64,000 nt of DNA from an uncultured Candidatus Melainabacteria bacterium (lineage in GTDB: Bacteria > Cyanobacteriota > Vampirovibrionia > Gastranaerophilales > Gastranaerophilaceae): NCBI GenBank assembly GCA_947364235.1, contig CANARY010000002.1, forward strand, positions 124,001 through 188,000, read 5' to 3'. The translations under genes were made by a program, and so were the position numbers. Positions 1 through 64,000 of the stretch are shown here, piece by piece; position 1 is the first letter of the stretch, and the number at the start of each line of letters is the position of its first letter. Below the pieces are notes generated by a model. That model did not search any database. It saw only the letters and a list, made by a program, of their open reading frames with translations, and was not told the origin of the DNA.

Positions 1-1140
1 TCCTAAGAAAGGAACATTGTTTTCTCTTGCGTATTTGATTACATTTAGTTTGCCTTCTATGCCTCTTATTCCGAAACCGCCAGGAACAATTACTCCGTCA
101 ACATCTGACATTAACTCTTTGCATTTGCTCATATCTACACAATCTTCCGAGTTAATCCATTTGATTTCTGTTTTAACATTATCTGCGTATCCGGCATGCT
201 TGATTGACTCTACAACAGAAATGTAAGCGTCGGAAAGCTTTGTATATTTTCCTGCAATCGCAATTTTGATTGTTCCAGCAGGATGGTTAATCCTGTCAAC
301 AAGTTCTCTCCAGCCGGTAAGCTCGGCTTTCTTTTCCGGAACCTGAAGCAGTTTTAATACGACCTGAGCAAAATTTTGGTCTTCTAATGCAAGAGGAACT
401 TCGTAAATGCTTTTCATATCACGGCATTCGATTACAGCTTCTTTTGATACAGAACAGAATAGAGCAAGCTTATCTTTCTCTGTTTTTGGAATTGCTTTTG
501 ATGTTCTGCAAACAAGAATTTCAGGCTGTAAACCATAGCTTCTAAGTAAGCTGACACTATGTTGTGAAGGTTTTGTTTTCAGCTCTCCGGAAGTTGGAAG
601 GTATGGAAGAAGTGTGCAATGAATATTGATTGCGTTTCCAATTCCTGCTTCGGTTTTAAACTGTCGTATTGATTCAATAAACGGAAGGCTTTCAATATCG
701 CCGATTGTTCCGCCGATTTCAATGATTTGGAAATCCGGTTTGAAATGCTTTTGAGCTTTTATTAACCTTGATTTGATTTCATTTGTAATATGCGGAATAA
801 CTTGTACTGTTCCGCCTAAATAATCTCCTCTGCGTTCTTTCTGGATAACAGTTTGATAAACGCTTCCTGAAGTTACGTTAGAAAGCTGTGAGAAGTTTGT
901 ATCAATAAATCTTTCATAGTGGCCTAAGTCCAGGTCAGTTTCAGCTCCGTCGTCTGTGACAAAAACTTCACCATGCTGGAATGGGCTCATAGTGCCGGGG
1001 TCGACATTAATATACGGGTCAAATTTTTGAATAGCAACAGAAAAACCTCTTGCTCTCAATAATTTACCTAAAGATGCGCCGATAATCCCTTTGCCTAAAG
1101 AACTTACAACGCCGCCTGTGATGAATATATATTTTGTCAT
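1..1140 (-). CDS. pyrG: CTP synthase (partial, C-terminal end beyond left edge)
   Basis: Makes CTP from UTP, ATP and glutamine, the last step of pyrimidine ribonucleotide synthesis in the cytoplasm. The first 380 residues are present; the family is normally about 540 residues, so the frame runs off the window. The N-terminus has the P-loop [10 protein letters not shown] (residues 9-18), then [13 protein letters not shown], the [15 protein letters not shown] block and [11 protein letters not shown], all diagnostic of the synthetase domain. The glutaminase domain starts near residue 300 ([13 protein letters not shown] is visible); its catalytic Cys lies outside. The start is the ATG complement at 1138-1140. 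gatC lies 34 bp upstream on the same strand. Very sure of the family. Confidence 0.97.
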
Positions 1141-1174
1141 AGTTGGCACTCCTTCATTGTTTAGGTACAAAAAC

Positions 1175-1456
1175 CTAATTTATTTTTGGAACTCTAAAGA
1201 AACCGTTTTCTTCATTTGGAGCATTTTTCATAAGCTCTTCTTTTGTTTGTTCGTAATAAACTTCATCTTCTCTCATTACGTTAACAAAATCAATTGCGTG
1301 TGCCATAGGCTCAACGTTTGCTGTATCAACTTCGTTCATAGCATCTACGTGCTTAAGAACATCGCCTAATTGTTTTGTAAACTTTTCTTTTTCTTCTTCT
1401 GTTAATTCTAAACGAGCAAGTTTAGCTACGTGTTCAACATCTTTTATAGTAATCAT
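1175..1456 (-). CDS. gatC: Asp/Glu-tRNA(Asn/Gln) amidotransferase subunit C
   Basis: Small subunit of the GatCAB complex, which converts misacylated Asp-tRNA(Asn) or Glu-tRNA(Gln) to the correct amide form. It bridges GatA and GatB. The 93-residue product has the family pattern [16 protein letters not shown] near its start and the conserved late segment MREDEV with a C-terminal FFRVPK. An ATG 15 nt further upstream would place the GGAG ribosome site only one base from the start. The ATG at 1456 leaves nine bases, so I chose it. gatA and gatB are not in the window. It lies between mtaB and pyrG, all on the minus strand. Confidence 0.93.
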
Positions 1457-1483
1457 AATTCCATTCTCCAATAATAATCAATG

Positions 1484-2734
1484 TTACCACAAAATATTTT
1501 CTTTTGATAGTACAACTTTTTTTAGCGTGTTAAACTCACCTTCATCCATTTCTACAGTAAGGTAATTTCTGGTAACTCCCTTAAATTTACCACCTTTAGA
1601 AAGTCTTTTTTCGATTAAAACTTCTTCTTCCCTGCCAATATTTTCTTGAATAAATTGAGCAAATTTTTCAGCAGAAATTCGTTTAATTATTTCTGCTCTT
1701 TCTTCTTTTACTTTATCCGGCAAATGACCGTCAAGCTTCTCTGCAATTGTTCCTTTGCGTATTGAATAAGGGAATGTATGGATTTGAGAAAGTTTTGAGC
1801 GTTTTAGGTTCTCAACAGTCGTCTCAAAATCCTCTTCTGTTTCACCGCAAAATCCTGCAATAATATCGCTTCCGAGAAACGGTTTCTCAAAGCGCGACAC
1901 AATATCTTCAATCTGGTCTAAATAATATTCTACAGTATAATGTCTGTTCATACGTTTTAACGTCCTGTTGCAGGCAGATTGCAGAGAAAGGTGAAAATGC
2001 GGACAGAATTTTTCGCTTTGTTGAAGAAAATCTAAAAGCTCCGGAGTAATCTCGTGCGGATTTAGCGAACCCAAACGATAACGCGGAATTGAAGTTTTTT
2101 CTTCGATATCTTTTAAAAGCGGCAGAATATTTCCATCGCCCCATAAACCGATATGAATTCCTGTTAAAACAACTTCTTTGTAACCGGCTTCTGAATATCT
2201 GTTGATTTCATTTACTATAAAATCAGACTCTGCCCAGCGAGATTTTCCTCGGCCGTAAGGAATAATACAATAAGCACAGCGGTTATCGCATCCGTCTTGA
2301 ATTTTGAGACTTATGCGGGTTTTTGTTGTATCTTTCAATATTACCTTGCAAAAGTCGACTTTGTTCCCATTTACCCCCATAAGGTCACGAACAACGAAAT
2401 TTTGCTCTTCTTTTAAGAAATGCGCAATTTCAAACTTATCTTCGTTTCCGTAAACGTAATCAATATAAGGCTCATTGAGTAATTTTTCTTTTTCAATCTG
2501 TGCAATACAGCCGGTAAGGATTGTTTTTAATCCTAACCCGTGTGCGTGTCTGAGCAAATACATTGCTTCGTTGTCACTTTTGTGAGTAACAGAGCAGGAG
2601 TTAAGAATATAAAAATCTGCTTCTTCAAGTTTTTTTACTTCTTCAAATCCTGATTCAACCAGTTTTTCAGTAACAATCTGACCTTCAAACTGGTTGGATT
2701 TACACCCCATTGATTTTAAATAGAATTTTTGCAT
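1484..2734 (-). CDS. mtaB: tRNA N6-threonylcarbamoyladenosine methylthiotransferase, MtaB-like
   Basis: Radical-SAM methylthiotransferase of the MiaB/RimO/MtaB family, 416 residues. MtaB adds a methylthio group to t6A37 of ANN-decoding tRNAs. The N-terminal UPF0004 domain carries cysteines in SMGCKSNQ and LNSCSVTHKS, plus TGCIAQ. The radical-SAM cluster CDNRCAYC lies near residue 150 and is followed by PYGRGKSR. LSLQSACNRTLKRMNR and the C-terminal TRAM-like region are also present. The NSCSVT and KSDNEA wording points to MtaB rather than MiaB, but subfamily assignment by eye is less certain than the family. It sits 18 bp downstream of manC, and the ATG is close to a modest purine stretch. Confidence 0.9.
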   Translation of the reverse strand: MQKFYLKSMGCKSNQFEGQIVTEKLVESGFEEVKKLEEADFYILNSCSVTHKSDNEAMYLLRHAHGLGLKTILTGCIAQIEKEKLLNEPYIDYVYGNEDKFEIAHFLKEEQNFVVRDLMGVNGNKVDFCKVILKDTTKTRISLKIQDGCDNRCAYCIIPYGRGKSRWAESDFIVNEINRYSEAGYKEVVLTGIHIGLWGDGNILPLLKDIEEKTSIPRYRLGSLNPHEITPELLDFLQQSEKFCPHFHLSLQSACNRTLKRMNRHYTVEYYLDQIEDIVSRFEKPFLGSDIIAGFCGETEEDFETTVENLKRSKLSQIHTFPYSIRKGTIAEKLDGHLPDKVKEERAEIIKRISAEKFAQFIQENIGREEEVLIEKRLSKGGKFKGVTRNYLTVEMDEGEFNTLKKVVLSKENILW

Positions 2735-2752
2735 TACTCTTAGCCAATATCC

Positions 2753-4144
2753 CTATACTCTGCCGTACATGTCTTCATAGCGGATAATATCTTCTTCAAT
2801 CAGCGGGTCGCCTTTTTGAACTTCTATTATTTTCAAAGTTTCCTGATAAGGGTTTTGAAGCGAATGAATAGCTTTAAGAGGGATATCAACACTGTGTCCC
2901 GGGCTTAAGATAAGCTCTTTGCCTTCAAGGATAACTTTTGCAGTACCTTCCAAAACAACCCAGTGTTCGCTTCTAAAGTTATGAGACTGAACAGAAAGTT
3001 TTTGACCGGTGTTAACCTGAATCATCTTAGTCAAAAATCCATTGCCTTGTGCTAAAACTGTGTAATAACCCCACGGTCTGTAAACTGTTTTGTGAACAAG
3101 GTGAGTGTTATCATTTTGTTTTTTTAATGTTTCAAAAATCTTTTTAACATCCTGAGTTTTATCCGCTCTGCAGGCAAGAATTGCGTCTTCTGTTTCAACA
3201 ATTACGGTATCCTCAAGACCAATTGAAGCAACAAGTTTTGAAGAAGAGTACATCATAGAATTTTTTGAACCTTCGTCAAGAACATGTCCTACTTTTACGT
3301 TTCCGTTTTCATCTTTAGGACTCACATCATAAATCGATTTCCAGCTGCCTAAATCATTCCAATCGCTTTCGAGTTTTACGAGAGCAATCTTATCTGATTT
3401 TTCCATAATTGCGTAGTCAATAGAAATCGAAGGCATTTTATCATATTCAATATAAGGAATTTCATCAGAGTTTGAAAAATCAAAGTTTGCAAGTTTTGAG
3501 AAAATTTCAGGAGAATGTTTTGAAGCTTCTTCTAATAATACAGAAGCTTTAAACATAAAAATACCGCTGTTCCAATAATAATTTCCATCTGCAATGTATT
3601 CTTCTGCAAGCTTTTCGTTTGGTTTTTCAACAAATTTATTAACTTTATACCCGTTCTCGATTTTGTTTTGGGTTACATTAATATATCCGTAGCCAGTTTC
3701 GGGATAAGAAGGTTTGATACCGAAAGTTACAATGTAACCTTGTTCTGCAATTTTTTCACCGGCTTTTACTGTTGCTGCAAATTTTTCAGTGTTATTAATC
3801 ATATGATCAGAAGGTACAACAAGGATTACAGGGTCAGTATTGAACTTATCCATAATATATTTTGAAGCAAGAGCAATTGCAGGAGCAGTATTTTTAGATA
3901 TTGGTTCGGATAGAACAACAGTTTCTTTTGCAAGTGAAGAAAGCTGATATTTCACATTTGCAAAATGCTTAACTCCGGTCATGCTTATAATGTTAGATGC
4001 CGGCATGCACTCAGCAATTCTTTCAAAAGTTGCTTGAAGTAAGCTTTCTGTATTCTGGATATTAAGAAGCTGTTTTGGATACAGTTCTCTTGATAAAGGC
4101 CAGAGCCTGCTTCCTGAACCGCCTGCTAATATTAATCCGTACAT
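2753..4144 (-). CDS. manC: mannose-1-phosphate guanylyltransferase / mannose-6-phosphate isomerase type II
   Basis: Makes GDP-mannose from mannose-1-phosphate and GTP, feeding surface polysaccharide or lipid glycosylation. The 463 residues match the bifunctional type II enzyme. The N-terminal nucleotidyltransferase has the pyrophosphorylase signature GGSGSRLWPLSRE (from residue 8), VPSDHMI, FVEKPN and YYWNSGIFMFKA. The C-terminal cupin isomerase domain (about 350-463) contains RPWGYYTVL, the metal-site region SVQSHNFRSEHW and the sugar-binding part ENPYQETLKIIEVQ-like segment (read as NPYQETLKIIEVQ). The downstream gene is mtaB; the upstream ABC exporter ends 30 bp away, so envelope-glycan export is a reasonable context. 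Confidence 0.95.
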   Translation of the reverse strand: MYGLILAGGSGSRLWPLSRELYPKQLLNIQNTESLLQATFERIAECMPASNIISMTGVKHFANVKYQLSSLAKETVVLSEPISKNTAPAIALASKYIMDKFNTDPVILVVPSDHMINNTEKFAATVKAGEKIAEQGYIVTFGIKPSYPETGYGYINVTQNKIENGYKVNKFVEKPNEKLAEEYIADGNYYWNSGIFMFKASVLLEEASKHSPEIFSKLANFDFSNSDEIPYIEYDKMPSISIDYAIMEKSDKIALVKLESDWNDLGSWKSIYDVSPKDENGNVKVGHVLDEGSKNSMMYSSSKLVASIGLEDTVIVETEDAILACRADKTQDVKKIFETLKKQNDNTHLVHKTVYRPWGYYTVLAQGNGFLTKMIQVNTGQKLSVQSHNFRSEHWVVLEGTAKVILEGKELILSPGHSVDIPLKAIHSLQNPYQETLKIIEVQKGDPLIEEDIIRYEDMYGRV

Positions 4145-4169
4145 TATAAACCCCTTTCTGTAATAACCA

Positions 4170-4193
4170 CTTGGTTACTTGGTTACTTGGTTA
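4170..4193. repeat. three tandem copies of CTTGGTTA over a stop codon
   Basis: Three perfect copies of the 8-bp unit CTTGGTTA run from 4170 to 4193. The stop codon of the ABC exporter (4175-4177, minus strand) and its last residues (NQVTK) are written by this repeat. Because 8 is not a multiple of 3, loss or gain of one unit would change the reading frame and move the stop codon towards manC. Confidence 0.9.
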
Positions 4194-5998
4194 CTGAATT
4201 GCATGTCATATAAGTGCTTGTATCTTCCATTTTCTTTGTTAATTAACTCTTCATGAGTACCTAATTCAACAAGCTCGCCTTCGTTAAGAACAGCAATTCT
4301 GTTCGCGTTATGGATTGTTGAAAGCCTGTGAGCTATAACAAATACTGTTTTGTTTTTCATCAGGTTATCAAGAGCTTTTTGAACAATCGCTTCTGACTCG
4401 TTGTCAAGCGCTGAAGTTGCTTCATCTAAGATTACAATCGGAGAGTTTTTAATCAATGCCCTTGCAATTGCAACTCTCTGGCGCTGTCCGCCTGATAAAG
4501 AAGAGCCTCTTTCTCCTACTACAGTGTCAATTCCTTCCGGCAATGTGCCTAGAAATTCATCTAAATGAGCAAGTTTAACTGCTTCTCTGAGCTCAGCTTC
4601 TGAAGCATTAGGTTTTCCCATTAGGATATTTTCGCGAATTGAACCTGTAAATAAATAATTATCTTGAAATACGAAAGAAATATTGTTTCTTAAGCTTTCA
4701 ATGTTTATGTCTCTTATATCGGTTCCATTTATTTTGATAGAGCCTGATTTAATATCATAAAATCTTGGTAATAAGTTTACTACAGTAGATTTACCTCCTC
4801 CAGAGTTGCCGACAAGAGCAATTGTCTCATTACTGCTGACAGAAAGATTAAAATCTTTGAGAACTGGTATGCCTTCTTCGTATTCAAAAATAACATGTGA
4901 ATATTCAATGCTGTTAATTTCGCCATTTAATGGTTTTGCATTTTCTGAATTTTTGATTTCCGGCATGAGCGAGAATAGTTCAAACACACGTGCAATTGAA
5001 ACAAAAGTTGATTGCAAGCTTGTAAGAGTAAAGCCTAAAGTTTTTGTAGGCTTGTAAAGCAAAAGAAGAGAAGTTACAAACGAAGCAAAACTTCCAGCTG
5101 TAAGTTCTCCTGATAAGATTAAGCTGTTTCCGTACCCCATCACAATCGCAATACCTATTGAGCAAACAAAATACATAATAGGAGACATCCAGCCTACACG
5201 TTTAGTCAGAGACATTACTAAGTCGAACTGTTTGTGTATTTGGTTTTCAAATTTGTGGTTCTGGTTTTCTTGTAAATTATAAGCTGTGATGATTTTATTT
5301 CCAGCAAAAGTTTCGTTAAAGTTTGTTGTCATGTCTCCGCCTACAACCATTGTTGCGTTAGAAACAGATTTAATTTTCTTTTTAATAAATAAAACAGGAG
5401 TGATTGCGATTGCCATAACGCCGATTCCAATAAGCGCAAGTTTCCAAGAATTGAATAATAAAACAAATACCAACGCAAAGAACTCAAAAATAGAGAGTAT
5501 GAAACTTTTTAATGTATTAATTAAATTTTTTGAAGCTGCATCCGGATCTGCAAAAAATCTTGATAAAACAAGTCCTGAAGAGTTAACATCAAAAAACTTT
5601 GTGTCCATTGCAGTCAGTTTTTTAAACAAGTCAACTTTTAAAATATTTGACATTTTGTTGCCTGTCCAGTCAGAAAGGTAGTTACAGATATATTTTAAGA
5701 CACCTTGAATAAGTGCAAACGCTATAATACCTATAGGAATAAGTTTAATAAAGAATGATTGCAAATAATAAGTATGCCCCCAAAGCTCAAAAGTTTGAGC
5801 TTCGTTACCATTTACGACAAAGTCCATGTAAGGTCTTAAAGATAAAGCTACAACCCCGTCAAGAAGTCCTAAAGGAATAGCTAGTATGAACAATAAAATT
5901 GAACGCCACAAAACGGCTTTTATGTATGGAAACATTTTATTCAGCAAATACCCATATCGAAACGCATCTTTGCTTTGTGTGTCTTTTAATTTAAGCAT
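4175..5998 (-). CDS. ABC exporter, fused membrane and ATPase domains (MsbA-like)
   Basis: Type IV ABC exporter of 607 residues, half-transporter architecture, probably a homodimer in the inner membrane. Residues about 20-330 hold six transmembrane helices. The ATPase domain has Walker A GNSGGGKST, the signature LSGGQRQRVAIARAL, Walker B IVILDEATSALD and the H-loop IAHRLSTI, so all catalytic motifs are intact. The family includes lipid A/lipid flippases and peptide or drug exporters; sequence alone does not give the substrate. The following manC gene suggests envelope work. The last codons and the stop lie inside an 8-bp tandem repeat (see 4170-4193). Start at the ATG complement 5996-5998. Confidence 0.9.
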   Translation of the reverse strand: MLKLKDTQSKDAFRYGYLLNKMFPYIKAVLWRSILLFILAIPLGLLDGVVALSLRPYMDFVVNGNEAQTFELWGHTYYLQSFFIKLIPIGIIAFALIQGVLKYICNYLSDWTGNKMSNILKVDLFKKLTAMDTKFFDVNSSGLVLSRFFADPDAASKNLINTLKSFILSIFEFFALVFVLLFNSWKLALIGIGVMAIAITPVLFIKKKIKSVSNATMVVGGDMTTNFNETFAGNKIITAYNLQENQNHKFENQIHKQFDLVMSLTKRVGWMSPIMYFVCSIGIAIVMGYGNSLILSGELTAGSFASFVTSLLLLYKPTKTLGFTLTSLQSTFVSIARVFELFSLMPEIKNSENAKPLNGEINSIEYSHVIFEYEEGIPVLKDFNLSVSSNETIALVGNSGGGKSTVVNLLPRFYDIKSGSIKINGTDIRDINIESLRNNISFVFQDNYLFTGSIRENILMGKPNASEAELREAVKLAHLDEFLGTLPEGIDTVVGERGSSLSGGQRQRVAIARALIKNSPIVILDEATSALDNESEAIVQKALDNLMKNKTVFVIAHRLSTIHNANRIAVLNEGELVELGTHEELINKENGRYKHLYDMQFSNQVTK

Positions 5999-6058
5999 TA
6001 TTAACTCCCAACTTATAAATACTCCTTATTTAAGTGTAGCATAAAAAAATCTATATGA

Positions 6059-6064
6059 TACAAT
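6059..6064 (+). promoter_or_regulatory. extended -10 promoter element for mlaE
   Basis: TACAAT preceded by TG-A (extended -10 form) lies 11 bases upstream of the mlaE ATG at 6076. Initiation about seven bases downstream would leave a leader of only some five bases. No ribosome site is visible ahead of the start. No convincing -35 is needed for an extended -10. Confidence 0.4.
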
Positions 6065-6075
6065 AAATAGTAATT

Positions 6076-6876
6076 ATGAAGATTTATTATAAAGCAACGT
6101 ACACATATAAAATATTTAAAATGTTTTTAACAGAACTTCAAAGCTTTGTAATGACTCTGGGAAATATTGCACTTTTTGGTACAGAGCTGGTCAAAGGGCT
6201 TAGAACTTTTCCAACTACATACAAAGCTGTAATGGAGCAATCTTCAAGATTCGGAGTTTCTTCTCTTCCGATTACGCTTTCAATTGTGGGCATGACTTCT
6301 GTAATTATTGCAATGCAGATAGCTGGAGAAATGGTAAAACAAGGTGCCGGAAATTATGTAGGAATGCTGGTTGCAATTTTGATGGTAAGAGAAGAAGGCG
6401 TAATTATGGCAGGGTTTGCAATAATATCTATGATAGGCTCTTCACTTGCATCTGAAATTGCAACAATGAAAGTTACAGAGCAAGTTGATGCAATACGCGT
6501 TTTGAAAGTTAACCCGATACATTATCTTTTCACTCCGAGAGTAATTGCTGGTACTTTAATGATGCCTCTTGTGGTTATTGTATCTTCTGTATTTGGAGTG
6601 TTGAGCGGAGCGGTTGCTTCAAACCTGGCATCAGGACTTACGTTCAAAGCTTATTTTGATTCTGTTTGGTTTGGATTAAATATGCATGACCTGCAAGTCT
6701 GTCTTTTGAAATCTCTGACTTTCGGGTTCGTAATATCTTTGATAAGCTGTTCCTGCGGCATGGAAGCAAAAGATGGAGCAAAAGGAGTTGGTACTGCAAC
6801 AACAAAAGCTGTTGTTTGGTCGTTTGTTGCGATAGTAATTCTGGATTTGATATTCGCGGCGATGTTCTTCTATTAG
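6076..6876 (+). CDS. mlaE: MlaE-family ABC lipid transporter permease
   Basis: Inner-membrane permease of the Mla/TGD phospholipid transport system, 266 residues, with about five hydrophobic helices. Family hallmarks are the EQSSRFGVSSLP segment, the EMVKQGAG cytoplasmic region, and the MKVTEQVDAIRVLKVNP motif that contacts the ATPase, followed by the RVIAGTLMMPL helix. The next genes are the matching ATPase (mlaF) and MCE protein (mlaD), the order seen for the cyanobacterial/chloroplast TGD1-TGD3-TGD2 set. The ATG at 6076 has an extended -10 just upstream; an internal Met at 6121 is an alternative start. A palindromic element (6918-6970) separates it from mlaF. Confidence 0.93.
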   Translation: MKIYYKATYTYKIFKMFLTELQSFVMTLGNIALFGTELVKGLRTFPTTYKAVMEQSSRFGVSSLPITLSIVGMTSVIIAMQIAGEMVKQGAGNYVGMLVAILMVREEGVIMAGFAIISMIGSSLASEIATMKVTEQVDAIRVLKVNPIHYLFTPRVIAGTLMMPLVVIVSSVFGVLSGAVASNLASGLTFKAYFDSVWFGLNMHDLQVCLLKSLTFGFVISLISCSCGMEAKDGAKGVGTATTKAVVWSFVAIVILDLIFAAMFFY

Positions 6877-6917
6877 GGGATAATAATCGCCCCCTTCCGG
6901 CTTGTAGTCTGTTCAAA

Positions 6918-6970
6918 AGGAGTGCCGGGAATGATAACATTAAATTAGTAGTAATGCGGAATGCACTCCG
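6918..6970 (+). repeat. small palindromic interspersed element, copy A
   Basis: A 53-bp element begins AGGAGTGCCGGGAA and ends GAATGCACTCCG, so its ends are inverted repeats (GGAGTGC/GCACTCC). The same two ends, in reverse orientation and 52 bp apart, occur at 49215-49266. It occupies the space between mlaE and mlaF and could form a stem-loop in the transcript 17 bases ahead of the mlaF start. Confidence 0.7.
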
Positions 6971-6987
6971 CCCAAAGGGTATAAAAA

Positions 6988-7704
6988 ATGAGCATAGAGG
7001 TTAAAAATTTAATAAAATCTTTTGATAAAAAAGTTGTACTTGACGATATTTCGTTCAAAGTTGACGATGGAAAAATACTTTCAATAGTCGGATTTAGCGG
7101 CTCAGGCAAGAGTACTGTTTTGAAACTGATAAGCGGACTAATCGAAAAAGACGGAGGAGAGATTATAACTTCCGGAGGTGATATTGCGATGGTTTTTCAG
7201 TATTCTGCGCTTTTTGATTCTTTAAATGTTTTTGATAATATTTCTTTTGCGCTTCAGGAAAGAAAAGATTTGAGGGGAAAATATACTAAAGCAGAACTTG
7301 AAAAAATTGTTGCTGAAAAACTTGAAATGGTAGGTTTATCAGGAATTGAAGATAAGTTCCCGTCTGAGCTTTCAGGCGGTATGCAGAAGCGTGTAAGCTT
7401 TGCAAGAGCAATCGTAACAGAGCCGAAAATTATTCTTTATGATGAGCCGACTGCGGGGCTTGATCCGATTTCTTCTACACTTATTGAAGATTATATTGTA
7501 AGATTAAAGAATGAAACAAACGCTGCTTCTATTGTTGTTACTCACCAAATGTCAACTATTCAAAGGACGGCGGATTCTGTTTTGATGTTGTATAATGGAA
7601 AAGCAGTTTTTGAAGGTACGCCTGAGGAGCTTATGCAGCAGCAGACTCCGTATACAAAACAGTTTGTAACAGCTGCAATAGACGGACCTATGAAAATGGT
7701 TTAA
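6988..7704 (+). CDS. mlaF: MlaF-family ABC lipid transporter ATPase
   Basis: Cytoplasmic ATPase powering the MlaE permease, 238 residues. Walker A GFSGSGKST lies at about residues 35-43, the Q-loop is VFQYSALFDSL, the signature is LSGGMQKRVSFARA and Walker B is ILYDEPTAGLDP, followed by VVTHQMST. The GGMQKRVxxARA form of the signature is typical of Mla ATPases. It is followed 15 bp later by mlaD. The ATG has a weak ribosome site (AAAGGGT) upstream, next to the palindromic element at 6918-6970. Confidence 0.94.
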   Translation: MSIEVKNLIKSFDKKVVLDDISFKVDDGKILSIVGFSGSGKSTVLKLISGLIEKDGGEIITSGGDIAMVFQYSALFDSLNVFDNISFALQERKDLRGKYTKAELEKIVAEKLEMVGLSGIEDKFPSELSGGMQKRVSFARAIVTEPKIILYDEPTAGLDPISSTLIEDYIVRLKNETNAASIVVTHQMSTIQRTADSVLMLYNGKAVFEGTPEELMQQQTPYTKQFVTAAIDGPMKMV

Positions 7705-7719
7705 AAAGGAATCTTAATA

Positions 7720-9075
7720 ATGAAAATGTCACCATCATTTAAAGTAGGAATATTAACACTTACAGCTTTAACGCTGCTTCTGTTCACGATTTTGTGGGTA
7801 AAAGGCAGAGCTTTTTCTTCTGCTGAAAGAATAGAAGTTCATTTTAAAGATGTTAACGGAATGAGACCCGGTTCAGGGGTTCAAATGATGGGGCTTAGAG
7901 TTGGTCAAGTAGAAGAAATTATTCCTGTTGTTAATGGTGAGTCTAGCTATGTTAAAATGAAATTCGTTATAACAGAGCAGGGAATTGAAATTCCTAAAGC
8001 TTCTATGCTTTCAATTCAGCAGTCAGGCTTAATTGGTGAACAATTCTTAGAAATTACACCGCCAAGAGTGCGCTCTATTTATATTCCAGATAACTCAAAA
8101 GAGCTTCTTTCTTACAATACACCAGTTGAGATTAAGCTTGATGATGAATATTATGATGTCGGTAATGTAAAAAAATCCCAGATTATGTCATCAAAACTTG
8201 TGCCGGAAGAATTGAGAAATTTTGTTAAAACAAACTATGCTTATAAAGTTGATTATGTTGTAAACCTTCCTGGGCTTATACTTCCTCACTTTATGACAGG
8301 TAAAATAGTTACTGTAGACGGGGTTAAGAAGTTAAGAATAGCGCCTCTTGATAATATTGCGCTGCCTTATCCGCATCAGACTTCGCCTTATACTATTATT
8401 GAACCGATGAGAATTGCTGACTTTATGGACTTGCAGTACAAAGCTGCTGAATCTCTGACAGAAACTAATAGAATTATTAACGAACTTCTGAATGACAGCA
8501 TGGTTGCGGAGCTTAGACAGTCTGTTACTAATTTTAAAGATTTAACTGCGCAGGCAACAACAACTTTGGCTAAAACTGAAAAACTCGTTGAAACTTCTAA
8601 AAATGATATTGATGCTATGCTTTGGCTTTTGAGCGATGTATCTTCAAGCTTTAATAAGCTGGCTGTAAATGTTAACGGTATAATCGGTGATGAGAAATTC
8701 AAACCTGCGGTGTACGAAACAGCTGAAGCAGTTTCTAATCTTTCAAAACAGCTTTCTCCTATTATTGGAGCAGTGGATGCTAAAGAGTTTGCAGAAGATT
8801 TGAATGCTGTGATGAAAAACTTGAACGAGATTTCTTCTTCTGTTAATAGAATGACAAAAGATGAAAATCTTAAAAGTAAGATTTCAACTTCAATTGATAA
8901 TTTGAACGTGACAATGTGCGAAGTTTCTACTGCGCTTGAAACCATTAATGGCGAAGGCGGAGACAAAGACGGCTTGAAGCAGATTATCAATGATACTTCC
9001 AGCACAGTATCTAACCTGAAAAAATTCTCAGAAAAATTGAATAAGAGATTTTTACTATTCAGATTAATGTTCTAA
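7720..9075 (+). CDS. mlaD: MlaD/MCE-domain lipid transport protein
   Basis: Membrane-anchored substrate-binding component of the Mla/TGD system, 451 residues. One N-terminal transmembrane helix (residues about 8-26) is followed by a single MCE domain (about 35-115) with the typical FKDVNGMRPGSGVQMMGLRVGQV stretch split over the first strands. The remaining 330 residues are unusually long for MlaD. They contain Asn/Ser/Thr-rich amphipathic helices (for example SVTNFKDLTAQATTTLAKTE) likely to form a coiled-coil tube or needle. No mlaC or mlaB follows; the operon ends at a stem-loop at 9107-9136. Ribosome site AAAGGAATC precedes the ATG. Confidence 0.9.
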   Translation: MKMSPSFKVGILTLTALTLLLFTILWVKGRAFSSAERIEVHFKDVNGMRPGSGVQMMGLRVGQVEEIIPVVNGESSYVKMKFVITEQGIEIPKASMLSIQQSGLIGEQFLEITPPRVRSIYIPDNSKELLSYNTPVEIKLDDEYYDVGNVKKSQIMSSKLVPEELRNFVKTNYAYKVDYVVNLPGLILPHFMTGKIVTVDGVKKLRIAPLDNIALPYPHQTSPYTIIEPMRIADFMDLQYKAAESLTETNRIINELLNDSMVAELRQSVTNFKDLTAQATTTLAKTEKLVETSKNDIDAMLWLLSDVSSSFNKLAVNVNGIIGDEKFKPAVYETAEAVSNLSKQLSPIIGAVDAKEFAEDLNAVMKNLNEISSSVNRMTKDENLKSKISTSIDNLNVTMCEVSTALETINGEGGDKDGLKQIINDTSSTVSNLKKFSEKLNKRFLLFRLMF

Positions 9076-9106
9076 AGGTAAATGCATTTTAGTTTATAAA
9101 ATGAAA

Positions 9107-9136
9107 CAGCAGGTCGGGGAACTCCCTGACCTGCTG
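9107..9136 (+). terminator. stem-loop at the end of the mla operon
   Basis: CAGCAGGTC pairs with GACCTGCTG, extended inward across a G-T pair by GGG/CCC around an AACT loop. It lies 32 bases after the mlaD stop and 23 bases before the convergent XRE gene end. There is no clear T-run, so Rho-independent termination is probable rather than certain. Confidence 0.6.
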
Positions 9137-9158
9137 TTGAACGATGCGGAAGAGGTAA

Positions 9159-9380
9159 TTATTGATGATTAGCTATAAATAACTTATAAATTTCTACATC
9201 AAGAGCTTTTGCAATTAAAATTAAACGCTTCAAGCTTGGAGTTTTTTTACCTCTCTCTATTTCTGATAAATAATCTCTGGATATTCCACTAATCTCACTC
9301 AATTTTTCTTGTGTGAGATTTTTAATTTTTCTATAGTGTTTTATGTTCTCTATAACAATATTAATCGTGCTATTTGTCAT
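9159..9380 (-). CDS. small XRE-family helix-turn-helix regulator
   Basis: A 73-residue protein that is almost entirely one HTH_3 (Cro/C1-type) domain. The helix-turn-helix reads LTQEKLSEISGISRDYLSEIERGKKTPSLKRL, with the usual conserved ERG-K-PS pattern after the recognition helix. It has no ligand or dimerisation domain, as in many autoregulated antitoxins and small repressors. No toxin gene adjoins it. It is divergent from the purine nucleoside phosphorylase gene, and the shared 128-bp intergenic region contains two copies of TTTTTTGTAGTA followed by AAATA-like sequence, which could be its binding sites (inference). Confidence 0.88.
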   Translation of the reverse strand: MTNSTINIVIENIKHYRKIKNLTQEKLSEISGISRDYLSEIERGKKTPSLKRLILIAKALDVEIYKLFIANHQ

Positions 9381-9392
9381 AAAATTATTTTA

Positions 9393-9486
9393 TTTTTTTG
9401 TAGTATTAAATATAACAGGCAATGAGCACGCATTGTAATAATTTTTGTAAATTATCTTTTTAAAATAAGTTTTTTGTAGTAAAATA
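9393..9486. promoter_or_regulatory. two direct repeats in the XRE-punA divergent promoter region
   Basis: TTTTTTGTAGTATTAAATA at 9394-9412 and TTTTTTGTAGTAAAATA at 9470-9486 share a 12-base core. They flank the divergent promoter region between the XRE gene and the phosphorylase gene. They are candidate operators; the second copy contains the small palindrome AGTA-AAA-TACT. Confidence 0.35.
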
Positions 9487-9508
9487 CTTTGCGGGGGATT
9501 TTAGTGTT

Positions 9509-10312
9509 ATGTTAAATAGTGCAGTAGAGTATATTAGGAGTAAAATTGACGGATTTAATCCGCAAATAGGTATAATCTTAGGCTCAGGGCTTGGAGATTT
9601 AGCAGACGAGTTTTGTAAAATTGCGATACCTTATTCTGATATTCCAGGATTTGAAGCTTCAACAGTTTCAGGGCACAAAGGAAGGCTTGTATTTGCTGAG
9701 ATTAACGGCAAAAAAGTTGTTATGATGCAGGGCAGATTTCATTTTTACGAAGGGCATTCAATCCAAAAAGTTGTGTTTCCTGTAAAAGTTATGAAAAAAC
9801 TTGGAGTTGAAACTCTTATTGTGACTAATGCAGCGGGCGGCGTAAATCCGGCGTTCAATCCTTCTGATTTGATGATTATTACTGACCATATAAACTATAT
9901 GGGTGTAAATCCGCTGATTGGCTTAAACGACGACAGTATGGGCGATAGATTCCCTGATATGAGTGAGGTGTATACGCTTGAATATATTGAGCTTGTTAAA
10001 AAGATTGCGTCAAAGCTTGGAGTTGATTTGCAAGAAGGAGTTTACATGGCTCTTACAGGACCGTCTTATGAGACTCCGGCAGAAGTCCGTATGGCAAGAG
10101 TAATCGGTGCTGATGCAGTAGGGATGTCAACTGTGCCGGAAGCTGTGACGGCTTCTTGGGCGGGGATGAAAGTTATCGGCTTAAGCTGTATTTGTAATTC
10201 TGCAGCAGGAGTAAGTACCGTAGGGCTTTCGCATTCAGATGTTATTCATGCGGCAAATGCTGCAAAAGACAGGTTTAAAAAATTGGTTAAAGAAGTAATT
10301 AAAGAAATATAG
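9509..10312 (+). CDS. punA: purine nucleoside phosphorylase (inosine/guanosine type)
   Basis: Splits purine nucleosides with phosphate into base and ribose-1-phosphate for purine salvage. The 267 residues match the trimeric PNP class. Visible motifs are GSGLGDLAD (phosphate-binding Ser), SGHKGRL, the QGRFHFYEGH block, TNAAGGVNP and GPSYETPAEVRM, with SCICNSAAG near the end. The ATG follows a GGGGG-rich ribosome site. A perfect 15-bp GC-rich hairpin follows eight bases after the stop codon, before the rqcP-like gene. It could be controlled by the divergent XRE regulator (inference). Confidence 0.95.
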   Translation: MLNSAVEYIRSKIDGFNPQIGIILGSGLGDLADEFCKIAIPYSDIPGFEASTVSGHKGRLVFAEINGKKVVMMQGRFHFYEGHSIQKVVFPVKVMKKLGVETLIVTNAAGGVNPAFNPSDLMIITDHINYMGVNPLIGLNDDSMGDRFPDMSEVYTLEYIELVKKIASKLGVDLQEGVYMALTGPSYETPAEVRMARVIGADAVGMSTVPEAVTASWAGMKVIGLSCICNSAAGVSTVGLSHSDVIHAANAAKDRFKKLVKEVIKEI

Positions 10313-10319
10313 TTATACT

Positions 10320-10353
10320 GCGGGCGGGCGTTGTATTTACAACGCCCGCCCGC
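10320..10353. terminator. perfect 15-bp GC-rich stem-loop
   Basis: GCGGGCGGGCGTTGT and its exact reverse complement flank an ATTT loop. It is by far the most GC-rich stretch of the surrounding region. It has no T-run on either side, so it may be a Rho-independent-like attenuator, an RNA-stability element or a repeat rather than a classical terminator. Confidence 0.55.
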
Positions 10354-10368
10354 TCAAGGAAATATTCA

Positions 10369-10617
10369 ATGAGATTAGACAAATTTTTAAAAGTTTCAAG
10401 ATTGATAAAACGCAGAACAGTTGCAAATACTGTTTCTGAAATGGGGCGTGTGCTTGTGAACGGAAATCCGGCAAAGCCTGCAAAACAGCTTAAAGCCGGT
10501 GATATAATAGAGATTGAGTATTCAAACAGAGTTGAAAAAGTTGAAGTATTGATTATTCCATCTGGAAACGTAAGTGTTCAGGAAGCATCGACTTTGTACA
10601 AAGAGATTGGAGAATAG
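10369..10617 (+). CDS. rqcP: S4-domain RNA-binding protein, RqcP/HslR-like
   Basis: An 82-residue protein consisting of a single S4 domain. Key features are MRLDKFLKVSRLIKRRTVAN at the start, MGRVLVNGNPAKPAKQLKAGD and a terminal beta strand. RqcP (YabO) works with RqcH in ribosome-associated quality control, stabilising the P-site tRNA during alanine tailing; HslR binds split 50S subunits. The short length and the LDKFLK N-terminus favour RqcP. No rqcH is in the window. The next gene starts one base after the stop codon. Confidence 0.85.
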   Translation: MRLDKFLKVSRLIKRRTVANTVSEMGRVLVNGNPAKPAKQLKAGDIIEIEYSNRVEKVEVLIIPSGNVSVQEASTLYKEIGE

Positions 10618-10618
10618 A

Positions 10619-11035
10619 ATGCCTGTTATTAATGAATATTTTACAATTAATACACGCGGTAATAATGATATTATTAATATTACAAAACACGTTCAAAACT
10701 GCGTTTATCAGCACGCTTTAAAAGATGCGCTTGTGTGTGTTTCTATTCAGGGAAGTACTTCTGCTGTAACTACGATTGAGTACGAAGAAGGCTTGATAAA
10801 AGACTTAAAAGAAGCTTTAGAGAGAATTGCACCGACAGGAGCTGAGTATCATCACGATGAGATTTGGCACGACGGTAACGGTTATGCGCATGTAAGAGCT
10901 GCAATTATTGGAAGCTCTGTTAATATTGCGCTTAAAGACGGGCTTTTAAATCTTGGTACATGGCAGCAGGTTGTGCTTTTGGATTTTGATAATAAACAAC
11001 GTTCAAGAAATATTACTGTACAGATTGTGTATTAA
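10619..11035 (+). CDS. YjbQ/UPF0047-family protein
   Basis: A 138-residue protein of the conserved YjbQ family. These proteins can weakly replace thiamin phosphate synthase in vivo, but their real role is unsettled. Visible family motifs are SIQGSTSAVTTIEYE, the histidine-rich YHHDEIWHDGNGYAHVRAA stretch and the terminal LLDFDNKQRSR. The frame is open further upstream, but the ATG at 10619 with GGAG six bases before it, just after the rqcP stop, is the natural start. It is probably cotranscribed with rqcP. Confidence 0.9.
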   Translation: MPVINEYFTINTRGNNDIINITKHVQNCVYQHALKDALVCVSIQGSTSAVTTIEYEEGLIKDLKEALERIAPTGAEYHHDEIWHDGNGYAHVRAAIIGSSVNIALKDGLLNLGTWQQVVLLDFDNKQRSRNITVQIVY

Positions 11036-11052
11036 TATGATAATATAAATTT

Positions 11053-11766
11053 ATGTTAAATCTGTATATTACATCTTCCAATCGTAAGGAAGGCAAAACT
11101 TTTTTGACTGCGGGACTTGCTGCAACTATGCAGAGCCTGGGGTATTCAACGAGTGTATATAAGCCTATTCAAACTTCGGGGATTGAACGTAACGGATTTA
11201 TGCAGTCACCTGATTTGACTTATGTTAAGACGATTGATCCGTATATAAATACGCATTTTTCGTATCTTTTTAAGTCAAACCTTGAGCCGCTCATTGCTTC
11301 TGAGTTAGAAAATGAGCCTATTGAAACTGAGCTTATATCAAAAGAGTTTGCAAAGATTACGGCAATGGGCGATTGTACTATTATTGACGGAGATGGGGGG
11401 CTTTTAAGCCCGATTGCTCCTGCTGTGCAGACAGCGGATTTAGTAAAAAAACTTCAAATTCCGCTTCTCTTTGTAGTAACTCCTAGAGAAGATTCAATTA
11501 ACGACACTTTGCTTTCGATTTATACAGCGCAGGAAAAAGGGATTGATATTAGAGGGGTTGTTATTAATAATATTACAGATGACTGTCCAAAAAACCTTTT
11601 GAATGCTATTCCAAGGGTGATTGAAGAGTATACTAATGTAAAAATTTTAGGGTTAATTTCTCATTTAGAAGGAAAATTTTCTCCGGAAGATTTGATTACC
11701 GGAATTGTAAATGGAGTAGATATTGAAAGTATCTTTAATGTAAAGATAGAAAAACTGGAACTATGA
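11053..11766 (+). CDS. bioD: dethiobiotin synthetase-like protein (BioD)
   Basis: P-loop ATPase of the MinD/ParA-like BioD family, 237 residues. BioD closes the ureido ring of dethiobiotin in biotin synthesis. The N-terminus has a P-loop-like TSSNRKEGKTFL, followed by SVYKPIQTSG, matching the substrate-binding YKP-Q-G motif of BioD. The usual VEGAGG is here IDGDGG, a small change next to the active site. A BioD-like domain also occurs in phosphotransacetylase fusions, so a different role is possible. bioA, bioB and a classical bioF are not in the window. rsmD overlaps the end by four bases (ATGA). There is no clear ribosome site; a GATAAT box lies eight bases before the ATG. Confidence 0.8.
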   Translation: MLNLYITSSNRKEGKTFLTAGLAATMQSLGYSTSVYKPIQTSGIERNGFMQSPDLTYVKTIDPYINTHFSYLFKSNLEPLIASELENEPIETELISKEFAKITAMGDCTIIDGDGGLLSPIAPAVQTADLVKKLQIPLLFVVTPREDSINDTLLSIYTAQEKGIDIRGVVINNITDDCPKNLLNAIPRVIEEYTNVKILGLISHLEGKFSPEDLITGIVNGVDIESIFNVKIEKLEL

Positions 11767-12278
11767 TAATAACTGCTGGTATTTATAAGGGACGCAAGCT
11801 TGTTGTTCCGGATGAAAATATAACGCGTCCTACACTTTCAAAGGTCAGGATGGGAGTTTTTAACGCTCTTTTTTCTATGCTTGGAGGATTTGAAGGCAGG
11901 ACTTTTCTTGATGTTTTCGGCGGTTCCGGAGTAATGGGCCTGGAAGCGCTTTCACGCGGGTTTAGCTGTGTTAAAGTTTTTGAAAAAAATCCAAGAGCAG
12001 CGGCTGTTATTAAAAAAAATTACTCCGTTTTAGGACTTAAGCCTGATTTACAAATCGGCGACAGTACAAAACTTATTCAAAAGCTTGAAGATGAGTACGA
12101 TGTAGTGTATATCGACCCGCCTTATATGTCTGAAGAGCTTTACAAAGCGGTTTTGTCAAATATAAAAGGTAAGGTAATTATTGTTGAAGGTATAAAAGAT
12201 TTTGATTTTGAAGGGTTTGAGCTTATAAAATCAAAAAGTTACGGCGGAAAATTTATCAGTTACTTAAGAATTGGTTAA
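11763..12278 (+). CDS. rsmD: 16S rRNA (guanine-966-N2)-methyltransferase
   Basis: Rossmann-fold SAM methyltransferase that methylates G966 in 16S rRNA during 30S assembly. The 171 residues contain the N-terminal GIYKGRKL and RPTLSKVRMGVFN, motif I TFLDVFGGSGVMGLEALSRG and the N6/N2-type catalytic motif YIDPPY. It begins inside the end of bioD. It is a normal-length member of the family with all key motifs intact. Confidence 0.95.
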   Translation: MIITAGIYKGRKLVVPDENITRPTLSKVRMGVFNALFSMLGGFEGRTFLDVFGGSGVMGLEALSRGFSCVKVFEKNPRAAAVIKKNYSVLGLKPDLQIGDSTKLIQKLEDEYDVVYIDPPYMSEELYKAVLSNIKGKVIIVEGIKDFDFEGFELIKSKSYGGKFISYLRIG

Positions 12279-12345
12279 ATTTCCAATATAAAAATTTACA
12301 GATATGAAATAAAATGCCATAGTTGAAGGCAGAAAAGGAAGACAA

Positions 12346-13623
12346 ATGCTAGATTTAACATCAGAAAAGAAGTTTATGAATTTAAAGTTTGAAAACTTTA
12401 TTGACACATTAGAAGGCGAAGATATATTTGGAAAAACTGAGCGCCTTGATGAAGTTTTATCAAGCGGGGTTATGACCGGAAATGAAGCTCTCGGAATGGT
12501 TACAATGAATAAAGTTTCAGCTGAATCTAAGATTAAAGAAAAAGATGGTGAAATTCATGATGTTATTATGCTGGGCTCAAACTCTTATTTGAACTTGTCT
12601 GCACACCCTCAGGTTATGGAAGGTGCAAGGAAAGCGCTTGAAGAATTCGGCTACGGAATGGGAGCTGTTTCAAATTATGCAGGTATTACAGAAATACATA
12701 AGGAGCTTGAAGCAAGAATCGCAAAATTTTACGGCGCAGAAGATTGCATTGTTTTTCCAAGCGGTTACGGTGCTAACGTTGGTATTGTTTCAGCGCTTTG
12801 CGGCAAGAATGATGTAATTATAAACGATGCGGCAAATCACGCTTCAATTTTTGACGGATGTATGCTTTCCGGAGCTGAAATTAAAGTTTTTCCGCATAGA
12901 GATATGAAATATTTAGAAAGAATTTTATCAAGGCTGTCAGAAGAAAAAAAAGGCAGGTTAATAATCACAGACGGTGTTTTCTCAATGGATGGCGATATGG
13001 CGCCTCTTGATAAGATTGTTGAGCTTGCGCAAAAATACAACTGCAGAGTTATGGTGGATGATGCTCACGGTGTTGGTATTGTAGGTAAAACCGGACGCGG
13101 AACTGCAGAACATTTTGGTGTAATGGATAAAGTTGATTTGCATGTCGGAATGCTGAGCAAAGGACCCGGAGGTTTGGGAGGATATTGCGCAGCTTCAAGG
13201 CAAATTATCCAATATTTAAGGCTGTATGCAAGAAGTTATTTCTTCTCAACTGCACTTCCTGCTTCTGTTGCTGGCGGGCTCAATGAAGTGTTTAAACTTC
13301 TTGAAACTGATACTGCTGGTCGTGATAAGCTCTGGCAGAATACAGAATATTTGAAATCAAAACTGCTTGAAAAGGGATTTGATATCGGGCATTCTCAGTC
13401 AGCTGTTGTACCTGTTATGGTTTACAGCGAGCCTGTACTATTTGAAATGTATGAAAAACTTAGAAGACGCGGGGTTTATGTAAATATTGTTACTTATCCG
13501 GCTGTAAGACGCAAAGAATGCAGGCTTAGATTATGTACAATGAAAGAACTTACTTTTGAGCAGATTGATAAAGCAGTTGAAATTATTGCTGAACTTGGTC
13601 GTGAGTATGGACTCATCTCGTAA
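12346..13623 (+). CDS. alpha-oxoamine synthase (serine palmitoyltransferase/KAPA synthase-like)
   Basis: PLP enzyme that condenses an amino acid with an acyl thioester and loses CO2. The 425 residues are longer than typical BioF (about 385) because of an N-terminal extension, as in bacterial serine palmitoyltransferase. Seen motifs: MLGSNSYLNLSAHP, the VFPSGYGANVG cofactor-stacking region with NHASIFDG, VDDAHGVGIVGKTGRG, and the lysine loop MLSKGPGGLGGY (usual form SKA-G--GGY). The C-terminal GVYVNIVTYPAV resembles the YVN region of serine palmitoyltransferases. Downstream, an SDR gene overlaps by 17 bases. A bioD-like gene 0.6 kb upstream makes a BioF role also possible. Family certain, substrate not. 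Confidence 0.75.
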   Translation: MLDLTSEKKFMNLKFENFIDTLEGEDIFGKTERLDEVLSSGVMTGNEALGMVTMNKVSAESKIKEKDGEIHDVIMLGSNSYLNLSAHPQVMEGARKALEEFGYGMGAVSNYAGITEIHKELEARIAKFYGAEDCIVFPSGYGANVGIVSALCGKNDVIINDAANHASIFDGCMLSGAEIKVFPHRDMKYLERILSRLSEEKKGRLIITDGVFSMDGDMAPLDKIVELAQKYNCRVMVDDAHGVGIVGKTGRGTAEHFGVMDKVDLHVGMLSKGPGGLGGYCAASRQIIQYLRLYARSYFFSTALPASVAGGLNEVFKLLETDTAGRDKLWQNTEYLKSKLLEKGFDIGHSQSAVVPVMVYSEPVLFEMYEKLRRRGVYVNIVTYPAVRRKECRLRLCTMKELTFEQIDKAVEIIAELGREYGLIS

Positions 13624-14536
13624 AACTGTTTTTGTTACAGGAGCTGCCGGGTTTATCGGGCTGAATATTGTTAAAGCTTATGTTGAAGCCGGATGGTATG
13701 TTTATGCGCTTGTGCATAAAACAATGCCTGATGAGCTTAAGATGCTTCCAAATATTAAGGTTGTTCAGGGTGATGCTTCTGATGAAAACTCGCTTCCTGA
13801 GTTAAAAGTTGATGTTGTTGTCCATGCGGCGGGTTTAGCATCTGATATCGGGTGTGATGAAGAATTTCGGAAAATAAATTTTGAACCGGTAAAATATTTG
13901 TCTAAAATTCCGGAGAAAAAATTTATTTATATTTCATCAACAGATGTTTACGGAATAAAAGATTTTGAAGATGCGGATGAAAATACACCGTTATTAGAGT
14001 TTCCAAAAAATCCTTACCCAAAATACAAGATAGCATCGGAACTGTGGCTTAAAGAAAACTGTAAACGTTATGTAATTATACGTCCTGCTGCTGTTTGGGG
14101 TGAAGGAGATAAGACGCTTGAAAAAAGAGTTGTTGATTTTTTAAAAATATCTCCTTTTATTGTTCATTTCGGCAAATGGCGCGGAAAAAACCGCTGGCCG
14201 CTTGCAAATGTTAAAAATGTTGCTGATGTTATTGTAAAAGTTAGTGAAATTGATGATTTTGACAATCAAGCAGTTAATATTATCGACTCTGAATTTACCA
14301 CGATTGACGGGTATTACCGGATGGCTGCAGAAAAATATTTTCCTCAAAAAAGTTTTAAAGAGGTTTATTTTCCACTCTGGTTTGGAAAAACGATTGGTAT
14401 GGTTTCTACTTTGATTTCTAATATGCTGAAACGTAAGCATCCAATTTTTGACCCGACTTTTTATGCGGTACATCATGTAAGCTCAAATCTTGATTTTTCT
14501 TCTAAAAAAATGAATGAAATTTTGCGCCGGAAATAA
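13607..14536 (+). CDS. extended SDR / NAD-dependent epimerase-dehydratase
   Basis: A 309-residue extended short-chain dehydrogenase. The Rossmann motif is VTGAAGFIG, the catalytic region is YISSTDVYG, and the Y-x3-K pair is seen in NPYPKYKIASE. The C-terminal half has WGEGDKTLEKRV and basic/hydrophobic residues (FGKTIGMVSTLISNMLKRK) that could touch the membrane. The ATG at 13607 overlaps the alpha-oxoamine synthase by 17 bases, so translation is probably coupled. In Caulobacter an epimerase-like SDR (CerR) follows serine palmitoyltransferase as a ceramide reductase; this pair could be analogous (inference). A sugar epimerase or 3-beta-HSD-like role is the alternative. Confidence 0.75.
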   Translation: MDSSRKTVFVTGAAGFIGLNIVKAYVEAGWYVYALVHKTMPDELKMLPNIKVVQGDASDENSLPELKVDVVVHAAGLASDIGCDEEFRKINFEPVKYLSKIPEKKFIYISSTDVYGIKDFEDADENTPLLEFPKNPYPKYKIASELWLKENCKRYVIIRPAAVWGEGDKTLEKRVVDFLKISPFIVHFGKWRGKNRWPLANVKNVADVIVKVSEIDDFDNQAVNIIDSEFTTIDGYYRMAAEKYFPQKSFKEVYFPLWFGKTIGMVSTLISNMLKRKHPIFDPTFYAVHHVSSNLDFSSKKMNEILRRK

Positions 14537-14551
14537 CTTTTGTATTATAAT
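14522..14551 (+). promoter_or_regulatory. probable sigma-70 promoter for the mur cluster
   Basis: TTGCGC (14522-14527) and TATAAT (14546-14551) are separated by 18 bases. They sit just ahead of the murC ribosome site (GAGAGG) and overlap the end of the SDR gene. Confidence 0.5.
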
Positions 14552-14577
14552 AGTTTCTGGGAAATGAGAGGTTTAAT

Positions 14578-15909
14578 GTGGCAAAATATCATTTTATAGC
14601 AATTGGCGGAATAGGGATGAGCGGACTTGCAAAGTATTTGCTAGAAGACGGGCATACTGTTTCAGGTTCAGATATTGCAGATTCAAAATATGTAGATAAA
14701 TTACGCGAAATGGGTGCAGAGGTGAGTGTTGGACATTCTGCTGACAATGTACCTGAAGGCGCGATTGTAATAAAAAGTACAGCGATTAGAGATAACAATC
14801 CTGAAGTAATTCGAGCAAAAGAGCTGGGGCTTCCAATTTATCACCGTTCGGATTTACTTAAAGAAATCGCAGAACGGGCACAGCAAGAGGGTAATGACGG
14901 TGGCAAATGTTTCATAGGTTTTTCAGGTACTCACGGTAAAACTACAACAAGCGGGCTTGCTTCTTATGTTTTGGATAAAGCAGGGCTTGAACCATCTTTT
15001 GTTGACGGCGGAATTATTCCTGAGCTTAATACAAACGCACAGCATAGAGGCGGAAAATATTTTGTTGCAGAGCTTGATGAAAGTGATGGAACTATAGTTA
15101 AGTATTCTCCTGATATTCTTGTAATCAATAATCTTGAAGAAGATCATATTGATTTTTATACAAATGGTATGAGTGATTTGGTTGAAACGTTTAATTGTAT
15201 AGTTTCTCAATCAAAAAAAGTTATTGCTAATAATGATAATGAAGGTATTAAGCTTTTAAAAGGTGATTTTATTACCTTTGGTTTAAATGATGCTGATTAT
15301 ACTGCTAAAAGCATTAATAACGAATCTCTTGAAATTTATCACCACGGAGAGCTATTAACTACAGTCAAGATACAGCTTGCGGGTATTCATAATGTTTATA
15401 ATACTTTAGCTGTTGTTGCAGCGTTAAATGAAGCCGGGGTTGATGTAAAACAAATTGCACAATTCTTTTATCCATTTACCGGCATGGGAAGACGGTTTCA
15501 GAAAGTTTGCGAGTTTGATGGTATTCAAGTTTATGATGATTATGCTCATCATCCGACTGAAATTAAAGCAGCGCTCCAAGCAGCGGCTTCAAAGTTTGGT
15601 AAAGAAAATGTTGCTGCAGTTTTTCAGCCGCATAGATTTACAAGGCTTCAGGCTTTATGGAGTGAGTTTAAAATGGCATTTGAAAACTCAGGGCGTATTA
15701 TTGTAACTGATGTTTACGCAGCATCAGAAGACCCGTTAGAAGGAGTAAATTCTGAAAAATTTGCGTCAGAACTGCCAAATAGCGAATATATTTCAGGAAG
15801 TATGCAGGAAGTTGCGCAAAAACTTAAGCCGACGCTTAAATCAGGCGATGTTGTTGTAGGGCTTGGAGCTGGTACTATTACTAATCTTGGTAAAGAGCTA
15901 TGCAGATAA
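14578..15909 (+). CDS. murC: UDP-N-acetylmuramate--L-alanine ligase
   Basis: Adds the first amino acid of the peptidoglycan stem peptide in the cytoplasm. The 443 residues show the MurC N-terminal domain FIAIGGIGMSGLAKYLL with GSDI, the ATP site GFSGTHGKTTT, the ELDESDGT motif, NNLEEDH-D and the C-terminal YDDYAHHPTE and FQPHRFTR motifs. The start is GTG at 14578, with GAGAGG nine bases upstream; the overlapping ATG at 14576 is out of frame. It opens the murC-murB-ddl-ftsQ-hemW cluster, whose members overlap by 1-34 bases. Confidence 0.97.
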   Translation: MAKYHFIAIGGIGMSGLAKYLLEDGHTVSGSDIADSKYVDKLREMGAEVSVGHSADNVPEGAIVIKSTAIRDNNPEVIRAKELGLPIYHRSDLLKEIAERAQQEGNDGGKCFIGFSGTHGKTTTSGLASYVLDKAGLEPSFVDGGIIPELNTNAQHRGGKYFVAELDESDGTIVKYSPDILVINNLEEDHIDFYTNGMSDLVETFNCIVSQSKKVIANNDNEGIKLLKGDFITFGLNDADYTAKSINNESLEIYHHGELLTTVKIQLAGIHNVYNTLAVVAALNEAGVDVKQIAQFFYPFTGMGRRFQKVCEFDGIQVYDDYAHHPTEIKAALQAAASKFGKENVAAVFQPHRFTRLQALWSEFKMAFENSGRIIVTDVYAASEDPLEGVNSEKFASELPNSEYISGSMQEVAQKLKPTLKSGDVVVGLGAGTITNLGKELCR

Positions 15910-16808
15910 AAGAAGATTTTGAAATAAAAAATTTAACAACTTATAAAATCGGAGGAAAAGTTCGGAAAGTTTATTTTCCAGAAACTCAGGAAGAGTTTTC
16001 TGCTCTTTTGCGTGAGCTCGACGAATACATTGTTCTTGGCGGATGTTCCAATGTTTTGTTTTCTTCGAATGGTTTAGACGGAAACTTGATTTTTACAACA
16101 GAGATGAAGAACTTTGAAATTCGAGGAAATAATGTTTTTGCAGCTTGCGGCGTGAAAGCTCCTTTATTAGCGCAAAAAGCAGCTGAAAATTCACTTACCG
16201 GCATGGAATTTTTAATTGGATTGCCCGGTACAATCGGGGGAGCTGTTTATATGAATGCAGGAGCTCACGGACAGGCGGTTTCTGATACTCTTGTTTCTTG
16301 CTGTTTGTTTGATAAAGAAGCAAAAGAAGTTGTTTATAAGCAAAAATCTGATTTAAGCTTCGGGTATAGAACATCTGCTCTGCAAGGAGGAAGGTATGTT
16401 CTTTTGTTTGCGGAATTTGGTTTAAGAAAAGGTAATCAAGATGAAATAAAAAACTTGATGGAACGCAATTTAAGTTTTAGAAAATCCATTCAGCCATCAT
16501 TAGCTTATCCGAATGCAGGCAGTGTTTTTAAAAATCCTGAAAATGATTCTGCAGGCAGGCTTTTGGATAAAGCAGGGGTTAAAGAGTTTGACTTTGAGCG
16601 TGTAAGAGTCTGGGATAAGCACGCTAACTTTATTGTTAATAAAGGCGGAGCAGCATCTGAAGATGTACTTGAGCTTATGGTTAAGATGAAAAATAAAGTA
16701 AAAGAAATGTTTACGATTGATTTAATACCGGAGCAAATATTTCTTGGAAATATGAGTGAGAAAGAGGAAGAATTATGCAGTATACTATACAAAAAGAATC
16801 AAAAATAG
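15900..16808 (+). CDS. murB: UDP-N-acetylenolpyruvoylglucosamine reductase
   Basis: FAD- and NADPH-dependent reductase that makes UDP-MurNAc. The 302 residues contain the FAD site VLGGCSNVLFS, TGMEFLIGLPGTIGGAVYMNAG, the FGYRTSAL region and NAGSVFKNPE with the proton-donor Ser, followed by AGRLLDKAG and HANFIVNKG. It overlaps murC by 10 bases and ddl by 34 bases. The short region between GYR and the catalytic Ser suggests a type II-like MurB. Complete and probably functional. Confidence 0.96.
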   Translation: MQIKEDFEIKNLTTYKIGGKVRKVYFPETQEEFSALLRELDEYIVLGGCSNVLFSSNGLDGNLIFTTEMKNFEIRGNNVFAACGVKAPLLAQKAAENSLTGMEFLIGLPGTIGGAVYMNAGAHGQAVSDTLVSCCLFDKEAKEVVYKQKSDLSFGYRTSALQGGRYVLLFAEFGLRKGNQDEIKNLMERNLSFRKSIQPSLAYPNAGSVFKNPENDSAGRLLDKAGVKEFDFERVRVWDKHANFIVNKGGAASEDVLELMVKMKNKVKEMFTIDLIPEQIFLGNMSEKEEELCSILYKKNQK

Positions 16809-17707
16809 CCGTTTTATGCGGGGGAATGTCATCTGAACGTGAAATTTCTTTACGCTCCGGAAAAAATTGTCTTGCAGCTTTGCAAAGACTTGGTTATAAA
16901 AATGCAGAGATTGTAGATGTAACTCAGAATATAATGAATGATTTAAAAGGTTTTGAGTTCGCTTACAATACTCTTCATGGTAAATATGGCGAGGATGGCT
17001 GCATTCAAGGGATTTTAGAAATATTAAAAATTCCTTACACAGGGTGCGGAGTTATGTCTAGCGCAATTTGCATGAACAAAGAATACACTAAAAAAGTTAT
17101 GTCTACTGCCGGTTTACCGCTTATTAAGTCTGTTTATCTCCTTCCGGACGAAGACCCGGTTGAAAAAGTTAAAGAGCTTAATTACCCGTTGATGGTTAAA
17201 CCGGTTTCTGAAGGTTCAAGCTTTGGAATGGCAAAAGTTGATTGCGACGGTGAGCTTATTGATGCAGTTGAAAATGCAAGAAAATACAACGCTGATATTT
17301 TGATTGAAGAATATTTAGCCGGTATTTGTGCAACAGTAGGCGTGTTAGAAAAAGACGGCAAGCCTTTCTGTACAGAAATACTTGAGCTTCGCCCGAAAAA
17401 CGAATGGTATGATTATGAAGCGAAATACACAAAAGGTATGACAGAATTTATTCTGCCAGCGGAGCTTAGTTCCGAAATGACTGAGCAGGTTAAAAAGTAT
17501 GCAGTAGAAGCATTTAAAATTTGCGGATGTTCAGGAGTTTCAAGAGTAGACTTCTTGATTGTTGATGACATTCCTTATATACTAGAAGTTAATACAAATC
17601 CGGGTATGACAGATACAAGTGATTTGCCTGCTCAGGCAAAAGCTTGCGGAATTGATTATGATAATCTTGTTTTAATGATACTTAACAGCGCAGGGTTGAA
17701 CAAATAA
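16775..17707 (+). CDS. ddl: D-alanine--D-alanine ligase
   Basis: ATP-grasp ligase that makes the D-Ala-D-Ala dipeptide. The 310 residues show LCGGMSSEREISLRSG at the start, the NTLHGKYGEDG motif, GCGVMSSAICMNKEYTK, PVSEGSSFGM, EEYLAG and the metal-binding end LEVNTNPGMT. A strong GAGGAAG ribosome site inside the murB end supports the ATG at 16775, giving a 34-base overlap. ftsQ starts at the stop (TAATG). Confidence 0.96.
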   Translation: MQYTIQKESKIAVLCGGMSSEREISLRSGKNCLAALQRLGYKNAEIVDVTQNIMNDLKGFEFAYNTLHGKYGEDGCIQGILEILKIPYTGCGVMSSAICMNKEYTKKVMSTAGLPLIKSVYLLPDEDPVEKVKELNYPLMVKPVSEGSSFGMAKVDCDGELIDAVENARKYNADILIEEYLAGICATVGVLEKDGKPFCTEILELRPKNEWYDYEAKYTKGMTEFILPAELSSEMTEQVKKYAVEAFKICGCSGVSRVDFLIVDDIPYILEVNTNPGMTDTSDLPAQAKACGIDYDNLVLMILNSAGLNK

Positions 17708-18564
17708 TGTCAAATGAAGAAGAATTAAGACGTCCGAGATATCGTGAAAACAGACGTTTACAGCAAGCAAAAATGCAAAGGCAGGTGCGTAAATCACAGA
17801 GAAGATTAAACCAGCTGCGTTCGCTTTTACGCTTGTTTATAACTTTGTTTTTAGTTGCTCTGGGGCTTCTTGTTCTTAAGATGCCTCAATGGAGGCTGCA
17901 TACCAATGCGTTTGATGGTTTAAATAGTCAGGCGCTGGAAATTGTGAATAATAGAATTGTGCCTTCGCAAAAAATTCTTTCTGCTCTTAGAAGGAATCAA
18001 GTTTGTACAAAACCAATTTTTCTTGTAAAAACTGATAACCTTAAAAAAAGTATTATTCAGCTTGAGCCTGTAAGTGATGTTTATATAAGGCGTTTTTGGT
18101 TTCCGGCAAGGCTCCAGATTATTATAATTGAAAGAACTCCGCTGATTACGATTTCTCCGGATATTAATGTCGAGCCGATTGCGTTTTTTTCTGCTGACGG
18201 TAAGCTCATAGGCCGTGATTATATGCCTTTAAGTCCTGATTTTAAAACTGTTAAAGTTATTACTTACGGAAGCGGTGATGATTATAGAAGCTGGGATAGG
18301 AATAAAGTCAATAACTTCAAGAAACTTGCTTCAATGGTAGAGATGGAGTCAGGTGAAGAAGTAGAATACATTGATTACAGAAATCCTAAAGATGTTTACG
18401 TAAAAATTCCTACTGTTAATATAAGGCTTGGAAGCTTTAATGCAGGAACTTATGATAAGATTTCCAGAATTCCGTCTTTGATTCCTCAGGTTAAGATGCT
18501 TAATAAAAAAGTGAAGTACATCGATTTAAGGTGGGATACAAATTATATTAAGTTGGATGAATAA
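17707..18564 (+). CDS. ftsQ: cell division protein FtsQ/DivIB-like
   Basis: Bitopic divisome protein, 285 residues. A very basic cytoplasmic N-terminus (residues 1-38, Arg/Gln-rich) precedes one transmembrane helix (about 42-60, LFITLFLVALGLLVLKM) and an extracytoplasmic POTRA/FtsQ domain with YIRRFWFPARLQIIIIERTPLI, the typical ERxP pattern. The C-terminal part (YIDLRW) matches the beta-domain end. Overlap of one base with both ddl and hemW and its place after ddl are the classical dcw-cluster position. Confidence 0.88.
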   Translation: MSNEEELRRPRYRENRRLQQAKMQRQVRKSQRRLNQLRSLLRLFITLFLVALGLLVLKMPQWRLHTNAFDGLNSQALEIVNNRIVPSQKILSALRRNQVCTKPIFLVKTDNLKKSIIQLEPVSDVYIRRFWFPARLQIIIIERTPLITISPDINVEPIAFFSADGKLIGRDYMPLSPDFKTVKVITYGSGDDYRSWDRNKVNNFKKLASMVEMESGEEVEYIDYRNPKDVYVKIPTVNIRLGSFNAGTYDKISRIPSLIPQVKMLNKKVKYIDLRWDTNYIKLDE

Positions 18565-19643
18565 TGCCGGCAAACGCTTATATCCATATACCATTTTGTA
18601 AATCAAAATGCAAATATTGTTCTTTTGTATCTTTTAACCGCCTTGAGCTGATGACTGGATACGTTTTTGCACTTCTAAAAGATATCTCAGAAAATTATCA
18701 GGGTGAGAATATAAAGACTTTATACTTTGGAGGCGGAACACCTTCTCTGCTCCAGCTTGAGCTTTTAAAGAAAATTGTTAAGCAGTTTAGACTTGCTGAA
18801 GATTATGAATTTACAATGGAAATTAACCCTGATGACGGGGATTTAAATTATTTAAAACAGCTGCGTGCTCTTGGTGTAAATCGTTTGAGTATCGGCTCTC
18901 AAACTTTTGATGATGATATTTTGAAATTAATAGGGCGCAGGCATAATTCTTCGCAAATCATTGAAACAGTTCATCTGGCAAAAGAAGCAGGATTTGATAA
19001 TATAAGTGTTGATTTGATATACGGGCTTCCGACTCAGTCGCTTGAGGGGCTGAAAAAGGATTTAGACAGGTTTTTAAGCTTAGATATTCAGCATATTTCA
19101 ACATATGGGTTGAAAATAGAGGAAAATTGTTTCTGGTCAAAAGAACCCCCAAAAGATTTACCATCTGAGGATTTACAAGCTGATATGTACGAGGAGGTAG
19201 ATAATACTTTAGAAAATGCAGGCTTTTACCGGTATGAAGTCAGTAATTTTGCGAAAAAAGGGTTTGAGTCAAGGCATAACTTAAACTACTGGGATAACAA
19301 TGAATACTATGGTTTTGGAGCCGCAGCGCACGGCTATTCTGACGGGATAAGATATTCAAATTTTACTAACTTAGAAGATTATATGGCAAAGCCTCATATT
19401 CACGAGTTTGGTCATACACTTAATGAACAAGAAAAACTGGAAGAAGAAATTTTCTTAGGGTTTAGGAAGCGTTCAGGGGTAAATATTAAATGCATTAACC
19501 AAAAATTTGGCATTGATTTTGAAAATAAATATAAAGAAGTTCTTAGCAAATATTCTGATTACATAGAAAAAGCACCTTCAGGTTATACTTTAAACCTCAA
19601 AGGTGTTCTTATTAGTAATCTTATTTTATCGGAGTTTTTGTAA
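18564..19643 (+). CDS. hemW: radical SAM heme chaperone HemW-like
   Basis: Radical-SAM protein of the HemN/HemW family, 359 residues. The cluster motif is IHIPFCKSKCKYCSF. It lacks the extra Cys seen in true coproporphyrinogen oxidase HemN (CxxxCxxCxC), pointing to HemW, which inserts heme into proteins. LYFGGGTPSLL, GVNRLSIGSQTF, SVDLIYGLP and FGAAAHGY are family motifs. It overlaps ftsQ by one base (TAATG); no heme-pathway gene is nearby. Confidence 0.9.
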   Translation: MPANAYIHIPFCKSKCKYCSFVSFNRLELMTGYVFALLKDISENYQGENIKTLYFGGGTPSLLQLELLKKIVKQFRLAEDYEFTMEINPDDGDLNYLKQLRALGVNRLSIGSQTFDDDILKLIGRRHNSSQIIETVHLAKEAGFDNISVDLIYGLPTQSLEGLKKDLDRFLSLDIQHISTYGLKIEENCFWSKEPPKDLPSEDLQADMYEEVDNTLENAGFYRYEVSNFAKKGFESRHNLNYWDNNEYYGFGAAAHGYSDGIRYSNFTNLEDYMAKPHIHEFGHTLNEQEKLEEEIFLGFRKRSGVNIKCINQKFGIDFENKYKEVLSKYSDYIEKAPSGYTLNLKGVLISNLILSEFL

Positions 19644-19666
19644 GTACATTAATCTGTACTTTATCT

Positions 19667-20482
19667 TTAAATAATACTCTTTTTCAATCTTTCCGAACGG
19701 TTTTCGCTCAAAAGATTTTTAAGCTTCATTATTGCTTGAGCGTGAAGCTGTGAAATTCTTGATTCTGAAACGTTAATCGCTTCTCCGATTTCTTTCAGTG
19801 TCATGTTTTCGTGGTAGTAAAGTACCATAATTGTTCTTTCTCTTTCCGGCAGTCTTTTCAAAGCGTTCTCCAGTTCTTTTTTTACATCCTTTTCTTCCAT
19901 TTTTTCCATTGGTGATAAGTTATGTGAATCTTGGATTGTATCAATGATTTCAATATCACCTTCGGTTGAGCCTTTTTTGTCATAGATGGATGTTATTGTA
20001 GTATCGTCAGAGAGAAGCTGTTCGACTTTTTCTTTTTCAATACCCAAAAAGTTTGCAATTTCTGTATTAGTAGCAGCACGTCCAAATTGTTTCTTTAATT
20101 CTTCTTGCGCTTCTTTAACGTCTTTAATTTTTCTTCTTACGCTTCTAGGCAGAAAATCTTGTGAACGGATTTTATCAATAATATTTCCTCGAATTCTTAC
20201 AAGAGCGTAAGTTTCAAACCTTGCTCCCATTTTAGGAGTAAATTTTTCGACAGCATCAATAAGACCTTCTACGCCGTAACTTGAAATATCTTCATAAGAA
20301 AAAGTCGGAGGAAGTGCTACTTTAACACGACCTACAACATATCTTGTAAGATAAATATATTGAAGGATAAGAGCATCTCTTAATTCTTTATTTTCATGAT
20401 CATCAAAATAGCGAGCCCACATCTGGGTAAGCTCTTCATTTGTTGCTCTTTTAATTTTATTATAAGATGTATCCTGTTCCAT
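19667..20482 (-). CDS. fliA: RNA polymerase sigma factor, FliA/WhiG type
   Basis: Sigma-70 family group 3 factor, 271 residues. Region 2 is YEDISSYGVEGLIDAVEKF, region 3 includes RIRGNIIDKIRSQDFLPRS, and region 4 is TLKEIGEAINVSESRISQLHAQAI, the FliA/WhiG wording. FliA sigmas drive flagellin and late motility genes. A flagellin lies 39 kb away, but no classical sigma-28 box was found ahead of it and no motility operon is in the window. The ATG follows GAGGG. An inverted repeat GTAAC-N5-GTTAC lies about 35 bases upstream. It is convergent with hemW. Confidence 0.9.
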   Translation of the reverse strand: MEQDTSYNKIKRATNEELTQMWARYFDDHENKELRDALILQYIYLTRYVVGRVKVALPPTFSYEDISSYGVEGLIDAVEKFTPKMGARFETYALVRIRGNIIDKIRSQDFLPRSVRRKIKDVKEAQEELKKQFGRAATNTEIANFLGIEKEKVEQLLSDDTTITSIYDKKGSTEGDIEIIDTIQDSHNLSPMEKMEEKDVKKELENALKRLPERERTIMVLYYHENMTLKEIGEAINVSESRISQLHAQAIMKLKNLLSENRSERLKKSII

Positions 20483-20511
20483 CCCTCTGCCCTAAAACAT
20501 GTCTTTATACA

Positions 20512-20530
20512 TTGTAACGTTTTGTTACGA
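20512..20530. promoter_or_regulatory. GTAAC-N5-GTTAC inverted repeat upstream of fliA
   Basis: GTAAC at 20514-20518 and GTTAC at 20524-20528 form an inverted repeat about 35 bases upstream of the fliA start, overlapping a TACAAT -10-like box on the minus strand. It resembles the perfect palindrome at 37159-37178. It is a possible operator. Confidence 0.35.
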
Positions 20531-20624
20531 AATTGCTATCATATATTTGTATGAAATCTTTTAATATTTGATTCTATTTACATTTACCTGTCACTGAGAT
20601 ATTATTTATTTAAGGGAGAAAATT

Positions 20625-21659
20625 ATGAAAACACAGTTGGAAAATATTTATAACTCAGCAAAAAGTGATATTGAAAAAGCGTTAACTATAAGTGATATTG
20701 ATGAAATCAGACTTAAGTATTTGAGCCGCAAGGGCGAGTTTAACTCAATTAAAAAAGGGTTAAAAGATTTATCTGATGAAGATAAGCGTGTTGTCGGCGC
20801 GCTTGCAAACCAAATTACTCAAGATTTGGAATCTCTTCTTAAAGAAAAGCATGATGCTTTTTATCAGAAAGAGCTGAATGAAAAACTTCAAAAAGATAGA
20901 ATTGATATTACTTTGAATGGTAAATATATACCTCAGGGAAAAGTGCACCCGCTTACTTCTACTACAAATGAAATTGTAAGTATTTTCCAAAATTTAGGAT
21001 TTTCTGTAGTTGCTCCTGAGCTTTCTCCGGAAGTTGAGACTGAGTATTATAACTTTGATATGTTAAATGTTCCGAAAGATCACCCTGCAAGGGATGTTCA
21101 AGATACTTTTTATGTTAAAGATATGCCGAATGTTGTATTGAGAAGCCAGACTTCAGGGGCTCAAATTCATGTTATGGAAAATCAAAAACCGCCAATCAAA
21201 GTTATTTCTCCTGGCAGAGTTTACAGAAACGAAAATGTTAACGCTCGTAAGAACAATTTCTTCCATCAGATAGAAGGTTTGTACGTTGATAAAGACATTA
21301 CGTTTGGCGATTTAAAAGGGGTTTTAAACGAGTTTATAAGACTTTATTTTGGAGCTTCTCGCCCTACCCGTTTTAGAAGCAGCTTCTTCCCATTTACAGA
21401 GCCTTCTGCAGAAGTAGATGTTCAATGTATTATGTGTCAGGGTAAAGGCTGCAGAATATGCAGCGGAACAGGCTGGCTTGAAATTTTAGGTGCTGGTATG
21501 GTTGACGTAAATGTACTTAAAGGGGTTGGAATAGATCCTGATGTTTACTCAGGTTTTGCGTTTGGTATGGGGGTTGAAAGGCTCGCTATGCTTAAATATG
21601 CAGTTGATGATATTCGATTGTTTTTCAATAATGATAAACGGTTTTTAGAGCAATTTTAA
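20625..21659 (+). CDS. pheS: phenylalanyl-tRNA synthetase alpha subunit
   Basis: Class II synthetase alpha chain (344 residues), catalytic in the alpha2beta2 enzyme. An N-terminal coiled coil (1-80) precedes the catalytic core with HPLTSTTNEI, LRSQTSGAQIHVM, PGRVYRNENVNARKNNFFHQ and the C-terminal GFAFGMGVERLAML. A four-Cys loop CIMCQGKGCRICSG is a usual bacterial PheS insertion. Ribosome site AAGGGAG precedes the ATG. pheT does not follow; transcription ends at the terminator shared with sdaAA. No T-box was seen upstream. Confidence 0.97.
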   Translation: MKTQLENIYNSAKSDIEKALTISDIDEIRLKYLSRKGEFNSIKKGLKDLSDEDKRVVGALANQITQDLESLLKEKHDAFYQKELNEKLQKDRIDITLNGKYIPQGKVHPLTSTTNEIVSIFQNLGFSVVAPELSPEVETEYYNFDMLNVPKDHPARDVQDTFYVKDMPNVVLRSQTSGAQIHVMENQKPPIKVISPGRVYRNENVNARKNNFFHQIEGLYVDKDITFGDLKGVLNEFIRLYFGASRPTRFRSSFFPFTEPSAEVDVQCIMCQGKGCRICSGTGWLEILGAGMVDVNVLKGVGIDPDVYSGFAFGMGVERLAMLKYAVDDIRLFFNNDKRFLEQF

Positions 21660-21661
21660 AT

Positions 21662-21702
21662 AAACAAAGAAGGCGGCATCTTCGATGCCGCCTTCTTTGT
21701 TT
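21662..21702. terminator. bidirectional terminator between pheS and sdaAA
   Basis: A perfect 19-bp stem (AAACAAAGAAGGCGGCATC and its complement) with a three-base TTC loop. T-runs flank it on both strands, so it can stop both convergent transcripts. Its last bases lie just beyond the end of sdaAA at 21704. Confidence 0.93.
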
Positions 21703-21703
21703 T

Positions 21704-22582
21704 TCAATCTTTATCAAACAGCTTCTTTTCTAACTCTAATGCTGCAGGTGTTTTGGCAAGTCCGCCTTGCGCAGTTTCCTTTAGCAATGGTGACATGAGC
21801 TGTCCTGTTATTTTCAGAGTATCGACAATTTCATCTAAAGGTATTTTACTTTCTACTCCGCTTAAAGCAAGCTCTGACGCTGTAACTGCGTGAATAGCAA
21901 GAAAAGCGTTGCGTTTTATGCATGGTACTTCAACTAAACCGCATACAGGGTCGCAGGTTAAGCCTAAAATGTTTTTTAAAGCAAGTGCAGCAGAATGAAG
22001 AACTTCATTTACATTTCCTCCTCGCATTTCTGTGAGGGCTGCTGCTGCCATAGCAGAAGCTACACCGCATTCAGCCTGGCAGCCTGCTACAGCTCCTGCG
22101 AGCTGAACTTTATTTGAGACGATTAGTCCAATCATGCCGGCGGTTAAGAGTCCGTTGATTTGTAAGGTTTCAGAAAGTTTTTCTTCTTCTGCGGATGCAA
22201 TTATTACTGAAGGAACGATTCCGCAAGAGCCGGCTGTAGGACAGGCAACGATTCTGCCCATCCTTAAGTTTTCTTCTGCTGTTGCAAGAGCATATTCTGT
22301 AATTTTTTCGAATGTTCTGCCAAAAAGAGCAGGTCTTTTTTTGTATCTTTCAACAAGTTTTATGCAGTCATCTCCGCACCATTCGCTGATGGCTTTTTCC
22401 TGGGAGTTTAATCCGTGCTTTACTGCTTCTTTCATTGCAAGAAGATTTTCGAGTGTTTTAAGTCTTATTACATCAACTGCTGTATCAAGAAGGCAGGATT
22501 CTTCTTCCTGAGCAATTTCATAAATTGATTTATTTTCTTCTCTGCATCTTTTTTCAAGATCTATAAATGATAGTATTGGCAT
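21704..22582 (-). CDS. sdaAA: L-serine dehydratase, iron-sulfur, alpha subunit
   Basis: Catalytic half of the two-subunit [4Fe-4S] L-serine deaminase that turns serine into pyruvate and ammonia. The 292 residues have PTAGSCGIVPSVIIA, the cysteines in GCQAECGVASAMAA and GLTCDPVCGLVEVPC that hold the cluster, and the end GGLAKTPAALEL. It overlaps sdaAB by one base (TAATG), so coupled translation is expected. Full length. Confidence 0.96.
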   Translation of the reverse strand: MPILSFIDLEKRCREENKSIYEIAQEEESCLLDTAVDVIRLKTLENLLAMKEAVKHGLNSQEKAISEWCGDDCIKLVERYKKRPALFGRTFEKITEYALATAEENLRMGRIVACPTAGSCGIVPSVIIASAEEEKLSETLQINGLLTAGMIGLIVSNKVQLAGAVAGCQAECGVASAMAAAALTEMRGGNVNEVLHSAALALKNILGLTCDPVCGLVEVPCIKRNAFLAIHAVTASELALSGVESKIPLDEIVDTLKITGQLMSPLLKETAQGGLAKTPAALELEKKLFDKD

Positions 22583-23235
22583 TATTTTAGCTTTCTTACA
22601 TTTGTTACAAAAAATACATCTTTAATACTTCGAACTTTTTCGACAACATCTTCTCCGACTGGAATATCAAGTGCTACGTACATTGAAGCTGTTCCGCCTT
22701 TAGAACTTCTGTCACAGTGAAGAGAAGCGATATTTACATTTTGATTTTGGATAATTCCGCTTACTTTTGATATCATACCTGGACGATCTTTGTACATTAA
22801 AAGAAGTGTGTCGTATGTCCCATCAATATCAACAGAAAACCCGTTTATGCAGTTTATTCTAATTTCACCAGCGCCTACAGAGTCTCCGCAAATTGTCATT
22901 TTATCATCAAATGTTATATCGACAGAGTTTGGGTGTCTTGAAATATCTTGAGCATAGTCATAGGAATATTCAATGTGTTTGATTTTGTTGAATATATCTT
23001 TAATTATTGGATCATCAACCGGACAGCCCAGAACTCCGGCTAATAGACCTTTGTCTGTGCCGTGTCCGAAACCTGTTGTTGCAAAAGAATTGTACAGAAC
23101 AAAATGAACTTTAGAGAATTCATTTTTGTAAATATTTTTTGCCATTAACCCAAGCCTTACTGCTCCTGCTGTGTGAGAGCTGGAAGGTCCTACCATAATA
23201 GGAGAAATGACCGAGAAAAGAGATTTTTGTTCCAT
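22582..23235 (-). CDS. sdaAB: L-serine dehydratase, iron-sulfur, beta subunit
   Basis: Regulatory/structural half of the serine deaminase, 217 residues. The N-terminal SDH beta domain contains SVISPIMVGPSSSHTAGAVRL and TTGFGHGTDKGLLAG. An ACT domain (about 145-217) follows with DRPGMISKVSGIIQNQNVNIASLHCDR, likely sensing serine. It starts three bases after a receiver-domain gene and shares a base with sdaAA, forming one operon. Confidence 0.96.
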   Translation of the reverse strand: MEQKSLFSVISPIMVGPSSSHTAGAVRLGLMAKNIYKNEFSKVHFVLYNSFATTGFGHGTDKGLLAGVLGCPVDDPIIKDIFNKIKHIEYSYDYAQDISRHPNSVDITFDDKMTICGDSVGAGEIRINCINGFSVDIDGTYDTLLLMYKDRPGMISKVSGIIQNQNVNIASLHCDRSSKGGTASMYVALDIPVGEDVVEKVRSIKDVFFVTNVRKLK

Positions 23236-23238
23236 AGT

Positions 23239-23853
23239 TTAGTAATCGTCTCCGCTTTCACCTTTATCTGCATCAATATAACTTTTCATTGTTGTAACTA
23301 ATGAGTTTTGCCAGTCGCTGCTTTTTTCCAGGAAGAAATCTGCTCCGCGCATTTTGCATTGCTGTTCGATTTCTTTTCTTGGAGAAGCTGTAATTACGCC
23401 GACTGTAGTATTAACTCTGTATGAAGCTGCCATTTTTTTAAGCTCTGCAAGGAGGATAAAACCTTCTCTTTCTGTTGGAATAAATAAATCCATTACTACA
23501 TATTTGTACTTACGTTTTTTGTATTTATTAACAGCATCATAAATTTCCTGAGAGCAGTCAATATCGTAATCAAATTGAGATAATAAAACTTTCAGCTGAT
23601 AAGTTATTACACCTAAATCATCAACGATAAGTATTGCAGGACCGCCTTTAATTTCTTCATCTTCTTGTGGAATAGGGCTGATAGCTTTGCTGTACATTGG
23701 TTTTTTTGCATTATTATTAAGCTCTTTCAGGGTATCAACAATATTGATAAGCTGATTTTTTAAATCAAGAAGATTGAGTTCTTTTGGCGGTTTTGAGTTA
23801 GTTATGTTGTAAAACAATTCTAAAAACTCATTATCTAAATCAATACTTGGCAT
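23239..23853 (-). CDS. receiver-domain (REC) protein with a short N-terminal region
   Basis: A 204-residue protein. Residues 1-70 are helical and unrecognised. A response-regulator receiver domain (about 72-195) follows: acidic pair LIVDDLG, phospho-acceptor Asp in YVVMDLFIP, Ser in VITASPRK and Lys in FFLEKSSD, so the site looks functional. There is no output domain. It begins after an AGGAG site and ends three bases before sdaAB, so it is cotranscribed with serine dehydratase. No kinase is near. Why a receiver sits in this operon is unknown. Confidence 0.8.
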   Translation of the reverse strand: MPSIDLDNEFLELFYNITNSKPPKELNLLDLKNQLINIVDTLKELNNNAKKPMYSKAISPIPQEDEEIKGGPAILIVDDLGVITYQLKVLLSQFDYDIDCSQEIYDAVNKYKKRKYKYVVMDLFIPTEREGFILLAELKKMAASYRVNTTVGVITASPRKEIEQQCKMRGADFFLEKSSDWQNSLVTTMKSYIDADKGESGDDY

Positions 23854-23914
23854 GCCAGCTCCTAATTAAAATTAATACGTGAATTATATCATATTTTTCA
23901 GGAAAAAGTAAGTA

Positions 23915-23943
23915 TTCAAGTTTTATTAATTTTAGAGTATAAT
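23915..23943 (+). promoter_or_regulatory. sigma-70-like promoter, nearly leaderless
   Basis: TTCAAG (23915-23920) and TATAAT (23938-23943) are 17 bases apart. The ATG of the next gene (23952) is only eight bases after the -10 box and no ribosome site lies between, so transcription would start about at the start codon. Confidence 0.55.
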
Positions 23944-23951
23944 TTTATATT

Positions 23952-24815
23952 ATGAAGAAAAAAATACTTGTATTATTATTTGCGATATTTTTATCGCCGG
24001 CTGTAAATGCAGCAGGAAACTTTGATTTATTTAAATTGCACCTTTTTCATGATGATACAAGAGAAATTAAATCTCTTTTGAACTCTCAGGTTAAGTATGC
24101 AAATAAGACAAACTTTAATAAGTTTATATCAACTTTTTCTAATGATTATATTAATGGTGACGGGTTTGATATTGATGTTTATTCAAAGCTTGTAAAAGAT
24201 GTCTGGGACACTTATGAAAATATTGAATACGATTTGAAGATTAAAGATATTGCTATAAAAGACGATACGGCTATTGTAAAAGTTCTTGAAACTTCTTTTG
24301 CTTATATTCCTGTTTCTCAAAAACTTGACGGAATTTTAAAAAGTGAGTCTGACAGTGTTTATTATTTAAGAAAATTTAATAGCGGCTGGAAAGTTTCAAG
24401 CGACGAAGTTTTATCAGAAAGTACGACTATGCTGTATGGAGATGCTAAAGGGCTCGATTTAAAACTGACTGCTCCTGAGAAAATACAAGCAGGAGAAGAA
24501 TATACAGCGTCTTTAGAATTTACGCCTCCTGAGGATGTTATCACGATAGCTTCTATTGCAAGTGATAAGGTAGAATATCCTCAAAAACAGCCTAAAGAAG
24601 TTTTTAGAAAGTTCCCTGAAGACAATATTTTAGAACGCTTATTTATTGCTAATACAGATGAAAAAAACGAATATGTAGTTGCTTCTGTAGGGCTTACAAA
24701 AGCTGATGTAGAAGATTTGAGTATTAAATTAAGTCTGACCGGTTTCGGGTATAAAATTATCCGAGTTAATGTTGTTCCAGCTGAATATGAGGAAGAAGAT
24801 GTCAAAACAGAGTAA
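23952..24815 (+). CDS. exported NTF2-like protein, function unknown
   Basis: A 287-residue protein with a clear signal peptide (MKKKILVLLFAIFLSPAVNAA, cleavage near residue 21). Residues about 35-160 resemble an NTF2/SnoaL-like cone: helices, then strands with TAIVKVLETSFAYIPV and YYLRKFNSGWKVSS. The second half is beta-rich and ends in acidic residues. Not a recognised enzyme. lspA begins inside its last codons (17-base overlap), so the two are likely one transcript, which fits an envelope role. The signal peptide lacks a lipobox Cys. Confidence 0.7.
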   Translation: MKKKILVLLFAIFLSPAVNAAGNFDLFKLHLFHDDTREIKSLLNSQVKYANKTNFNKFISTFSNDYINGDGFDIDVYSKLVKDVWDTYENIEYDLKIKDIAIKDDTAIVKVLETSFAYIPVSQKLDGILKSESDSVYYLRKFNSGWKVSSDEVLSESTTMLYGDAKGLDLKLTAPEKIQAGEEYTASLEFTPPEDVITIASIASDKVEYPQKQPKEVFRKFPEDNILERLFIANTDEKNEYVVASVGLTKADVEDLSIKLSLTGFGYKIIRVNVVPAEYEEEDVKTE

Positions 24816-25275
24816 GATTGTATATTTTTTGATATCAACAATATTTTTTGTGTTTTTTGATTTGTTTTTCTCAAATCTTACATTAAAAAATGCAAACCTT
24901 TTTCCTGAAAACACTTTCGTGGATTTGATTTATGTTCAAAATCCCGGAGCTGCTTTCAGTATGCTTCAAAATGCTAAAATATTTTTGATATGTTTTTCTG
25001 CAGCTGCGATTCTGTGGATAATTTATTATACGATTAAACATATTGCAAAAGCTTCAAGTTTTGCAATTTTCTGGGTTTCGCTTCTTCTTGCCGGGATTTT
25101 CTGCAATATGTATGAGAGGATTGTTTTTGGATATGTAAGAGATTTCTTTAAGCTTAATTTTGTGAACTTCCCTGTGTTTAATATTTCTGATATTTTTATA
25201 AATCTAAGTGTTTTTGCTATAGTTGTAATTATTGTTAGACATAACTTTAAGAAAAGCAATGAAACTGGTAATTGA
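24799..25275 (+). CDS. lspA: lipoprotein signal peptidase
   Basis: Inner-membrane aspartyl protease that removes the signal peptide of lipoproteins. The 158 residues have four hydrophobic helices and the family motifs VQNPGAAFS, and both catalytic aspartates in GYVRDF and FNISDIF. The usual GNLIDR motif is altered to CNMYERI (Asp to Glu), which is off the catalytic pair. The ATG at 24799 has GAGGAAG in front; an open frame extends further upstream but inside the previous gene. rluD-like begins 17 bases before its end. Confidence 0.93.
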   Translation: MSKQSKIVYFLISTIFFVFFDLFFSNLTLKNANLFPENTFVDLIYVQNPGAAFSMLQNAKIFLICFSAAAILWIIYYTIKHIAKASSFAIFWVSLLLAGIFCNMYERIVFGYVRDFFKLNFVNFPVFNISDIFINLSVFAIVVIIVRHNFKKSNETGN

Positions 25276-26155
25276 TGATTTGACAAACCAAACAAGAATT
25301 GATTCTTATCTTGCAGATTACATGCAGGATTTTTCGCGTTCAAAAATTCAAAATGAAATCAAAAACGGAGCAGTTTCTGTTAACTCTAAGCTTGTAAAAC
25401 CTTCATATTTACTAAAAGAAGGCGATGTTGTTGAGTTCGTTCCTTCAAAACCTCCAAAGATTCTGCCGGAAAATATTCCTTTGGAAATTGTTTGGGAGGA
25501 TGAAAATATGCTTGTTGTAAATAAACCTTCCGGGATGCTTACTCATCCTACTACAGTTGAGATGTCTGGAACTCTTGTCAATGCACTTTTGTATAAATAT
25601 GGTGAAAACTTATCAGATTTAAACGGCGATTTTAGACGCGGAATTTTGCACAGGCTTGATAGAAATACTTCAGGGCTGTTGATGGCGGCTAAAAATAATG
25701 CTGCACATGAATATCTGGTTGAAGCGATGAAAGCGCATAAGATGACCAAAAAATACCTTGCAGTTGTAAAAGGCGTTATTGCAGAAGATAGTTTCACAAT
25801 TGATAAGCCTATCGGGCGCAGCCCTTCAAATCCTTTAAAGATGGGAGTTGTTGAAGGGGGAAAAGAAGCTGTTTCAATCATAAAAGTTTTAGAACGCTTT
25901 GAAGATGCAACTCTGGCAGAAGTTCAACTGATTACCGGCAGGACTCATCAAATAAGAGTTCATCTTTCGAGTATTGGGCATCCGGTTTATAATGACACGC
26001 TTTATGGTTTTGGTAAAATGAAAATTAAAACAGAGGAACAGGTTTTAGAGTCGTATAAACTAACATTTCCGAGGCCGTTTGACGGCGGGTTAATATCTTT
26101 GGAAATTGAACCGGATGAAAAAGTGAGTAAAGTTTTAAAAACTTTAAGAAATTAA
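25259..26155 (+). CDS. rluD: 23S rRNA pseudouridine synthase, RluD family
   Basis: Pseudouridine synthase of the RluA/RluD family, 298 residues. An N-terminal S4 domain (TRIDSYLADYMQDFSRSKIQ) is followed by VVNKPSGMLTHPT, the catalytic HRLDRNTSGLL (Asp) and GRTHQIRVHLSSIGHPV. RluD makes the pseudouridines of helix 69; which target applies here is inferred from architecture only. It overlaps lspA by 17 bases; the lspA-rluD pair is common in bacteria. Confidence 0.92.
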   Translation: MKLVIDDLTNQTRIDSYLADYMQDFSRSKIQNEIKNGAVSVNSKLVKPSYLLKEGDVVEFVPSKPPKILPENIPLEIVWEDENMLVVNKPSGMLTHPTTVEMSGTLVNALLYKYGENLSDLNGDFRRGILHRLDRNTSGLLMAAKNNAAHEYLVEAMKAHKMTKKYLAVVKGVIAEDSFTIDKPIGRSPSNPLKMGVVEGGKEAVSIIKVLERFEDATLAEVQLITGRTHQIRVHLSSIGHPVYNDTLYGFGKMKIKTEEQVLESYKLTFPRPFDGGLISLEIEPDEKVSKVLKTLRN

Positions 26156-26159
26156 CTTA

Positions 26160-26188
26160 TTGCATAAATTTTTATTCTATGTCATAAT
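26160..26188 (+). promoter_or_regulatory. sigma-70 promoter for the SNF2 helicase
   Basis: TTGCAT (26160-26165) and CATAAT (26183-26188) with 17 bases between, in the gap after the rluD-like gene. It would give an untranslated leader of about 80 bases carrying the short upstream ORF at 26212. Confidence 0.5.
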
Positions 26189-26211
26189 AAAATCAAGGTT
26201 GGGAGCCTTTG

Positions 26212-26280
26212 GTGAAAAGATTTATTTTTTGCCGTTTTTGTATTGATTACCCGGAAAGAGTGTTTCACGTTAATGAGTGA
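26212..26280 (+). CDS. possible 22-residue upstream leader ORF of the helicase
   Basis: A GTG start at 26212, seven bases after GGGAG, opens a 22-codon frame (begins VKRFIFCRFC, rich in Phe, Cys and Arg). Its TGA overlaps the helicase start (ATGAGTGA), a classical coupling arrangement. The helicase has only a distant GGAAAGAG of its own. No similarity is recognised, and it may not be translated. Confidence 0.3.
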   Translation: MKRFIFCRFCIDYPERVFHVNE

Positions 26281-29200
26281 ATTTAAGTTTAATTATGATT
26301 TTTTAAAGAAAAATGCGACAGCTGGAAGCTGGAGACGCGGTTATGAGCTGTTTCAAAAAGACATGATCTTGGAAGCTTATCCTGAAAAAAACTTTTTTAA
26401 ATCAAGAATAAAAGGTAATTATCAGGATTTTTATGTTACGGATTTAATTTTCAAGAAAAATAAAATTGAGGCAAGATGTAATTGTCCTTTAAAAGAAGAA
26501 TGGTGTAAACACTCTGTAGCAGCTGCTCTTAAAGCAATTGAAGAAGGTGCTTATGAAAAATGGATGCAGGAGAAATATGATGTTCAGCCTGATTTATCTG
26601 ATACTGATACTGCTTTGACTGAACAGCCTCAAGGAAGCTATATTTTCCATTTTAATCCGAAAAGGCGCCAGAACTTTTTTTCAATACTTGTTAGAGATAG
26701 AGCAACGAATAAAATTGTACGCTCAATTGAAAATATTTTGCGTGCTTTAATTGAGCTTCAAAAAAATGATTCAAACTTTGAGCTTAATGAATCGCAAAAG
26801 GCTGAACTTGATTTGTTTCAGACTTTGCTGAAGATTTCTAAACAGGACAAAAAAGCCGGATGGTATGATATTCCTATAACTAAGTTTGCTCCTGTATTTC
26901 CTTTAATGGCTCAGCTTGATGAAGTTTTGGATGAAAAAACAAAAGAAAGAATTAAATTTACAGAGGATACTTGGAGCTTAAACCTTGATGTATCCACTAC
27001 TAATGTAAATGGTGCTACAAATATTGTGCTTGAGCTTTTCTGGACTCGTCCGGATAAAGAAGGATTTATTCCTTTTGAAGAAGTTAAGTATTTTTCACGC
27101 CAGATTAAATGGGGAAGATATAAAAATCTCATATTCCCTATAAATATTGCGATGAATGAACTTCCTCAAAGCATAATTAAGTCAACTTTTACTGATTTAA
27201 AAGAAGCTGACGGCGGAAAGTTTGTTTATGAAGAGCTTCCGCATTTGCAGGATATAATGAATGTTTCTATTGCAGAAAATATCAGCAAGCTTTTACTTGA
27301 CCACAAACCTCCTTTGAATGTTGTGACTTTGGGAATTGATTATGACCAGTCTTTGAAGGCTTCGCTTGAGTTTGATTATTCAGGCGTCAGAGTTCCATAT
27401 ACAAAGAGCAAAGAAAAATCACCTTATCTTTCTGTAAAAAGTCAGGAACAGGATGGGCTTGTTTATTGGATTAAAAGAGATTATGAACATGAGCAAAGAG
27501 CGTACAATATGCTTCTTGCCTGCAAATTTGTTCCAATGCAGACTAATAACCTTGCTTTAGAAAAAGAAAACGCAATTGATTTTTATAATTACTATATAAA
27601 ACAAGCTGGTGATGACTGGAAGTTTGAAGAGCATGATGATATGAATTTCTTTAAGCTTATGGAGCAGGATTTTAAAATGTGTGCGAAAGTTGATTTTTCG
27701 GAAGAATCAATTGACAGCATGGAAATCCAGCTTTTCGGTCAGGTCGGGGATGAAGTAATTGATTTTGATGATATTTATGACACTATTCAGAGCGGTGAAA
27801 AATATGCAAGAGTGCGCAGTATGGGATTTGTTGAATATCCGGCGCAGAGCATTTACCAGATAATGCGCTCATTCAACTCGTTTGATGCTTATAGAAACAA
27901 TGAAAATAAATTTTTGGTTAAAACGTACCGTGTTGGTTTGATTACTGAGCTTCAAAATCAGGGTTTTGATCTTATTTTAAGCGAAAAATTTCAAAAATTC
28001 TGGGATCAAATTTCAACTTTTTCAACTTCTTCAGAAGGGGTTGAAATTCCAAAAGGAGTTAATGCAGAGTTTCGTGAATATCAGGTTAAAGGTTTCCACT
28101 GGCTGTGGTTCTTATATCAGTATGGTTTGAACGGGATTCTTGCTGATGATATGGGGCTTGGTAAAACTTTACAGGCTTTGAGTCTGCTTCAGAAAGCAAA
28201 AGAAGTTGACGGGCCTCAGCCAACTCTTGTTATCGCGCCGACAACTGTTGTATTTAACTGGGAGGCTGAAATTCAGAAATTTACGCCTGAGCTTTCTTGT
28301 TTAAAACTTTCAGGACCAGAAAGAAAATCTTTATTCAAACTTATTCCTGAATATGACATTGTAATAACAAGCTATGCGCTTGTTAGACGTGATATTGCGA
28401 AGCTTAAGAAATTTAATTTTAGGTATGTAATTCTTGATGAATCTCAAAATATTAAGAATGCAATTTCACAAACCGCGCAATCTGTAAAAGAGCTTCAATC
28501 TGACCATAAACTTGCTCTTTCAGGTACTCCGATTGAAAACAAGCTTGAAGAACTTTGGTCTGTGTTTGACTTTTTAATGCCAGGATTCTTGTTCAATGCT
28601 GCTGAGTTTAATTACAGATACGTAAATCCGATTATGGAGCGTCAGGATAAGACTATTGAAAAACGTTTGAAACTTCAGATTTTCCCATTCATCTTGAGGC
28701 GTATGAAGCGCGATGTAGCGAAAGACTTGCCGGATAAAGTTGAAAACATGGCTTATTGCGAGCTTACAGATGAGCAAAGAGACTTTTATCTTGAAGTTCT
28801 TGACAGTACTAAAGAAGAGTTATTCAAAAGCATTGAGCTTAACGGACTTGAAAAAAGCAGAATGTCGATTTTCTCAGCGCTGCTTAGACTGCGTCAAATT
28901 TGCTGTCATCCTAAGCTTTATGACAAAGAACATGTTAAAGGCGTCATGAAGTCAGGTAAGTTTGAATATTTGAAAGGGATGCTTGAGCAAATTATTCAAG
29001 AAAAACACAGAGTTCTTTTATTCAGCCAATTTGTCGATATGCTTGATTTAATTAAAGGCTGGTTAGAAAGAGAAGGTATTCCTTATGAATACTTGACTGG
29101 TAAGACAAAAGACAGGCAGGCTGCTGTTGAAAACTTCAACAATAATCCGAACATTCCAATTTTCTTGATTAGCTTGAAAGCCGGCGGTACAGGTTTGAAC

Positions 29201-29464
29201 TTGACCGGAGCAGATTATGTAATCCATTACGACCCTTGGTGGAACCCGGCGGTTGAGGATCAAGCAACAGATAGAGCTTACCGTATCGGTCAGAAGAAAA
29301 AGGTATTTGTTTACAGGCTTATTACTAAGAATACTGTTGAAGAAAAAATTCAGAAGATTAAAGGACGTAAACGCGACCTTGTTGACAGCGTAGTTTCTAT
29401 TGATAGAAATATTACTAAATCGCTTACAATGGACGATTTGAAAGAAATCTTCTCTGTAGAATAA
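26273..29464 (+). CDS. SNF2/Swi2-family helicase with N-terminal SWIM zinc finger
   Basis: A DNA-dependent ATPase of the SNF2 superfamily, 1063 residues. A SWIM zinc finger near the start (CNCPLKEEWCKH) precedes a long middle region (about 90-590) of bacterial SNF2-associated domains. The ATPase core has ADDMGLGKTLQAL (Walker A), LDESQNIKN (DESQ in place of DEAH), LALSGTPIENKLEELWS, and the C-lobe with LFSQFVDMLD, SLKAGGTGLNLTGA, HYDPWWNPAVEDQATDRAYRIGQ. These enzymes move along or remodel nucleoprotein (RNA polymerase recycling RapA-like or defence roles). The ATG at 26273 was chosen over TTG at 26243 because the latter lies in the leader ORF. It is isolated, with no methylase or nuclease partner. 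Confidence 0.92.
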   Translation: MSEFKFNYDFLKKNATAGSWRRGYELFQKDMILEAYPEKNFFKSRIKGNYQDFYVTDLIFKKNKIEARCNCPLKEEWCKHSVAAALKAIEEGAYEKWMQEKYDVQPDLSDTDTALTEQPQGSYIFHFNPKRRQNFFSILVRDRATNKIVRSIENILRALIELQKNDSNFELNESQKAELDLFQTLLKISKQDKKAGWYDIPITKFAPVFPLMAQLDEVLDEKTKERIKFTEDTWSLNLDVSTTNVNGATNIVLELFWTRPDKEGFIPFEEVKYFSRQIKWGRYKNLIFPINIAMNELPQSIIKSTFTDLKEADGGKFVYEELPHLQDIMNVSIAENISKLLLDHKPPLNVVTLGIDYDQSLKASLEFDYSGVRVPYTKSKEKSPYLSVKSQEQDGLVYWIKRDYEHEQRAYNMLLACKFVPMQTNNLALEKENAIDFYNYYIKQAGDDWKFEEHDDMNFFKLMEQDFKMCAKVDFSEESIDSMEIQLFGQVGDEVIDFDDIYDTIQSGEKYARVRSMGFVEYPAQSIYQIMRSFNSFDAYRNNENKFLVKTYRVGLITELQNQGFDLILSEKFQKFWDQISTFSTSSEGVEIPKGVNAEFREYQVKGFHWLWFLYQYGLNGILADDMGLGKTLQALSLLQKAKEVDGPQPTLVIAPTTVVFNWEAEIQKFTPELSCLKLSGPERKSLFKLIPEYDIVITSYALVRRDIAKLKKFNFRYVILDESQNIKNAISQTAQSVKELQSDHKLALSGTPIENKLEELWSVFDFLMPGFLFNAAEFNYRYVNPIMERQDKTIEKRLKLQIFPFILRRMKRDVAKDLPDKVENMAYCELTDEQRDFYLEVLDSTKEELFKSIELNGLEKSRMSIFSALLRLRQICCHPKLYDKEHVKGVMKSGKFEYLKGMLEQIIQEKHRVLLFSQFVDMLDLIKGWLEREGIPYEYLTGKTKDRQAAVENFNNNPNIPIFLISLKAGGTGLNLTGADYVIHYDPWWNPAVEDQATDRAYRIGQKKKVFVYRLITKNTVEEKIQKIKGRKRDLVDSVVSIDRNITKSLTMDDLKEIFSVE

Positions 29465-29465
29465 G

Positions 29466-30209
29466 TTATTTTACAAGATTCACAGCACGTAGTTTTGCTA
29501 TTCTTGAATGGAAATTTTTGTTAAAATTATCAGGCAGGTCAAGGAACTTTTTGTCTTTTTTCGAAAGATTTCTTATGAGGTTTTTTATAGCTGCTATGTA
29601 TTTGTTTGTATAATTTTCTTCTCCATCCAGGTAAATATGTGATAAAACAGGAGGAGCAGATGGTTCTTTAGGATTTGCCAGATAATTCATTGTAACGGCG
29701 AGATCTGTTCTGTGAAGTCCTAAACAGCAAGCCATGTAATATTTTCCGCATTCCATAAGCTTGAAAAAGTATGGGAGTTTTTGGATAAAACTATGAATAT
29801 TTTCTTTTCTTTCTTGTGGAGGCAATTTGTCTGCAAATGGCGGATTAAAAACAGGCATATTTAGGTTGAGCTTGAAATTTATGTAATCAAGTCCGTTTTG
29901 CCTGCAGGCTTCTGCATATTTTGACGTGTCATTGCTTTCGCTTCTTAAATCAATTACTTTATCGATTCCGCTGTTTTTGATTTCTTTTAGTATTATTGGA
30001 TTATGATTAGCAAGAGTTGCTCCTCTGACAGATTTTGAGTCAACGAGCCTAAAATGCGAAATATTTAAGTTTTTAAGCTTTATAAAATCAATATCATCGC
30101 TGCTTTGGACAAATTCATCAGGTTCTGGAACGTTATCGCAGAAATAAATACTAAAGCTTTTGAAATTTATATTATTGAGTTTGTGATGATGGATGGGATT
30201 GATTTTCAT
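29466..30209 (-). CDS. dual-specificity/tyrosine phosphatase-like protein
   Basis: A 247-residue protein with the cysteine-phosphatase pattern: RGATLANHNPI, KNSGIDKVIDLRSE, and a P-loop-like C-x5-R in YYMACCLGLHRTDL. The usual His before the catalytic Cys is Ala here, and two cysteines adjoin, so activity is uncertain. The N-terminus (residues 1-20) contains INFKSF, similar to the SFKG in the 36404-37099 protein. It is convergent with the helicase and lies four bases after ruvC on the same strand. Substrate unknown; lipid/protein phosphatase or pseudophosphatase are all possible. Confidence 0.65.
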   Translation of the reverse strand: MKINPIHHHKLNNINFKSFSIYFCDNVPEPDEFVQSSDDIDFIKLKNLNISHFRLVDSKSVRGATLANHNPIILKEIKNSGIDKVIDLRSESNDTSKYAEACRQNGLDYINFKLNLNMPVFNPPFADKLPPQERKENIHSFIQKLPYFFKLMECGKYYMACCLGLHRTDLAVTMNYLANPKEPSAPPVLSHIYLDGEENYTNKYIAAIKNLIRNLSKKDKKFLDLPDNFNKNFHSRIAKLRAVNLVK

Positions 30210-30212
30210 ATT

Positions 30213-30683
30213 TTAAATACCTGATCGGGAATGGCATATTGCAATTGCAATTGCGTCGACTGTGTCGTCGAGTTTAGGCAGCTTGTCTGTTTCCAGTGAA
30301 ATCTTAACCATTTGTTCGACTTCTTTTTTATCAGCTCTGCCATATCCTGTAAGAACTTGTTTTACTTGCATCGGCGTGTAGCTGTAAGTTGGAATATTAA
30401 GCTTTTCTAAAACAGTTAGAATAACCCCTCTGGCTTCAGCTACCGGAATAACTGTTTTCTGGTTTTTGAAGAAAAATAGCTCTTCAACTGATGCGCAGTC
30501 AGGTTTATATTTCTCAACGACTGTTGTAAGGTCGTTATATATTTCTAAAAGCCTTTTTGAGTCTGTGAGATTTTTGTCTGTTTGTATTGAACCTGAAGTT
30601 AAGAGCTCTATATTATCTCCGCAGGTTTCAATAAGGCCGTATCCGACGATTGCCATACCAGGATCTATTCCTAAAATTTTCAT
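30213..30683 (-). CDS. ruvC: crossover junction endodeoxyribonuclease RuvC
   Basis: Holliday-junction resolvase, 156 residues. The first catalytic Asp is in LGIDPGMAIVGYG (residue 7), the Glu in SVEELFFFKN, and the last acidic pair in LDDTVDAIAIAI. QVKQVLTGYGRADK is the DNA-binding helix region. Full length for the family. ruvA and ruvB are not in the window. The phosphatase-like gene starts four bases after its stop. Confidence 0.96.
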   Translation of the reverse strand: MKILGIDPGMAIVGYGLIETCGDNIELLTSGSIQTDKNLTDSKRLLEIYNDLTTVVEKYKPDCASVEELFFFKNQKTVIPVAEARGVILTVLEKLNIPTYSYTPMQVKQVLTGYGRADKKEVEQMVKISLETDKLPKLDDTVDAIAIAICHSRSGI

Positions 30684-30767
30684 AAATTAAGTATAGCATA
30701 AAATTTTTAAGACAAAGTTTATTCTTTGTGGTACTATGTTTTTGTACGAAAAAGAAAAGGTTTTTTC

Positions 30768-31838
30768 ATGGAAAAAGAAATGATTATAGGGATTCCTCGC
30801 GGTATGTCGTTTTACAATAACTATCCATATTGGTATGGGTTTTTTACTGCTTTGGGAATAAAAATAGTTTTATCAGATCCGACAACAAAACAAACAATGT
30901 CAGATGGTTCAGCTCTTGTTGTAACTGAAACTTGTCTGCCTGTAAAAATATATCTGGGGCATATTTTAAACTTGATTTCTAAAGGTGTAAAAAATATTTT
31001 TGTACCTTCTCTGCAGTCAGTTGCTCCTAAGATTTATAATTGTTCTAAAATCAGAGGTTTGCCTGATTTGGTTAGAAATGTTATAAAAGCTGATGTTAAT
31101 ATTATCGAGCCTACTCTTGATAAATCTGCAAAACACGGCGGTCTATATACTTTTTTAACTGAAGCTGCTGCTCCATTTGGTATTACTGATATGGAAGAAA
31201 TTAAAAAAGCTTCAAAACAGGGATGGAAAGTTTATAATAATTTTCTTGTAATGATGCGTTCAGGAATGAGCTATAAAAAGGCAATGAATTATGCACTTCA
31301 AGGAAAAGTGTTCATCGAAAACCCTTCTAATTCGGCTCCAATAAATGTAGCACTTGTTTCTCACGGCTATAATATTTACGATGATAGAGCGTGTATGAAG
31401 ATTTTTGAAAAACTTGAAAAAATGGATGTAAAAGTTTTCACTTCACTTCAGCTGACTGATGAACAAATGGAAGAAGGTATTGCTTCTCTTGGTCAAAAAC
31501 GTTATTGGGCAAATGAGTTTGAGATGACCGGTACAGCAGGGCACTATTTGAAAGATAATAAAATAGACGGTATTGTGACTTTGAATGCTTTCGGCTGCGG
31601 ACCGGACTCTTTGATGATTGAAAGAATTACCAGAAAAGCAAAAGAAGCTGGAAAACCGCTTTTGTCTCTTACTATTGATGAACATACAGGAGAAGCCGGT
31701 TTTATTACACGTCTTGAAGCGTTTATAGATATGCTTTTCCGTAAAAAACGTTCAAAAATTATTAATAAAATTTCAATGACTGAGTATGATTATGTTCCTC
31801 AGACAAATATCTGCGACGGCTTATTTATAGAAAAATAG
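30768..31838 (+). CDS. acyl-CoA dehydratase activase-related protein (DUF2229)
   Basis: A 356-residue member of the family linked to 2-hydroxyglutaryl-CoA dehydratase activators. Cysteine-containing motifs VVTETCLPVKIYLGH, IYNCSKIRGLPD and AFGCGPDS are the usual conserved sites, likely holding an Fe-S cluster. The N-terminus (IGIPRGMSFYNNYPYW) matches DUF2229. No activase ASKHA subunit or dehydratase is next to it, so the substrate is not known. AAAGG precedes the ATG at 30768; the open frame upstream lacks one. It ends 12 bases before a MacB-like permease. Confidence 0.8.
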   Translation: MEKEMIIGIPRGMSFYNNYPYWYGFFTALGIKIVLSDPTTKQTMSDGSALVVTETCLPVKIYLGHILNLISKGVKNIFVPSLQSVAPKIYNCSKIRGLPDLVRNVIKADVNIIEPTLDKSAKHGGLYTFLTEAAAPFGITDMEEIKKASKQGWKVYNNFLVMMRSGMSYKKAMNYALQGKVFIENPSNSAPINVALVSHGYNIYDDRACMKIFEKLEKMDVKVFTSLQLTDEQMEEGIASLGQKRYWANEFEMTGTAGHYLKDNKIDGIVTLNAFGCGPDSLMIERITRKAKEAGKPLLSLTIDEHTGEAGFITRLEAFIDMLFRKKRSKIINKISMTEYDYVPQTNICDGLFIEK

Positions 31839-31850
31839 GAGCTGTTTTGA

Positions 31851-33080
31851 ATGCTCGATTTTAAATCAACATTAAAGATGGCGGTAAATTCGCTAAAAGT
31901 CAATATGCTTCGCTCAGCTCTTACAAGCCTTGGCGTAATTATTGGCGTAAGTGCTGTTATTATTATGCTTGCAGTAGGTACAGGTGCAAGTAAAAAAGTT
32001 ACTGAGAATATGGAGGCGATGGGCACAAACATTTTAACAGTGCGTTCGGCTTCTGCAAAAACAGGCGGGGTCCACATGGGAATGGGGACAAAGCCTACTT
32101 TGACTTCAAAAGATGCTCTTGCTATCCAAAAAAGTGCACGCGGAATACTTGCAATTTCGACTTTGTCATCTGAAGGTAAGCAGCTGACTTATGGAAACCA
32201 GAACTGGTCTGCAACTGTGTATGGAATTCAGCCTGCTTATTTATTTATCAAAAATTATGAAGTAGCTTCAGGCAGAGGATTTGTGCCGGAAGATTTGCAG
32301 AATAGCGCTAAAGTTACTATTCTTGGCGCAACTGTTGCGACTGAACTTTTTGGCGATGTTGATCCAATCGGTAAAGTAATAAGAGTTGGCAATATTCCGT
32401 TTAAAGTTATCGGGCTTTTGGATGCAAAAGGACAATCCGGACCTTTTGATCAGGATGATTTAATATTTATTCCTATTACGACTGCTCAAAAGAAAGTATT
32501 TGGAACAGATTTTCCGGGTACAGTAAGCCAGATTGTGATAAAAGGTCAGGATGCGGATACTTTGAATGAAACAATGGCAGATATTAATGAGATTTTGACA
32601 GCAAGGCATAATCTTGGAAAAAATCAGGATAAAGATTTTGAGATAAGAAACTCAGCAGAGTTTCAGGAAAGAATGAAATCAACTGTTCAAACTTTTGCGG
32701 TTTTACTTGCTTCAATTGCTTCTGTTTCGCTTCTGGTTGGCGGAATAGGAATTATGAATATTATGCTTGTGTCTGTAACTGAAAGAACAAAAGAAATCGG
32801 TATCAGAATGGCAATTGGTGCACGGGTAAGTGATATCAGATGGCAGTTTTTAATCGAATCTTTTCTGCTTTCAATGATAGGCGGATTGATTGGAGTAATT
32901 GTTGGAGTTCTGGGCTCTTTCTTGATAACAGTTTTTGCTCCTTCAATGACAATTTCTATATCTTTGTTTTCAATAATTCTGGCACTCGGTTTTTCAGGAC
33001 TTGTTGGTGTAGGATTTGGATATTATCCGGCTTACAAAGCATCTTTGTTAAATCCTATTGATGCACTGAGATATGAGTAG
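31851..33080 (+). CDS. MacB-like ABC transporter permease
   Basis: A 409-residue FtsX/MacB permease with the usual topology: an N-terminal helix (MLRSALTSLGVIIGVSAVIIML), a periplasmic domain (about 55-275) and three C-terminal helices including GGIGIMNIMLVSVTERTKEIGIRMAIGA and a final YYPAYKASLLNPIDALRYE. All family motifs are intact. The partner ATPase and MFP subunits are not adjacent, so it may pair with an ATPase elsewhere. MacB systems move lipoproteins, heme or antibiotics; the cargo here is unknown. It follows the activase-related gene by 12 bases. Confidence 0.9.
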   Translation: MLDFKSTLKMAVNSLKVNMLRSALTSLGVIIGVSAVIIMLAVGTGASKKVTENMEAMGTNILTVRSASAKTGGVHMGMGTKPTLTSKDALAIQKSARGILAISTLSSEGKQLTYGNQNWSATVYGIQPAYLFIKNYEVASGRGFVPEDLQNSAKVTILGATVATELFGDVDPIGKVIRVGNIPFKVIGLLDAKGQSGPFDQDDLIFIPITTAQKKVFGTDFPGTVSQIVIKGQDADTLNETMADINEILTARHNLGKNQDKDFEIRNSAEFQERMKSTVQTFAVLLASIASVSLLVGGIGIMNIMLVSVTERTKEIGIRMAIGARVSDIRWQFLIESFLLSMIGGLIGVIVGVLGSFLITVFAPSMTISISLFSIILALGFSGLVGVGFGYYPAYKASLLNPIDALRYE

Positions 33081-33185
33081 AGTTTTCTCTACTTCTCTAT
33101 ATTAAAATTTGTAAAATTTCAGGCAAAAAATCATTTTCTTTTGTTTTAATTTGTGTATAATAGAACAAAGAAAGAAAAAAGATTT

Positions 33186-34022
33186 ATGATACAGAATATA
33201 ACAACTGCACAAATTGCAAAACCAACAAACTTATGTGAAGAGATAGAGCGTTATTTACAAAAAGTTTTTGAAACTGAAATGAAGGCGCAGGGCTCTGTAC
33301 TTGTGAGCTATACCCCATTTGTTATCAAAAAAATTGCAGCTTATCTTTCCGGCAGAATTAACCTGCCTGCTTCAATTGGAATTGCCGGTGAAACAGCAAG
33401 CGGTAAATCAACAATTACAATGGATTTAATTGAAACAATTGAATCTTTTGCGTCTGAGTTTAATATAGAAAATGCTATTACAAGAGTTAATACAGACGAT
33501 TATTATTATGACCGCTCAGAAATGGTAAAAGCAGCAGGATGCTTCTCTGAGTTTGCTAAGAACTATGATTTGGATGTTCCTCAAGCTTTGGAGCTTGAGT
33601 TGATGAGCAAACATATTAAAGAATTATTGTCAGGTAAGGAAACTTATCTTCCAAAATATGACATGAGCGGAACTGCTATTCGACATGATAATTATACTTT
33701 AGCTAAGCCTTCTAAAATTATTATTTCAGAAGGTTTATTTACGCTTACAGACAAAGTTAAAGACGCGTTTGATTTCAAAATCTATGTTGATATTGCAGAA
33801 GATATCAAGAAAAAGAGGTTTTATGTGAGAGCAGAAGAACGCGGGCTTGGCGATTCTGCAGATATTATTTACAAAAATGCCAATGAAAAAGCTGAAGTTC
33901 ATATTAGACCTTGCAAACAACAAGCAGATATTGTGCTTTCAGGAGCAGCTGATAGAATTAAGTACAAAAACTTCTTGAATAAAATCATTGCTGTTATTCA
34001 AGAGCTTCATTACGCTGAATAA
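33186..34022 (+). CDS. uridine kinase / phosphoribulokinase-family P-loop kinase
   Basis: A 278-residue kinase-like protein. Walker A is GIAGETASGKSTIT, followed by a DDYYYD motif (nucleoside-binding Asp region) and IISEGLF, then VDIAEDIKKKRFYVRAEERG. This is the uridine kinase/PRK fold. It is longer than uridine kinases, with an unusual N-terminal helical extension (1-60). Substrate not established. The ATG at 33186 follows an A/G-rich leader and TATAAT lies some 25 bases upstream. Its last 29 bases overlap trmD on the opposite strand. Confidence 0.75.
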   Translation: MIQNITTAQIAKPTNLCEEIERYLQKVFETEMKAQGSVLVSYTPFVIKKIAAYLSGRINLPASIGIAGETASGKSTITMDLIETIESFASEFNIENAITRVNTDDYYYDRSEMVKAAGCFSEFAKNYDLDVPQALELELMSKHIKELLSGKETYLPKYDMSGTAIRHDNYTLAKPSKIIISEGLFTLTDKVKDAFDFKIYVDIAEDIKKKRFYVRAEERGLGDSADIIYKNANEKAEVHIRPCKQQADIVLSGAADRIKYKNFLNKIIAVIQELHYAE

Positions 34023-34695
34023 ATTTTTCGTATAAATCAGGACGCTTTGTTTTTGTTCTTAGGATTTTTTGCTCCATACGAAATTCTTCAATAAGCTTAT
34101 GGTTTCCGTTTAAGAGTACTTCCGGTACTTCTAAACCCATATACTCACGCGGTTTTGTGTAATGCGGGTACTCTAAAAGTCCGTCTGCAAAACTATCATC
34201 ATGAGCAGATTCAATCTTTCCTAAAGTACCTTCGATTTTTCGTGAAACACTATCAATTACGCAAAGAGAAGGAAGTTCTCCTCCTGTAAGAACAAAATCT
34301 CCGATAGAAATTTCTCTCGGTTTAATAATTTCTCTTATTCTTTCGTCAAAACCTTCATAATGTCCGCATAAAATTATGACCTGCTCATATTGGGCAAGCT
34401 CATTCGAAATTGTGTCATTGAAAGGCTCTCCTTGAGGTGTCATCATTAAAGTAATACTATTTTGGCATTTTTCTACTGATTTGTAAGCATCCACATAAGG
34501 CTGCGGCATCAAAACCATGCCTGCTCCTCCGCCATAAGGAGTGTCATCAACTTTTTTATGTTTGTCAATTGTGAAATCGCGTGGATTAATCGTATTTACA
34601 GCGATTATACCTTCATCTGATGCACGTTTCATTATACTGAAATCCATGTGCGATTGGATTAATTCAGGAAATAAAGTGAGAACATCAAACCTCAT
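33994..34695 (-). CDS. trmD: tRNA (guanine-37-N1)-methyltransferase
   Basis: SPOUT-fold methyltransferase that makes m1G37 and prevents frameshifting. The 233 residues have MRFDVLTLFPELI, KKVDDTPYGGGAGM, the knot segments CGHYEGFDERI and IGDFVLTGGE, and the C-terminal YTKPREYMGLEVPEVL. It overlaps rimM by four bases, the usual rimM-trmD order. The stop lies inside the convergent kinase gene (29-base overlap). Confidence 0.97.
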   Translation of the reverse strand: MRFDVLTLFPELIQSHMDFSIMKRASDEGIIAVNTINPRDFTIDKHKKVDDTPYGGGAGMVLMPQPYVDAYKSVEKCQNSITLMMTPQGEPFNDTISNELAQYEQVIILCGHYEGFDERIREIIKPREISIGDFVLTGGELPSLCVIDSVSRKIEGTLGKIESAHDDSFADGLLEYPHYTKPREYMGLEVPEVLLNGNHKLIEEFRMEQKILRTKTKRPDLYEKFIQRNEALE

Positions 34696-35204
34696 GTGAG
34701 CAGTCCTTCAAGATTATTAATCTGAATTTTACGATTCTTTATGTCTACAGAAAGTACAATTGCTTTAACAAAAGGAACAAGACATACTTTTTTGTCGAGA
34801 TTTTTAACAGATAACAGGTCAGTTGCTCCATTATTAGAAACTCCTACTACTGCACCTACTTTTTTATCTCCGTCAAAAACGTCAAGTCCTACAAGTTCAT
34901 CAATAAGAAATTCATCTTCTTCTAGAAAATCTCTTGCTGTTTCTTCTGTAACAAAAACAAGTGCTCCTTTGTAAGCTAAAATAGCATTTAAAGAATCAAT
35001 GCCTTTAAACTTAATGATTCCGCATTTAGGAGTAAATCTAAGCTTTGAAATTTCTAACTGTTTATATTCCCCATTCTGCTCTATATAAACAGTTTTAAGC
35101 TGAGAAAGAAATTCTTCTCGATTTTTTGTGTAGCCAAACTTAGCTTCACCTTGAACTCCATGAAAATTAAGAATTTTACCTACTGAAACAAAATTATTCT
35201 TCAT
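34692..35204 (-). CDS. rimM: 16S rRNA processing protein RimM
   Basis: 30S assembly factor that binds S19, 170 residues. The RimM N-terminal domain has VSVGKILNFHGVQGEAKFG and the PRC-barrel part has LVGLDVFDGDKKVGAVVGV and VPFVKAIVLSVD. The open frame goes on upstream, but those codons are a Lys/Gln-rich stretch read from another frame of the preceding gene. The ATG at 35204 with AAAGAAG before it gives a normal RimM. It overlaps the end of the zinc-ribbon protein by 11 bases. Confidence 0.94.
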   Translation of the reverse strand: MKNNFVSVGKILNFHGVQGEAKFGYTKNREEFLSQLKTVYIEQNGEYKQLEISKLRFTPKCGIIKFKGIDSLNAILAYKGALVFVTEETARDFLEEDEFLIDELVGLDVFDGDKKVGAVVGVSNNGATDLLSVKNLDKKVCLVPFVKAIVLSVDIKNRKIQINNLEGLLT

Positions 35205-36213
35205 CTTCTTTCTTCTTAGGTTTTCTTCCTCTTTTTGGCTTTTCTTCTGCTGCTGGAACTTCAACCGCAACTGCTTCAACTGGCGCTTCTGCTTTAGTCT
35301 CTTTTTCTGCTGCTTTAGCATGTTTTGATGCTAAATAATCAGCAGGTTTATCTGCACGGTCTTCATTCCATCTATCCAAGCCAAGCTGCGCTCTAATAAG
35401 CTTAATACCTACGTGAACTCTCCATTCATCCATTTTAAGCTGAGCTGCAATAATTTTGTGGCATCCAATTGGAGGAAGCGGTAAAAGCGGTTCATATAAA
35501 GCTTTTATAGCCATCATCTGATCTGGAGAAATTGCAAGTTTGCGCTTAGGGAATGGAAGCTTAGGAAGCATCATTTTTTGACGCACTAAGTTTATTCCGA
35601 AAAATACTTTTTGCGGTTCAAGCTCCAGCTTTGCTCCAATTACTTCATGGCAATCAGGATTTGGAAGCGGAAGCATTGCTTTATATAAAAGCTCAATTTG
35701 TTCTAATTGTTCTTTGCTAATAAGCAATGGTCTAGCCGGCTTTTGCGGTCTGCGCTGCATTGGACGTCTTTGCTGAGGTCTTGCACTTGCGTAATTGTTT
35801 CTAAATCCGCCGCCTCTGTTATCAGGCCTGCGCTGCTGATATCCGCCGGGACGGCTGTTATCACGCCTTTGATATCCGCCTTGCTGACGATTGTCTCTAT
35901 TGTATCCTCCGTCTCGCTGCTGATATCCGCCTTCTCTATTGTATCCGTTATCGCGATTGTAATTATCACGTCTTTGATACCCGCCTTCGCGGCTGTAATT
36001 ATTGTTTCTGTATCCGCCTTGCTGCGGTCTGTCATAATTTCTTTGCGGTCGAGACTCAGGTGAGTATGAACTATAAGAGCTGTAACTCTGCATAGGTTTT
36101 TCTTCTGTCGATTCACTTCCCTTATCTGCGTATAGACAATTTGGACATATCACTCTTTTGGGGTTCTTTGTTTCAAATTCCGCACCACACTTAATGCATT
36201 TGTTTACATACAT
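35194..36213 (-). CDS. zinc-ribbon protein with RG/GY-rich disordered region and duplicated module
   Basis: A 339-residue protein not matched to a known family. A four-Cys zinc ribbon (CxxC at 6-9 and 23-26) opens it. Residues about 40-155 are low-complexity and rich in Arg, Gly, Tyr, Gln and Asn, with repeated GGYQRRD/GGYNRD units, like RGG-type RNA-binding regions. Two related 55-residue modules follow (about 167-222 and 229-285), sharing LPLP-CH-IIxAxL and G-xLxRxxxxL patterns. The tail has KPKRGRKPKKK-type AT-hook-like basic residues. A good promoter (36330-36358) precedes it, and rimM and trmD follow. RNA or ribosome binding is plausible but inferred. Confidence 0.8.
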   Translation of the reverse strand: MYVNKCIKCGAEFETKNPKRVICPNCLYADKGSESTEEKPMQSYSSYSSYSPESRPQRNYDRPQQGGYRNNNYSREGGYQRRDNYNRDNGYNREGGYQQRDGGYNRDNRQQGGYQRRDNSRPGGYQQRRPDNRGGGFRNNYASARPQQRRPMQRRPQKPARPLLISKEQLEQIELLYKAMLPLPNPDCHEVIGAKLELEPQKVFFGINLVRQKMMLPKLPFPKRKLAISPDQMMAIKALYEPLLPLPPIGCHKIIAAQLKMDEWRVHVGIKLIRAQLGLDRWNEDRADKPADYLASKHAKAAEKETKAEAPVEAVAVEVPAAEEKPKRGRKPKKKEDEE

Positions 36214-36329
36214 AATAAAAGCCTCTTAACCAAATAAAATAAATAAATTCACTACTTAAAAAATCCTATCAATAAATAATATGAGATTCAATCAAAAAAT
36301 ACTGAGTTAAAAATCAACTCTACCTGTAC

Positions 36330-36358
36330 ATTATAATATAATTTGAATAAAAATGCAA
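36330..36358 (-). promoter_or_regulatory. strong sigma-70 promoter for the zinc-ribbon/rimM/trmD operon
   Basis: On the minus strand TTGCAT (36353-36358) is followed by TATAAT (36330-36335) with exactly 17 bases between. The leader to the start codon at 36213 is about 110 bases and very AT-rich, with no clear structure. Confidence 0.65.
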
Positions 36359-36403
36359 GTAGGTGCTATGTTTGTGTATATTTTGCTGATTGCACAGGAG
36401 CGA

Positions 36404-37099
36404 TTAGGCGTGTCGTCTTGCATCTTTATTAGAATTTGAGTCTGCAATTTTACCCATAATCCAGCCGCCAATGGCAAATGTTAATGCGCTTCCAATAGCT
36501 TCGCTTATTTTAGTGTTTTTTCCTTGTTGCATTAATGCTCCGATTATTCCGCATCCGGCTCCTAGAAACGCTCCGTATTTAGAGCCTTGATTGGATTCAT
36601 AATAAGCTCTGCCTTTATTTGATAGCGCAATTCTGTCATTATTCATAACAGCATTTTTAACTCCGGCTTGTTTAACAATATCTGCTGTTTCTTTTGCTTT
36701 GTCATTTCTAAATTTGTCGACTAACATTCCGCATCCGGCTGTAAGTCCTGCAGCAAGAACCGCAAACGGAATTGCGTATTTCTTCATTCTTAAAGCGTTT
36801 TCATTACCCATTTTTAAAGTTTCTTCAATATTTTTACCGCCCGTTAGTTTTTTGAAGAAATCATCCATGCCAGCTTCTTTGAACATATCTTTAGCAGTTT
36901 GCATTTCTTCTGCGCTCGGCTCTTTGTATTTCATTTTATTAAGCCAAGTTAAACCTGCAGGGATTGCCAAAATCGCTCCTGCTGTAGTTCCTGAGTTTGT
37001 TTTGTAATAAGGTGTTCCTTGTTCGGTTCTATCCCATTTGCCTTTGAATGAAGGCTGCTGAATATTTGAACTTGTTACTTTTGAAATAGGCATACACAC
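36404..37099 (-). CDS. lineage-type membrane-associated protein, unknown function
   Basis: A 231-residue protein without a recognised domain. It starts with a short polar stretch ending in SFKG (residues 17-20) and has about four hydrophobic Gly/Ala-rich segments (around 38-55, 110-125, 178-190 and 205-220). No signal peptide or catalytic motif is seen. Its upstream region has a good AAGGAAAGG ribosome site and a perfect 20-bp palindrome (37159-37178). It is transcribed on the minus strand, following cysE on the same strand. Confidence 0.6.
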   Translation of the reverse strand: MCMPISKVTSSNIQQPSFKGKWDRTEQGTPYYKTNSGTTAGAILAIPAGLTWLNKMKYKEPSAEEMQTAKDMFKEAGMDDFFKKLTGGKNIEETLKMGNENALRMKKYAIPFAVLAAGLTAGCGMLVDKFRNDKAKETADIVKQAGVKNAVMNNDRIALSNKGRAYYESNQGSKYGAFLGAGCGIIGALMQQGKNTKISEAIGSALTFAIGGWIMGKIADSNSNKDARRHA

Positions 37100-37158
37100 A
37101 CATTCCTTTCCTTATTACGCTATTATTTCAAGTTATATGATAAAAATTTTTTGCTTGT

Positions 37159-37178
37159 TTGTAACAATATTGTTACAA
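37159..37178. promoter_or_regulatory. perfect 20-bp palindrome TTGTAACAAT/ATTGTTACAA
   Basis: Positions 37159-37178 read the same on both strands. It lies between the end of cysE (37184) and the start of the membrane protein (37099). It may be a dimeric repressor operator about 60 bases upstream of that gene, or an AT-rich stem ending the cysE transcript. Confidence 0.5.
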
Positions 37179-37183
37179 CTTAA

Positions 37184-37822
37184 TTATTTTGAGCACTTTT
37201 CTCTAAGTTCTTGTATTTCATATTTGAGTCTGTTTAATTCGCATTTAACAGGGTCAGGAATTCTGTTGTGCATAAGAATGCCGTCCTGATTAACGAATTT
37301 TTGCTGCACAACTCTTCCCGGAACTCCAACTACTGTACAGTGTTCAGGCACGTTATCAACAACAACTGAACCGGCTCCTATTCGGGTATTGTCTCCGATT
37401 GTAATGTTTCCCAAAACTTTAGCTCCTGCGCCGATAATCACGTTGTTTCCGATGGTTGGATGCCGTTTGCCATGCTCATTTCCTGTTCCGCCCAAGGTAA
37501 CTTGCTGGTAAATTAAAACATTATCACCGATAATTGTTGTTTCGCCGATAACCACGCCTTCTCCGTGGTCTATGAAGAAACGGCTGCCGATTCTTGCTTT
37601 CGGGTGGATTTCTATGCCTGTAAAAATTCTTGTCCAATATGAAATAAATCTTGGTAAAAACGGAATGCCCCAGTAAGCAAGTTTATGCGCTATTCTGTGT
37701 GAAATTAGCGCTTGGAGTCCAGGATAACAAAACAAAACTTCTGCAAGATTATTTGCAGCAGGGTCTTTTTCGTAAATGACTTTTATGTCTTCTTTGATTT
37801 TTTTTATAGCGCGTATTAACAT
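37184..37822 (-). CDS. cysE: serine O-acetyltransferase
   Basis: Makes O-acetylserine from serine and acetyl-CoA, the committed step of cysteine synthesis. The 212 residues have the N-terminal helical domain (DPAANNLAEVLFCYPG, ISHRIAHKL) and the left-handed beta helix of hexapeptide repeats with FIDHGEGVVIGETTIIGD, TLGGTGNEHGKRHPTIG and GAGAKVLGNI. It starts one base after the cysK stop; the TGGAG site lies in cysK. The open frame upstream lies inside cysK. It forms the cysteine operon with cysK, which may also be linked to serine use through sdaAA/sdaAB. Confidence 0.95.
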   Translation of the reverse strand: MLIRAIKKIKEDIKVIYEKDPAANNLAEVLFCYPGLQALISHRIAHKLAYWGIPFLPRFISYWTRIFTGIEIHPKARIGSRFFIDHGEGVVIGETTIIGDNVLIYQQVTLGGTGNEHGKRHPTIGNNVIIGAGAKVLGNITIGDNTRIGAGSVVVDNVPEHCTVVGVPGRVVQQKFVNQDGILMHNRIPDPVKCELNRLKYEIQELREKCSK

Positions 37823-37823
37823 T

Positions 37824-38693
37824 TCAGCTCCATACAGATAGGTATCTTTCGCCTGTATCAGGAATAATTGCAACGATTAGTTTCTCTGGATACTTTTGAG
37901 AAAGTTCTTCTGCTGCACAGACATTTGCACCGCCTGAAATTCCGCAGAAGATACCATTTTCTTTGGCAAGTTTAACAGCCATTTTTATGGCATCGTCACC
38001 TTTAACTGTTAAAATTCCATCGAGCTCGGAGAATTTAGAGATTTCCGGTACAAAGTTTGCTCCGATTCCCTGAATCTTATGCGGCCCGGCTTTACCGTCT
38101 GTAAATAACGGGCTTTCTGCCGGTTCTACCCCAAAAACTTTTGTATTTTGCAAATATTTTTTGAGTCCAAATGCAGTTCCGCCGGTTCCTATTCCTGCGA
38201 CAACTATATCCACAGTATTTCCTGTGTCATTAAGAATTTCTTTTGCTGTTTGTTCGTGGGCTTTCGGGTTGTCGAAATTCGCAAATTGCATTGGTATCCA
38301 GCTGTTGCGGTAAATGTTTTTTAATTCAAATGCCTTATTAACAGCACCTTTCATGCCTTCAGACGCTGGAGTTAACACAAGTTCTGCACCGTAAGCTGCA
38401 ATTAGTTTTCTGCGCTCTTCCGACATACTTTCAGGCATGCAGATGATAAGTTTCATTTTTAAAACAGAGCAAACCATTGCAAGCCCGATGCCTGTATTCC
38501 CGCTTGTAGGCTCAATAATTACAGTGTCTTCATTAATTTCTCCGCGCTCAAGTGCGGATGTAATCATATTATAAGACGCCCTGTCTTTGATTGAACCTGA
38601 TGGATTGAAGTATTCCAGCTTAAGCAGGATATTATCTTTGTAGATAACCATTGGAGTATTGCCAATGGTTTCAAGTATGTTGTTGTATATCAT
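37824..38693 (-). CDS. cysK: cysteine synthase (O-acetylserine sulfhydrylase)
   Basis: PLP enzyme that makes cysteine from O-acetylserine and sulfide, 289 residues. The PLP lysine lies in NPSGSIKDRASYNM, EPTSGNTGIGLA is the substrate loop, the glycine-rich phosphate site is GIGTGGTAFG, and IIPDTGERYLS ends the protein. The C-terminus is slightly shorter than many CysK. tyrS overlaps its start by four bases and cysE follows, forming a tyrS-cysK-cysE operon. Confidence 0.95.
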   Translation of the reverse strand: MIYNNILETIGNTPMVIYKDNILLKLEYFNPSGSIKDRASYNMITSALERGEINEDTVIIEPTSGNTGIGLAMVCSVLKMKLIICMPESMSEERRKLIAAYGAELVLTPASEGMKGAVNKAFELKNIYRNSWIPMQFANFDNPKAHEQTAKEILNDTGNTVDIVVAGIGTGGTAFGLKKYLQNTKVFGVEPAESPLFTDGKAGPHKIQGIGANFVPEISKFSELDGILTVKGDDAIKMAVKLAKENGIFCGISGGANVCAAEELSQKYPEKLIVAIIPDTGERYLSVWS

Positions 38694-39910
38694 ACTAACT
38701 TCGCAAACTTTCTTTTGCCTGCCTGTAATACCACATCCATATTCGGTTTAACCGTAAAAGCCATATCCGAAAGCTTTTCTCCATCAAGTTTAACCCCGCC
38801 GCCTTGTATTAGACGTTTTGCTTCACCTTTGCTTTGAACGAATTTAAGATCAACCAATAAGTCTAAGATACTTTTATCAGTATCTATTTTAATACTTTCA
38901 ATATCTTCTGGAATTCCCTTGTTGGATACAACATTAATGAATTCTTCCTGCGCTTTATCAGCACCGTCTTTACCGTGGTATTCTTCAGTAATCATGTGTG
39001 CAAGCTTCATTTTTATATCGCGAGGGTTAATTGAACCTGATTCAATTTCTTTATCCATTTTAATAAGTTCAGACTGCTCAACGTCTGTTAGAAGTGAATA
39101 GTAGCGTGTGATTAAGGTGTCAGGAATGCTCATAAGTTTTCCAAACATATCTTTTGCGCTGTCAGTTAGTGAAATACAGTGTTCCGGATAAGTTTTTGAC
39201 ATTTTAACAACGCCGTCAGTACCTTCAAGAAGCGGGAGCATCATAACAAGCTGCGGATATTTTTTGCCGTAAGCTGTCTGAATATCGCGTCCAAGCAGGG
39301 TATTAAATCTCTGGTCTGTTCCGCCAAGTTCAATATCCGCATCGATTGCAACAGAGTCATAAGCTTGCATAAGCGGATAGAAAAATTCGTGAATTGCGAT
39401 TGGTTTACCTTCTGCGTATCTTTTTGCAAAATCATCGCGTGTCATCATTTGGGCAACAGTAATTTTGCCGGCTAACTGTAAAAGCTCTGTAAATGTGAGT
39501 TTGTGAAGCCAATCTGCGTTATTAACAACTTCTGCTTGAGAAACATCGAGAACCTTTGACATTTGTGCAAAGTATGTTTTAGCGTTTTCTTCAACCTGTT
39601 CTTTTGTAAGCGCAGGTCTTGTCTCAGATTTACCGGATGGGTCGCCTATCATAGCTGTTGCGCCGCCAACAAGAAGTACTATTTTGTGTCCAAGTTTTTG
39701 GAATTCTTTAAGCTTTCTCATCACAACAGTGTGTCCAAGGTGTAAATCCGGTCTTGTCGGATCCATACCAAGTTTAATTCTCAAAGGTGTATTTGTATCT
39801 GCTGCGTGCTGAAGCTTTGCAGCAAGTTCTTCCATACCATTTGGCAAAACTTCTGCGTTACGAGTTAGCTGTTTTGCCTGTTCAATAAATTCTTGTCTAA
39901 TATCTGCCAT
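38690..39910 (-). CDS. tyrS: tyrosyl-tRNA synthetase
   Basis: Class I synthetase, 406 residues. The HIGH-type motif is HLGHTVVM, the KMSKS-type loop is KMSKTY, and the binding motifs ELGGTDQRFN and QAYDSVAIDADIE are present. A C-terminal S4 domain (VQSKGEAKRLIQGGGVKL) binds the tRNA. It belongs to the longer TyrZ-like group. It overlaps cysK by four bases. The 278-bp region downstream of its start (upstream gene side) has no gene; no T-box was recognised there. Confidence 0.97.
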   Translation of the reverse strand: MADIRQEFIEQAKQLTRNAEVLPNGMEELAAKLQHAADTNTPLRIKLGMDPTRPDLHLGHTVVMRKLKEFQKLGHKIVLLVGGATAMIGDPSGKSETRPALTKEQVEENAKTYFAQMSKVLDVSQAEVVNNADWLHKLTFTELLQLAGKITVAQMMTRDDFAKRYAEGKPIAIHEFFYPLMQAYDSVAIDADIELGGTDQRFNTLLGRDIQTAYGKKYPQLVMMLPLLEGTDGVVKMSKTYPEHCISLTDSAKDMFGKLMSIPDTLITRYYSLLTDVEQSELIKMDKEIESGSINPRDIKMKLAHMITEEYHGKDGADKAQEEFINVVSNKGIPEDIESIKIDTDKSILDLLVDLKFVQSKGEAKRLIQGGGVKLDGEKLSDMAFTVKPNMDVVLQAGKRKFAKLV

Positions 39911-40042
39911 CTTAATGTCCTCTTTTCTAATGTATTTAGGATAACAGAAAGATGAACTATTGACAAACAGTTTGGTGTATTTTAGTATGAAGCTATGAAA
40001 AATATAATGAATTTAAACAGAAATTGGTGGCGCGGGTTAGTT

Positions 40043-40085
40043 TAACTACCCATTTTGTCATGCTGTTTAATTTATCGGGTAGTTA
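40043..40085. other. inverted repeat TAACTACCC ... GGGTAGTTA in intergenic region
   Basis: The 278-bp gap 39911-40188 between tyrS and the next gene has no convincing ORF. It contains TAACTACCC (40043-40051) and its exact reverse complement (40077-40085), separated by 25 bases, with extra partial copies of GGGTTAG next to it. The function is not known. Confidence 0.5.
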
Positions 40086-40188
40086 GTTGTCTGCCCGAAA
40101 GCTTGTGTTAACTTTTGTAAATATTGGACGGAGGGTTAGGCAGAGGTAAAGCAATTTTAATGTTTCACAAGTTTTAGGAAAATAGATT

Positions 40189-41388
40189 ATGTCATCAAAT
40201 AACAACAAAATTATTAATACACTGCCGAAAACACTGAAGCCGGCTGCAAAGTTCGTAAGGCACCAAGAGCAGGCGTCAGGGCTTTCTACGTCTAGATTTA
40301 TTCAGGATGCTACAACCTGTTTGATTCCGAAAGTTGTGTTTTCAAGAAGCCTTGCAGATTTAACTGAAAATACTTTTTTAGAAACCTCTGAAGAGGCTTT
40401 GATATATTTTGTTCCGACTATTCTTGGAGAAAGAGTTGCAAGGAAAGTATTTTCTAAAGGTTTGAGCAGTGATTTGAAAAAAGAAGTTGCAACAACGGGA
40501 GTTGAGCTTTTAGAAGGGGTAAATAAAGCTAATAATAAAAAAGTAATTCCTGTGAAAGCTGCGATTGCGCTTGCTGCGACGGCTATTCCTTTAACAGAGT
40601 TTTCTTTAAACTACATAAAAAATTTGATGACATTAAAAGTGTTTAATAAAAGTGATTTTAAAAATATTGCTTCATTAGAGCATGCTCAAGAGGATAAAAA
40701 ACATCAGGAAAAAGTTGAGAAGAGTGCTAAAAAGCATATTAAAATTGCAGCAGGAATTTATGCTGGATGTTTAGGGCTTGCAGGTCTGCTTGTAGCAAGG
40801 GGTAAGAATTCCAAAGTTTTACAAAATATTTCAGAATTTATTGTAGCTCCAGGCACGAAGTTATTTAAGAAGTCGCCGAAAGCAAAGAATTTCTTCAATA
40901 AGTATACTTGTATGGATTTTAACTCTCAAAACGGAAAGCTTTGTTTGAGCAAAGGGCAGTTAACAACGTGTGTGCTTGTAGGCGGTGCTGGATATTTTGG
41001 AGCATCAGCTGATAGAGGTAAAGAAAACTTAAAAGAAACTGCTACCAGATTTCCGCTGGTTGCTTTATATGTTATTACAGGTTCAGAACTTGTTGAAAGA
41101 GGATTTAGAAAGCTCTTATATAAGTTTGGAAAATGTAAAGATTTAATTGGTAAAGACTTGAGTGTTCCTAAATTTGATGAGCTTGAATCTCTTGCAAGAA
41201 AACTTGCAAGCCAGAAAAAGACAGCTGTTGAGAACGAATACAAATCGCTGGTGAAACAAAAAGTAATGATTTCAGGACTTCCTTATGTATTTTCTATTGG
41301 TGTAATGGGTTTCTTTGTTGCCGGCATGACAAATTATTTTACTAAAAAGCGCTATGAAAATTCGCAAAAGCAGAAAAATTTATGCTAA
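40189..41388 (+). CDS. lineage-type membrane protein, unknown function
   Basis: A 399-residue Lys-rich protein with several hydrophobic segments (about 120-138 VKAAIALAATAIPL, 185-203 HIKIAAGIYAGCLGLAGLLVA, 258-275 TTCVLVGGAGYFG, 350-370 GLPYVFSIGVMGFFVAGM). No domain or catalytic motif is recognised. The N-terminal 60 residues are polar. It precedes rarA by 10 bases, though rarA seems to have its own promoter. Ribosome site AGGAAAA before the ATG. It may be a lineage-specific membrane protein like the one at 36404-37099, but no sequence link is seen. Confidence 0.6.
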   Translation: MSSNNNKIINTLPKTLKPAAKFVRHQEQASGLSTSRFIQDATTCLIPKVVFSRSLADLTENTFLETSEEALIYFVPTILGERVARKVFSKGLSSDLKKEVATTGVELLEGVNKANNKKVIPVKAAIALAATAIPLTEFSLNYIKNLMTLKVFNKSDFKNIASLEHAQEDKKHQEKVEKSAKKHIKIAAGIYAGCLGLAGLLVARGKNSKVLQNISEFIVAPGTKLFKKSPKAKNFFNKYTCMDFNSQNGKLCLSKGQLTTCVLVGGAGYFGASADRGKENLKETATRFPLVALYVITGSELVERGFRKLLYKFGKCKDLIGKDLSVPKFDELESLARKLASQKKTAVENEYKSLVKQKVMISGLPYVFSIGVMGFFVAGMTNYFTKKRYENSQKQKNLC

Positions 41389-41391
41389 TAT
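41386..41391 (+). promoter_or_regulatory. extended -10 for rarA, leaderless start
   Basis: TGC-TAATAT (-10 at 41386-41391) lies seven bases upstream of the rarA ATG (41398), so transcription should begin at or near the start codon. There is no ribosome site. Confidence 0.45.
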
Positions 41392-41397
41392 ATTGAT

Positions 41398-42630
41398 ATG
41401 GACTTATTTTCTCAACTGGAAGAAATCAATAAACAAACACCGCTTGCGGAAATTTTAAGACCAAAAACTTTAGACGAGTTTTTAGGGCAGTCAAATGTTG
41501 TAGCACCTAATTCACCGCTTTTGAATTTACTTAAAACACAGCGTTTGTTTTCGCTTATTCTTTGGGGAACTCCGGGATGCGGAAAAACAACTCTTGCAAG
41601 GCTTATTGCTACAAAGGTTAACGCGCAGTTTATTGAACTTTCTGCTGTTACATCTGGAATTAAAGACATTAAAGAAACTGTTGAACAAGCGCGCCAGTCG
41701 CTTCGGGCAGGAGTAAAAACAATATTGTTTATAGATGAAATTCACCGTTATTCTAAAACACAGCAAGATGCGCTGCTTCCTCATGTAGAAAATGGAACGA
41801 TATTTTTGATAGGTTCAACAACAGAAAATCCTTCTTTTCAAGTTGTCCCGGCTCTTTTGTCGAGGGTTCAAGTTATTCGTTTGAACCCAATAAATGATGT
41901 AAGTATGGCAAAGATTGTAAATCGCGGCTTTGAATATTTAGAAAAAAATTATCAGCCGATACAATTTGATGAAGAAGTTACAAAATTTATTGTAAATAAT
42001 GCTAGAGGTGATGCCAGATGTGCGCTAAATCTTGTTGAAAACTCATATTTTGCAAGTAATTTTTCAAATGATACTCGGCTTTTATCTGTTGAGATATTAG
42101 AGAGTATTACACAAAAAAGAAATACGCGTTATTCTACTCAGGAGCATTATGACTGTGCTTCGGCTTTTCAAAAAAGCTTGAGAGGCTCAGATGCAAATGC
42201 TGCAATTTATTACCTTGCAAAGATGATAGAAGCAGGAGAAGACCCAAGATTTATTGCCAGGAGGCTTATTGTTTGTGCCGCAGAAGATGTCGGAATTGCT
42301 GATCCGCAAGCAATGGATATTGCAGTTAATGCTTATAGAGCTGTTGAAATAATAGGACTTCCGGAAGGCAGAATCCCGCTTGCTAACGCTGTTGTTTATG
42401 TTGCAAAAGCTCCTAAATCAAATAAAGCTTGTATTGCAATAGATAAAGCTCTTATGGATATTGAACACGGTAACGATTTTCCTCCTCCAATGCATCTTAG
42501 AGATGCTCATTATAAAGATGCAAAAAAATATGGTTTTGGAGAAGGTTATATCTATACTCACGATGCACCAGATTTGAAGCAGCAGTTTTTGCCGGATGAA
42601 CTTGTCGGGAAAAAATATTTAGAAGAATAA
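41398..42630 (+). CDS. rarA: replication-associated recombination protein A (MgsA family)
   Basis: AAA+ ATPase acting at stalled replication forks with SSB, 410 residues. Motifs: PLAEILRPKTLDEFLGQ at the start, Walker A WGTPGCGKTTLARL, Walker B ILFIDEIHRYSKTQQDALLP, sensor 1 IGSTTENPSFQV and the C-terminal clamp-loader-like tetramerisation region (ARRLIVCAAEDVGIADPQA, PPPMHLRDAHY). Full length. It is convergent with rpsT, sharing a bidirectional terminator. Confidence 0.96.
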   Translation: MDLFSQLEEINKQTPLAEILRPKTLDEFLGQSNVVAPNSPLLNLLKTQRLFSLILWGTPGCGKTTLARLIATKVNAQFIELSAVTSGIKDIKETVEQARQSLRAGVKTILFIDEIHRYSKTQQDALLPHVENGTIFLIGSTTENPSFQVVPALLSRVQVIRLNPINDVSMAKIVNRGFEYLEKNYQPIQFDEEVTKFIVNNARGDARCALNLVENSYFASNFSNDTRLLSVEILESITQKRNTRYSTQEHYDCASAFQKSLRGSDANAAIYYLAKMIEAGEDPRFIARRLIVCAAEDVGIADPQAMDIAVNAYRAVEIIGLPEGRIPLANAVVYVAKAPKSNKACIAIDKALMDIEHGNDFPPPMHLRDAHYKDAKKYGFGEGYIYTHDAPDLKQQFLPDELVGKKYLEE

Positions 42631-42660
42631 AAAAGGGCGGCTCTTTGAGCCGCCCTTTTT
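42630..42660. terminator. bidirectional terminator between rarA and rpsT
   Basis: AAAAAGGGCGGCTC pairs with GAGCCGCCCTTTTT around a three-base TTT loop. T-runs on both strands make it act for both convergent genes. Confidence 0.93.
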
Positions 42661-42674
42661 TATTCTTTTTTAGC

Positions 42675-42941
42675 TTATTTTGCTAATTTTTTGATAGCAA
42701 GAACAAGTCTTGATTTCTTTCTTGCAGCTGTGTTTTTATGTAAAATACCTTTTGAAACAGCTTTGTCGCATAATTGATATGCTTTAGAAATAGCTGCGTT
42801 TAAAGCTTCTTTATCATCACCTTCTGCTAAAGCTAATGCTTTCTTTAAAGCTGTTTTAATAGAAGTTTTAAAAGCTGTATTTCTTTGTCTGTTTTCTTCT
42901 GCAATAAGAACTCTTTTTTTTGCTGACTTAATGTTTGCCAT
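42675..42941 (-). CDS. rpsT: 30S ribosomal protein S20
   Basis: 88-residue S20, a helical protein that binds 16S rRNA early in assembly. MANIKSAKKRV is the classical N-terminus and KGILHKNTAARKKSRL the conserved middle; almost every third residue is Lys or Arg. The frame opens six codons further upstream but MANIKS is the true start, with AAAGGAAA before it. It is transcribed alone and ends at the shared terminator. Confidence 0.97.
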   Translation of the reverse strand: MANIKSAKKRVLIAEENRQRNTAFKTSIKTALKKALALAEGDDKEALNAAISKAYQLCDKAVSKGILHKNTAARKKSRLVLAIKKLAK

Positions 42942-43064
42942 TTTTGTATTTCCTTTCACTTATGAATGTAAAATAAGGCAATGACCCCTTAATCAAACAT
43001 TCTTTACTCGAGGATGTGAGTTATTATAATTGTACAAATAATAAAATTATTTGTAAAGAGGATG

Positions 43065-45575
43065 TTAATTTTTCTTAATTTCTGTTAAAGTAGGGTCTAA
43101 TAATCTTCTGCCGATATTGTCAAAATTTATTGAGAACAGAGTTTTGTTTCCATATTTAATCATTTTTTCTACAATACCGTTTCCGTATTTGGCGTGTATA
43201 ACAGAATCTCCTTGCGAAATAGGGTCGCTCATTACTAAGTCTTCTTGCGGAATATCTGCATCGTAAACAGGAACGATTGGAGTTGATGAACTTCTGGTTT
43301 CTAATATATCATCATCTGCTTCACGCAAATCAATTTCTTCTTGAGGAGTATCTAAAATGCTGCTGCTATCATCAGAGTTTGATAGTTCTTGTAATATTTC
43401 ATCTCTGCTGTTTTCGTCAAGTTCCAGCTCAACATCATCACTATTAAGTTCATCGATTAAATCTAAATCAGAGTCAGAAATATCGTCATCTTTTCTGGTT
43501 GTAAAAACTTTATCAACTTCTTTGATGATTTCTTCGTCATTAAGCGGAATGTTTTCTTCTTCATCTTCCATATCAATAATGATAGCATTTTCATCAATAT
43601 CATCAGGCTCAAGTTCAACAATTTCGTCGAAATCTGAGTCATCATTAGCAATTGGTATTACTCCTGGAATTTCTTCAATTTCTTGAAGCTCAAACTCTTC
43701 TTCAATATTATTTTCTTTTTCTGTGTCAGTATTTAAATCGAAATTAAAATCTTCAGGCATTGCTAAAATAATAGGACCGTTTATGTCTGTAAGATTTTCA
43801 TTACTTGAAAAATCTGTGATAAATTCATCATAGTTTTTTTCAGCAGCTGGCTCTTCTGCAATCTCTTCCAGTAAAGGTATTTCTGAATCAAAAGATTCTT
43901 CTAATGGTATGTTATCAAGAACCGGTTCTTCTTTTTCTTCAACTATTTCTAAAGCTTCATAATCAGCTTCAATAATGTTTTCTGCAGGTTCTTCTATTTC
44001 ATTAGAAATTTCTTCCTCTGCAGCAGCTGTTGATTCAATATCTTCTAATTCAAGTTCTTCAATTATTTCTTCTTCTTCTTCTTCTTCTGCTGCTGCTGCT
44101 GGTTCATCTTCTAATTCTTCTTGGACATCAGCAGTTTCTTCAAACTCTTCAGCTTCTTCTTGTTCAAATTCTTCATCATCTTCTGCGAACATTTCTGCAG
44201 GCGGAGGTGTTAAATCTTTTGCTGCTTCTGAAATTACAGCATCAGATTTTTCTTCTATGTTTGCTAAAATTTCTTCATTAGAAATTTCTTCTTTTTCTTC
44301 GATGATTTCTTCTTGAACAGCTTCTTCGGTTATTTCTTCTTCCGGTTCAATATCTTCGATTTCTTCTTTGATAACCTGTTCTTCTGTTTCAATTTGTGTA
44401 GAAATTGTTTCATCGATTGTTTGAAGAGTTGAAACTATCGGTATATAATTTACTGCTTCGCCTGTAATTAAATAAGTATTTGCAGGCATTGCTTTTAAAA
44501 ATGTATTATAAATCTTAAATACTTCGCTATTTGATGCAGACGGTGTTATTATAAAATTGTCAAAAAAGTTTTTGATATCATTCAAATACTGGAATTGCGA
44601 ACGAGCAGAGAATACGGCTGGAATATCTGCTGTCATAATATTTTTAAGGTTTTTCTTACTGATAGTATTTGAAAGTTCTATAATTACTTGGGTATTTTGT
44701 TTTTCTTTTAACTTTTCATATAAGAAAGCAAGGTATCTGTTTTGGAAAGATTTGTCTAGTTTTGACAAATCAATTACAGCGCAGTTTGAGTTTAAAATAG
44801 CATCAATTTTATCAATTTCGCTTTTATTTTTAGCAAAATATCCTAATTTGTCAAATTTTGCTAGTTTGTTTTTTAAGACAAGAAGCTTAAATACATGGGA
44901 TTTATCAACCATATCATCAACAATTGTTTTTAATGCTTCAAATGGAAGAAAAGGAACTGTTTTTGAATAGTCAGATAAATCTCTAAATATTTCTATGATA
45001 AGAGATTTACTGTCAGCTGTAGCATCGTTTAGGCAGTCTTCATACATAAAAGCTAGAGACGCTGTATCCAGAGGAAGCTTAAAATCAATGCCTGCTGTGT
45101 ACTTATTTGCATCTGCAGCTCCATGCGTATCAATAATAATAGTGTTTTTACCAAGATTATTAAACTGTTTTACCAGATTTCTAAAAATGATATTCTTATC
45201 TGATTTATTATCAGCACTGATTAGCATTTTTTTGTTGAAAGCTGATTCGTCAATTACTATATTAATACCTGCACCTTGAGTTTTTCCGGCGATAACAGGG
45301 GTTTGGAATCTAATAGAATTATTTAAAATATTAAATGTTATTTCTTTTATTTCAGAATCTTTTGAAGGGAGTGTGTTGTCATAAGTTTGTAAAGTTCCAT
45401 CAAATAAAAATAAAATTTTTGCCGATGCAATTGAAATGCTGCCGGCGCTTTTTATCTGGACAACCTGTGCTATATAATTTTTAGCAGAACTTTCAGCTTG
45501 AATGAATGACGAAAGATGTATGCTCTCGTCTGATTCAAATATTATAAACCCTTCTCTTGCTTCTAAAATTTTCAT
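43065..45575 (-). CDS. large acidic protein: degenerate HerA-like ATPase, Glu-rich linker, PcrA/UvrD-like C-terminal domain
   Basis: An 836-residue protein with three parts. The N-terminus (1-110) looks like the HAS-barrel of HerA/FtsK-type ATPases (GFIIFESDE, KILFLFDGT, GAGINIVIDE). A region to about 390 follows the ATPase order, including NTIIIDTHG, but the expected Walker A has become ISADNKSDKN without the GK[ST]. About 390-770 is extremely Glu/Asp-rich and probably disordered. The last 60 residues (GDSVIHAKYGNGIVEKM and FDNIGRRLLDP) resemble the C-terminal Tudor-like domain of PcrA/UvrD that touches RNA polymerase. The real start is ATG 45575. Role unknown; a transcription- or DNA-associated scaffold is an inference. 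Confidence 0.75.
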   Translation of the reverse strand: MKILEAREGFIIFESDESIHLSSFIQAESSAKNYIAQVVQIKSAGSISIASAKILFLFDGTLQTYDNTLPSKDSEIKEITFNILNNSIRFQTPVIAGKTQGAGINIVIDESAFNKKMLISADNKSDKNIIFRNLVKQFNNLGKNTIIIDTHGAADANKYTAGIDFKLPLDTASLAFMYEDCLNDATADSKSLIIEIFRDLSDYSKTVPFLPFEALKTIVDDMVDKSHVFKLLVLKNKLAKFDKLGYFAKNKSEIDKIDAILNSNCAVIDLSKLDKSFQNRYLAFLYEKLKEKQNTQVIIELSNTISKKNLKNIMTADIPAVFSARSQFQYLNDIKNFFDNFIITPSASNSEVFKIYNTFLKAMPANTYLITGEAVNYIPIVSTLQTIDETISTQIETEEQVIKEEIEDIEPEEEITEEAVQEEIIEEKEEISNEEILANIEEKSDAVISEAAKDLTPPPAEMFAEDDEEFEQEEAEEFEETADVQEELEDEPAAAAEEEEEEEIIEELELEDIESTAAAEEEISNEIEEPAENIIEADYEALEIVEEKEEPVLDNIPLEESFDSEIPLLEEIAEEPAAEKNYDEFITDFSSNENLTDINGPIILAMPEDFNFDLNTDTEKENNIEEEFELQEIEEIPGVIPIANDDSDFDEIVELEPDDIDENAIIIDMEDEEENIPLNDEEIIKEVDKVFTTRKDDDISDSDLDLIDELNSDDVELELDENSRDEILQELSNSDDSSSILDTPQEEIDLREADDDILETRSSSTPIVPVYDADIPQEDLVMSDPISQGDSVIHAKYGNGIVEKMIKYGNKTLFSINFDNIGRRLLDPTLTEIKKN

Positions 45576-45648
45576 CAAATAGATTTTATCATGAACATGC
45601 TTTTTTCAATAAAAATTTTTACAATTTGAAACCATATTTTATTTGTGT

Positions 45649-45654
45649 TTTAAT
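45649..45654 (+). promoter_or_regulatory. extended -10 for the M16 gene, leaderless start
   Basis: TGT-TTTAAT (-10 at 45649-45654) sits seven bases upstream of the M16 ATG (45661), with no ribosome site in between. Confidence 0.4.
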
Positions 45655-45660
45655 TTAAGA

Positions 45661-46863
45661 ATGAGAGAATTTGAATTAAAAAATAATATTAAAGTTTGTG
45701 TAAAAGAAAATAAGAATACTCCAAGAGCTGCTTTAACATTAAATATATCAATATCTAAGCCGGAAAAGCATTCTGGTGAATATTCGATTATGAATAGGCT
45801 GCTTTTGAAGGGTACAGAAAAATATTCATCTGAAGAACTTTCTGCTATCTTAGATGAAAACGCAATTGATTTTTCAACTGAGATGAAGTTAGATTATTTA
45901 AGATTTCGTTTTGTGTGTTTAAATGAAGACTTCGAGCAAGCACTTTCTATAATGAGAGAAGTTATCTTGAATTCTACTTTTACAGAATTTGAGAAAGAAA
46001 GAGTTAAGCTTAAAGGTGAGATTACAGCTGAGTTGGATTCAGCTAAAGTTAAAGTCTCAGATTTGTTTACTAAAACAATTTATAAAAACCATTATTATGG
46101 ACACAGCTATACTCAAACATTAGAAGAAATCGATAAGGTCACAAGAGAAGATGTCGTAACTTCTTACAATGAAATTTTGAATAACAGCAGAAAATCTCTT
46201 GTGCTTGCAGGAGATGTTGATTCAAGCCTTCTAGAAAAATATCTTGGTGATATTCCAGGTTATAAAAATATAGATTCAGTTATTGAAGAACCGGATGCTT
46301 TGAAGCAAGAATATGCAGAAATAATTAAAGAAGATGCGAATCAGGCTCAAATAATACAAGGCTGGCGTGTTCCTGCAATAGGTTCGGATGACTATCCGGC
46401 AATTATGCTTATGAACGTAATACTAGGGGCAAGCGGACTTTCTTCAAGACTTTTTTTAGAGCTTAGAGAGAAAAAAGGACTTGCTTACACGGTAAGGTCT
46501 GCGTATGAAACTCATAGAAAATCTGCTGTATTTAGTATTTATATCGGTACAGAACCTTCTAATATTGAAACTTCTATTGCAGGGTTTAAAGAAGAAATTG
46601 AAAAAATTAAAACTATTCCTGTGAGTGAAGAAGAGCTTAAAAACGCGGTCAATAATCTGATAGGTAAACAGCAGTTTGTAACAGAAACCAACATGCAGCA
46701 AGCGAATATTATGGCGTATTATTCAATAATGGGAAAACCATTCGGATACCGTGCAGAAGTTCAAGAAAAGCTTCGCCGTGTAACTCCGGAGCAAATTTTA
46801 GCCTGTGCTAATAAATATTTTACAGATGACTACGTTCTTACTATTATAAAACCGCAGGTGTAA
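45661..46863 (+). CDS. M16 (insulinase) family protein lacking the zinc motif
   Basis: A 400-residue protein with the two-domain M16 fold. The segment that normally holds HxxEH before the L-KGT element reads GEYSIMNRLLLKGTEKYS, so the zinc ligands and catalytic Glu are missing. The second half (GASGLSSRLFLELREKKGLAYTVRSAYE) is normal. Bacterial M16 proteins often occur as an active/inactive pair; no active partner is next to it. It may be a structural or chaperone-like subunit of a partner elsewhere. It is followed one base later by the M14 gene. The start is ATG 45661. Confidence 0.85.
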   Translation: MREFELKNNIKVCVKENKNTPRAALTLNISISKPEKHSGEYSIMNRLLLKGTEKYSSEELSAILDENAIDFSTEMKLDYLRFRFVCLNEDFEQALSIMREVILNSTFTEFEKERVKLKGEITAELDSAKVKVSDLFTKTIYKNHYYGHSYTQTLEEIDKVTREDVVTSYNEILNNSRKSLVLAGDVDSSLLEKYLGDIPGYKNIDSVIEEPDALKQEYAEIIKEDANQAQIIQGWRVPAIGSDDYPAIMLMNVILGASGLSSRLFLELREKKGLAYTVRSAYETHRKSAVFSIYIGTEPSNIETSIAGFKEEIEKIKTIPVSEEELKNAVNNLIGKQQFVTETNMQQANIMAYYSIMGKPFGYRAEVQEKLRRVTPEQILACANKYFTDDYVLTIIKPQV

Positions 46864-46864
46864 T

Positions 46865-47443
46865 ATGAAGCTTACGGGAAATATTAATATGCCTGACGTT
46901 CTTGTAATAGGGTGTATGCACGGTGATGAACCTCAAGGAAAATATCTGATTGAAGAGTATTTGAGTAAATTTCCGGATACTAAGCTCGCAATGATACCGT
47001 GTCTTAATGAATACGGCGTTGAACATAATGTTAGAACAAACAAAAACGGGGTTGATTTAAACAGAAATTTCCCGACAGAGAACTGGAAACTGACAGAACG
47101 TGACAATTTTTTCGGCGGCGAAGTTCCTGCAAGTGAAGCAGAGACAAGATTTGTTATTGATGTAATAAATGAGTTAAAACCGGATGCTATTTTAACTTTG
47201 CATGCGCCGTATAAAGTTGTGAATTATGACGGAGAAGCTTTAGAGCTTGCTGAAAAAATCTCGCAAATCATCGGCTATCCGGTTGAAGCAAACATTGGTT
47301 ATCCAACTCCCGGAAGCTTTGGAACTTGGGCGGGAATTGAGCATAAAATTCCGACAATTACGCTTGAGCTTGATGAAGAGGTTGATGTTAAGGAGTTGAG
47401 AGAACCTGTATTTAAGATTTTTAAAATGCTAGAGGAATATTAA
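46865..47443 (+). CDS. M14 murein-peptide amidase/carboxypeptidase-like (MpaA-like)
   Basis: A 192-residue zinc carboxypeptidase-like protein. Zinc ligands fit GCMHGDEPQGK (His, Glu) and LTLHAPY (His). The substrate motif GVDLNRNFP and the late LELDEEV (likely catalytic Glu region) match MpaA and the succinylglutamate desuccinylase/aspartoacylase group. MpaA splits the gamma-D-Glu-diaminopimelate bond in recycled murein peptides. No signal peptide is seen, so it is cytoplasmic. It sits between the M16 gene (one-base gap) and uppS (TAATG), which fits cell-wall recycling. Confidence 0.82.
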   Translation: MKLTGNINMPDVLVIGCMHGDEPQGKYLIEEYLSKFPDTKLAMIPCLNEYGVEHNVRTNKNGVDLNRNFPTENWKLTERDNFFGGEVPASEAETRFVIDVINELKPDAILTLHAPYKVVNYDGEALELAEKISQIIGYPVEANIGYPTPGSFGTWAGIEHKIPTITLELDEEVDVKELREPVFKIFKMLEEY

Positions 47444-48147
47444 TGGAAGATATAAAAAAGATTGTTGAAGAATGTGACTTAAGACACATTGCTGTGATAA
47501 TGGATGGAAACAGGCGCTGGGCAAAAGAGAGAAATCTTCCTTCTGCTCTAGGGCATAAAAAAGGAGTGGATGCTCTAAAAGCAGCGATGCGAGCGTGTGA
47601 TGATTTCGGTATAAAATATTTAACTGTTTACGCGTTTTCTACTGAAAATTGGAATCGGAAACCGGAAGAAGTTAATTTTTTAATGGATTTATTGGGACAG
47701 ACTTTGAAAAATGAGCTTAAAGAAATGCACGAAAACAATGTTGTAATTTCTTTTATCGGTGATACTGCAAAGTTGAGTGATAAATTACAGAAAATCCTTG
47801 CAAATGCGGTTGAGACAACAAAAAATAATACGGGAGTTAATTTGCAGATTGCATTTAATTACGGTTCAAGAGATGAAATTGTTCATGCAGTTAAAGAGAT
47901 TGTTTCCTCTGGTGAAACCGAAATAACTGAAGAGACAATTTCAAAACATCTTTATACAAAAAATATACCTGATCCTGATGTGTTAATCAGGACAGGAGGA
48001 GAGATGCGGGTTTCAAATTATCTTCTCTGGCAGATTGCTTATTCTGAGTTTATTGTTATTGAAAAATTCTGGCCAGAGTTTGATAAAGAAGCGCTTGCCG
48101 GATGTATTTTGGAATACAAACGAAGAAACCGCCGTTTTGGGAAATGA
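47443..48147 (+). CDS. uppS: undecaprenyl diphosphate synthase
   Basis: Cis-prenyltransferase that makes the C55 lipid carrier for peptidoglycan and glycans, 234 residues. Motifs: HIAVIMDGNRRWAKER (catalytic Asp), YLTVYAFSTENW, RPDPDVL-like IPDPDVLIRTGGEMRVSNYLLWQ (split here) and SEFIVIEKFWPEF. Overlap of one base with the M14 gene. It is a cytoplasmic/membrane-edge enzyme of normal length. Confidence 0.96.
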   Translation: MEDIKKIVEECDLRHIAVIMDGNRRWAKERNLPSALGHKKGVDALKAAMRACDDFGIKYLTVYAFSTENWNRKPEEVNFLMDLLGQTLKNELKEMHENNVVISFIGDTAKLSDKLQKILANAVETTKNNTGVNLQIAFNYGSRDEIVHAVKEIVSSGETEITEETISKHLYTKNIPDPDVLIRTGGEMRVSNYLLWQIAYSEFIVIEKFWPEFDKEALAGCILEYKRRNRRFGK

Positions 48148-48229
48148 TACTTCTTGACGGCTCTTCCCTTTTGTAGTACTCATGAGAAGGTAAATAATAA
48201 TATTTTACATTAAGAGAAGGAGACTCACA

Positions 48230-49189
48230 ATGAGTGAAAGAAAACTAGTTGGAACAAACGAAATGTTCAAAAAAGCATTAGCTGGCGGATACGCTATTGG
48301 TGCTTACAATGTTAACAACATGGAAATTTTACAAGCAATTGCAGAAGCAGCTGAAGAAACAAGATCACCAATCATTCTTCAAGTTTCAGCAGGCGCAAGA
48401 AAATATGCTAACCAAACTTACCTTGTAAAATTGGTTGAAGCAGCTTTGGCTACAACAACAGTGCCTATCGCATTACACTTAGACCACGGTGCAGATTTTG
48501 AAATTTGCAAATCTTGTATTGACGGCGGTTTCTCTTCTGTTATGATTGACGGAAGCAGATTCTCATTCGAAGAAAACGTTGCAGTTACTAAGAAAGTTGT
48601 AGAATACGCTCACGAAAGAGGAGTTTCTGTAGAAGCTGAACTTGGTAAGCTTGCAGGTATTGAAGACGATGTTAATGTTGATGCTAAAGATGCTAAATAC
48701 ACTAACGTTAAAGAAGCTGTTGAATTTGTAAAACAAACAGGCTGCGATTCATTAGCAATTGCAATCGGAACTTCTCATGGTGCTTACAAATTTGCTGGCG
48801 AAGCTAAATTAGACTTTGATAGACTTAAAGAAATTAAAGATGCTCTTAAAGAAGCTGGATTTGGCGATTATCCAATCGTTCTTCACGGTTCATCATCAGT
48901 TCCTGCTGAATTCGTTGCTAAATGCAACCAGTACGGCGGTAAATTACCAAACGCTCAAGGTGTTCCTGAAGACATGCTTAACTACGCTTCTAAACACGGG
49001 GTTGCTAAGATTAACATCGATACAGATTTAAGATTAGCAATGACTTCTACAATCAGAGAATTCTTTGTAGAACACCCTGAAAAATTTGACCCTAGAGAGT
49101 ACATGGGACCAGGCAGAACAGCTGTTAAAGAAATGGTTATGCACAAAATGCGCGACGTATTAGGAACAGCCGGCCACGCTGATGACTAA
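48230..49189 (+). CDS. fba: class II fructose-bisphosphate aldolase
   Basis: Zinc-dependent aldolase of glycolysis/gluconeogenesis, 319 residues. Motifs: GAYNVNNMEILQA, the zinc/His site IALHLDHGADFE, SVMIDGSRFSFEEN, VEAELGKLAGIEDD, LAIAIGTSHGAYK and VLHGSSSVP, with KINIDTDLR near the end. The codon use is richer in frequent codons (AAC, TTC, GGC), as expected for a highly expressed gene. Strong GAGAAGGAG ribosome site. It ends with the terminator at 49281-49318; a palindromic element lies between. Confidence 0.96.
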   Translation: MSERKLVGTNEMFKKALAGGYAIGAYNVNNMEILQAIAEAAEETRSPIILQVSAGARKYANQTYLVKLVEAALATTTVPIALHLDHGADFEICKSCIDGGFSSVMIDGSRFSFEENVAVTKKVVEYAHERGVSVEAELGKLAGIEDDVNVDAKDAKYTNVKEAVEFVKQTGCDSLAIAIGTSHGAYKFAGEAKLDFDRLKEIKDALKEAGFGDYPIVLHGSSSVPAEFVAKCNQYGGKLPNAQGVPEDMLNYASKHGVAKINIDTDLRLAMTSTIREFFVEHPEKFDPREYMGPGRTAVKEMVMHKMRDVLGTAGHADD

Positions 49190-49214
49190 TCTACTTCGCA
49201 TGTAGACATTAAGT

Positions 49215-49266
49215 CGGAGTGCATTCAATGTGATTACAAGTTTAGATTGTAGTTCCAGGCACTCCT
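49215..49266 (-). repeat. small palindromic interspersed element, copy B
   Basis: A 52-bp element, reverse orientation of the 6918-6970 copy: CGGAGTGCATTC at one end and CCAGGCACTCCT at the other. Its middle (TTTAGATTGTAGTTCC) also resembles the core of the 51-bp tandem unit at 61690, suggesting one wider repeat family. It lies downstream of the aldolase gene and ahead of its terminator. Confidence 0.7.
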
Positions 49267-49280
49267 CAAAGATAAATAAC

Positions 49281-49318
49281 AAAAGGGCGGGTAATGCGCA
49301 AGCGTGCCCGCCTTTTTT
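49281..49318 (+). terminator. Rho-independent terminator after aldolase gene
   Basis: GGCGGG pairs with CCCGCC, with an inner partial stem around a GCAA loop, followed by a six-T run on the plus strand. Confidence 0.85.
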
Positions 49319-49322
49319 ATGT

Positions 49323-49328
49323 TATAAT
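49323..49328 (+). promoter_or_regulatory. extended -10 for the PurD-like gene, leaderless start
   Basis: TGT-TATAAT (-10 at 49323-49328) lies six bases before the ATG at 49335, right after the aldolase terminator. No ribosome site is seen, so the mRNA probably starts at or near the start codon. Confidence 0.5.
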
Positions 49329-49334
49329 CTTTCT

Positions 49335-50567
49335 ATGAGTAAGAAGATTTTAATTATTGGTAATGGCGCTAAAGAATACGCTTTAGCTAAGAAACTTTCA
49401 GAGAAACACGAGATTTATACAGCTCCTGCCAGTGATGCTCTTAAAGAGTTTACACACACTCTAGATATAAGAGAAGACAGCACAGCAGAACTTTTAGAAT
49501 TTGTAATGGAAAATGGAATTGATATGACAATTCCTGTTTCTTCTGCTGCATTAAAGTCAAACATAGCCGAAGTTTTTAATAACAATAACCAAAAAATCTT
49601 TGCGCCGGAAAATAAAGCTTCAAGAATAATTTTTGATAAAGCTTTAGCTAAAAAAGTTTTGTATAAGCTTAGAATACACACTCCAAAATTTGGGATTTTT
49701 GAAAAGCAAAATATGGTTCTTGACTATATTCGGAACCAAAAAGTTCCGTTTGTAATGAAGACAGATTCGCCTAACAGTGCAGCTGTCTTTACTTCTGCTT
49801 TGCCTGCGAAAAGCCTCGTAGAAACAAGTTTTATAGAAAAAAATAACCGTATAATTATTGAAGATTATGTTTATGGCACTCCGTTTTCTTTTTATACGAT
49901 AACAGATGGATATAAAGCTTTGCCAATCGGCTCTTCTATAACTTATAAACATGCGCTGGAAGGTGATGGAGGTCAGCTTACAAGCGGTATGGGAGCTTGC
50001 TCTCCAAACTATAAACTTACATTAGAACATGAATATTACCTTATGGATAATGTAATTTATCCGACTCTTGATTATTTAGAAATTGAAGGCAATCCGTATC
50101 TCGGCATACTGGGAGTTAACGGAGTTTTGACAAATGACGGTAAAATTTTTGTTCTGGGATGGCAGTCTTTTATGCAGGATTGTGACGCTCCTTCTGTTCT
50201 CGAAGTTCTTGATGAGGATTTGTTTGAACTGTTCGATTCTTGTGTTGTAGGCTCGTTTAGTGATGAGTCCAGGCTGATTAAATCCGGCGAAAAGTGTGCT
50301 TCTACAATCGTACTAACTTGTAAAAATAAAGAAAATAATGAAAATGTTATTCATGGGCTTGACTCTATTGATGACGATACTAAAATTGTTTTCTATCCAA
50401 ATGTTAGAAAAAATCGGTATTTAGAGTACGAAGCTGAAACAGGTGCTGTGCTTTCGTTAACAACATCAGCTGCTACTGCAAACTCTGCTGTAAAAAAAAT
50501 GTACGAAGAAGCTGAATGCATAACCTTTGATTCTGTTTATTACAGGAAAGATATTTGTAGAACTTAA
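49335..50567 (+). CDS. PurD-like ATP-grasp protein, probably non-catalytic
   Basis: A 410-residue homologue of phosphoribosylamine-glycine ligase. The start (ILIIGNGAKEYALAKKL) and the GQLTSGMGACSPNY and EGNPYLGILGVNGVL regions keep the fold. Key ATP-grasp residues are gone: the KADGLAAGKGV loop is MKTDSPNSAAVFT, and the metal-binding EFNxRFGDPE is replaced by LGWQSFMQDCDAP. A complete PurD would have those Glu/Asn ligands. The longer open frame upstream would run through the terminator, so ATG 49335 is used. It may be an ATP-binding regulator or a degenerate paralogue; no purine gene adjoins. Confidence 0.75.
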   Translation: MSKKILIIGNGAKEYALAKKLSEKHEIYTAPASDALKEFTHTLDIREDSTAELLEFVMENGIDMTIPVSSAALKSNIAEVFNNNNQKIFAPENKASRIIFDKALAKKVLYKLRIHTPKFGIFEKQNMVLDYIRNQKVPFVMKTDSPNSAAVFTSALPAKSLVETSFIEKNNRIIIEDYVYGTPFSFYTITDGYKALPIGSSITYKHALEGDGGQLTSGMGACSPNYKLTLEHEYYLMDNVIYPTLDYLEIEGNPYLGILGVNGVLTNDGKIFVLGWQSFMQDCDAPSVLEVLDEDLFELFDSCVVGSFSDESRLIKSGEKCASTIVLTCKNKENNENVIHGLDSIDDDTKIVFYPNVRKNRYLEYEAETGAVLSLTTSAATANSAVKKMYEEAECITFDSVYYRKDICRT

Positions 50568-50673
50568 TATTTCTTAATATTTGTTTTAAAAGGAGCAATT
50601 TTTTTTAGAGCAAATACTTTATATATATACAAGACACAAAAAACGTATATAGAGGATAAAAGGAGTACATTTT

Positions 50674-50862
50674 ATGGCAAGAGTATTGATTTCAATGCCT
50701 GAAAGTTTCTTAGGCAAAATTGACGAAGTTGCAGAGAATGAAAGCAGATCACGCTCTGAGCTTATTAGAGAAGCTTTAAGAAGTTATATTACGCGCTCAC
50801 AAGTACGTAATAATACATTAGCGGACAAGAATGCTAGGATTTTAGAGGCGCTATTGGATTAG
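50674..50862 (+). CDS. ribbon-helix-helix (CopG-type) regulator
   Basis: A 62-residue protein, the RHH_1 fold: beta strand ARVLISMPES, then helix 1 LGKIDEVAE and helix 2 SRSELIREALRSYIT. The RSELIREALR turn is typical of CopG/NikR-type DNA-binding antitoxins. A strong AAGGAG site precedes the ATG. No toxin gene follows; a hairpin terminator lies at 50953. It may act on an unlinked target or be autoregulatory. Confidence 0.9.
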   Translation: MARVLISMPESFLGKIDEVAENESRSRSELIREALRSYITRSQVRNNTLADKNARILEALLD

Positions 50863-50952
50863 GGATTGGGTAAATTTCAATTTACCCTGAGGATTAAATT
50901 ATAAACACGAAACAGAGAAGAGTACAAAAACACAAAAACAAAAAACAACCAC

Positions 50953-50981
50953 GGGAATTCTGTAAAGGATTCCTTTTTTTT
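50953..50981 (+). terminator. hairpin plus T-run after the RHH gene
   Basis: GGAAT pairs with ATTCC around a ten-base loop, followed by an eight-T run. The stem is short, but the T-run is clear. Confidence 0.6.
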
Positions 50982-50996
50982 GTGTGTGCCAAATCG

Positions 50997-51063
50997 GTAG
51001 TTTTCAAAACCACCCTCCCCCGCATTTACCCCCCGCATTTACCCCCTGCATTTACCCCCCCCC
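50997..51063. repeat. ATTTACCCC-family repeat with three tandem 13-bp units and C9 tract
   Basis: After GTAGTTTTCAAAACC come three 13-bp units (starting 51022, 51035, 51048) of GCATTTACCCCC(C/T), the last ending in nine C. The same head and tail occur at 59747-59784 and 61690-61865. The C-tract directly abuts the -35 box of the MFS promoter. Confidence 0.75.
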
Positions 51064-51092
51064 TTGACTCTCTTTTTACTTAGCTGTAAATT
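51064..51092 (+). promoter_or_regulatory. sigma-70 promoter of the MFS gene
   Basis: TTGACT (51064-51069) and TAAATT (51087-51092) are 17 bases apart. The -35 box directly touches the C-run of the upstream repeat, and the ATG (51103) is ten bases downstream of the -10 box. Its presence argues against the TTG start at 51064. Confidence 0.55.
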
Positions 51093-51102
51093 AGTCTTTG
51101 GT

Positions 51103-52335
51103 ATGAAAAACAAAGGTATACTTTTTACATTAATATTGTTGGGAGCATTTTTTTATTTCTTTGCTAATTTTCAAAGAATAGCGATTCCCGGTGCTATTTT
51201 TGATTTGCTTCAGCACGAACTTGATGTAAGTGCGCCTTATATTACTGCTTTTGGCGCAATTTTTATGTATATCTATGCTTTTAATCAGCTGGTGATTGGA
51301 GTTCTCGTTGACAGATACGGCGGCTTAAGGGTGATGCTCGCAGGCGGAATACTACTCGGGATTGGCGCGCTGCTATTCCCGCTATCATCTAATTTACCTC
51401 TTATGTATTTTTCAAGAGCACTGGTAGGACTTGGCGGAAGTACTTTTTACTTGAGTTTGATAAGAGAGCTTCGGGGATTGTTTTCGGATAAAAACTTCGG
51501 GCTTGCTATTTCTGTAATGCTTTTTATAGGATATACAGGCGGAATCGCTGCTAATGCTCCTTTTGTATTCGCTATGAAATATATGAGCTGGCGCGAAATT
51601 CTTGTTATTCTAGCAGCTGTGATACTTTTGGGGGCTGCTGTTTTTGCGCTGCTGTCTTCCAGAGTTAAAAAGCCTGAGGTGAACAGACAGGTTAAGCTGA
51701 GAACTTTGCCTTTCAGGTTAGTGCTTCATAAACGCCACAATAGAAACTTGTTTAGCTTTGCGTGCTGCAATTTTGGAATTTCTTATGCTATACAGACTAT
51801 TATCGGTAAAAAATTTCTCGAAGATTTTTGTCTGATGAGCTCTTCAAAAGCAGCTGTTGTGCTTTCTGTAATGGCTGTAGTTGCGGCAGTGTTTAACATT
51901 GTTAATGCTTCTATGTGCAAAATCTGCCATAATCATAGAGTCGTTTTCTTAAAAAACGCAGCTTTGATAACATTTTTGTCTTTGCTTGCAATTTGTATAC
52001 TGCTTATCCTTAATATAAGAACAGATTGGATAGCTTTAATATTCTGTATTCTCGCAGCTAATGCAAGCTTAACATCTCTGCTTGTTCCGGTTTTGCACCT
52101 TACAAACAGAAAAATGGTTTCAAGCACAGCAGTCAGCATAATGAATTTCTGCTTCTTTATGATGGTTGGATTTTTGGGCACTGTTATGGGGTTCTTGTTA
52201 AACCTATTCCCGCCTGAAAAAATTGGAAATGTTCAAGTGTATTCAAGCCATTCTTATCTTGCAGTTTTTGGTTTATTCTTTGCACTGAGCGTGTTTGAAT
52301 TATATAAAGCTCAAAAACTTAGTAATAAATATTAA
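51103..52335 (+). CDS. MFS transporter
   Basis: A 410-residue major facilitator with about 12 hydrophobic helices. The loop 2-3 signature reads VLVDRYGGLRVMLAGG (usual GxLaDRyGrr), and ALVGLGGSTFYLSLIRELRG is motif-like helix 4. Substrate unknown; the group includes sugar-phosphate and organic-anion carriers. The ATG at 51103 is used, because the longer reading frame begins in the promoter. The AbrB-type gene ends one base after it on the opposite strand. Confidence 0.85.
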   Translation: MKNKGILFTLILLGAFFYFFANFQRIAIPGAIFDLLQHELDVSAPYITAFGAIFMYIYAFNQLVIGVLVDRYGGLRVMLAGGILLGIGALLFPLSSNLPLMYFSRALVGLGGSTFYLSLIRELRGLFSDKNFGLAISVMLFIGYTGGIAANAPFVFAMKYMSWREILVILAAVILLGAAVFALLSSRVKKPEVNRQVKLRTLPFRLVLHKRHNRNLFSFACCNFGISYAIQTIIGKKFLEDFCLMSSSKAAVVLSVMAVVAAVFNIVNASMCKICHNHRVVFLKNAALITFLSLLAICILLILNIRTDWIALIFCILAANASLTSLLVPVLHLTNRKMVSSTAVSIMNFCFFMMVGFLGTVMGFLLNLFPPEKIGNVQVYSSHSYLAVFGLFFALSVFELYKAQKLSNKY

Positions 52336-52488
52336 TTACTCTGAAATTTTTCTTATTCTGATTTCGTTGTTTTCAATATAAATTTCAACCTTATCCATGA
52401 CCGGATTTATTCTCAAGCCATCCAATATTGCTTTTGGTACTACAACACCCCAGCTATTACCGATTTGGACCATTTTTTTCTCTATCAT
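52336..52488 (-). CDS. AbrB/MazE-type small DNA-binding protein (antitoxin-like)
   Basis: A 50-residue swapped-hairpin AbrB-family domain: KKMVQIGNSWGVVVPKAILDGLRI and VEIYIENNEIRIRKI are the typical GNS-GVxIPK and beta-hairpin patterns. The frame upstream is spurious because it would cross the promoter. The ATG at 52488 follows AAAGGTAG. Most relatives are antitoxins that repress their own promoter, but no toxin is downstream. The divergent 62-residue ORF is the only possible partner. Confidence 0.88.
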   Translation of the reverse strand: MIEKKMVQIGNSWGVVVPKAILDGLRINPVMDKVEIYIENNEIRIRKISE

Positions 52489-52510
52489 GTTACTACCTTT
52501 ATAATAACGT

Positions 52511-52572
52511 ATATTATAACATGACGCAGTTGACACAATATACTTACTTGTGTTATAACATGCGTAAGTATA
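52511..52572. promoter_or_regulatory. divergent promoters with two TTATAACATG repeats and an inverted repeat
   Basis: Plus strand: TTGACA (52530-52535) and TTATAA (52553-52558), spacer 17. Minus strand: TTGTGT (52533-52538) and TAATAT (52511-52516), spacer 16. The 10-mer TTATAACATG occurs at 52514-52523 and 52553-52562, each over a -10 box and 39 bp apart. TATACTTAC (52539-52547) and GTAAGTATA (52564-52572) form an inverted repeat. These are good candidate operators for the AbrB-type protein. Confidence 0.6.
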
Positions 52573-52582
52573 GGAGGTATTT

Positions 52583-52771
52583 ATGAATAAAGAAGGTATT
52601 AAAGAATTCAACAATATTATGAATATGTTTGAAGTTTCTATTTATGCGCAGCGATGGATTGCAAACGGCGGTAAGTGCGCATTCAATGCACAAGAAACAA
52701 TTATTGCTCATAACGAATATTTGCTTAAAAAATTATACGCTTTAAGTGTTAACCATGTGGGTGAAATTTAA
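52583..52771 (+). CDS. 62-residue protein, unknown function, divergent from AbrB-type gene
   Basis: Small protein with an excellent ribosome site (AGGAGG, five bases before the ATG). It is mostly helical (IKEFNNIMNMFEVSIYAQRWI) and has an NGGKCAF motif in the middle; no known toxin signature such as MazF or RelE. It shares the regulatory region with the AbrB-type gene, so the two may form an unconventional divergent pair. Its end overlaps coaE by four bases on the opposite strand. Confidence 0.6.
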   Translation: MNKEGIKEFNNIMNMFEVSIYAQRWIANGGKCAFNAQETIIAHNEYLLKKLYALSVNHVGEI

Positions 52772-53274
52772 AGTTCTAATAAAATTTTGTTTATTTGTGT
52801 TTCTAAGTCTGAAATCGAAGTGTTATTGTATATAACAAAATCTGACTTAAGAATTTTTTCTTCCTGCGGCATTTGAGCGTTCATACGCAGCAGAGCTTCT
52901 TCTTCTGATAAATTATTGCGTTTCATAAGTCTTTCAAGGCGTAAACTATCGTCAGCTGCAACAAAAATTATTTTATCGAACATTTCATCGAATCCTGTTT
53001 CAAAGAGGAGTGGAATTGAGATGAAAACGATTTTGTACGGTTCTTTGAATATTTCAAGAATTTCTTCTTTTACTTTAGGATGAATGTATTCTTCCAGCTC
53101 TTTTCTGGCTTTTGGGTCGGCAAAAACTTTTGCTCCTAAAGCTTTTCTATCAATATTACCTAAAAATTTATGTGCGATTTTATCAGCGTCATAGACCGGA
53201 AACTTTTCGGCAACAATTCTTTCGGCCTGAGATTTTCCGGAAGCAATATTACCTGTTATCGCAACTTTTAGCAT
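52768..53274 (-). CDS. coaE: dephospho-CoA kinase, shortened
   Basis: Last step of coenzyme A synthesis, ATP-dependent phosphorylation of dephospho-CoA. The 168 residues contain the P-loop GNIASGKSQ, YDADKIAHKFL, IDRKALGAKVFADP, the core SIPLLFETGF and the lid LERLMKRNNLSEEEA. Between AHKFL and IDRKALG the usual 20-residue segment (the LxxxFGxxIL-DG part) is absent, so it is about 30 residues shorter than typical CoaE. The other motifs are fine. It overlaps the upstream rluB-like gene by 26 bases and the small divergent ORF by four. Confidence 0.85.
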   Translation of the reverse strand: MLKVAITGNIASGKSQAERIVAEKFPVYDADKIAHKFLGNIDRKALGAKVFADPKARKELEEYIHPKVKEEILEIFKEPYKIVFISIPLLFETGFDEMFDKIIFVAADDSLRLERLMKRNNLSEEEALLRMNAQMPQEEKILKSDFVIYNNTSISDLETQINKILLEL

Positions 53275-54010
53275 ATTCCCTCTTAATTTTTGCGATGTAG
53301 TTTTTAAGTTCTTTGACTTGTTTAGGTTTAATTGCTTTAATATCGCCGCGTCTCAAGCCTTCAATTGTAACAGTTGCGTGCTGGGTGCGTTTTAAGCTTT
53401 CTACTTCAAAACCAAGTTTAGCAAACATTTTTCTAATCTGGCGGTTAATGCCTTGATAAAGTACGACCTGAACTGCAGAAGATTTTGAAGTGATTTCTAA
53501 AGGTAAAGTTTCAGCATAAGCAATTTTCTTTTCACCTGCATCTGTTTCAATTTTTATTCCATTGAACATTTTTTCTGCGTGTTCTTGTGTAAATTTACCG
53601 TTTATGTGAACAAGATAAACTTTCGGAACTTTAATTGACGGGTGTGTCATTTCGTTAATAAACTCGCCGTCATTAGTAAGAATAATAAGCCCTGTAGAGT
53701 CTTTATCAAGTCTTCCGACAGGTTTAAGATGATGTAATTCTTTAGGTATTAAATCATAAATAGTTTTTCGATTTTTTTCATCGTCTGCTGTTGTGATAAA
53801 ACCAGCAGGTTTATAGAACTTGTAATATTCAAGTTTTTGCGGTTTCACAAGCTTGCCGTCTATATAAACTTTGTCTTTTTCACGTACGTGAAAGCCAAGT
53901 ATATCAACTGTTTTGTCGTTAACTTTAACTCTGCCGTCTAAGATAAGTTCGTCGGCTTTTCTTCTTGAGCATATACCTGTTGATGCGATGTATTTATTTA
54001 ATCTTGGCAT
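53249..54010 (-). CDS. rluB: pseudouridine synthase, RsuA/RluB family
   Basis: A 253-residue rRNA/tRNA pseudouridine synthase. An S4 domain (MPRLNKYIASTGICSRRKADELILDGRVKVN, split here) precedes the catalytic domain with YYKFYKPAGF, KPVGRLDKDSTGLIILTNDG (Asp) and VQVVLYQGINRQIRKM. The set RLNKYIA, GRLDKxSTGL and GxNRQIRRM is diagnostic of the RsuA/RluB/RluE/RluF group; which one is not certain. It overlaps coaE by 26 bases and the thioesterase by 13. Confidence 0.9.
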   Translation of the reverse strand: MPRLNKYIASTGICSRRKADELILDGRVKVNDKTVDILGFHVREKDKVYIDGKLVKPQKLEYYKFYKPAGFITTADDEKNRKTIYDLIPKELHHLKPVGRLDKDSTGLIILTNDGEFINEMTHPSIKVPKVYLVHINGKFTQEHAEKMFNGIKIETDAGEKKIAYAETLPLEITSKSSAVQVVLYQGINRQIRKMFAKLGFEVESLKRTQHATVTIEGLRRGDIKAIKPKQVKELKNYIAKIKREYAKSCDNR

Positions 54011-54411
54011 AAACTTTCCTTAAAAGCTTGTTTTAAAACATCAGGCATTTCTCTGTACAGCCTGCCTTCATTGTTTACAGCAACTGTTTCAAATTCTGCT
54101 GTTATATGCAGAGCACCTGTCTGTGCGTTTCTTATTCTTTGACCGAAAGTTATTCTAATAGGAGTAAGTTCTTTAATCCAAGTTTCAACAACTACCCTGT
54201 CGTCCAATTTTGCAGAAGATTTGTATCTGACATTCATGTTAGTGACAGGAATTGCTATATCGTTTTTTTTCAACTCGATTAAGTCCAGGCCCAGTTTATC
54301 GCAGAGTTCAACTCTGCCCTGTTCCATCCATCTCAAATAAGCTCCGTGCCATACTACACCGTATGCATCTGTGTCTGCGTAATAAACTCTTTGCGTAAAT
54401 TCATGTTTCAT
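53998..54411 (-). CDS. YbgC-like acyl-CoA thioesterase
   Basis: A 137-residue hotdog-fold thioesterase of the 4HBT/YbgC group. The signature RVYYADTDAYGVVWHGAYLRWMEQGR includes the Asp (D16-like) and the typical W-x-G pattern. A usual partner, the Tol-Pal genes, is absent. It is likely to hydrolyse short or medium acyl-CoA thioesters. It is in a small minus-strand operon with rluB and coaE. Confidence 0.88.
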   Translation of the reverse strand: MKHEFTQRVYYADTDAYGVVWHGAYLRWMEQGRVELCDKLGLDLIELKKNDIAIPVTNMNVRYKSSAKLDDRVVVETWIKELTPIRITFGQRIRNAQTGALHITAEFETVAVNNEGRLYREMPDVLKQAFKESLCQD

Positions 54412-54471
54412 AATAAAATAATTATATCACAAACTATAAAATTGGCGAGGGAGCAATCTCTGCGCCCAAAT

Positions 54472-54490
54472 CCTCTCCCGCAGGGCGAGG
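54472..54490. other. small GC-rich stem-loop upstream of gloA-like gene
   Basis: CCTC-T-CCC-GCA-GGG-C-GAGG forms a 7-bp stem with one mismatch, about 10 bases before the ribosome site (AGGAGGG). It may be part of a terminator or repeat; function unknown. Confidence 0.35.
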
Positions 54491-54506
54491 TTATAAGGAG
54501 GGAAAA

Positions 54507-54890
54507 ATGAAATTTTTACATACAATGATTAGGGTTAAAAATATTGAAGAGTCTTTGAAATTTTATACAGAAGTTTTGAATATGAAGTTTGACCACAAAA
54601 AACGTCTTGAAGACTGCTGGCTGTATTTTTTGACAGATGAAGATAATACTTGCCAAATAGAATTGACAGTGAATGACAGTATTCCTGAAGATGGTTATAA
54701 AGTCGGCTCCGGTTTTGGTCATTTTGCGTTTTCGGTAGAATCTCTTGATGCATTTACTGCAAAGATTGCAAAGCTAGGTTATGAATATCTTTATCCTCCA
54801 TTTGATTTGAATGGTAAAGGAACAAAGATAGCGTTTATAGTTGACCCTGACGGTTACGAAATTGAGTTAATTGAAAAAGTTCAGTGGTAA
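54507..54890 (+). CDS. gloA: lactoylglutathione lyase/glyoxalase I-like
   Basis: A vicinal oxygen chelate protein of 127 residues that detoxifies methylglyoxal as the thiol adduct. The four metal ligands are visible: His in FLHTMIRV, Glu in CQIELTVN, His in GFGHFAFSV and Glu in GYEIELIE. The 15-aa spacing and the DPDGYEIELIE end match GloA of bacteria. AGGAGG is six bases before the ATG. A normal-length enzyme. Confidence 0.92.
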   Translation: MKFLHTMIRVKNIEESLKFYTEVLNMKFDHKKRLEDCWLYFLTDEDNTCQIELTVNDSIPEDGYKVGSGFGHFAFSVESLDAFTAKIAKLGYEYLYPPFDLNGKGTKIAFIVDPDGYEIELIEKVQW

Positions 54891-54954
54891 GCTTAAAAGC
54901 AGCAAGTAAGACTTCTTAATATTTCTTTACATTCAAGCAATTTTTCTAAAAAAT

Positions 54955-54982
54955 TTGACTTTATATATATGAAGGTTAAATA
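54955..54982 (+). promoter_or_regulatory. promoter for the 50-residue ORF
   Basis: TTGACT (54955-54960) and TAAATA (54977-54982) with a 16-base spacer, about 28 bases ahead of the start codon at 55010. Confidence 0.45.
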
Positions 54983-55009
54983 ATAGGTAAGATTTTTTAG
55001 GAGGTTGGC

Positions 55010-55162
55010 ATGAATATTGCAATGAGAAAATTAGCGATGTTGGAAAAAGAGTTTATTCAACGAGAAGAATCCGCAAGGTTAGAAGGTTACACTTCTTCTC
55101 CGATTGACCGTGAGTTTAAAGAAAAAATTACAAAGCTTATGGATCAAGTTCGATTTATTTGA
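55010..55162 (+). CDS. 50-residue protein, unknown function
   Basis: ATG at 55010 follows AGGAGG with a four-base gap, and a promoter lies upstream. The product is short and charged (KLAMLEKEFIQREESARLEG), probably one helix with two Met-rich turns. It ends inside the last 19 bases of the ABC exporter gene on the opposite strand. No known family is recognised. The good ribosome site and promoter are the reason to keep it. Confidence 0.5.
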   Translation: MNIAMRKLAMLEKEFIQREESARLEGYTSSPIDREFKEKITKLMDQVRFI

Positions 55163-56865
55163 GATAAGTTAACAAGCTCTTTAAAATCAGAATTTTTATT
55201 AACAAGTTCTTCAAACGCTGCGATATTTTCTATCTCAGCGTTTTTCATAAATACAATTCTGTCGGCTGTTTTTATTGTTGAAAGTCTGTGAGCAATTGCA
55301 ATAATTGTTTTTTCGCCTTTTAAAGAGTTTAAAACATTGCAGATTTCATCTTCTGTTTTTAAATCGAGAGAAGAGGTTGCTTCATCTAGGATTAAAATAT
55401 CAGGATCAGAGTAAAGGGCTCTTGCTATTGCTATCCGCTGTTTTTGCCCTTGTGAAAATCCTGTTGAATCAACAAACGGGTTGGCATCAATTCCGTCTTT
55501 GTAATTTGAAATTATAAAATCATAAAGCTGAGCTTTTTTAAGTGCATTTATTACACGTTCTTCTCCGCAGTCTTCTCCTCCAAATGTAATATTATCTTTT
55601 ATGCTGCCGTTAATTAAGCTGAGCTCTTGCGGAATATAACCGATTTTTAAAGGCTTATTATTAATATTTCCATCGATTAAAATTTCTCCGCCCTGAGGAG
55701 TCAGCAAGCCGGAAATGATATCAATAAGAGTCGTTTTACCGGCGCCGGAAGCTCCTGCTATTCCTATAAACTCTCCTTTTTTAATTTTTAAGTTTATATT
55801 TTTCAGTACAGGTTTTTCGCTTTCGTATCCAAAATTTATGTTCTTAAGTTCGATTGAGTCTTTGAATATGCAAAAGTCAGTTTTTTTCAGTTCTTTTATA
55901 TTCAATATATCAAAGCTTTTGCAAAGAGATAAAAACTCATCGACTATAGGTTTTGCAATATTGATGCCGTTTAAGTTGACTTGAATTCTTGAAATAGTAG
56001 GTGCTAAACGGAATATTGCTGACACTATTACAGCAAATGATGCAACTAGTTTTTCTGGTTCGCTGAAATTTTCTATCGAGATTACTGACAGCAGAATAAA
56101 CAACAATATTATTATAAATGGTTCTGTAATATAAGGCGGAATTGTATTGTAAAATAGTGTTTCTCTGCCGATTTTAAAAAAATTATGGATAGCATTTTTA
56201 TAATTATCAAAGAAGAATTTTTCGTTTCCGGAAACTTTTACTCCTTTTATATTCAAGATAACTTCGTTTGAGCGCTGGTTGTACAGGATTGATGCGGAGC
56301 TTTGTCTTTCTGCGATATTTTTAAGTTTGGGTTTAAATATAAAGTTTTGAACTCCGATTAAAGCAAGTGCAAAAAGGGTTGTAACAGCTGTTGCTGCAGG
56401 AAACTTTATTATTAAAAATAAAGAGATTAGTCCGAAAATAAAAAAGTTTACGTTAAGGTTTAAAAGTCTTAATATATAGTTGCTTATTACATTTGGTATA
56501 AGAAATCCGAGAATGTTTTCTTTTTTTGCAAGCGGGATTTTTGAAGTTTTTTCGTAGCTTGAAGAGAGGAAATATTTCATAAAACTTAGATTTATTTCTG
56601 CTTCAATATTTTTAATGAATTTAGATTGCAAAAATGTGTAAAAAATCATGAAGACATTTTTAGCAAGAAAAAGAACAATGATTGCAATTCCTAGAAATAA
56701 AGATGTGCTGTCAGAATCTTTGTCAAGGAGCTTCATTATAAACGGGTAGGTAAGAGCAACTCCGAAAAGTTCTAAAACTCCTACTATAAGAGACAAAAAA
56801 GAGTATTTTATAAAAGCTGTTTTATTTTTGTTAAAATATTTAAAAAATGTATTAAATCTTTGCAT
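55144..56865 (-). CDS. ABC exporter, MsbA/PglK-like lipid flippase type
   Basis: A 573-residue ABC exporter half. Residues 1-320 hold about six helices. The ATPase part has Walker A GASGAGKTT, signature FSQGQKQRIAIARAL (FSQGQ in place of LSGGQ), Walker B ILILDEATSSLD and the H-loop IAHRLSTI, so it is probably active. It resembles lipid-linked oligosaccharide flippases such as PglK, but the substrate is not clear. It is not very similar to the exporter at 4175. Divergent from the BI-1 gene. Confidence 0.85.
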   Translation of the reverse strand: MQRFNTFFKYFNKNKTAFIKYSFLSLIVGVLELFGVALTYPFIMKLLDKDSDSTSLFLGIAIIVLFLAKNVFMIFYTFLQSKFIKNIEAEINLSFMKYFLSSSYEKTSKIPLAKKENILGFLIPNVISNYILRLLNLNVNFFIFGLISLFLIIKFPAATAVTTLFALALIGVQNFIFKPKLKNIAERQSSASILYNQRSNEVILNIKGVKVSGNEKFFFDNYKNAIHNFFKIGRETLFYNTIPPYITEPFIIILLFILLSVISIENFSEPEKLVASFAVIVSAIFRLAPTISRIQVNLNGINIAKPIVDEFLSLCKSFDILNIKELKKTDFCIFKDSIELKNINFGYESEKPVLKNINLKIKKGEFIGIAGASGAGKTTLIDIISGLLTPQGGEILIDGNINNKPLKIGYIPQELSLINGSIKDNITFGGEDCGEERVINALKKAQLYDFIISNYKDGIDANPFVDSTGFSQGQKQRIAIARALYSDPDILILDEATSSLDLKTEDEICNVLNSLKGEKTIIAIAHRLSTIKTADRIVFMKNAEIENIAAFEELVNKNSDFKELVNLSQINRT

Positions 56866-56890
56866 GTAAATATTTTATCATAATTTGTGC

Positions 56891-56896
56891 TATAAT
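56891..56896 (+). promoter_or_regulatory. extended -10 for the BI-1/YccA gene
   Basis: TGC-TATAAT with -10 at 56891-56896. The start of the gene is 44 bases further, with a GAGAGGAG ribosome site, so this mRNA has a leader. It is in the divergent region with the ABC exporter gene. Confidence 0.45.
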
Positions 56897-56939
56897 GTGG
56901 TGGATAAATTAATTGGGTAAAAATAGAGAGGAGTATACT

Positions 56940-57665
56940 ATGGCAAATCCGGTTTTAAATGATAAATTTTCAGAACAGGAAAGGGTTTTGCAAGGCGAAC
57001 CGATGACTGTAAACGGAACTTTGCAGATAACAGCATTTCTTGGGATTTTGCTTTTTGCTGCAGCAGCGTTTACTTGGTCAAGATTTTCTTTAGGCTATAC
57101 TGATTTGGGGATGACATTAACAAGTGCAGGGCTTATTCTTGGATTTATACTTGGGCTTGTGGTTGCTTTTACCAGAAACAAAGTGTTAATCCCTGTTTAC
57201 GCAGTTTGTGAAGGTATGTTTTTAGGAGGAGTTTCAGCAACATTTGAAGCTTCTATGCCTGGTATTGTTTCTCAAGCAGTTGCAGGAACTTTTGCTGCTT
57301 TGTTTTCTATGCTTATTTTATATAGAGCCAACATTATAAGGTGTACAGACAAGTTCAGAAGCGTAATTTTTATAACAACAGCTTCAATTGCAGTTGTATA
57401 TCTTATAAACTTTATTGGAAGTTTCTTTGGACTTCACGTTCCGCTTATTAATTCTTCTTCAACAGCAGGAATTATTGTAACAGCCGTGATTGTAGTTGTT
57501 GCAGCTTTAAACTTAATTATTGACTTTGATTTTATTGAACGCGGTGCACAAAATATGCTTCCAAAAGACATGGAATGGTATGGCGCTTTCGGGCTTATGG
57601 TTACAATTGTATGGCTGTATTTAGAAATCTTAAGGCTGCTGGCTAAAATGCAAAGCAGAAGATAA
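56940..57665 (+). CDS. Bax inhibitor-1/YccA-family membrane protein
   Basis: A 241-residue protein with about seven hydrophobic helices. It contains the YccA/BI-1 family region (SAFGLMVTIVWLYLEILRLLAKM-type end, with GAFGLMVTIVWLY seen) and IDFDFIERG in the sixth helix, where conserved Asp residues form the proposed proton/calcium site. The start is ATG 56940 with GAGAGGAG ten bases upstream. The role in bacteria is uncertain (FtsH regulation or calcium leak). It precedes rmuC by 12 bases. Confidence 0.85.
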   Translation: MANPVLNDKFSEQERVLQGEPMTVNGTLQITAFLGILLFAAAAFTWSRFSLGYTDLGMTLTSAGLILGFILGLVVAFTRNKVLIPVYAVCEGMFLGGVSATFEASMPGIVSQAVAGTFAALFSMLILYRANIIRCTDKFRSVIFITTASIAVVYLINFIGSFFGLHVPLINSSSTAGIIVTAVIVVVAALNLIIDFDFIERGAQNMLPKDMEWYGAFGLMVTIVWLYLEILRLLAKMQSRR

Positions 57666-57677
57666 GCTGAGGTGGTA

Positions 57678-58865
57678 ATGACAATTTTAGCAGCGTTTAT
57701 TCTTGGAGCAGCTATTGCTTCCGGTGTTACTTATATTATCTATTCAAAGAAAATTCTTTCTCTTAAAGAAGAGATAATAACTTTGAATGCAAAAAGCAAG
57801 TCCGCAGAAGAGCTGCAGGAAATTATTAAACGCGATTTTGTACAGCTTGCAAACGAAACAATAAAGAATGAGCAGGAAGATTTGAGAAAACAAAATCGCG
57901 AGACTTTAGAAGAAAAAATTCTCCCGCTGACAAAAGAGCTGGGCGAGTTTAAAGCTAAAATCGAAAGGTTTAATCTTTCTGGAGTTGAAAATACTACTAA
58001 AATTGTTGAGCAAATAGGTAATTTGGAGAAAAACAACAAAATTATTGAGCAGGAAGCTAAAAACCTTGTTGAAGCTCTGACTAAAAATCAGAATGTTAAA
58101 GGTTCTTATGGTGAAGATTTGCTTGATACAATTCTTCAGTCTTGCGGTATGGTAGAAGGAATTCATTATGCTAAGCAGGTGGTTACGACTTCTTCAAGCC
58201 TTAAAGACAATGAAGAGCATATTGTAAGACCTGATGTTGTGATTAATCTGCCAAATAGCCACCATCTTATTATTGATTCGAAAGTTACTTTAACAAGCTA
58301 TCTTGAGTATGTTAAGGATGAAACTAAGCTCAAAGAGTTTAAAAGTGAAGTTAAAAAGAGGATTGCGGATTTAGCCAATAAAAATTATCAGAACGCAGGT
58401 GATTTGTCACAGCCGGACTTTGTTTTGATGTACATGCCGGTTGAGACTTCTGTAAATCTTTTATATGAAGACTATGATTTGATTAATAGTGCTTATAGAG
58501 CAAATATTATTATTGTCGGAACATCTTCTCTGCTTGCAACAATAAGGCTTGTCAATCAGCTTATGGCACAGCAGAAACAGAAGGAAAGCATTAACCAAAT
58601 TGTAAATGCCGGAACTAATTTATATGAAACTTTTGTTCAATTCTGTGAAGATTTGATTGATGTACAGAAACGCTTTGAAGATGTTGGTAAAAAGCTGAAT
58701 ACAACAATTAACAGGTTTAGACGCGGCAATAAAAATAAGCCTAGTTTATTTTCTCAGGTTGAAGCTTTGCGCGATTTTGGAATAAGTACAAGTAAGCAAA
58801 TTCCGGATAAGCTTTTGATTGAAGCAGAAGAAGATGAGTTTGAAGGTGTGTTTGCAAATGACTAA
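57678..58865 (+). CDS. rmuC: DNA recombination protein RmuC
   Basis: A 395-residue protein with an N-terminal transmembrane helix (1-20), a long coiled coil (about 25-135) and the RmuC nuclease-like domain (GSYGEDLLDTILQSCGMVEG, IIDSKVTLTSYLEY, PDFVLMYMPVETSVNLL). RmuC limits inversion of short repeats and acts in DNA repair; the PD-(D/E)xK-like core is only inferred. The start is ATG 57678 after GAGGTGG. It overlaps the response regulator by eight bases. Confidence 0.92.
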   Translation: MTILAAFILGAAIASGVTYIIYSKKILSLKEEIITLNAKSKSAEELQEIIKRDFVQLANETIKNEQEDLRKQNRETLEEKILPLTKELGEFKAKIERFNLSGVENTTKIVEQIGNLEKNNKIIEQEAKNLVEALTKNQNVKGSYGEDLLDTILQSCGMVEGIHYAKQVVTTSSSLKDNEEHIVRPDVVINLPNSHHLIIDSKVTLTSYLEYVKDETKLKEFKSEVKKRIADLANKNYQNAGDLSQPDFVLMYMPVETSVNLLYEDYDLINSAYRANIIIVGTSSLLATIRLVNQLMAQQKQKESINQIVNAGTNLYETFVQFCEDLIDVQKRFEDVGKKLNTTINRFRRGNKNKPSLFSQVEALRDFGISTSKQIPDKLLIEAEEDEFEGVFAND

Positions 58866-59553
58866 GATTCTGGTTGTTGATGATGATGCTGCAATAAATG
58901 AGCTTATTAAAGTTAATCTTGAGCTTCAGGGGTTTGAAGTTGTACAAGCTTTCAATGGAATTGAAGGATTTGCAAAAGCTAAACAAGAAGAGCCGGCGCT
59001 TGTTATTCTTGATGTGATGATGCCGGAAGTTGACGGTTATACAGTTGCCAGAAGAATTCGGCAGTCTCAGGAGCTTGCTGAGCTTCCGATTATTATGCTT
59101 ACTGCGCTTTCAGAACTCCATAACAAAGCTGAAGGGTTTGATATTGGCGTGGATGATTATCTTACAAAACCTTTTGAAGCAGAAGAACTTCTTATGCGTG
59201 TTCGCGCGCTTTTGAAGCGTACTAATCAGATTCCGAAATCTTCTGCTGTGCGCGAGCTGCTGACATATAAAGAAGTTACGCTTCTGCCAGAATCTTACAG
59301 CGTGCAGATAAACGATAAAATTCAAAAGCTTACTCCAATTGAGTTTGATATATTTAACCTGCTTTTCCAAAACCACGGAAACATGGTGTCCGGAGCAAAG
59401 CTTTTAAAAGATATCTGGGGATATGATCCGGATGACAATGTTGAGACTATACGCGTTCATATAAGGCATTTAAGAAGTAAGATTGATAAAATTTCTGACG
59501 GCAAAAAATATATAGAAACAATTTATGGCGGCGGATATAAGCTGAATATTTAG
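58858..59553 (+). CDS. OmpR/PhoB-family response regulator
   Basis: A 231-residue two-domain regulator. The receiver has acidic residues in LVVDDDAA, the phospho-Asp in VILDVMMPEVDGY, Thr in MLTALS and Lys in YLTKPF. The winged helix carries LTPIEFDIFNLLFQNHGN and the recognition part DDNVETIRVHIRHLRSKI, ending IYGGGYKLN. The ATG at 58858 overlaps rmuC by eight bases. No histidine kinase adjoins, so it is an orphan here. It may regulate the genes downstream, but no evidence is seen. Confidence 0.92.
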   Translation: MTKILVVDDDAAINELIKVNLELQGFEVVQAFNGIEGFAKAKQEEPALVILDVMMPEVDGYTVARRIRQSQELAELPIIMLTALSELHNKAEGFDIGVDDYLTKPFEAEELLMRVRALLKRTNQIPKSSAVRELLTYKEVTLLPESYSVQINDKIQKLTPIEFDIFNLLFQNHGNMVSGAKLLKDIWGYDPDDNVETIRVHIRHLRSKIDKISDGKKYIETIYGGGYKLNI

Positions 59554-59637
59554 ACGTAAATTTTTGTAACAATTATTTAACAAAGTGTTATAAATTATAT
59601 CTATGTGGAATATATTAGGTATAAGGATATGTTTTAC

Positions 59638-59721
59638 ATGGAAAAGTTTTTGTCAGAATTGAATAATCGCCAAAACCCTTGCTCTGACATGGTTACAGCT
59701 GCTCGGGGGGGGGGGCTTTAG
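59638..59721 (+). CDS. 27-residue leader ORF with an 11-G tract, upstream of flagellin
   Basis: A short ORF (begins MEKFLSELNNRQ, ends in a Gly-rich tail) with AAGGAT nine bases before the ATG at 59638. It contains a run of eleven G (59705-59715) and stops at 59719-59721. With G11 it ends early. With ten G the frame stays open through the flagellin ribosome site and stops inside its first codons (TAA at 59800-59802 region). With nine or twelve G it stops about 20 bases before the flagellin. This is exactly how a slipped-strand switch works, but translation of the leader is not proven. Confidence 0.55.
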   Translation: MEKFLSELNNRQNPCSDMVTAARGGGL

Positions 59722-59724
59722 GAG

Positions 59725-59740
59725 CTTGGCTTTTGCCAAA
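59725..59740 (+). other. hairpin TTGGC-TTTT-GCCAA before flagellin
   Basis: A perfect 5-bp stem with a four-T loop, between the G-tract and the flagellin ribosome site. It might be a weak structure in the leader mRNA. Confidence 0.4.
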
Positions 59741-59746
59741 CGCCTA

Positions 59747-59784
59747 TTTTGTAGTTTCAATACCGGACTAAATATATTTACCCC
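59747..59784 (+). repeat. ATTTACCCC-family repeat upstream of the flagellin
   Basis: TTTTGTAGTTTCAATACC at the start and ATATTTACCCC at the end, with GGAGGTGCT (the flagellin ribosome site) following. Head (TTTGTAGT) and tail (ATTTACCCC) are shared with the units after the flagellin gene and the head/tail ahead of the MFS gene. Confidence 0.65.
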
Positions 59785-59793
59785 GGAGGTGCT

Positions 59794-61674
59794 ATGGCAA
59801 TAACCATTAACACCAACCTTTCATCTTTGATTACTCAATCAAACCTCAAACAATCCACCTTTGGTCTCAACCAGGCGATTGAGCGAATGACAACGGGATT
59901 TAAAATAAATGGAGCGAAAGACAACGCTGCAAATTATTCAATCTCGACTCAAATGAGTACGAAATTAAGCGCATATCAGGTGGCAGAAGACAATGCAGCG
60001 ACCGGCTTGGATTTGCTCACAACTGCTATGGACAGTCTGGATACAGTGTCTTCCAACTTATCCAGAATTAGAGATTTAGCAGAGCAGGCAGCAAATGGCA
60101 CTTATGGTGAAAGCTCATTAAAAGCTATTCAGTTGGAAATAAATGCAAGGCTTGAAGAGTGTAATAGAATTTTAGAAACAACAGAATATAATAAGATAAA
60201 GTTGTTTCAGGCAGAGCCGCCAGAACCGGAAAACGGCGGTAGTTTTATAGAAAAAATTACACCATTAAGTGCAGAAGAGGCTGTTGCTCAAGGTTACATA
60301 TTAATACGAACTGCGGATGAATTGCAGGCTATGCAGGACAATCTGGCTGGTAAATATATTTTGATGAATAATATCGACTTAGAAGGATTTGATTGGAATC
60401 CTGTAGGTATTGATTATAGAAATGTGTTTACTGGAGAATTTAATGGTAACGGGCATGTTATTCAAAATTTAACCATTAAATTAAGAGGTGCAAACTATAA
60501 TGCTCTTTTTGGTCGCACAGAAGGTGCAAAGATAGAGAATGTCGGTATTGAAAATGTACAATTAGTGTCTGAAACAGAAGATGCTTATGGCAGTTCTATA
60601 GCTTCTATTATTGCTTATGCAGGCGGAACAACTGTAACTAATTGTTATGCAGCCGGTAGTTTTCACGATGCCAAAATCTCCGGGCGTATAGGAGGTTTAG
60701 TTGCCTATGCAGAAAATACTAATATATCAGCTTGTTATACAGATGTTGATATAATTGCTAAGAATAGGCTGTTTGATAAAACTTATGCAGGGGGACTGGT
60801 AGGGGAGATGGAGTATGGTTCTGTAAACAATAGTTTTTCTCACGGTAACATTGTCACGTCAGAAATTACATACAGTGGCGGGTTTGCTGCTTACTTAGAC
60901 TCAGGATTTATTACAAATTGTTTTGCAACCGGAGATGTTGAATCAGATCGTTCTTCAGGAGGTTTTCTGTCAGCTTCTAGTAATGGCAGTTCAACGATTG
61001 TAATAAATAAATTGCTTACGGGATGTTATTCTACCGGAAAAGTAGTTGGTAATATTTATGATGACGTCGGTGGTTTTATGGGCTTTTTATCAGGTGAAGC
61101 AAAAGATTGTTACTGGAATACTGAAACTGCAGGTCAATCGAAAGGTGTTGGGCGATATACTGTTTTTAAAGATTACATTGATGGTACACGAGGTGTAACA
61201 ACGACTGAGATTGAAGAGTTGAAAACAAATGGAACACTTTTTAATCCGACTTTAAAAACAGCAGTGTTTCCTGTTGAAACATTGGAGCTTCCAAATGCAA
61301 TATCTTTTCAGGTGGGAGTTAATTCAAATGAATCGTCTCAAATTTCTCTGGATTTAGGTTTCTCACTAAAACTTGCATTGAATTGTATGGATTCTGCCTC
61401 AGCACGAAATGGGTTATTAAAGATAGATAGCTATCTAAATAAAATAAACGAAAAACAAACCGAATACGGTGCATGCCAGAACCGGTTAGAAAGCGCTTTA
61501 GAAGAGATTAATACACATTACGAAAATCTTCTATCCAGCTGTTCAACATTGAGAGACGCAGATGTAGCTCAGGAGAGCTCGGCTTATATTAGAAACCAAA
61601 TTTTACAGCAGGCGGGTGCGGCTTTGATTGCAACTGCTAATCAAACACCAGCGATTGCGTTGCAGCTGCTATAA
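59794..61674 (+). CDS. flagellin with GLUG-type repeat domain in place of D2/D3
   Basis: A 626-residue flagellin. The N-terminal D0/D1 domain (1-145) is typical: INTNLSSLITQSNL, QAIERMTTGFKINGAKDNAA, ATGLDLLTTAMDSLD. The C-terminal D1/D0 (about 500-626) ends ILQQAGAALIATANQTPAIALQLL. Residues about 150-480 are unlike normal flagellin. They contain a FIVAR-like start (ADELQAMQDNLAGKYIL) and several GLUG-type repeats (GGLVAYAENT, GGLVGEMEYG, GGFAAYLDSG) with Cys pairs (NCYAAG, ACYTDV, NCFATG) usual in beta-helix adhesins. The ribosome site is GGAGG. Preceded by the G-tract leader and followed by the 51-bp array. A flagellum with a surface-exposed adhesin-like domain is inferred. Confidence 0.88.
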   Translation: MAITINTNLSSLITQSNLKQSTFGLNQAIERMTTGFKINGAKDNAANYSISTQMSTKLSAYQVAEDNAATGLDLLTTAMDSLDTVSSNLSRIRDLAEQAANGTYGESSLKAIQLEINARLEECNRILETTEYNKIKLFQAEPPEPENGGSFIEKITPLSAEEAVAQGYILIRTADELQAMQDNLAGKYILMNNIDLEGFDWNPVGIDYRNVFTGEFNGNGHVIQNLTIKLRGANYNALFGRTEGAKIENVGIENVQLVSETEDAYGSSIASIIAYAGGTTVTNCYAAGSFHDAKISGRIGGLVAYAENTNISACYTDVDIIAKNRLFDKTYAGGLVGEMEYGSVNNSFSHGNIVTSEITYSGGFAAYLDSGFITNCFATGDVESDRSSGGFLSASSNGSSTIVINKLLTGCYSTGKVVGNIYDDVGGFMGFLSGEAKDCYWNTETAGQSKGVGRYTVFKDYIDGTRGVTTTEIEELKTNGTLFNPTLKTAVFPVETLELPNAISFQVGVNSNESSQISLDLGFSLKLALNCMDSASARNGLLKIDSYLNKINEKQTEYGACQNRLESALEEINTHYENLLSSCSTLRDADVAQESSAYIRNQILQQAGAALIATANQTPAIALQLL

Positions 61675-61689
61675 GTTTGCAGGTTCAAA

Positions 61690-61865
61690 TTCAACCCAAT
61701 ACATTTACCCCTGCAATTACTTTAGATTTGTAGTCCTAAATCCAACCCGATACATTTACCCCTGCAACTACTTTAGATTTGTAGTCCTAAATCCAACCCA
61801 ATGCATTTACCCCTGCAACTACTTTAGATTTGTAGTCCTAAATCCAACCCAATGCATTTACCCCT
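61690..61865 (+). repeat. 51-bp tandem array, about 3.5 units, after the flagellin gene
   Basis: Units at 61690-61740, 61741-61791, 61792-61842 and a partial unit to about 61865. Each has T-C-C-A-A-C-C-C near the start, ATTTACCCC in the middle and ACTTTAGATTTGTAGTCCTAAA at the end (seen in two pieces). Units differ by a few bases; 51 is a multiple of three, so the array happens to be open in one frame. Its tail runs into a C-rich stretch (61857-61871). It is in the 260-bp gap before the acidic protein. Confidence 0.85.
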
Positions 61866-61934
61866 CCCCCCTTTTACAAATCGAAAAAAATAATGTATAA
61901 TTAGGCATGTGATAATCTTATCAGGAGGGTTTTT

Positions 61935-62327
61935 ATGAAAGAAGAATTTACAACTAATGCTAGACGCTGGTACGATAAGGATCCGGTTTTATCTTCTGCT
62001 ATGAAAACGCTTGAAGAGTCTGATGATGAAACTCAAATAAAGGTTGCGCTTAACCTTATTAAAATTATCACAGAACATCATCTTTCAAGTACCGAATACG
62101 AATCTGTTGAAGATATTGTTTCTGCAACAGAAGATGTCATGGATGAGTCTAAACATGGACGCTGGTATGATTTAGATGGTACCTTGAGAACTGCAATAAG
62201 CTTGCTCCAAAATTGCCCTGACTCAACCAGAAGCGTTATTGCTAAAGAAATGGCTAAAAACGTTATTGAAATCATCAAAAAAGAAGAAGATGTTGATGAT
62301 GTTGAAATAGAAATTCCTGAAGAGTAG
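61935..62327 (+). CDS. small acidic protein with internal duplication
   Basis: A 130-residue acidic protein, not recognised. Two helical repeats are visible: ARRWYDKDPVLSSAMKTLEE and HGRWYDLDGTLRTAISLLQN, each with an R-W-Y-D-x-D pattern, a long helix and a linker (HHLSSTEYESVED), so an ancient duplication is likely. The C-terminus is very acidic (EEDVDDVEIEIPEE). A TATAAT-like box lies about 40 bases upstream and AGGAGGG precedes the ATG. Small helical repeats often bind other proteins or peptides; nothing more can be said. Confidence 0.65.
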   Translation: MKEEFTTNARRWYDKDPVLSSAMKTLEESDDETQIKVALNLIKIITEHHLSSTEYESVEDIVSATEDVMDESKHGRWYDLDGTLRTAISLLQNCPDSTRSVIAKEMAKNVIEIIKKEEDVDDVEIEIPEE

Positions 62328-62339
62328 GTTTTTATAATC

Positions 62340-64000
62340 TTAATCTATATCAATCGGGCTTCTTTGGATAAGCTCAATTGCTTCGCGTGCTGTGAATACT
62401 AAATCTTCCGGGATGTTTGATATAGTGCAGAACTGGCGGAGTACATCAATTACTCGCTTAAAACTGCGTACAATATCGCCTTCACCCATATCAACTTCAT
62501 CAATTATGCTGTCCCACTCAGCTCCATTAACCCACATTTCTATCAGCGGTGAATAAAAACCATTTATGTACATAGCATCTTCAACGTCATGATTTTTTTG
62601 TTTTTTGTCCAGCTCGCGTTTGATATCTTTGATTTTATTTAATCTTTTTCTGACTGTTGGTGATAGCGGAAGCTGCGAGTATAAATCTGCGCGCATATCT
62701 TCTGTTGTTATTGCGCACACAACGCTTGCAAGCTCGGCAGGGGTAAGTCCTTCCAGCACACCTGAAAAAATAACCTGTGCTAAGAATAATTCGTTTTCAG
62801 AACGAATTTGTGAAATTATAACTCCCCTCTCTGTCGGATAATCATCTTTGAGATAGCCGTAATCCATAAGCACAGCTCTGTGTGACAGGAATTTATTCCA
62901 GAATAAATCCTTTTGTTTTGCAATTTCTTTCTCTAAAGCTTTTTGCTTGGAGTTATATCTTTGAAGGACATCAATTGTTTTCATATGTTTTTTGAAAAGT
63001 TTACAAGTGTCGCATTCGTAAGAGTGCATTTTTTCAAGCATTAATTTGGTTTGGTGCCCAAACTCTTTAGCTTCCGGAGAAAGCGGACGGTTCTTTTTCT
63101 TTTCCTGTTTTTGGATTGTCTTAAAAACCCGCCTGTTTTGAACGTACATATCTTTCAATTTATTATACTCAAGCAGGTCTTCGTTTGTCTTTTTACAATA
63201 ACATTCAAAAGAATTGCATTCACAAATTTTTGAATCATACTCTTCTTTTAAAGCCAAGAATGGTTCAATACGAGAGTTTGAAGAGAAATAACCGAAACTT
63301 TTCAAAACAAGCTCTTTTGCTTCTTCCAGAGAAAATCTTTGAAGCAGGTTTAAAACCATTGAATAACTTGGAGAAAACTTGCTCTCAAGCGGATTTGCAT
63401 CGCTTAAAACCAGCTCTGCAACTTCTTCAGGAGTTTGAAAAGGTGTTCCTGCTATTACAACATAGCCTATTTCATCCATTCCGCGCCTGCCTGCACGACC
63501 TGACATCTGGAGAAATTCACTTGGAGTAAGAGTCCTGTGTCCGCTGTCTGTACGCTTGCTAATCGAGCTTATTACAGTCGAACGAGCCGGCATGTTTATT
63601 CCTGCAGCAAGAGTTTCTGTTGCAAAAACAACTTTGATTAAGCCTTTTTGGAAAAGCTTTTCTACAAGTATTTTCCAGCCGGGAAGTAAGCCGGCATGAT
63701 GCGATGCTACTCCTAACATTAAATATTCTATATGTTTGTTTTTGTAAAGGTAAGGATTTTCTGCTATATAATCGTCTATAATCTGCTTAATCTCTTCCTG
63801 CTCTTTTGGAGTTACAAGACAAAGAGATGCACATTTTTCCATTTGTTCGTCGCATTTTTTGCGAGAGAAGGTAAAATAAATTGCAGGAAGCATTTTTTGT
63901 TCGTGAAGATTACGGACAATGTCTTTAACTGTATTTCTTTTTTGAACAGCTTTTCCGCGTTTGAATTCTTTTTTTTCAGGCTTGATTTTCTTGTTAAGCG
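62340..64000 (-). CDS. Ski2/Mtr4-like superfamily II RNA helicase (partial)
   Basis: C-terminal part of a DExH-box helicase; the ATP-binding half lies beyond the right edge, and the frame stays open to it. Visible are LPAIYFTFSRKKCDE, GVASHHAGLLPGWKILVE, VVFATETLAAGINMPARSTV, and motif VI QMSGRAGRRGMDEIGYVV, all of the Ski2/Mtr4 group. A helical stretch with cysteines (CECNSFECYC, CDTCKLF) follows, with the DSHCT-like C-terminal region (YSQLPLSP). The group acts in RNA turnover. The stop lies 13 bases after the acidic protein's stop (convergent). Confidence 0.9.
   Translation of the reverse strand, partial: LNKKIKPEKKEFKRGKAVQKRNTVKDIVRNLHEQKMLPAIYFTFSRKKCDEQMEKCASLCLVTPKEQEEIKQIIDDYIAENPYLYKNKHIEYLMLGVASHHAGLLPGWKILVEKLFQKGLIKVVFATETLAAGINMPARSTVISSISKRTDSGHRTLTPSEFLQMSGRAGRRGMDEIGYVVIAGTPFQTPEEVAELVLSDANPLESKFSPSYSMVLNLLQRFSLEEAKELVLKSFGYFSSNSRIEPFLALKEEYDSKICECNSFECYCKKTNEDLLEYNKLKDMYVQNRRVFKTIQKQEKKKNRPLSPEAKEFGHQTKLMLEKMHSYECDTCKLFKKHMKTIDVLQRYNSKQKALEKEIAKQKDLFWNKFLSHRAVLMDYGYLKDDYPTERGVIISQIRSENELFLAQVIFSGVLEGLTPAELASVVCAITTEDMRADLYSQLPLSPTVRKRLNKIKDIKRELDKKQKNHDVEDAMYINGFYSPLIEMWVNGAEWDSIIDEVDMGEGDIVRSFKRVIDVLRQFCTISNIPEDLVFTAREAIELIQRSPIDID

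Follow-up and report, generated by a model that had tools for sequence, protein, structure and literature searches.

The window analyzed here, a 64,000-nt stretch from the 1.93-Mb draft genome (12 contigs) of an uncultured Candidatus Melainabacteria bacterium, contains the gene for a large flagellin and, upstream of it, a short leader ORF carrying an uninterrupted run of eleven G residues (Table 1). Named relatives of this flagellin come mostly from Candidatus Gastranaerophilales (Melainabacteria) assemblies. The first-pass annotation had opened the leader at the ATG at 59638, with AAGGAT upstream, and had given it 27 codons and a G11 tract at 59705-59715; all of these details match the sequence. 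There is another in-frame ATG at 59629, and because it abuts the AAGGAT, 59638 is the start with the usual spacing. In one relative (L050), the equivalent of the first ATG runs into a stop after two more codons and it is the second that opens the leader. The motif AAGGATATG at the AAGGAT site is common to many leaders. At G11 the leader peptide would read MEKFLSELNNRQNPCSDMVTAARGGGL and then end.

The response regulator gene on the 5' side is conserved in relatives, and in those with a readable flank different genes come next. Direct orthologs beside it were therefore set aside as a route of comparison, and the putative switch was followed via flagellin paralogs and a sequence model. The promoter-like module occurs many times per genome, including before flagellins that have no switch; its function as a promoter is inferred.

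Table 1. Features of the leader-flagellin locus, in window coordinates
Feature	Position	Strand	Remarks
Response regulator gene, OmpR/PhoB type	58861..59553	+	upstream, outside the switch
Promoter-like module GTAAATTTTTGTAAC..GTTATAAATT..TGTGGAAT	59557..59622	+	blastn matches (query bases 1-65) throughout the genus
AAGGAT, ribosome-site-like	59623..59628	+	9 nt 5' of leader ATG
Leader ORF as assembled	59638..59721	+	G11, 27 codons, TAG stop at 59719-59721; predicted OFF
Conserved block spanning the tract, shared by flagellin leaders in the genus (..AAACCC..CATG..TTC-Gn-..)	59669..59730	+	model R1 and alignment A1
G11 tract, proposed switch	59705..59715	+	homologous pure tracts G8-G15
Stop for G9/G12 (OFF)	59769..59771	+	22 nt 5' of flagellin ATG
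Flagellin ribosome site, GGAGG	59785..59789	+	
Flagellin, 626 aa	59794..61674	+	Flagellin_N (5-140), Flagellin_C (543-626), long central insert with GLUG motif
Stop for G10/G13 (predicted ON)	59801..59803	+	overlaps flagellin start

The three frames that leave the tract fare as the first-pass annotation had described. That of G11 stops at 59719, that of G9 or G12 ends about 20 bases short of the flagellin, at 59769, and that of G10 or G13 crosses the flagellin ribosome site (59785-59789) and ATG (59794) to end just inside the flagellin (59801-59803). Taken by itself, the arrangement in the window is not beyond chance, since 41% of dinucleotide shuffles of the 78-nt gap also leave an out-of-frame ORF open across the flagellin start.

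Recurrence of the leader and the length of its tract

The window genome has 11 flagellin matches. A second complete locus, on contig C5, joins a large flagellin to its own leader (MSTIKTKNRSNPCCDMLIAV-RGGG), again with G11, and the pre-tract text shared by the C5 and window copies is AATCGC..AAACCCTTGCT..GACATG.TTA.AGCTG.TC. Other copies sit at contig ends (L167, L168, L364 and L365): C10 at its start and C11 at its end terminate identically within further leader copies, while C12 and C7 both begin identically inside flagellin N-termini. From these shared termini it is inferred that two more leader-flagellin copies were most likely broken in the assembly at a repeat they have in common, of which the tract would be part. 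Runs of at least ten G are rare: the 1.93 Mb contain only a handful, some of which are at contig ends, and two of those away from contig ends lie directly upstream of flagellins.

Across the genus, represented by about 65 species, a model built only on the sequence around the tract recovers copies by the tens, and in species from different assemblies the tract stands at the same position. Strong matches lie mostly before flagellins or at contig ends. Orphan leaders are few: three (L324, L329 and L340), beside genes such as dnaJ and rplI, have the tract with no flagellin downstream. The match of model R1 to the window copy (G000:C2:183669-183730, E 3.4e-8) is not independent, since that copy was in the set from which R1 was built. 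The layout is also present in a neighbouring genus (g31), where genome G150 carries a G9 tract predicted to be ON. It was not found with the short flagellins read in the genus or with long flagellins in genus g30; outside the genus, long flagellins of G169 are without the leader.

About 30 nt of DNA before the tract (59669-59704 in the window, alignment A1) are conserved between distant copies despite being read in two frames, as ASNPLVVMLF in some copies and as CLKPACSHAF in others. This conservation may reflect recombination among the copies or an unknown role of the RNA or DNA.

If the tract were a switch, its length should be unstable, and near-identical paralogs within one genome do differ, as the first-pass idea of a coupling switch predicts. 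Genome G029 has five copies whose 130-nt upstream flanks are 95-99% identical and whose tracts are G11, G11, G13, G13 and G14; in G012, four copies with flanks 95-98% identical have G12, G12, G10 and G10. Two marks of a contingency locus are thus present, a slippable homopolymer (about 8 or more, far above chance at a functional position) and its variation in length between near-identical copies. These copies are paralogs in draft assemblies, with one genome per species, and not population reads, so length variation within a strain is only inferred; an effect of tract length on flagellin expression is predicted from the frames alone. Individual tract lengths are uncertain as well, because every genome is a draft assembly and several tracts lie at contig ends. 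One contig (L177, G070:C2) ends in 65 C at the expected site of a leader tract, a probable assembly artefact.

Among pure tracts of at least 8 G, 6 leave the leader open and 23 closed, a split not far from the one third expected under free switching; interrupted or short tracts are open in 4 copies and closed in 3. Four tract-less leaders read individually (L044, L053, L179/L335 and L188) are all in the open frame. Such a pattern would be expected if intact tracts switch freely and the functional frame becomes fixed once a tract is lost, with the reservation that the numbers are small and some of the copies are related.

Homopolymers are not confined to leaders. A DNA methyltransferase gene in the window genome (L102, G000:C7, minus strand) has an in-frame G11 near 110033-110043, just before its DFFSGSGTT motif, and is open at G11; a second tract, G9, lies about 570 nt upstream. 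It is a candidate for a conventional phase-variable methyltransferase. An orthologous non-flagellin gene (MINSTGYYNFYANTQTLPQRAFRGG..) in two species (L347, G067:C48; L351, G003:C138) carries coding poly-G of G11 and G10; both copies are closed, the first being open at G12 and the second at G9. Ordinary coding tracts, too, are in use in the genus. Elsewhere in the window, a C9 run (51055-51063) stands just before a transporter-like ORF (51064-52335) and belongs to a short CATTTACCCCC repeat. The mirror form of this repeat, GGGGGTAAATG, occurs commonly in the genus, inflating counts of poly-G.

Reading frames between tract and flagellin

Wherever the flagellin start of a copy could be read, each of the three frames leaving the tract was traced to its stop. 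Copies were clustered by similarity of the gap, giving 27 independent clusters, and compared with 500 shuffle trials. In 24 of the 27 clusters, a frame out of phase with the flagellin runs open from the tract into the flagellin, its stop falling 1-16 nt beyond the first base of the flagellin ATG, against a shuffle expectation of 8.0 +/- 1.7 and a maximum of 13 in any trial. The pattern across the family is far beyond chance. In gaps of at least 100 nt, 17 of 21 copies are open and 1.9 would be expected; some open frames span 382, 436, 502 and 511 nt in which the sequence is otherwise not conserved. An upstream stop that overlaps the downstream start, one mark of translational coupling, is therefore found in homologs (24/27), and in the window at G10/G13 only. 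The remaining two frames typically stop soon, at a median of 7 and 25.5 nt past the tract, values not far off those of shuffles (10 and 33).

The frame in phase with the flagellin is closed in 27 of 27 clusters. By phase, the open gaps number 0 in frame and 19 and 6 out of frame, where shuffles give 2.95, 5.27 and 3.78. The design is accordingly one of overlap and not of fusion, and conventional phase variation by a coding tract, with the tract in the flagellin frame or the leader fused to it, can be discarded. The first-pass proposal that the tract switches coupling of leader and flagellin, and not the frame of the flagellin itself, is supported to the extent that sequence alone allows such an inference.

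There are misfits. Four complete copies, in three clusters, lack the open frame. Two of them are sister copies in G087 that share a 122-nt repeat insertion (2 mod 3), which breaks the frame; the third sister has no insertion and is open across 511 nt. In short-gap copies, moreover, the other frames end just 10-40 nt 5' of the ATG (10-15 nt in the C5 copy), and re-initiation might still occur from such OFF-frame stops.

Effects of the tract on the flagellin ribosome site were considered separately. Pairing of the tract with that site, or its release by the tract, was rejected: removing the tract shifts predicted accessibility only from 0.22 to 0.23. Flagellins behind a switch do have less accessible predicted sites than switch-less ones (0.35 vs 0.75), but shuffled upstream sequence gives the same value as native, so occlusion is not counted as support, and structural coupling through an occluded site has no independent backing. 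Since the flagellins behind the switch keep good ribosome sites of their own (GGAGG), the OFF state is perhaps low, not nil.

Alternative explanations

It might be held that the tract is a chance homopolymer, possibly mis-assembled, in a decayed leader without effect. The window locus would not on its own contradict this, and poly-G/C junk does occur at contig ends; the shared position of the tract in species from different assemblies, and open frames far in excess of shuffles, leave the idea barely tenable. A functional peptide, in which case the extended leader would encode a small protein, secreted or regulatory, that merely has the flagellin as its neighbour, seems just as hard to sustain. 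Leader N-termini do share a short NPLVVMLF-like motif and an expandable glycine run. Codon differences between close pairs of leaders, however, are mostly non-synonymous (84, against 24 synonymous), and a conserved leader protein was rejected on this basis as the sole function. Downstream of the tract, moreover, the leader is unconserved: this portion can be anywhere between about 15 and 170 residues long, shows no general similarity and consists in part of intergenic repeats. On both counts the peptide is unlikely to be the point, and what appears to be maintained is the open frame and not the peptide sequence. The repeats are of a kind found genus-wide, CCCTCGCCCCTTGNGGGAGAGGG..AATTTCAAGTTGAGC..AAACTTAGAAATTCGGG..GAGGGG, and lie inside leader ORFs in six gaps (L317, L322, L323, L327, L346 and L352); as with in-frame palindromic elements, they mostly leave the frame open.

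The tract could also act as RNA and not by frame, its length tuning the binding of a C-rich small RNA or the structure of the leader, as the G-repeat of H. pylori tlpB does with RepG. A variable G-repeat in an mRNA leader is indeed the RepG/tlpB situation (PMC8295292), and the pre-tract motif is conserved even though different copies read it in two frames. Such a mechanism does not predict frame-specific openness over hundreds of nucleotides or the open frame kept in tract-less copies. Only three C-G pairs with essentially no covariation were predicted around the tract, and Rfam gave no match there; we consider a purely RNA-based effect very improbable. Less remote, if still unlikely as the whole account, is a transcriptional effect of the same phase-variable leader, in which an open leader would keep ribosomes behind RNA polymerase and block Rho-type termination before the flagellin, the overlapping stop being simply where the open frame must end. 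Open frames of up to 511 nt exceed the needs of local re-initiation, and the other frames end within tens of nucleotides of the tract, both of which suit polarity. It does not account for the dominance of one out-of-frame phase (19 vs 6), and many leader-flagellin gaps, at just 36-85 nt, are short for polarity. The two effects may act jointly; translational coupling is the simplest reading, and a contribution from polarity protection cannot be separated from it by sequence analysis.

Proposed mechanism and known systems

The reading considered likely is that a slippage-driven, phase-variable leader ORF switches the translational coupling of large variable flagellins, and possibly polarity as well. 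The G tract would be a contingency locus within a translated leader, translation of the leader being itself inferred, and slippage by one base would shift the leader frame. In the ON state (here G10 or G13), ribosomes on the leader would continue across the entire leader-flagellin gap and stop at the flagellin start; coupling or re-initiation would then give translation of the flagellin, and the mRNA would remain coated with ribosomes. A leader in either of the other frames would end before the flagellin, usually soon after the tract, with a presumed drop to low flagellin output. The window copy, at G11, is predicted to be OFF. Each large variable flagellin paralog would have one such independent switch.

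With moderate confidence, this can be extended to a multi-locus switch of flagellar antigens, in which each large variable flagellin, coupled or uncoupled by its own poly-G leader, adds to a combinatorial filament repertoire in a host-associated, non-photosynthetic cyanobacterial lineage. The leader would then be free filler, able to take up even intergenic repeats provided that one frame is left open. Flagellins of motile gut Melainabacteria are predicted to be recognized by TLR5 (PMC3787301), and the scheme suggests random filament variation in these bacteria. If it is correct, the switch is a disposable upstream frame whose sole task is to bring ribosomes to an intact flagellin gene or to withhold them from it; the flagellin frame would remain untouched, and the device could serve any downstream gene. 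Even where expression data are lacking, genomes can be screened for its signature, namely two closed frames and a third that runs open to an overlapping stop.

Most known cases of homopolymer phase variation come from culturable pathogens, in which the tract lies within the switched gene or in the promoter of that gene. The poly-G and poly-C loci of Campylobacter, Neisseria and H. pylori resemble the present case in homopolymer slippage, in affecting surface structures and in ON/OFF control by frame, but there the tract is inside the switched gene, whereas here it is carried by a distinct ORF upstream, and the frame of the flagellin never changes. The nearest analogue is the phase-variable lex2A/lex2B pair of H. 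influenzae, in which lex2A, a small ORF ahead of lex2B, carries a repeat that influences lex2B. That system is a single locus for a glycosyltransferase, in contrast to a G tract at many flagellin loci. The lex2A repeats are tetranucleotides (PMC3116884).

Motility, too, is subject to phase variation by coding tracts, in fliP of H. pylori and flhA of C. coli, to judge from the titles of works cited in PMC2831843. Stochastic choice of filament antigen is shared with the Hin system of Salmonella (PMC11868660), where DNA inversion chooses between two flagellins instead of slippage acting at many independent loci. In H. pylori tlpB/RepG (PMC8295292), a length-variable G-repeat upstream of the start codon likewise affects translation; the tract there is in an untranslated region and control by the sRNA is graded and not frame-dependent, whereas here the tract is in an open leader with a frame-specific continuation. 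Tracts outside the regulated coding sequence are also found at porA, fetA and opc of Neisseria (PMC2791445), where they alter promoter spacing and hence transcription initiation and do not lie within an open leader frame. As for overlapping genes, the survey in PMC3711429 describes coupling in which ORF1 stops no more than about 10 nt from where ORF2 begins, as here, but treats coupling and phase variation as alternative classes, which the flagellin leaders would combine. No literature was found that joins phase variation, translational coupling and flagellin, which is weak evidence because most subscription journals fell outside the search. Taken singly, poly-G contingency loci, coupling of overlapping genes and flagellar phase variation are already known.
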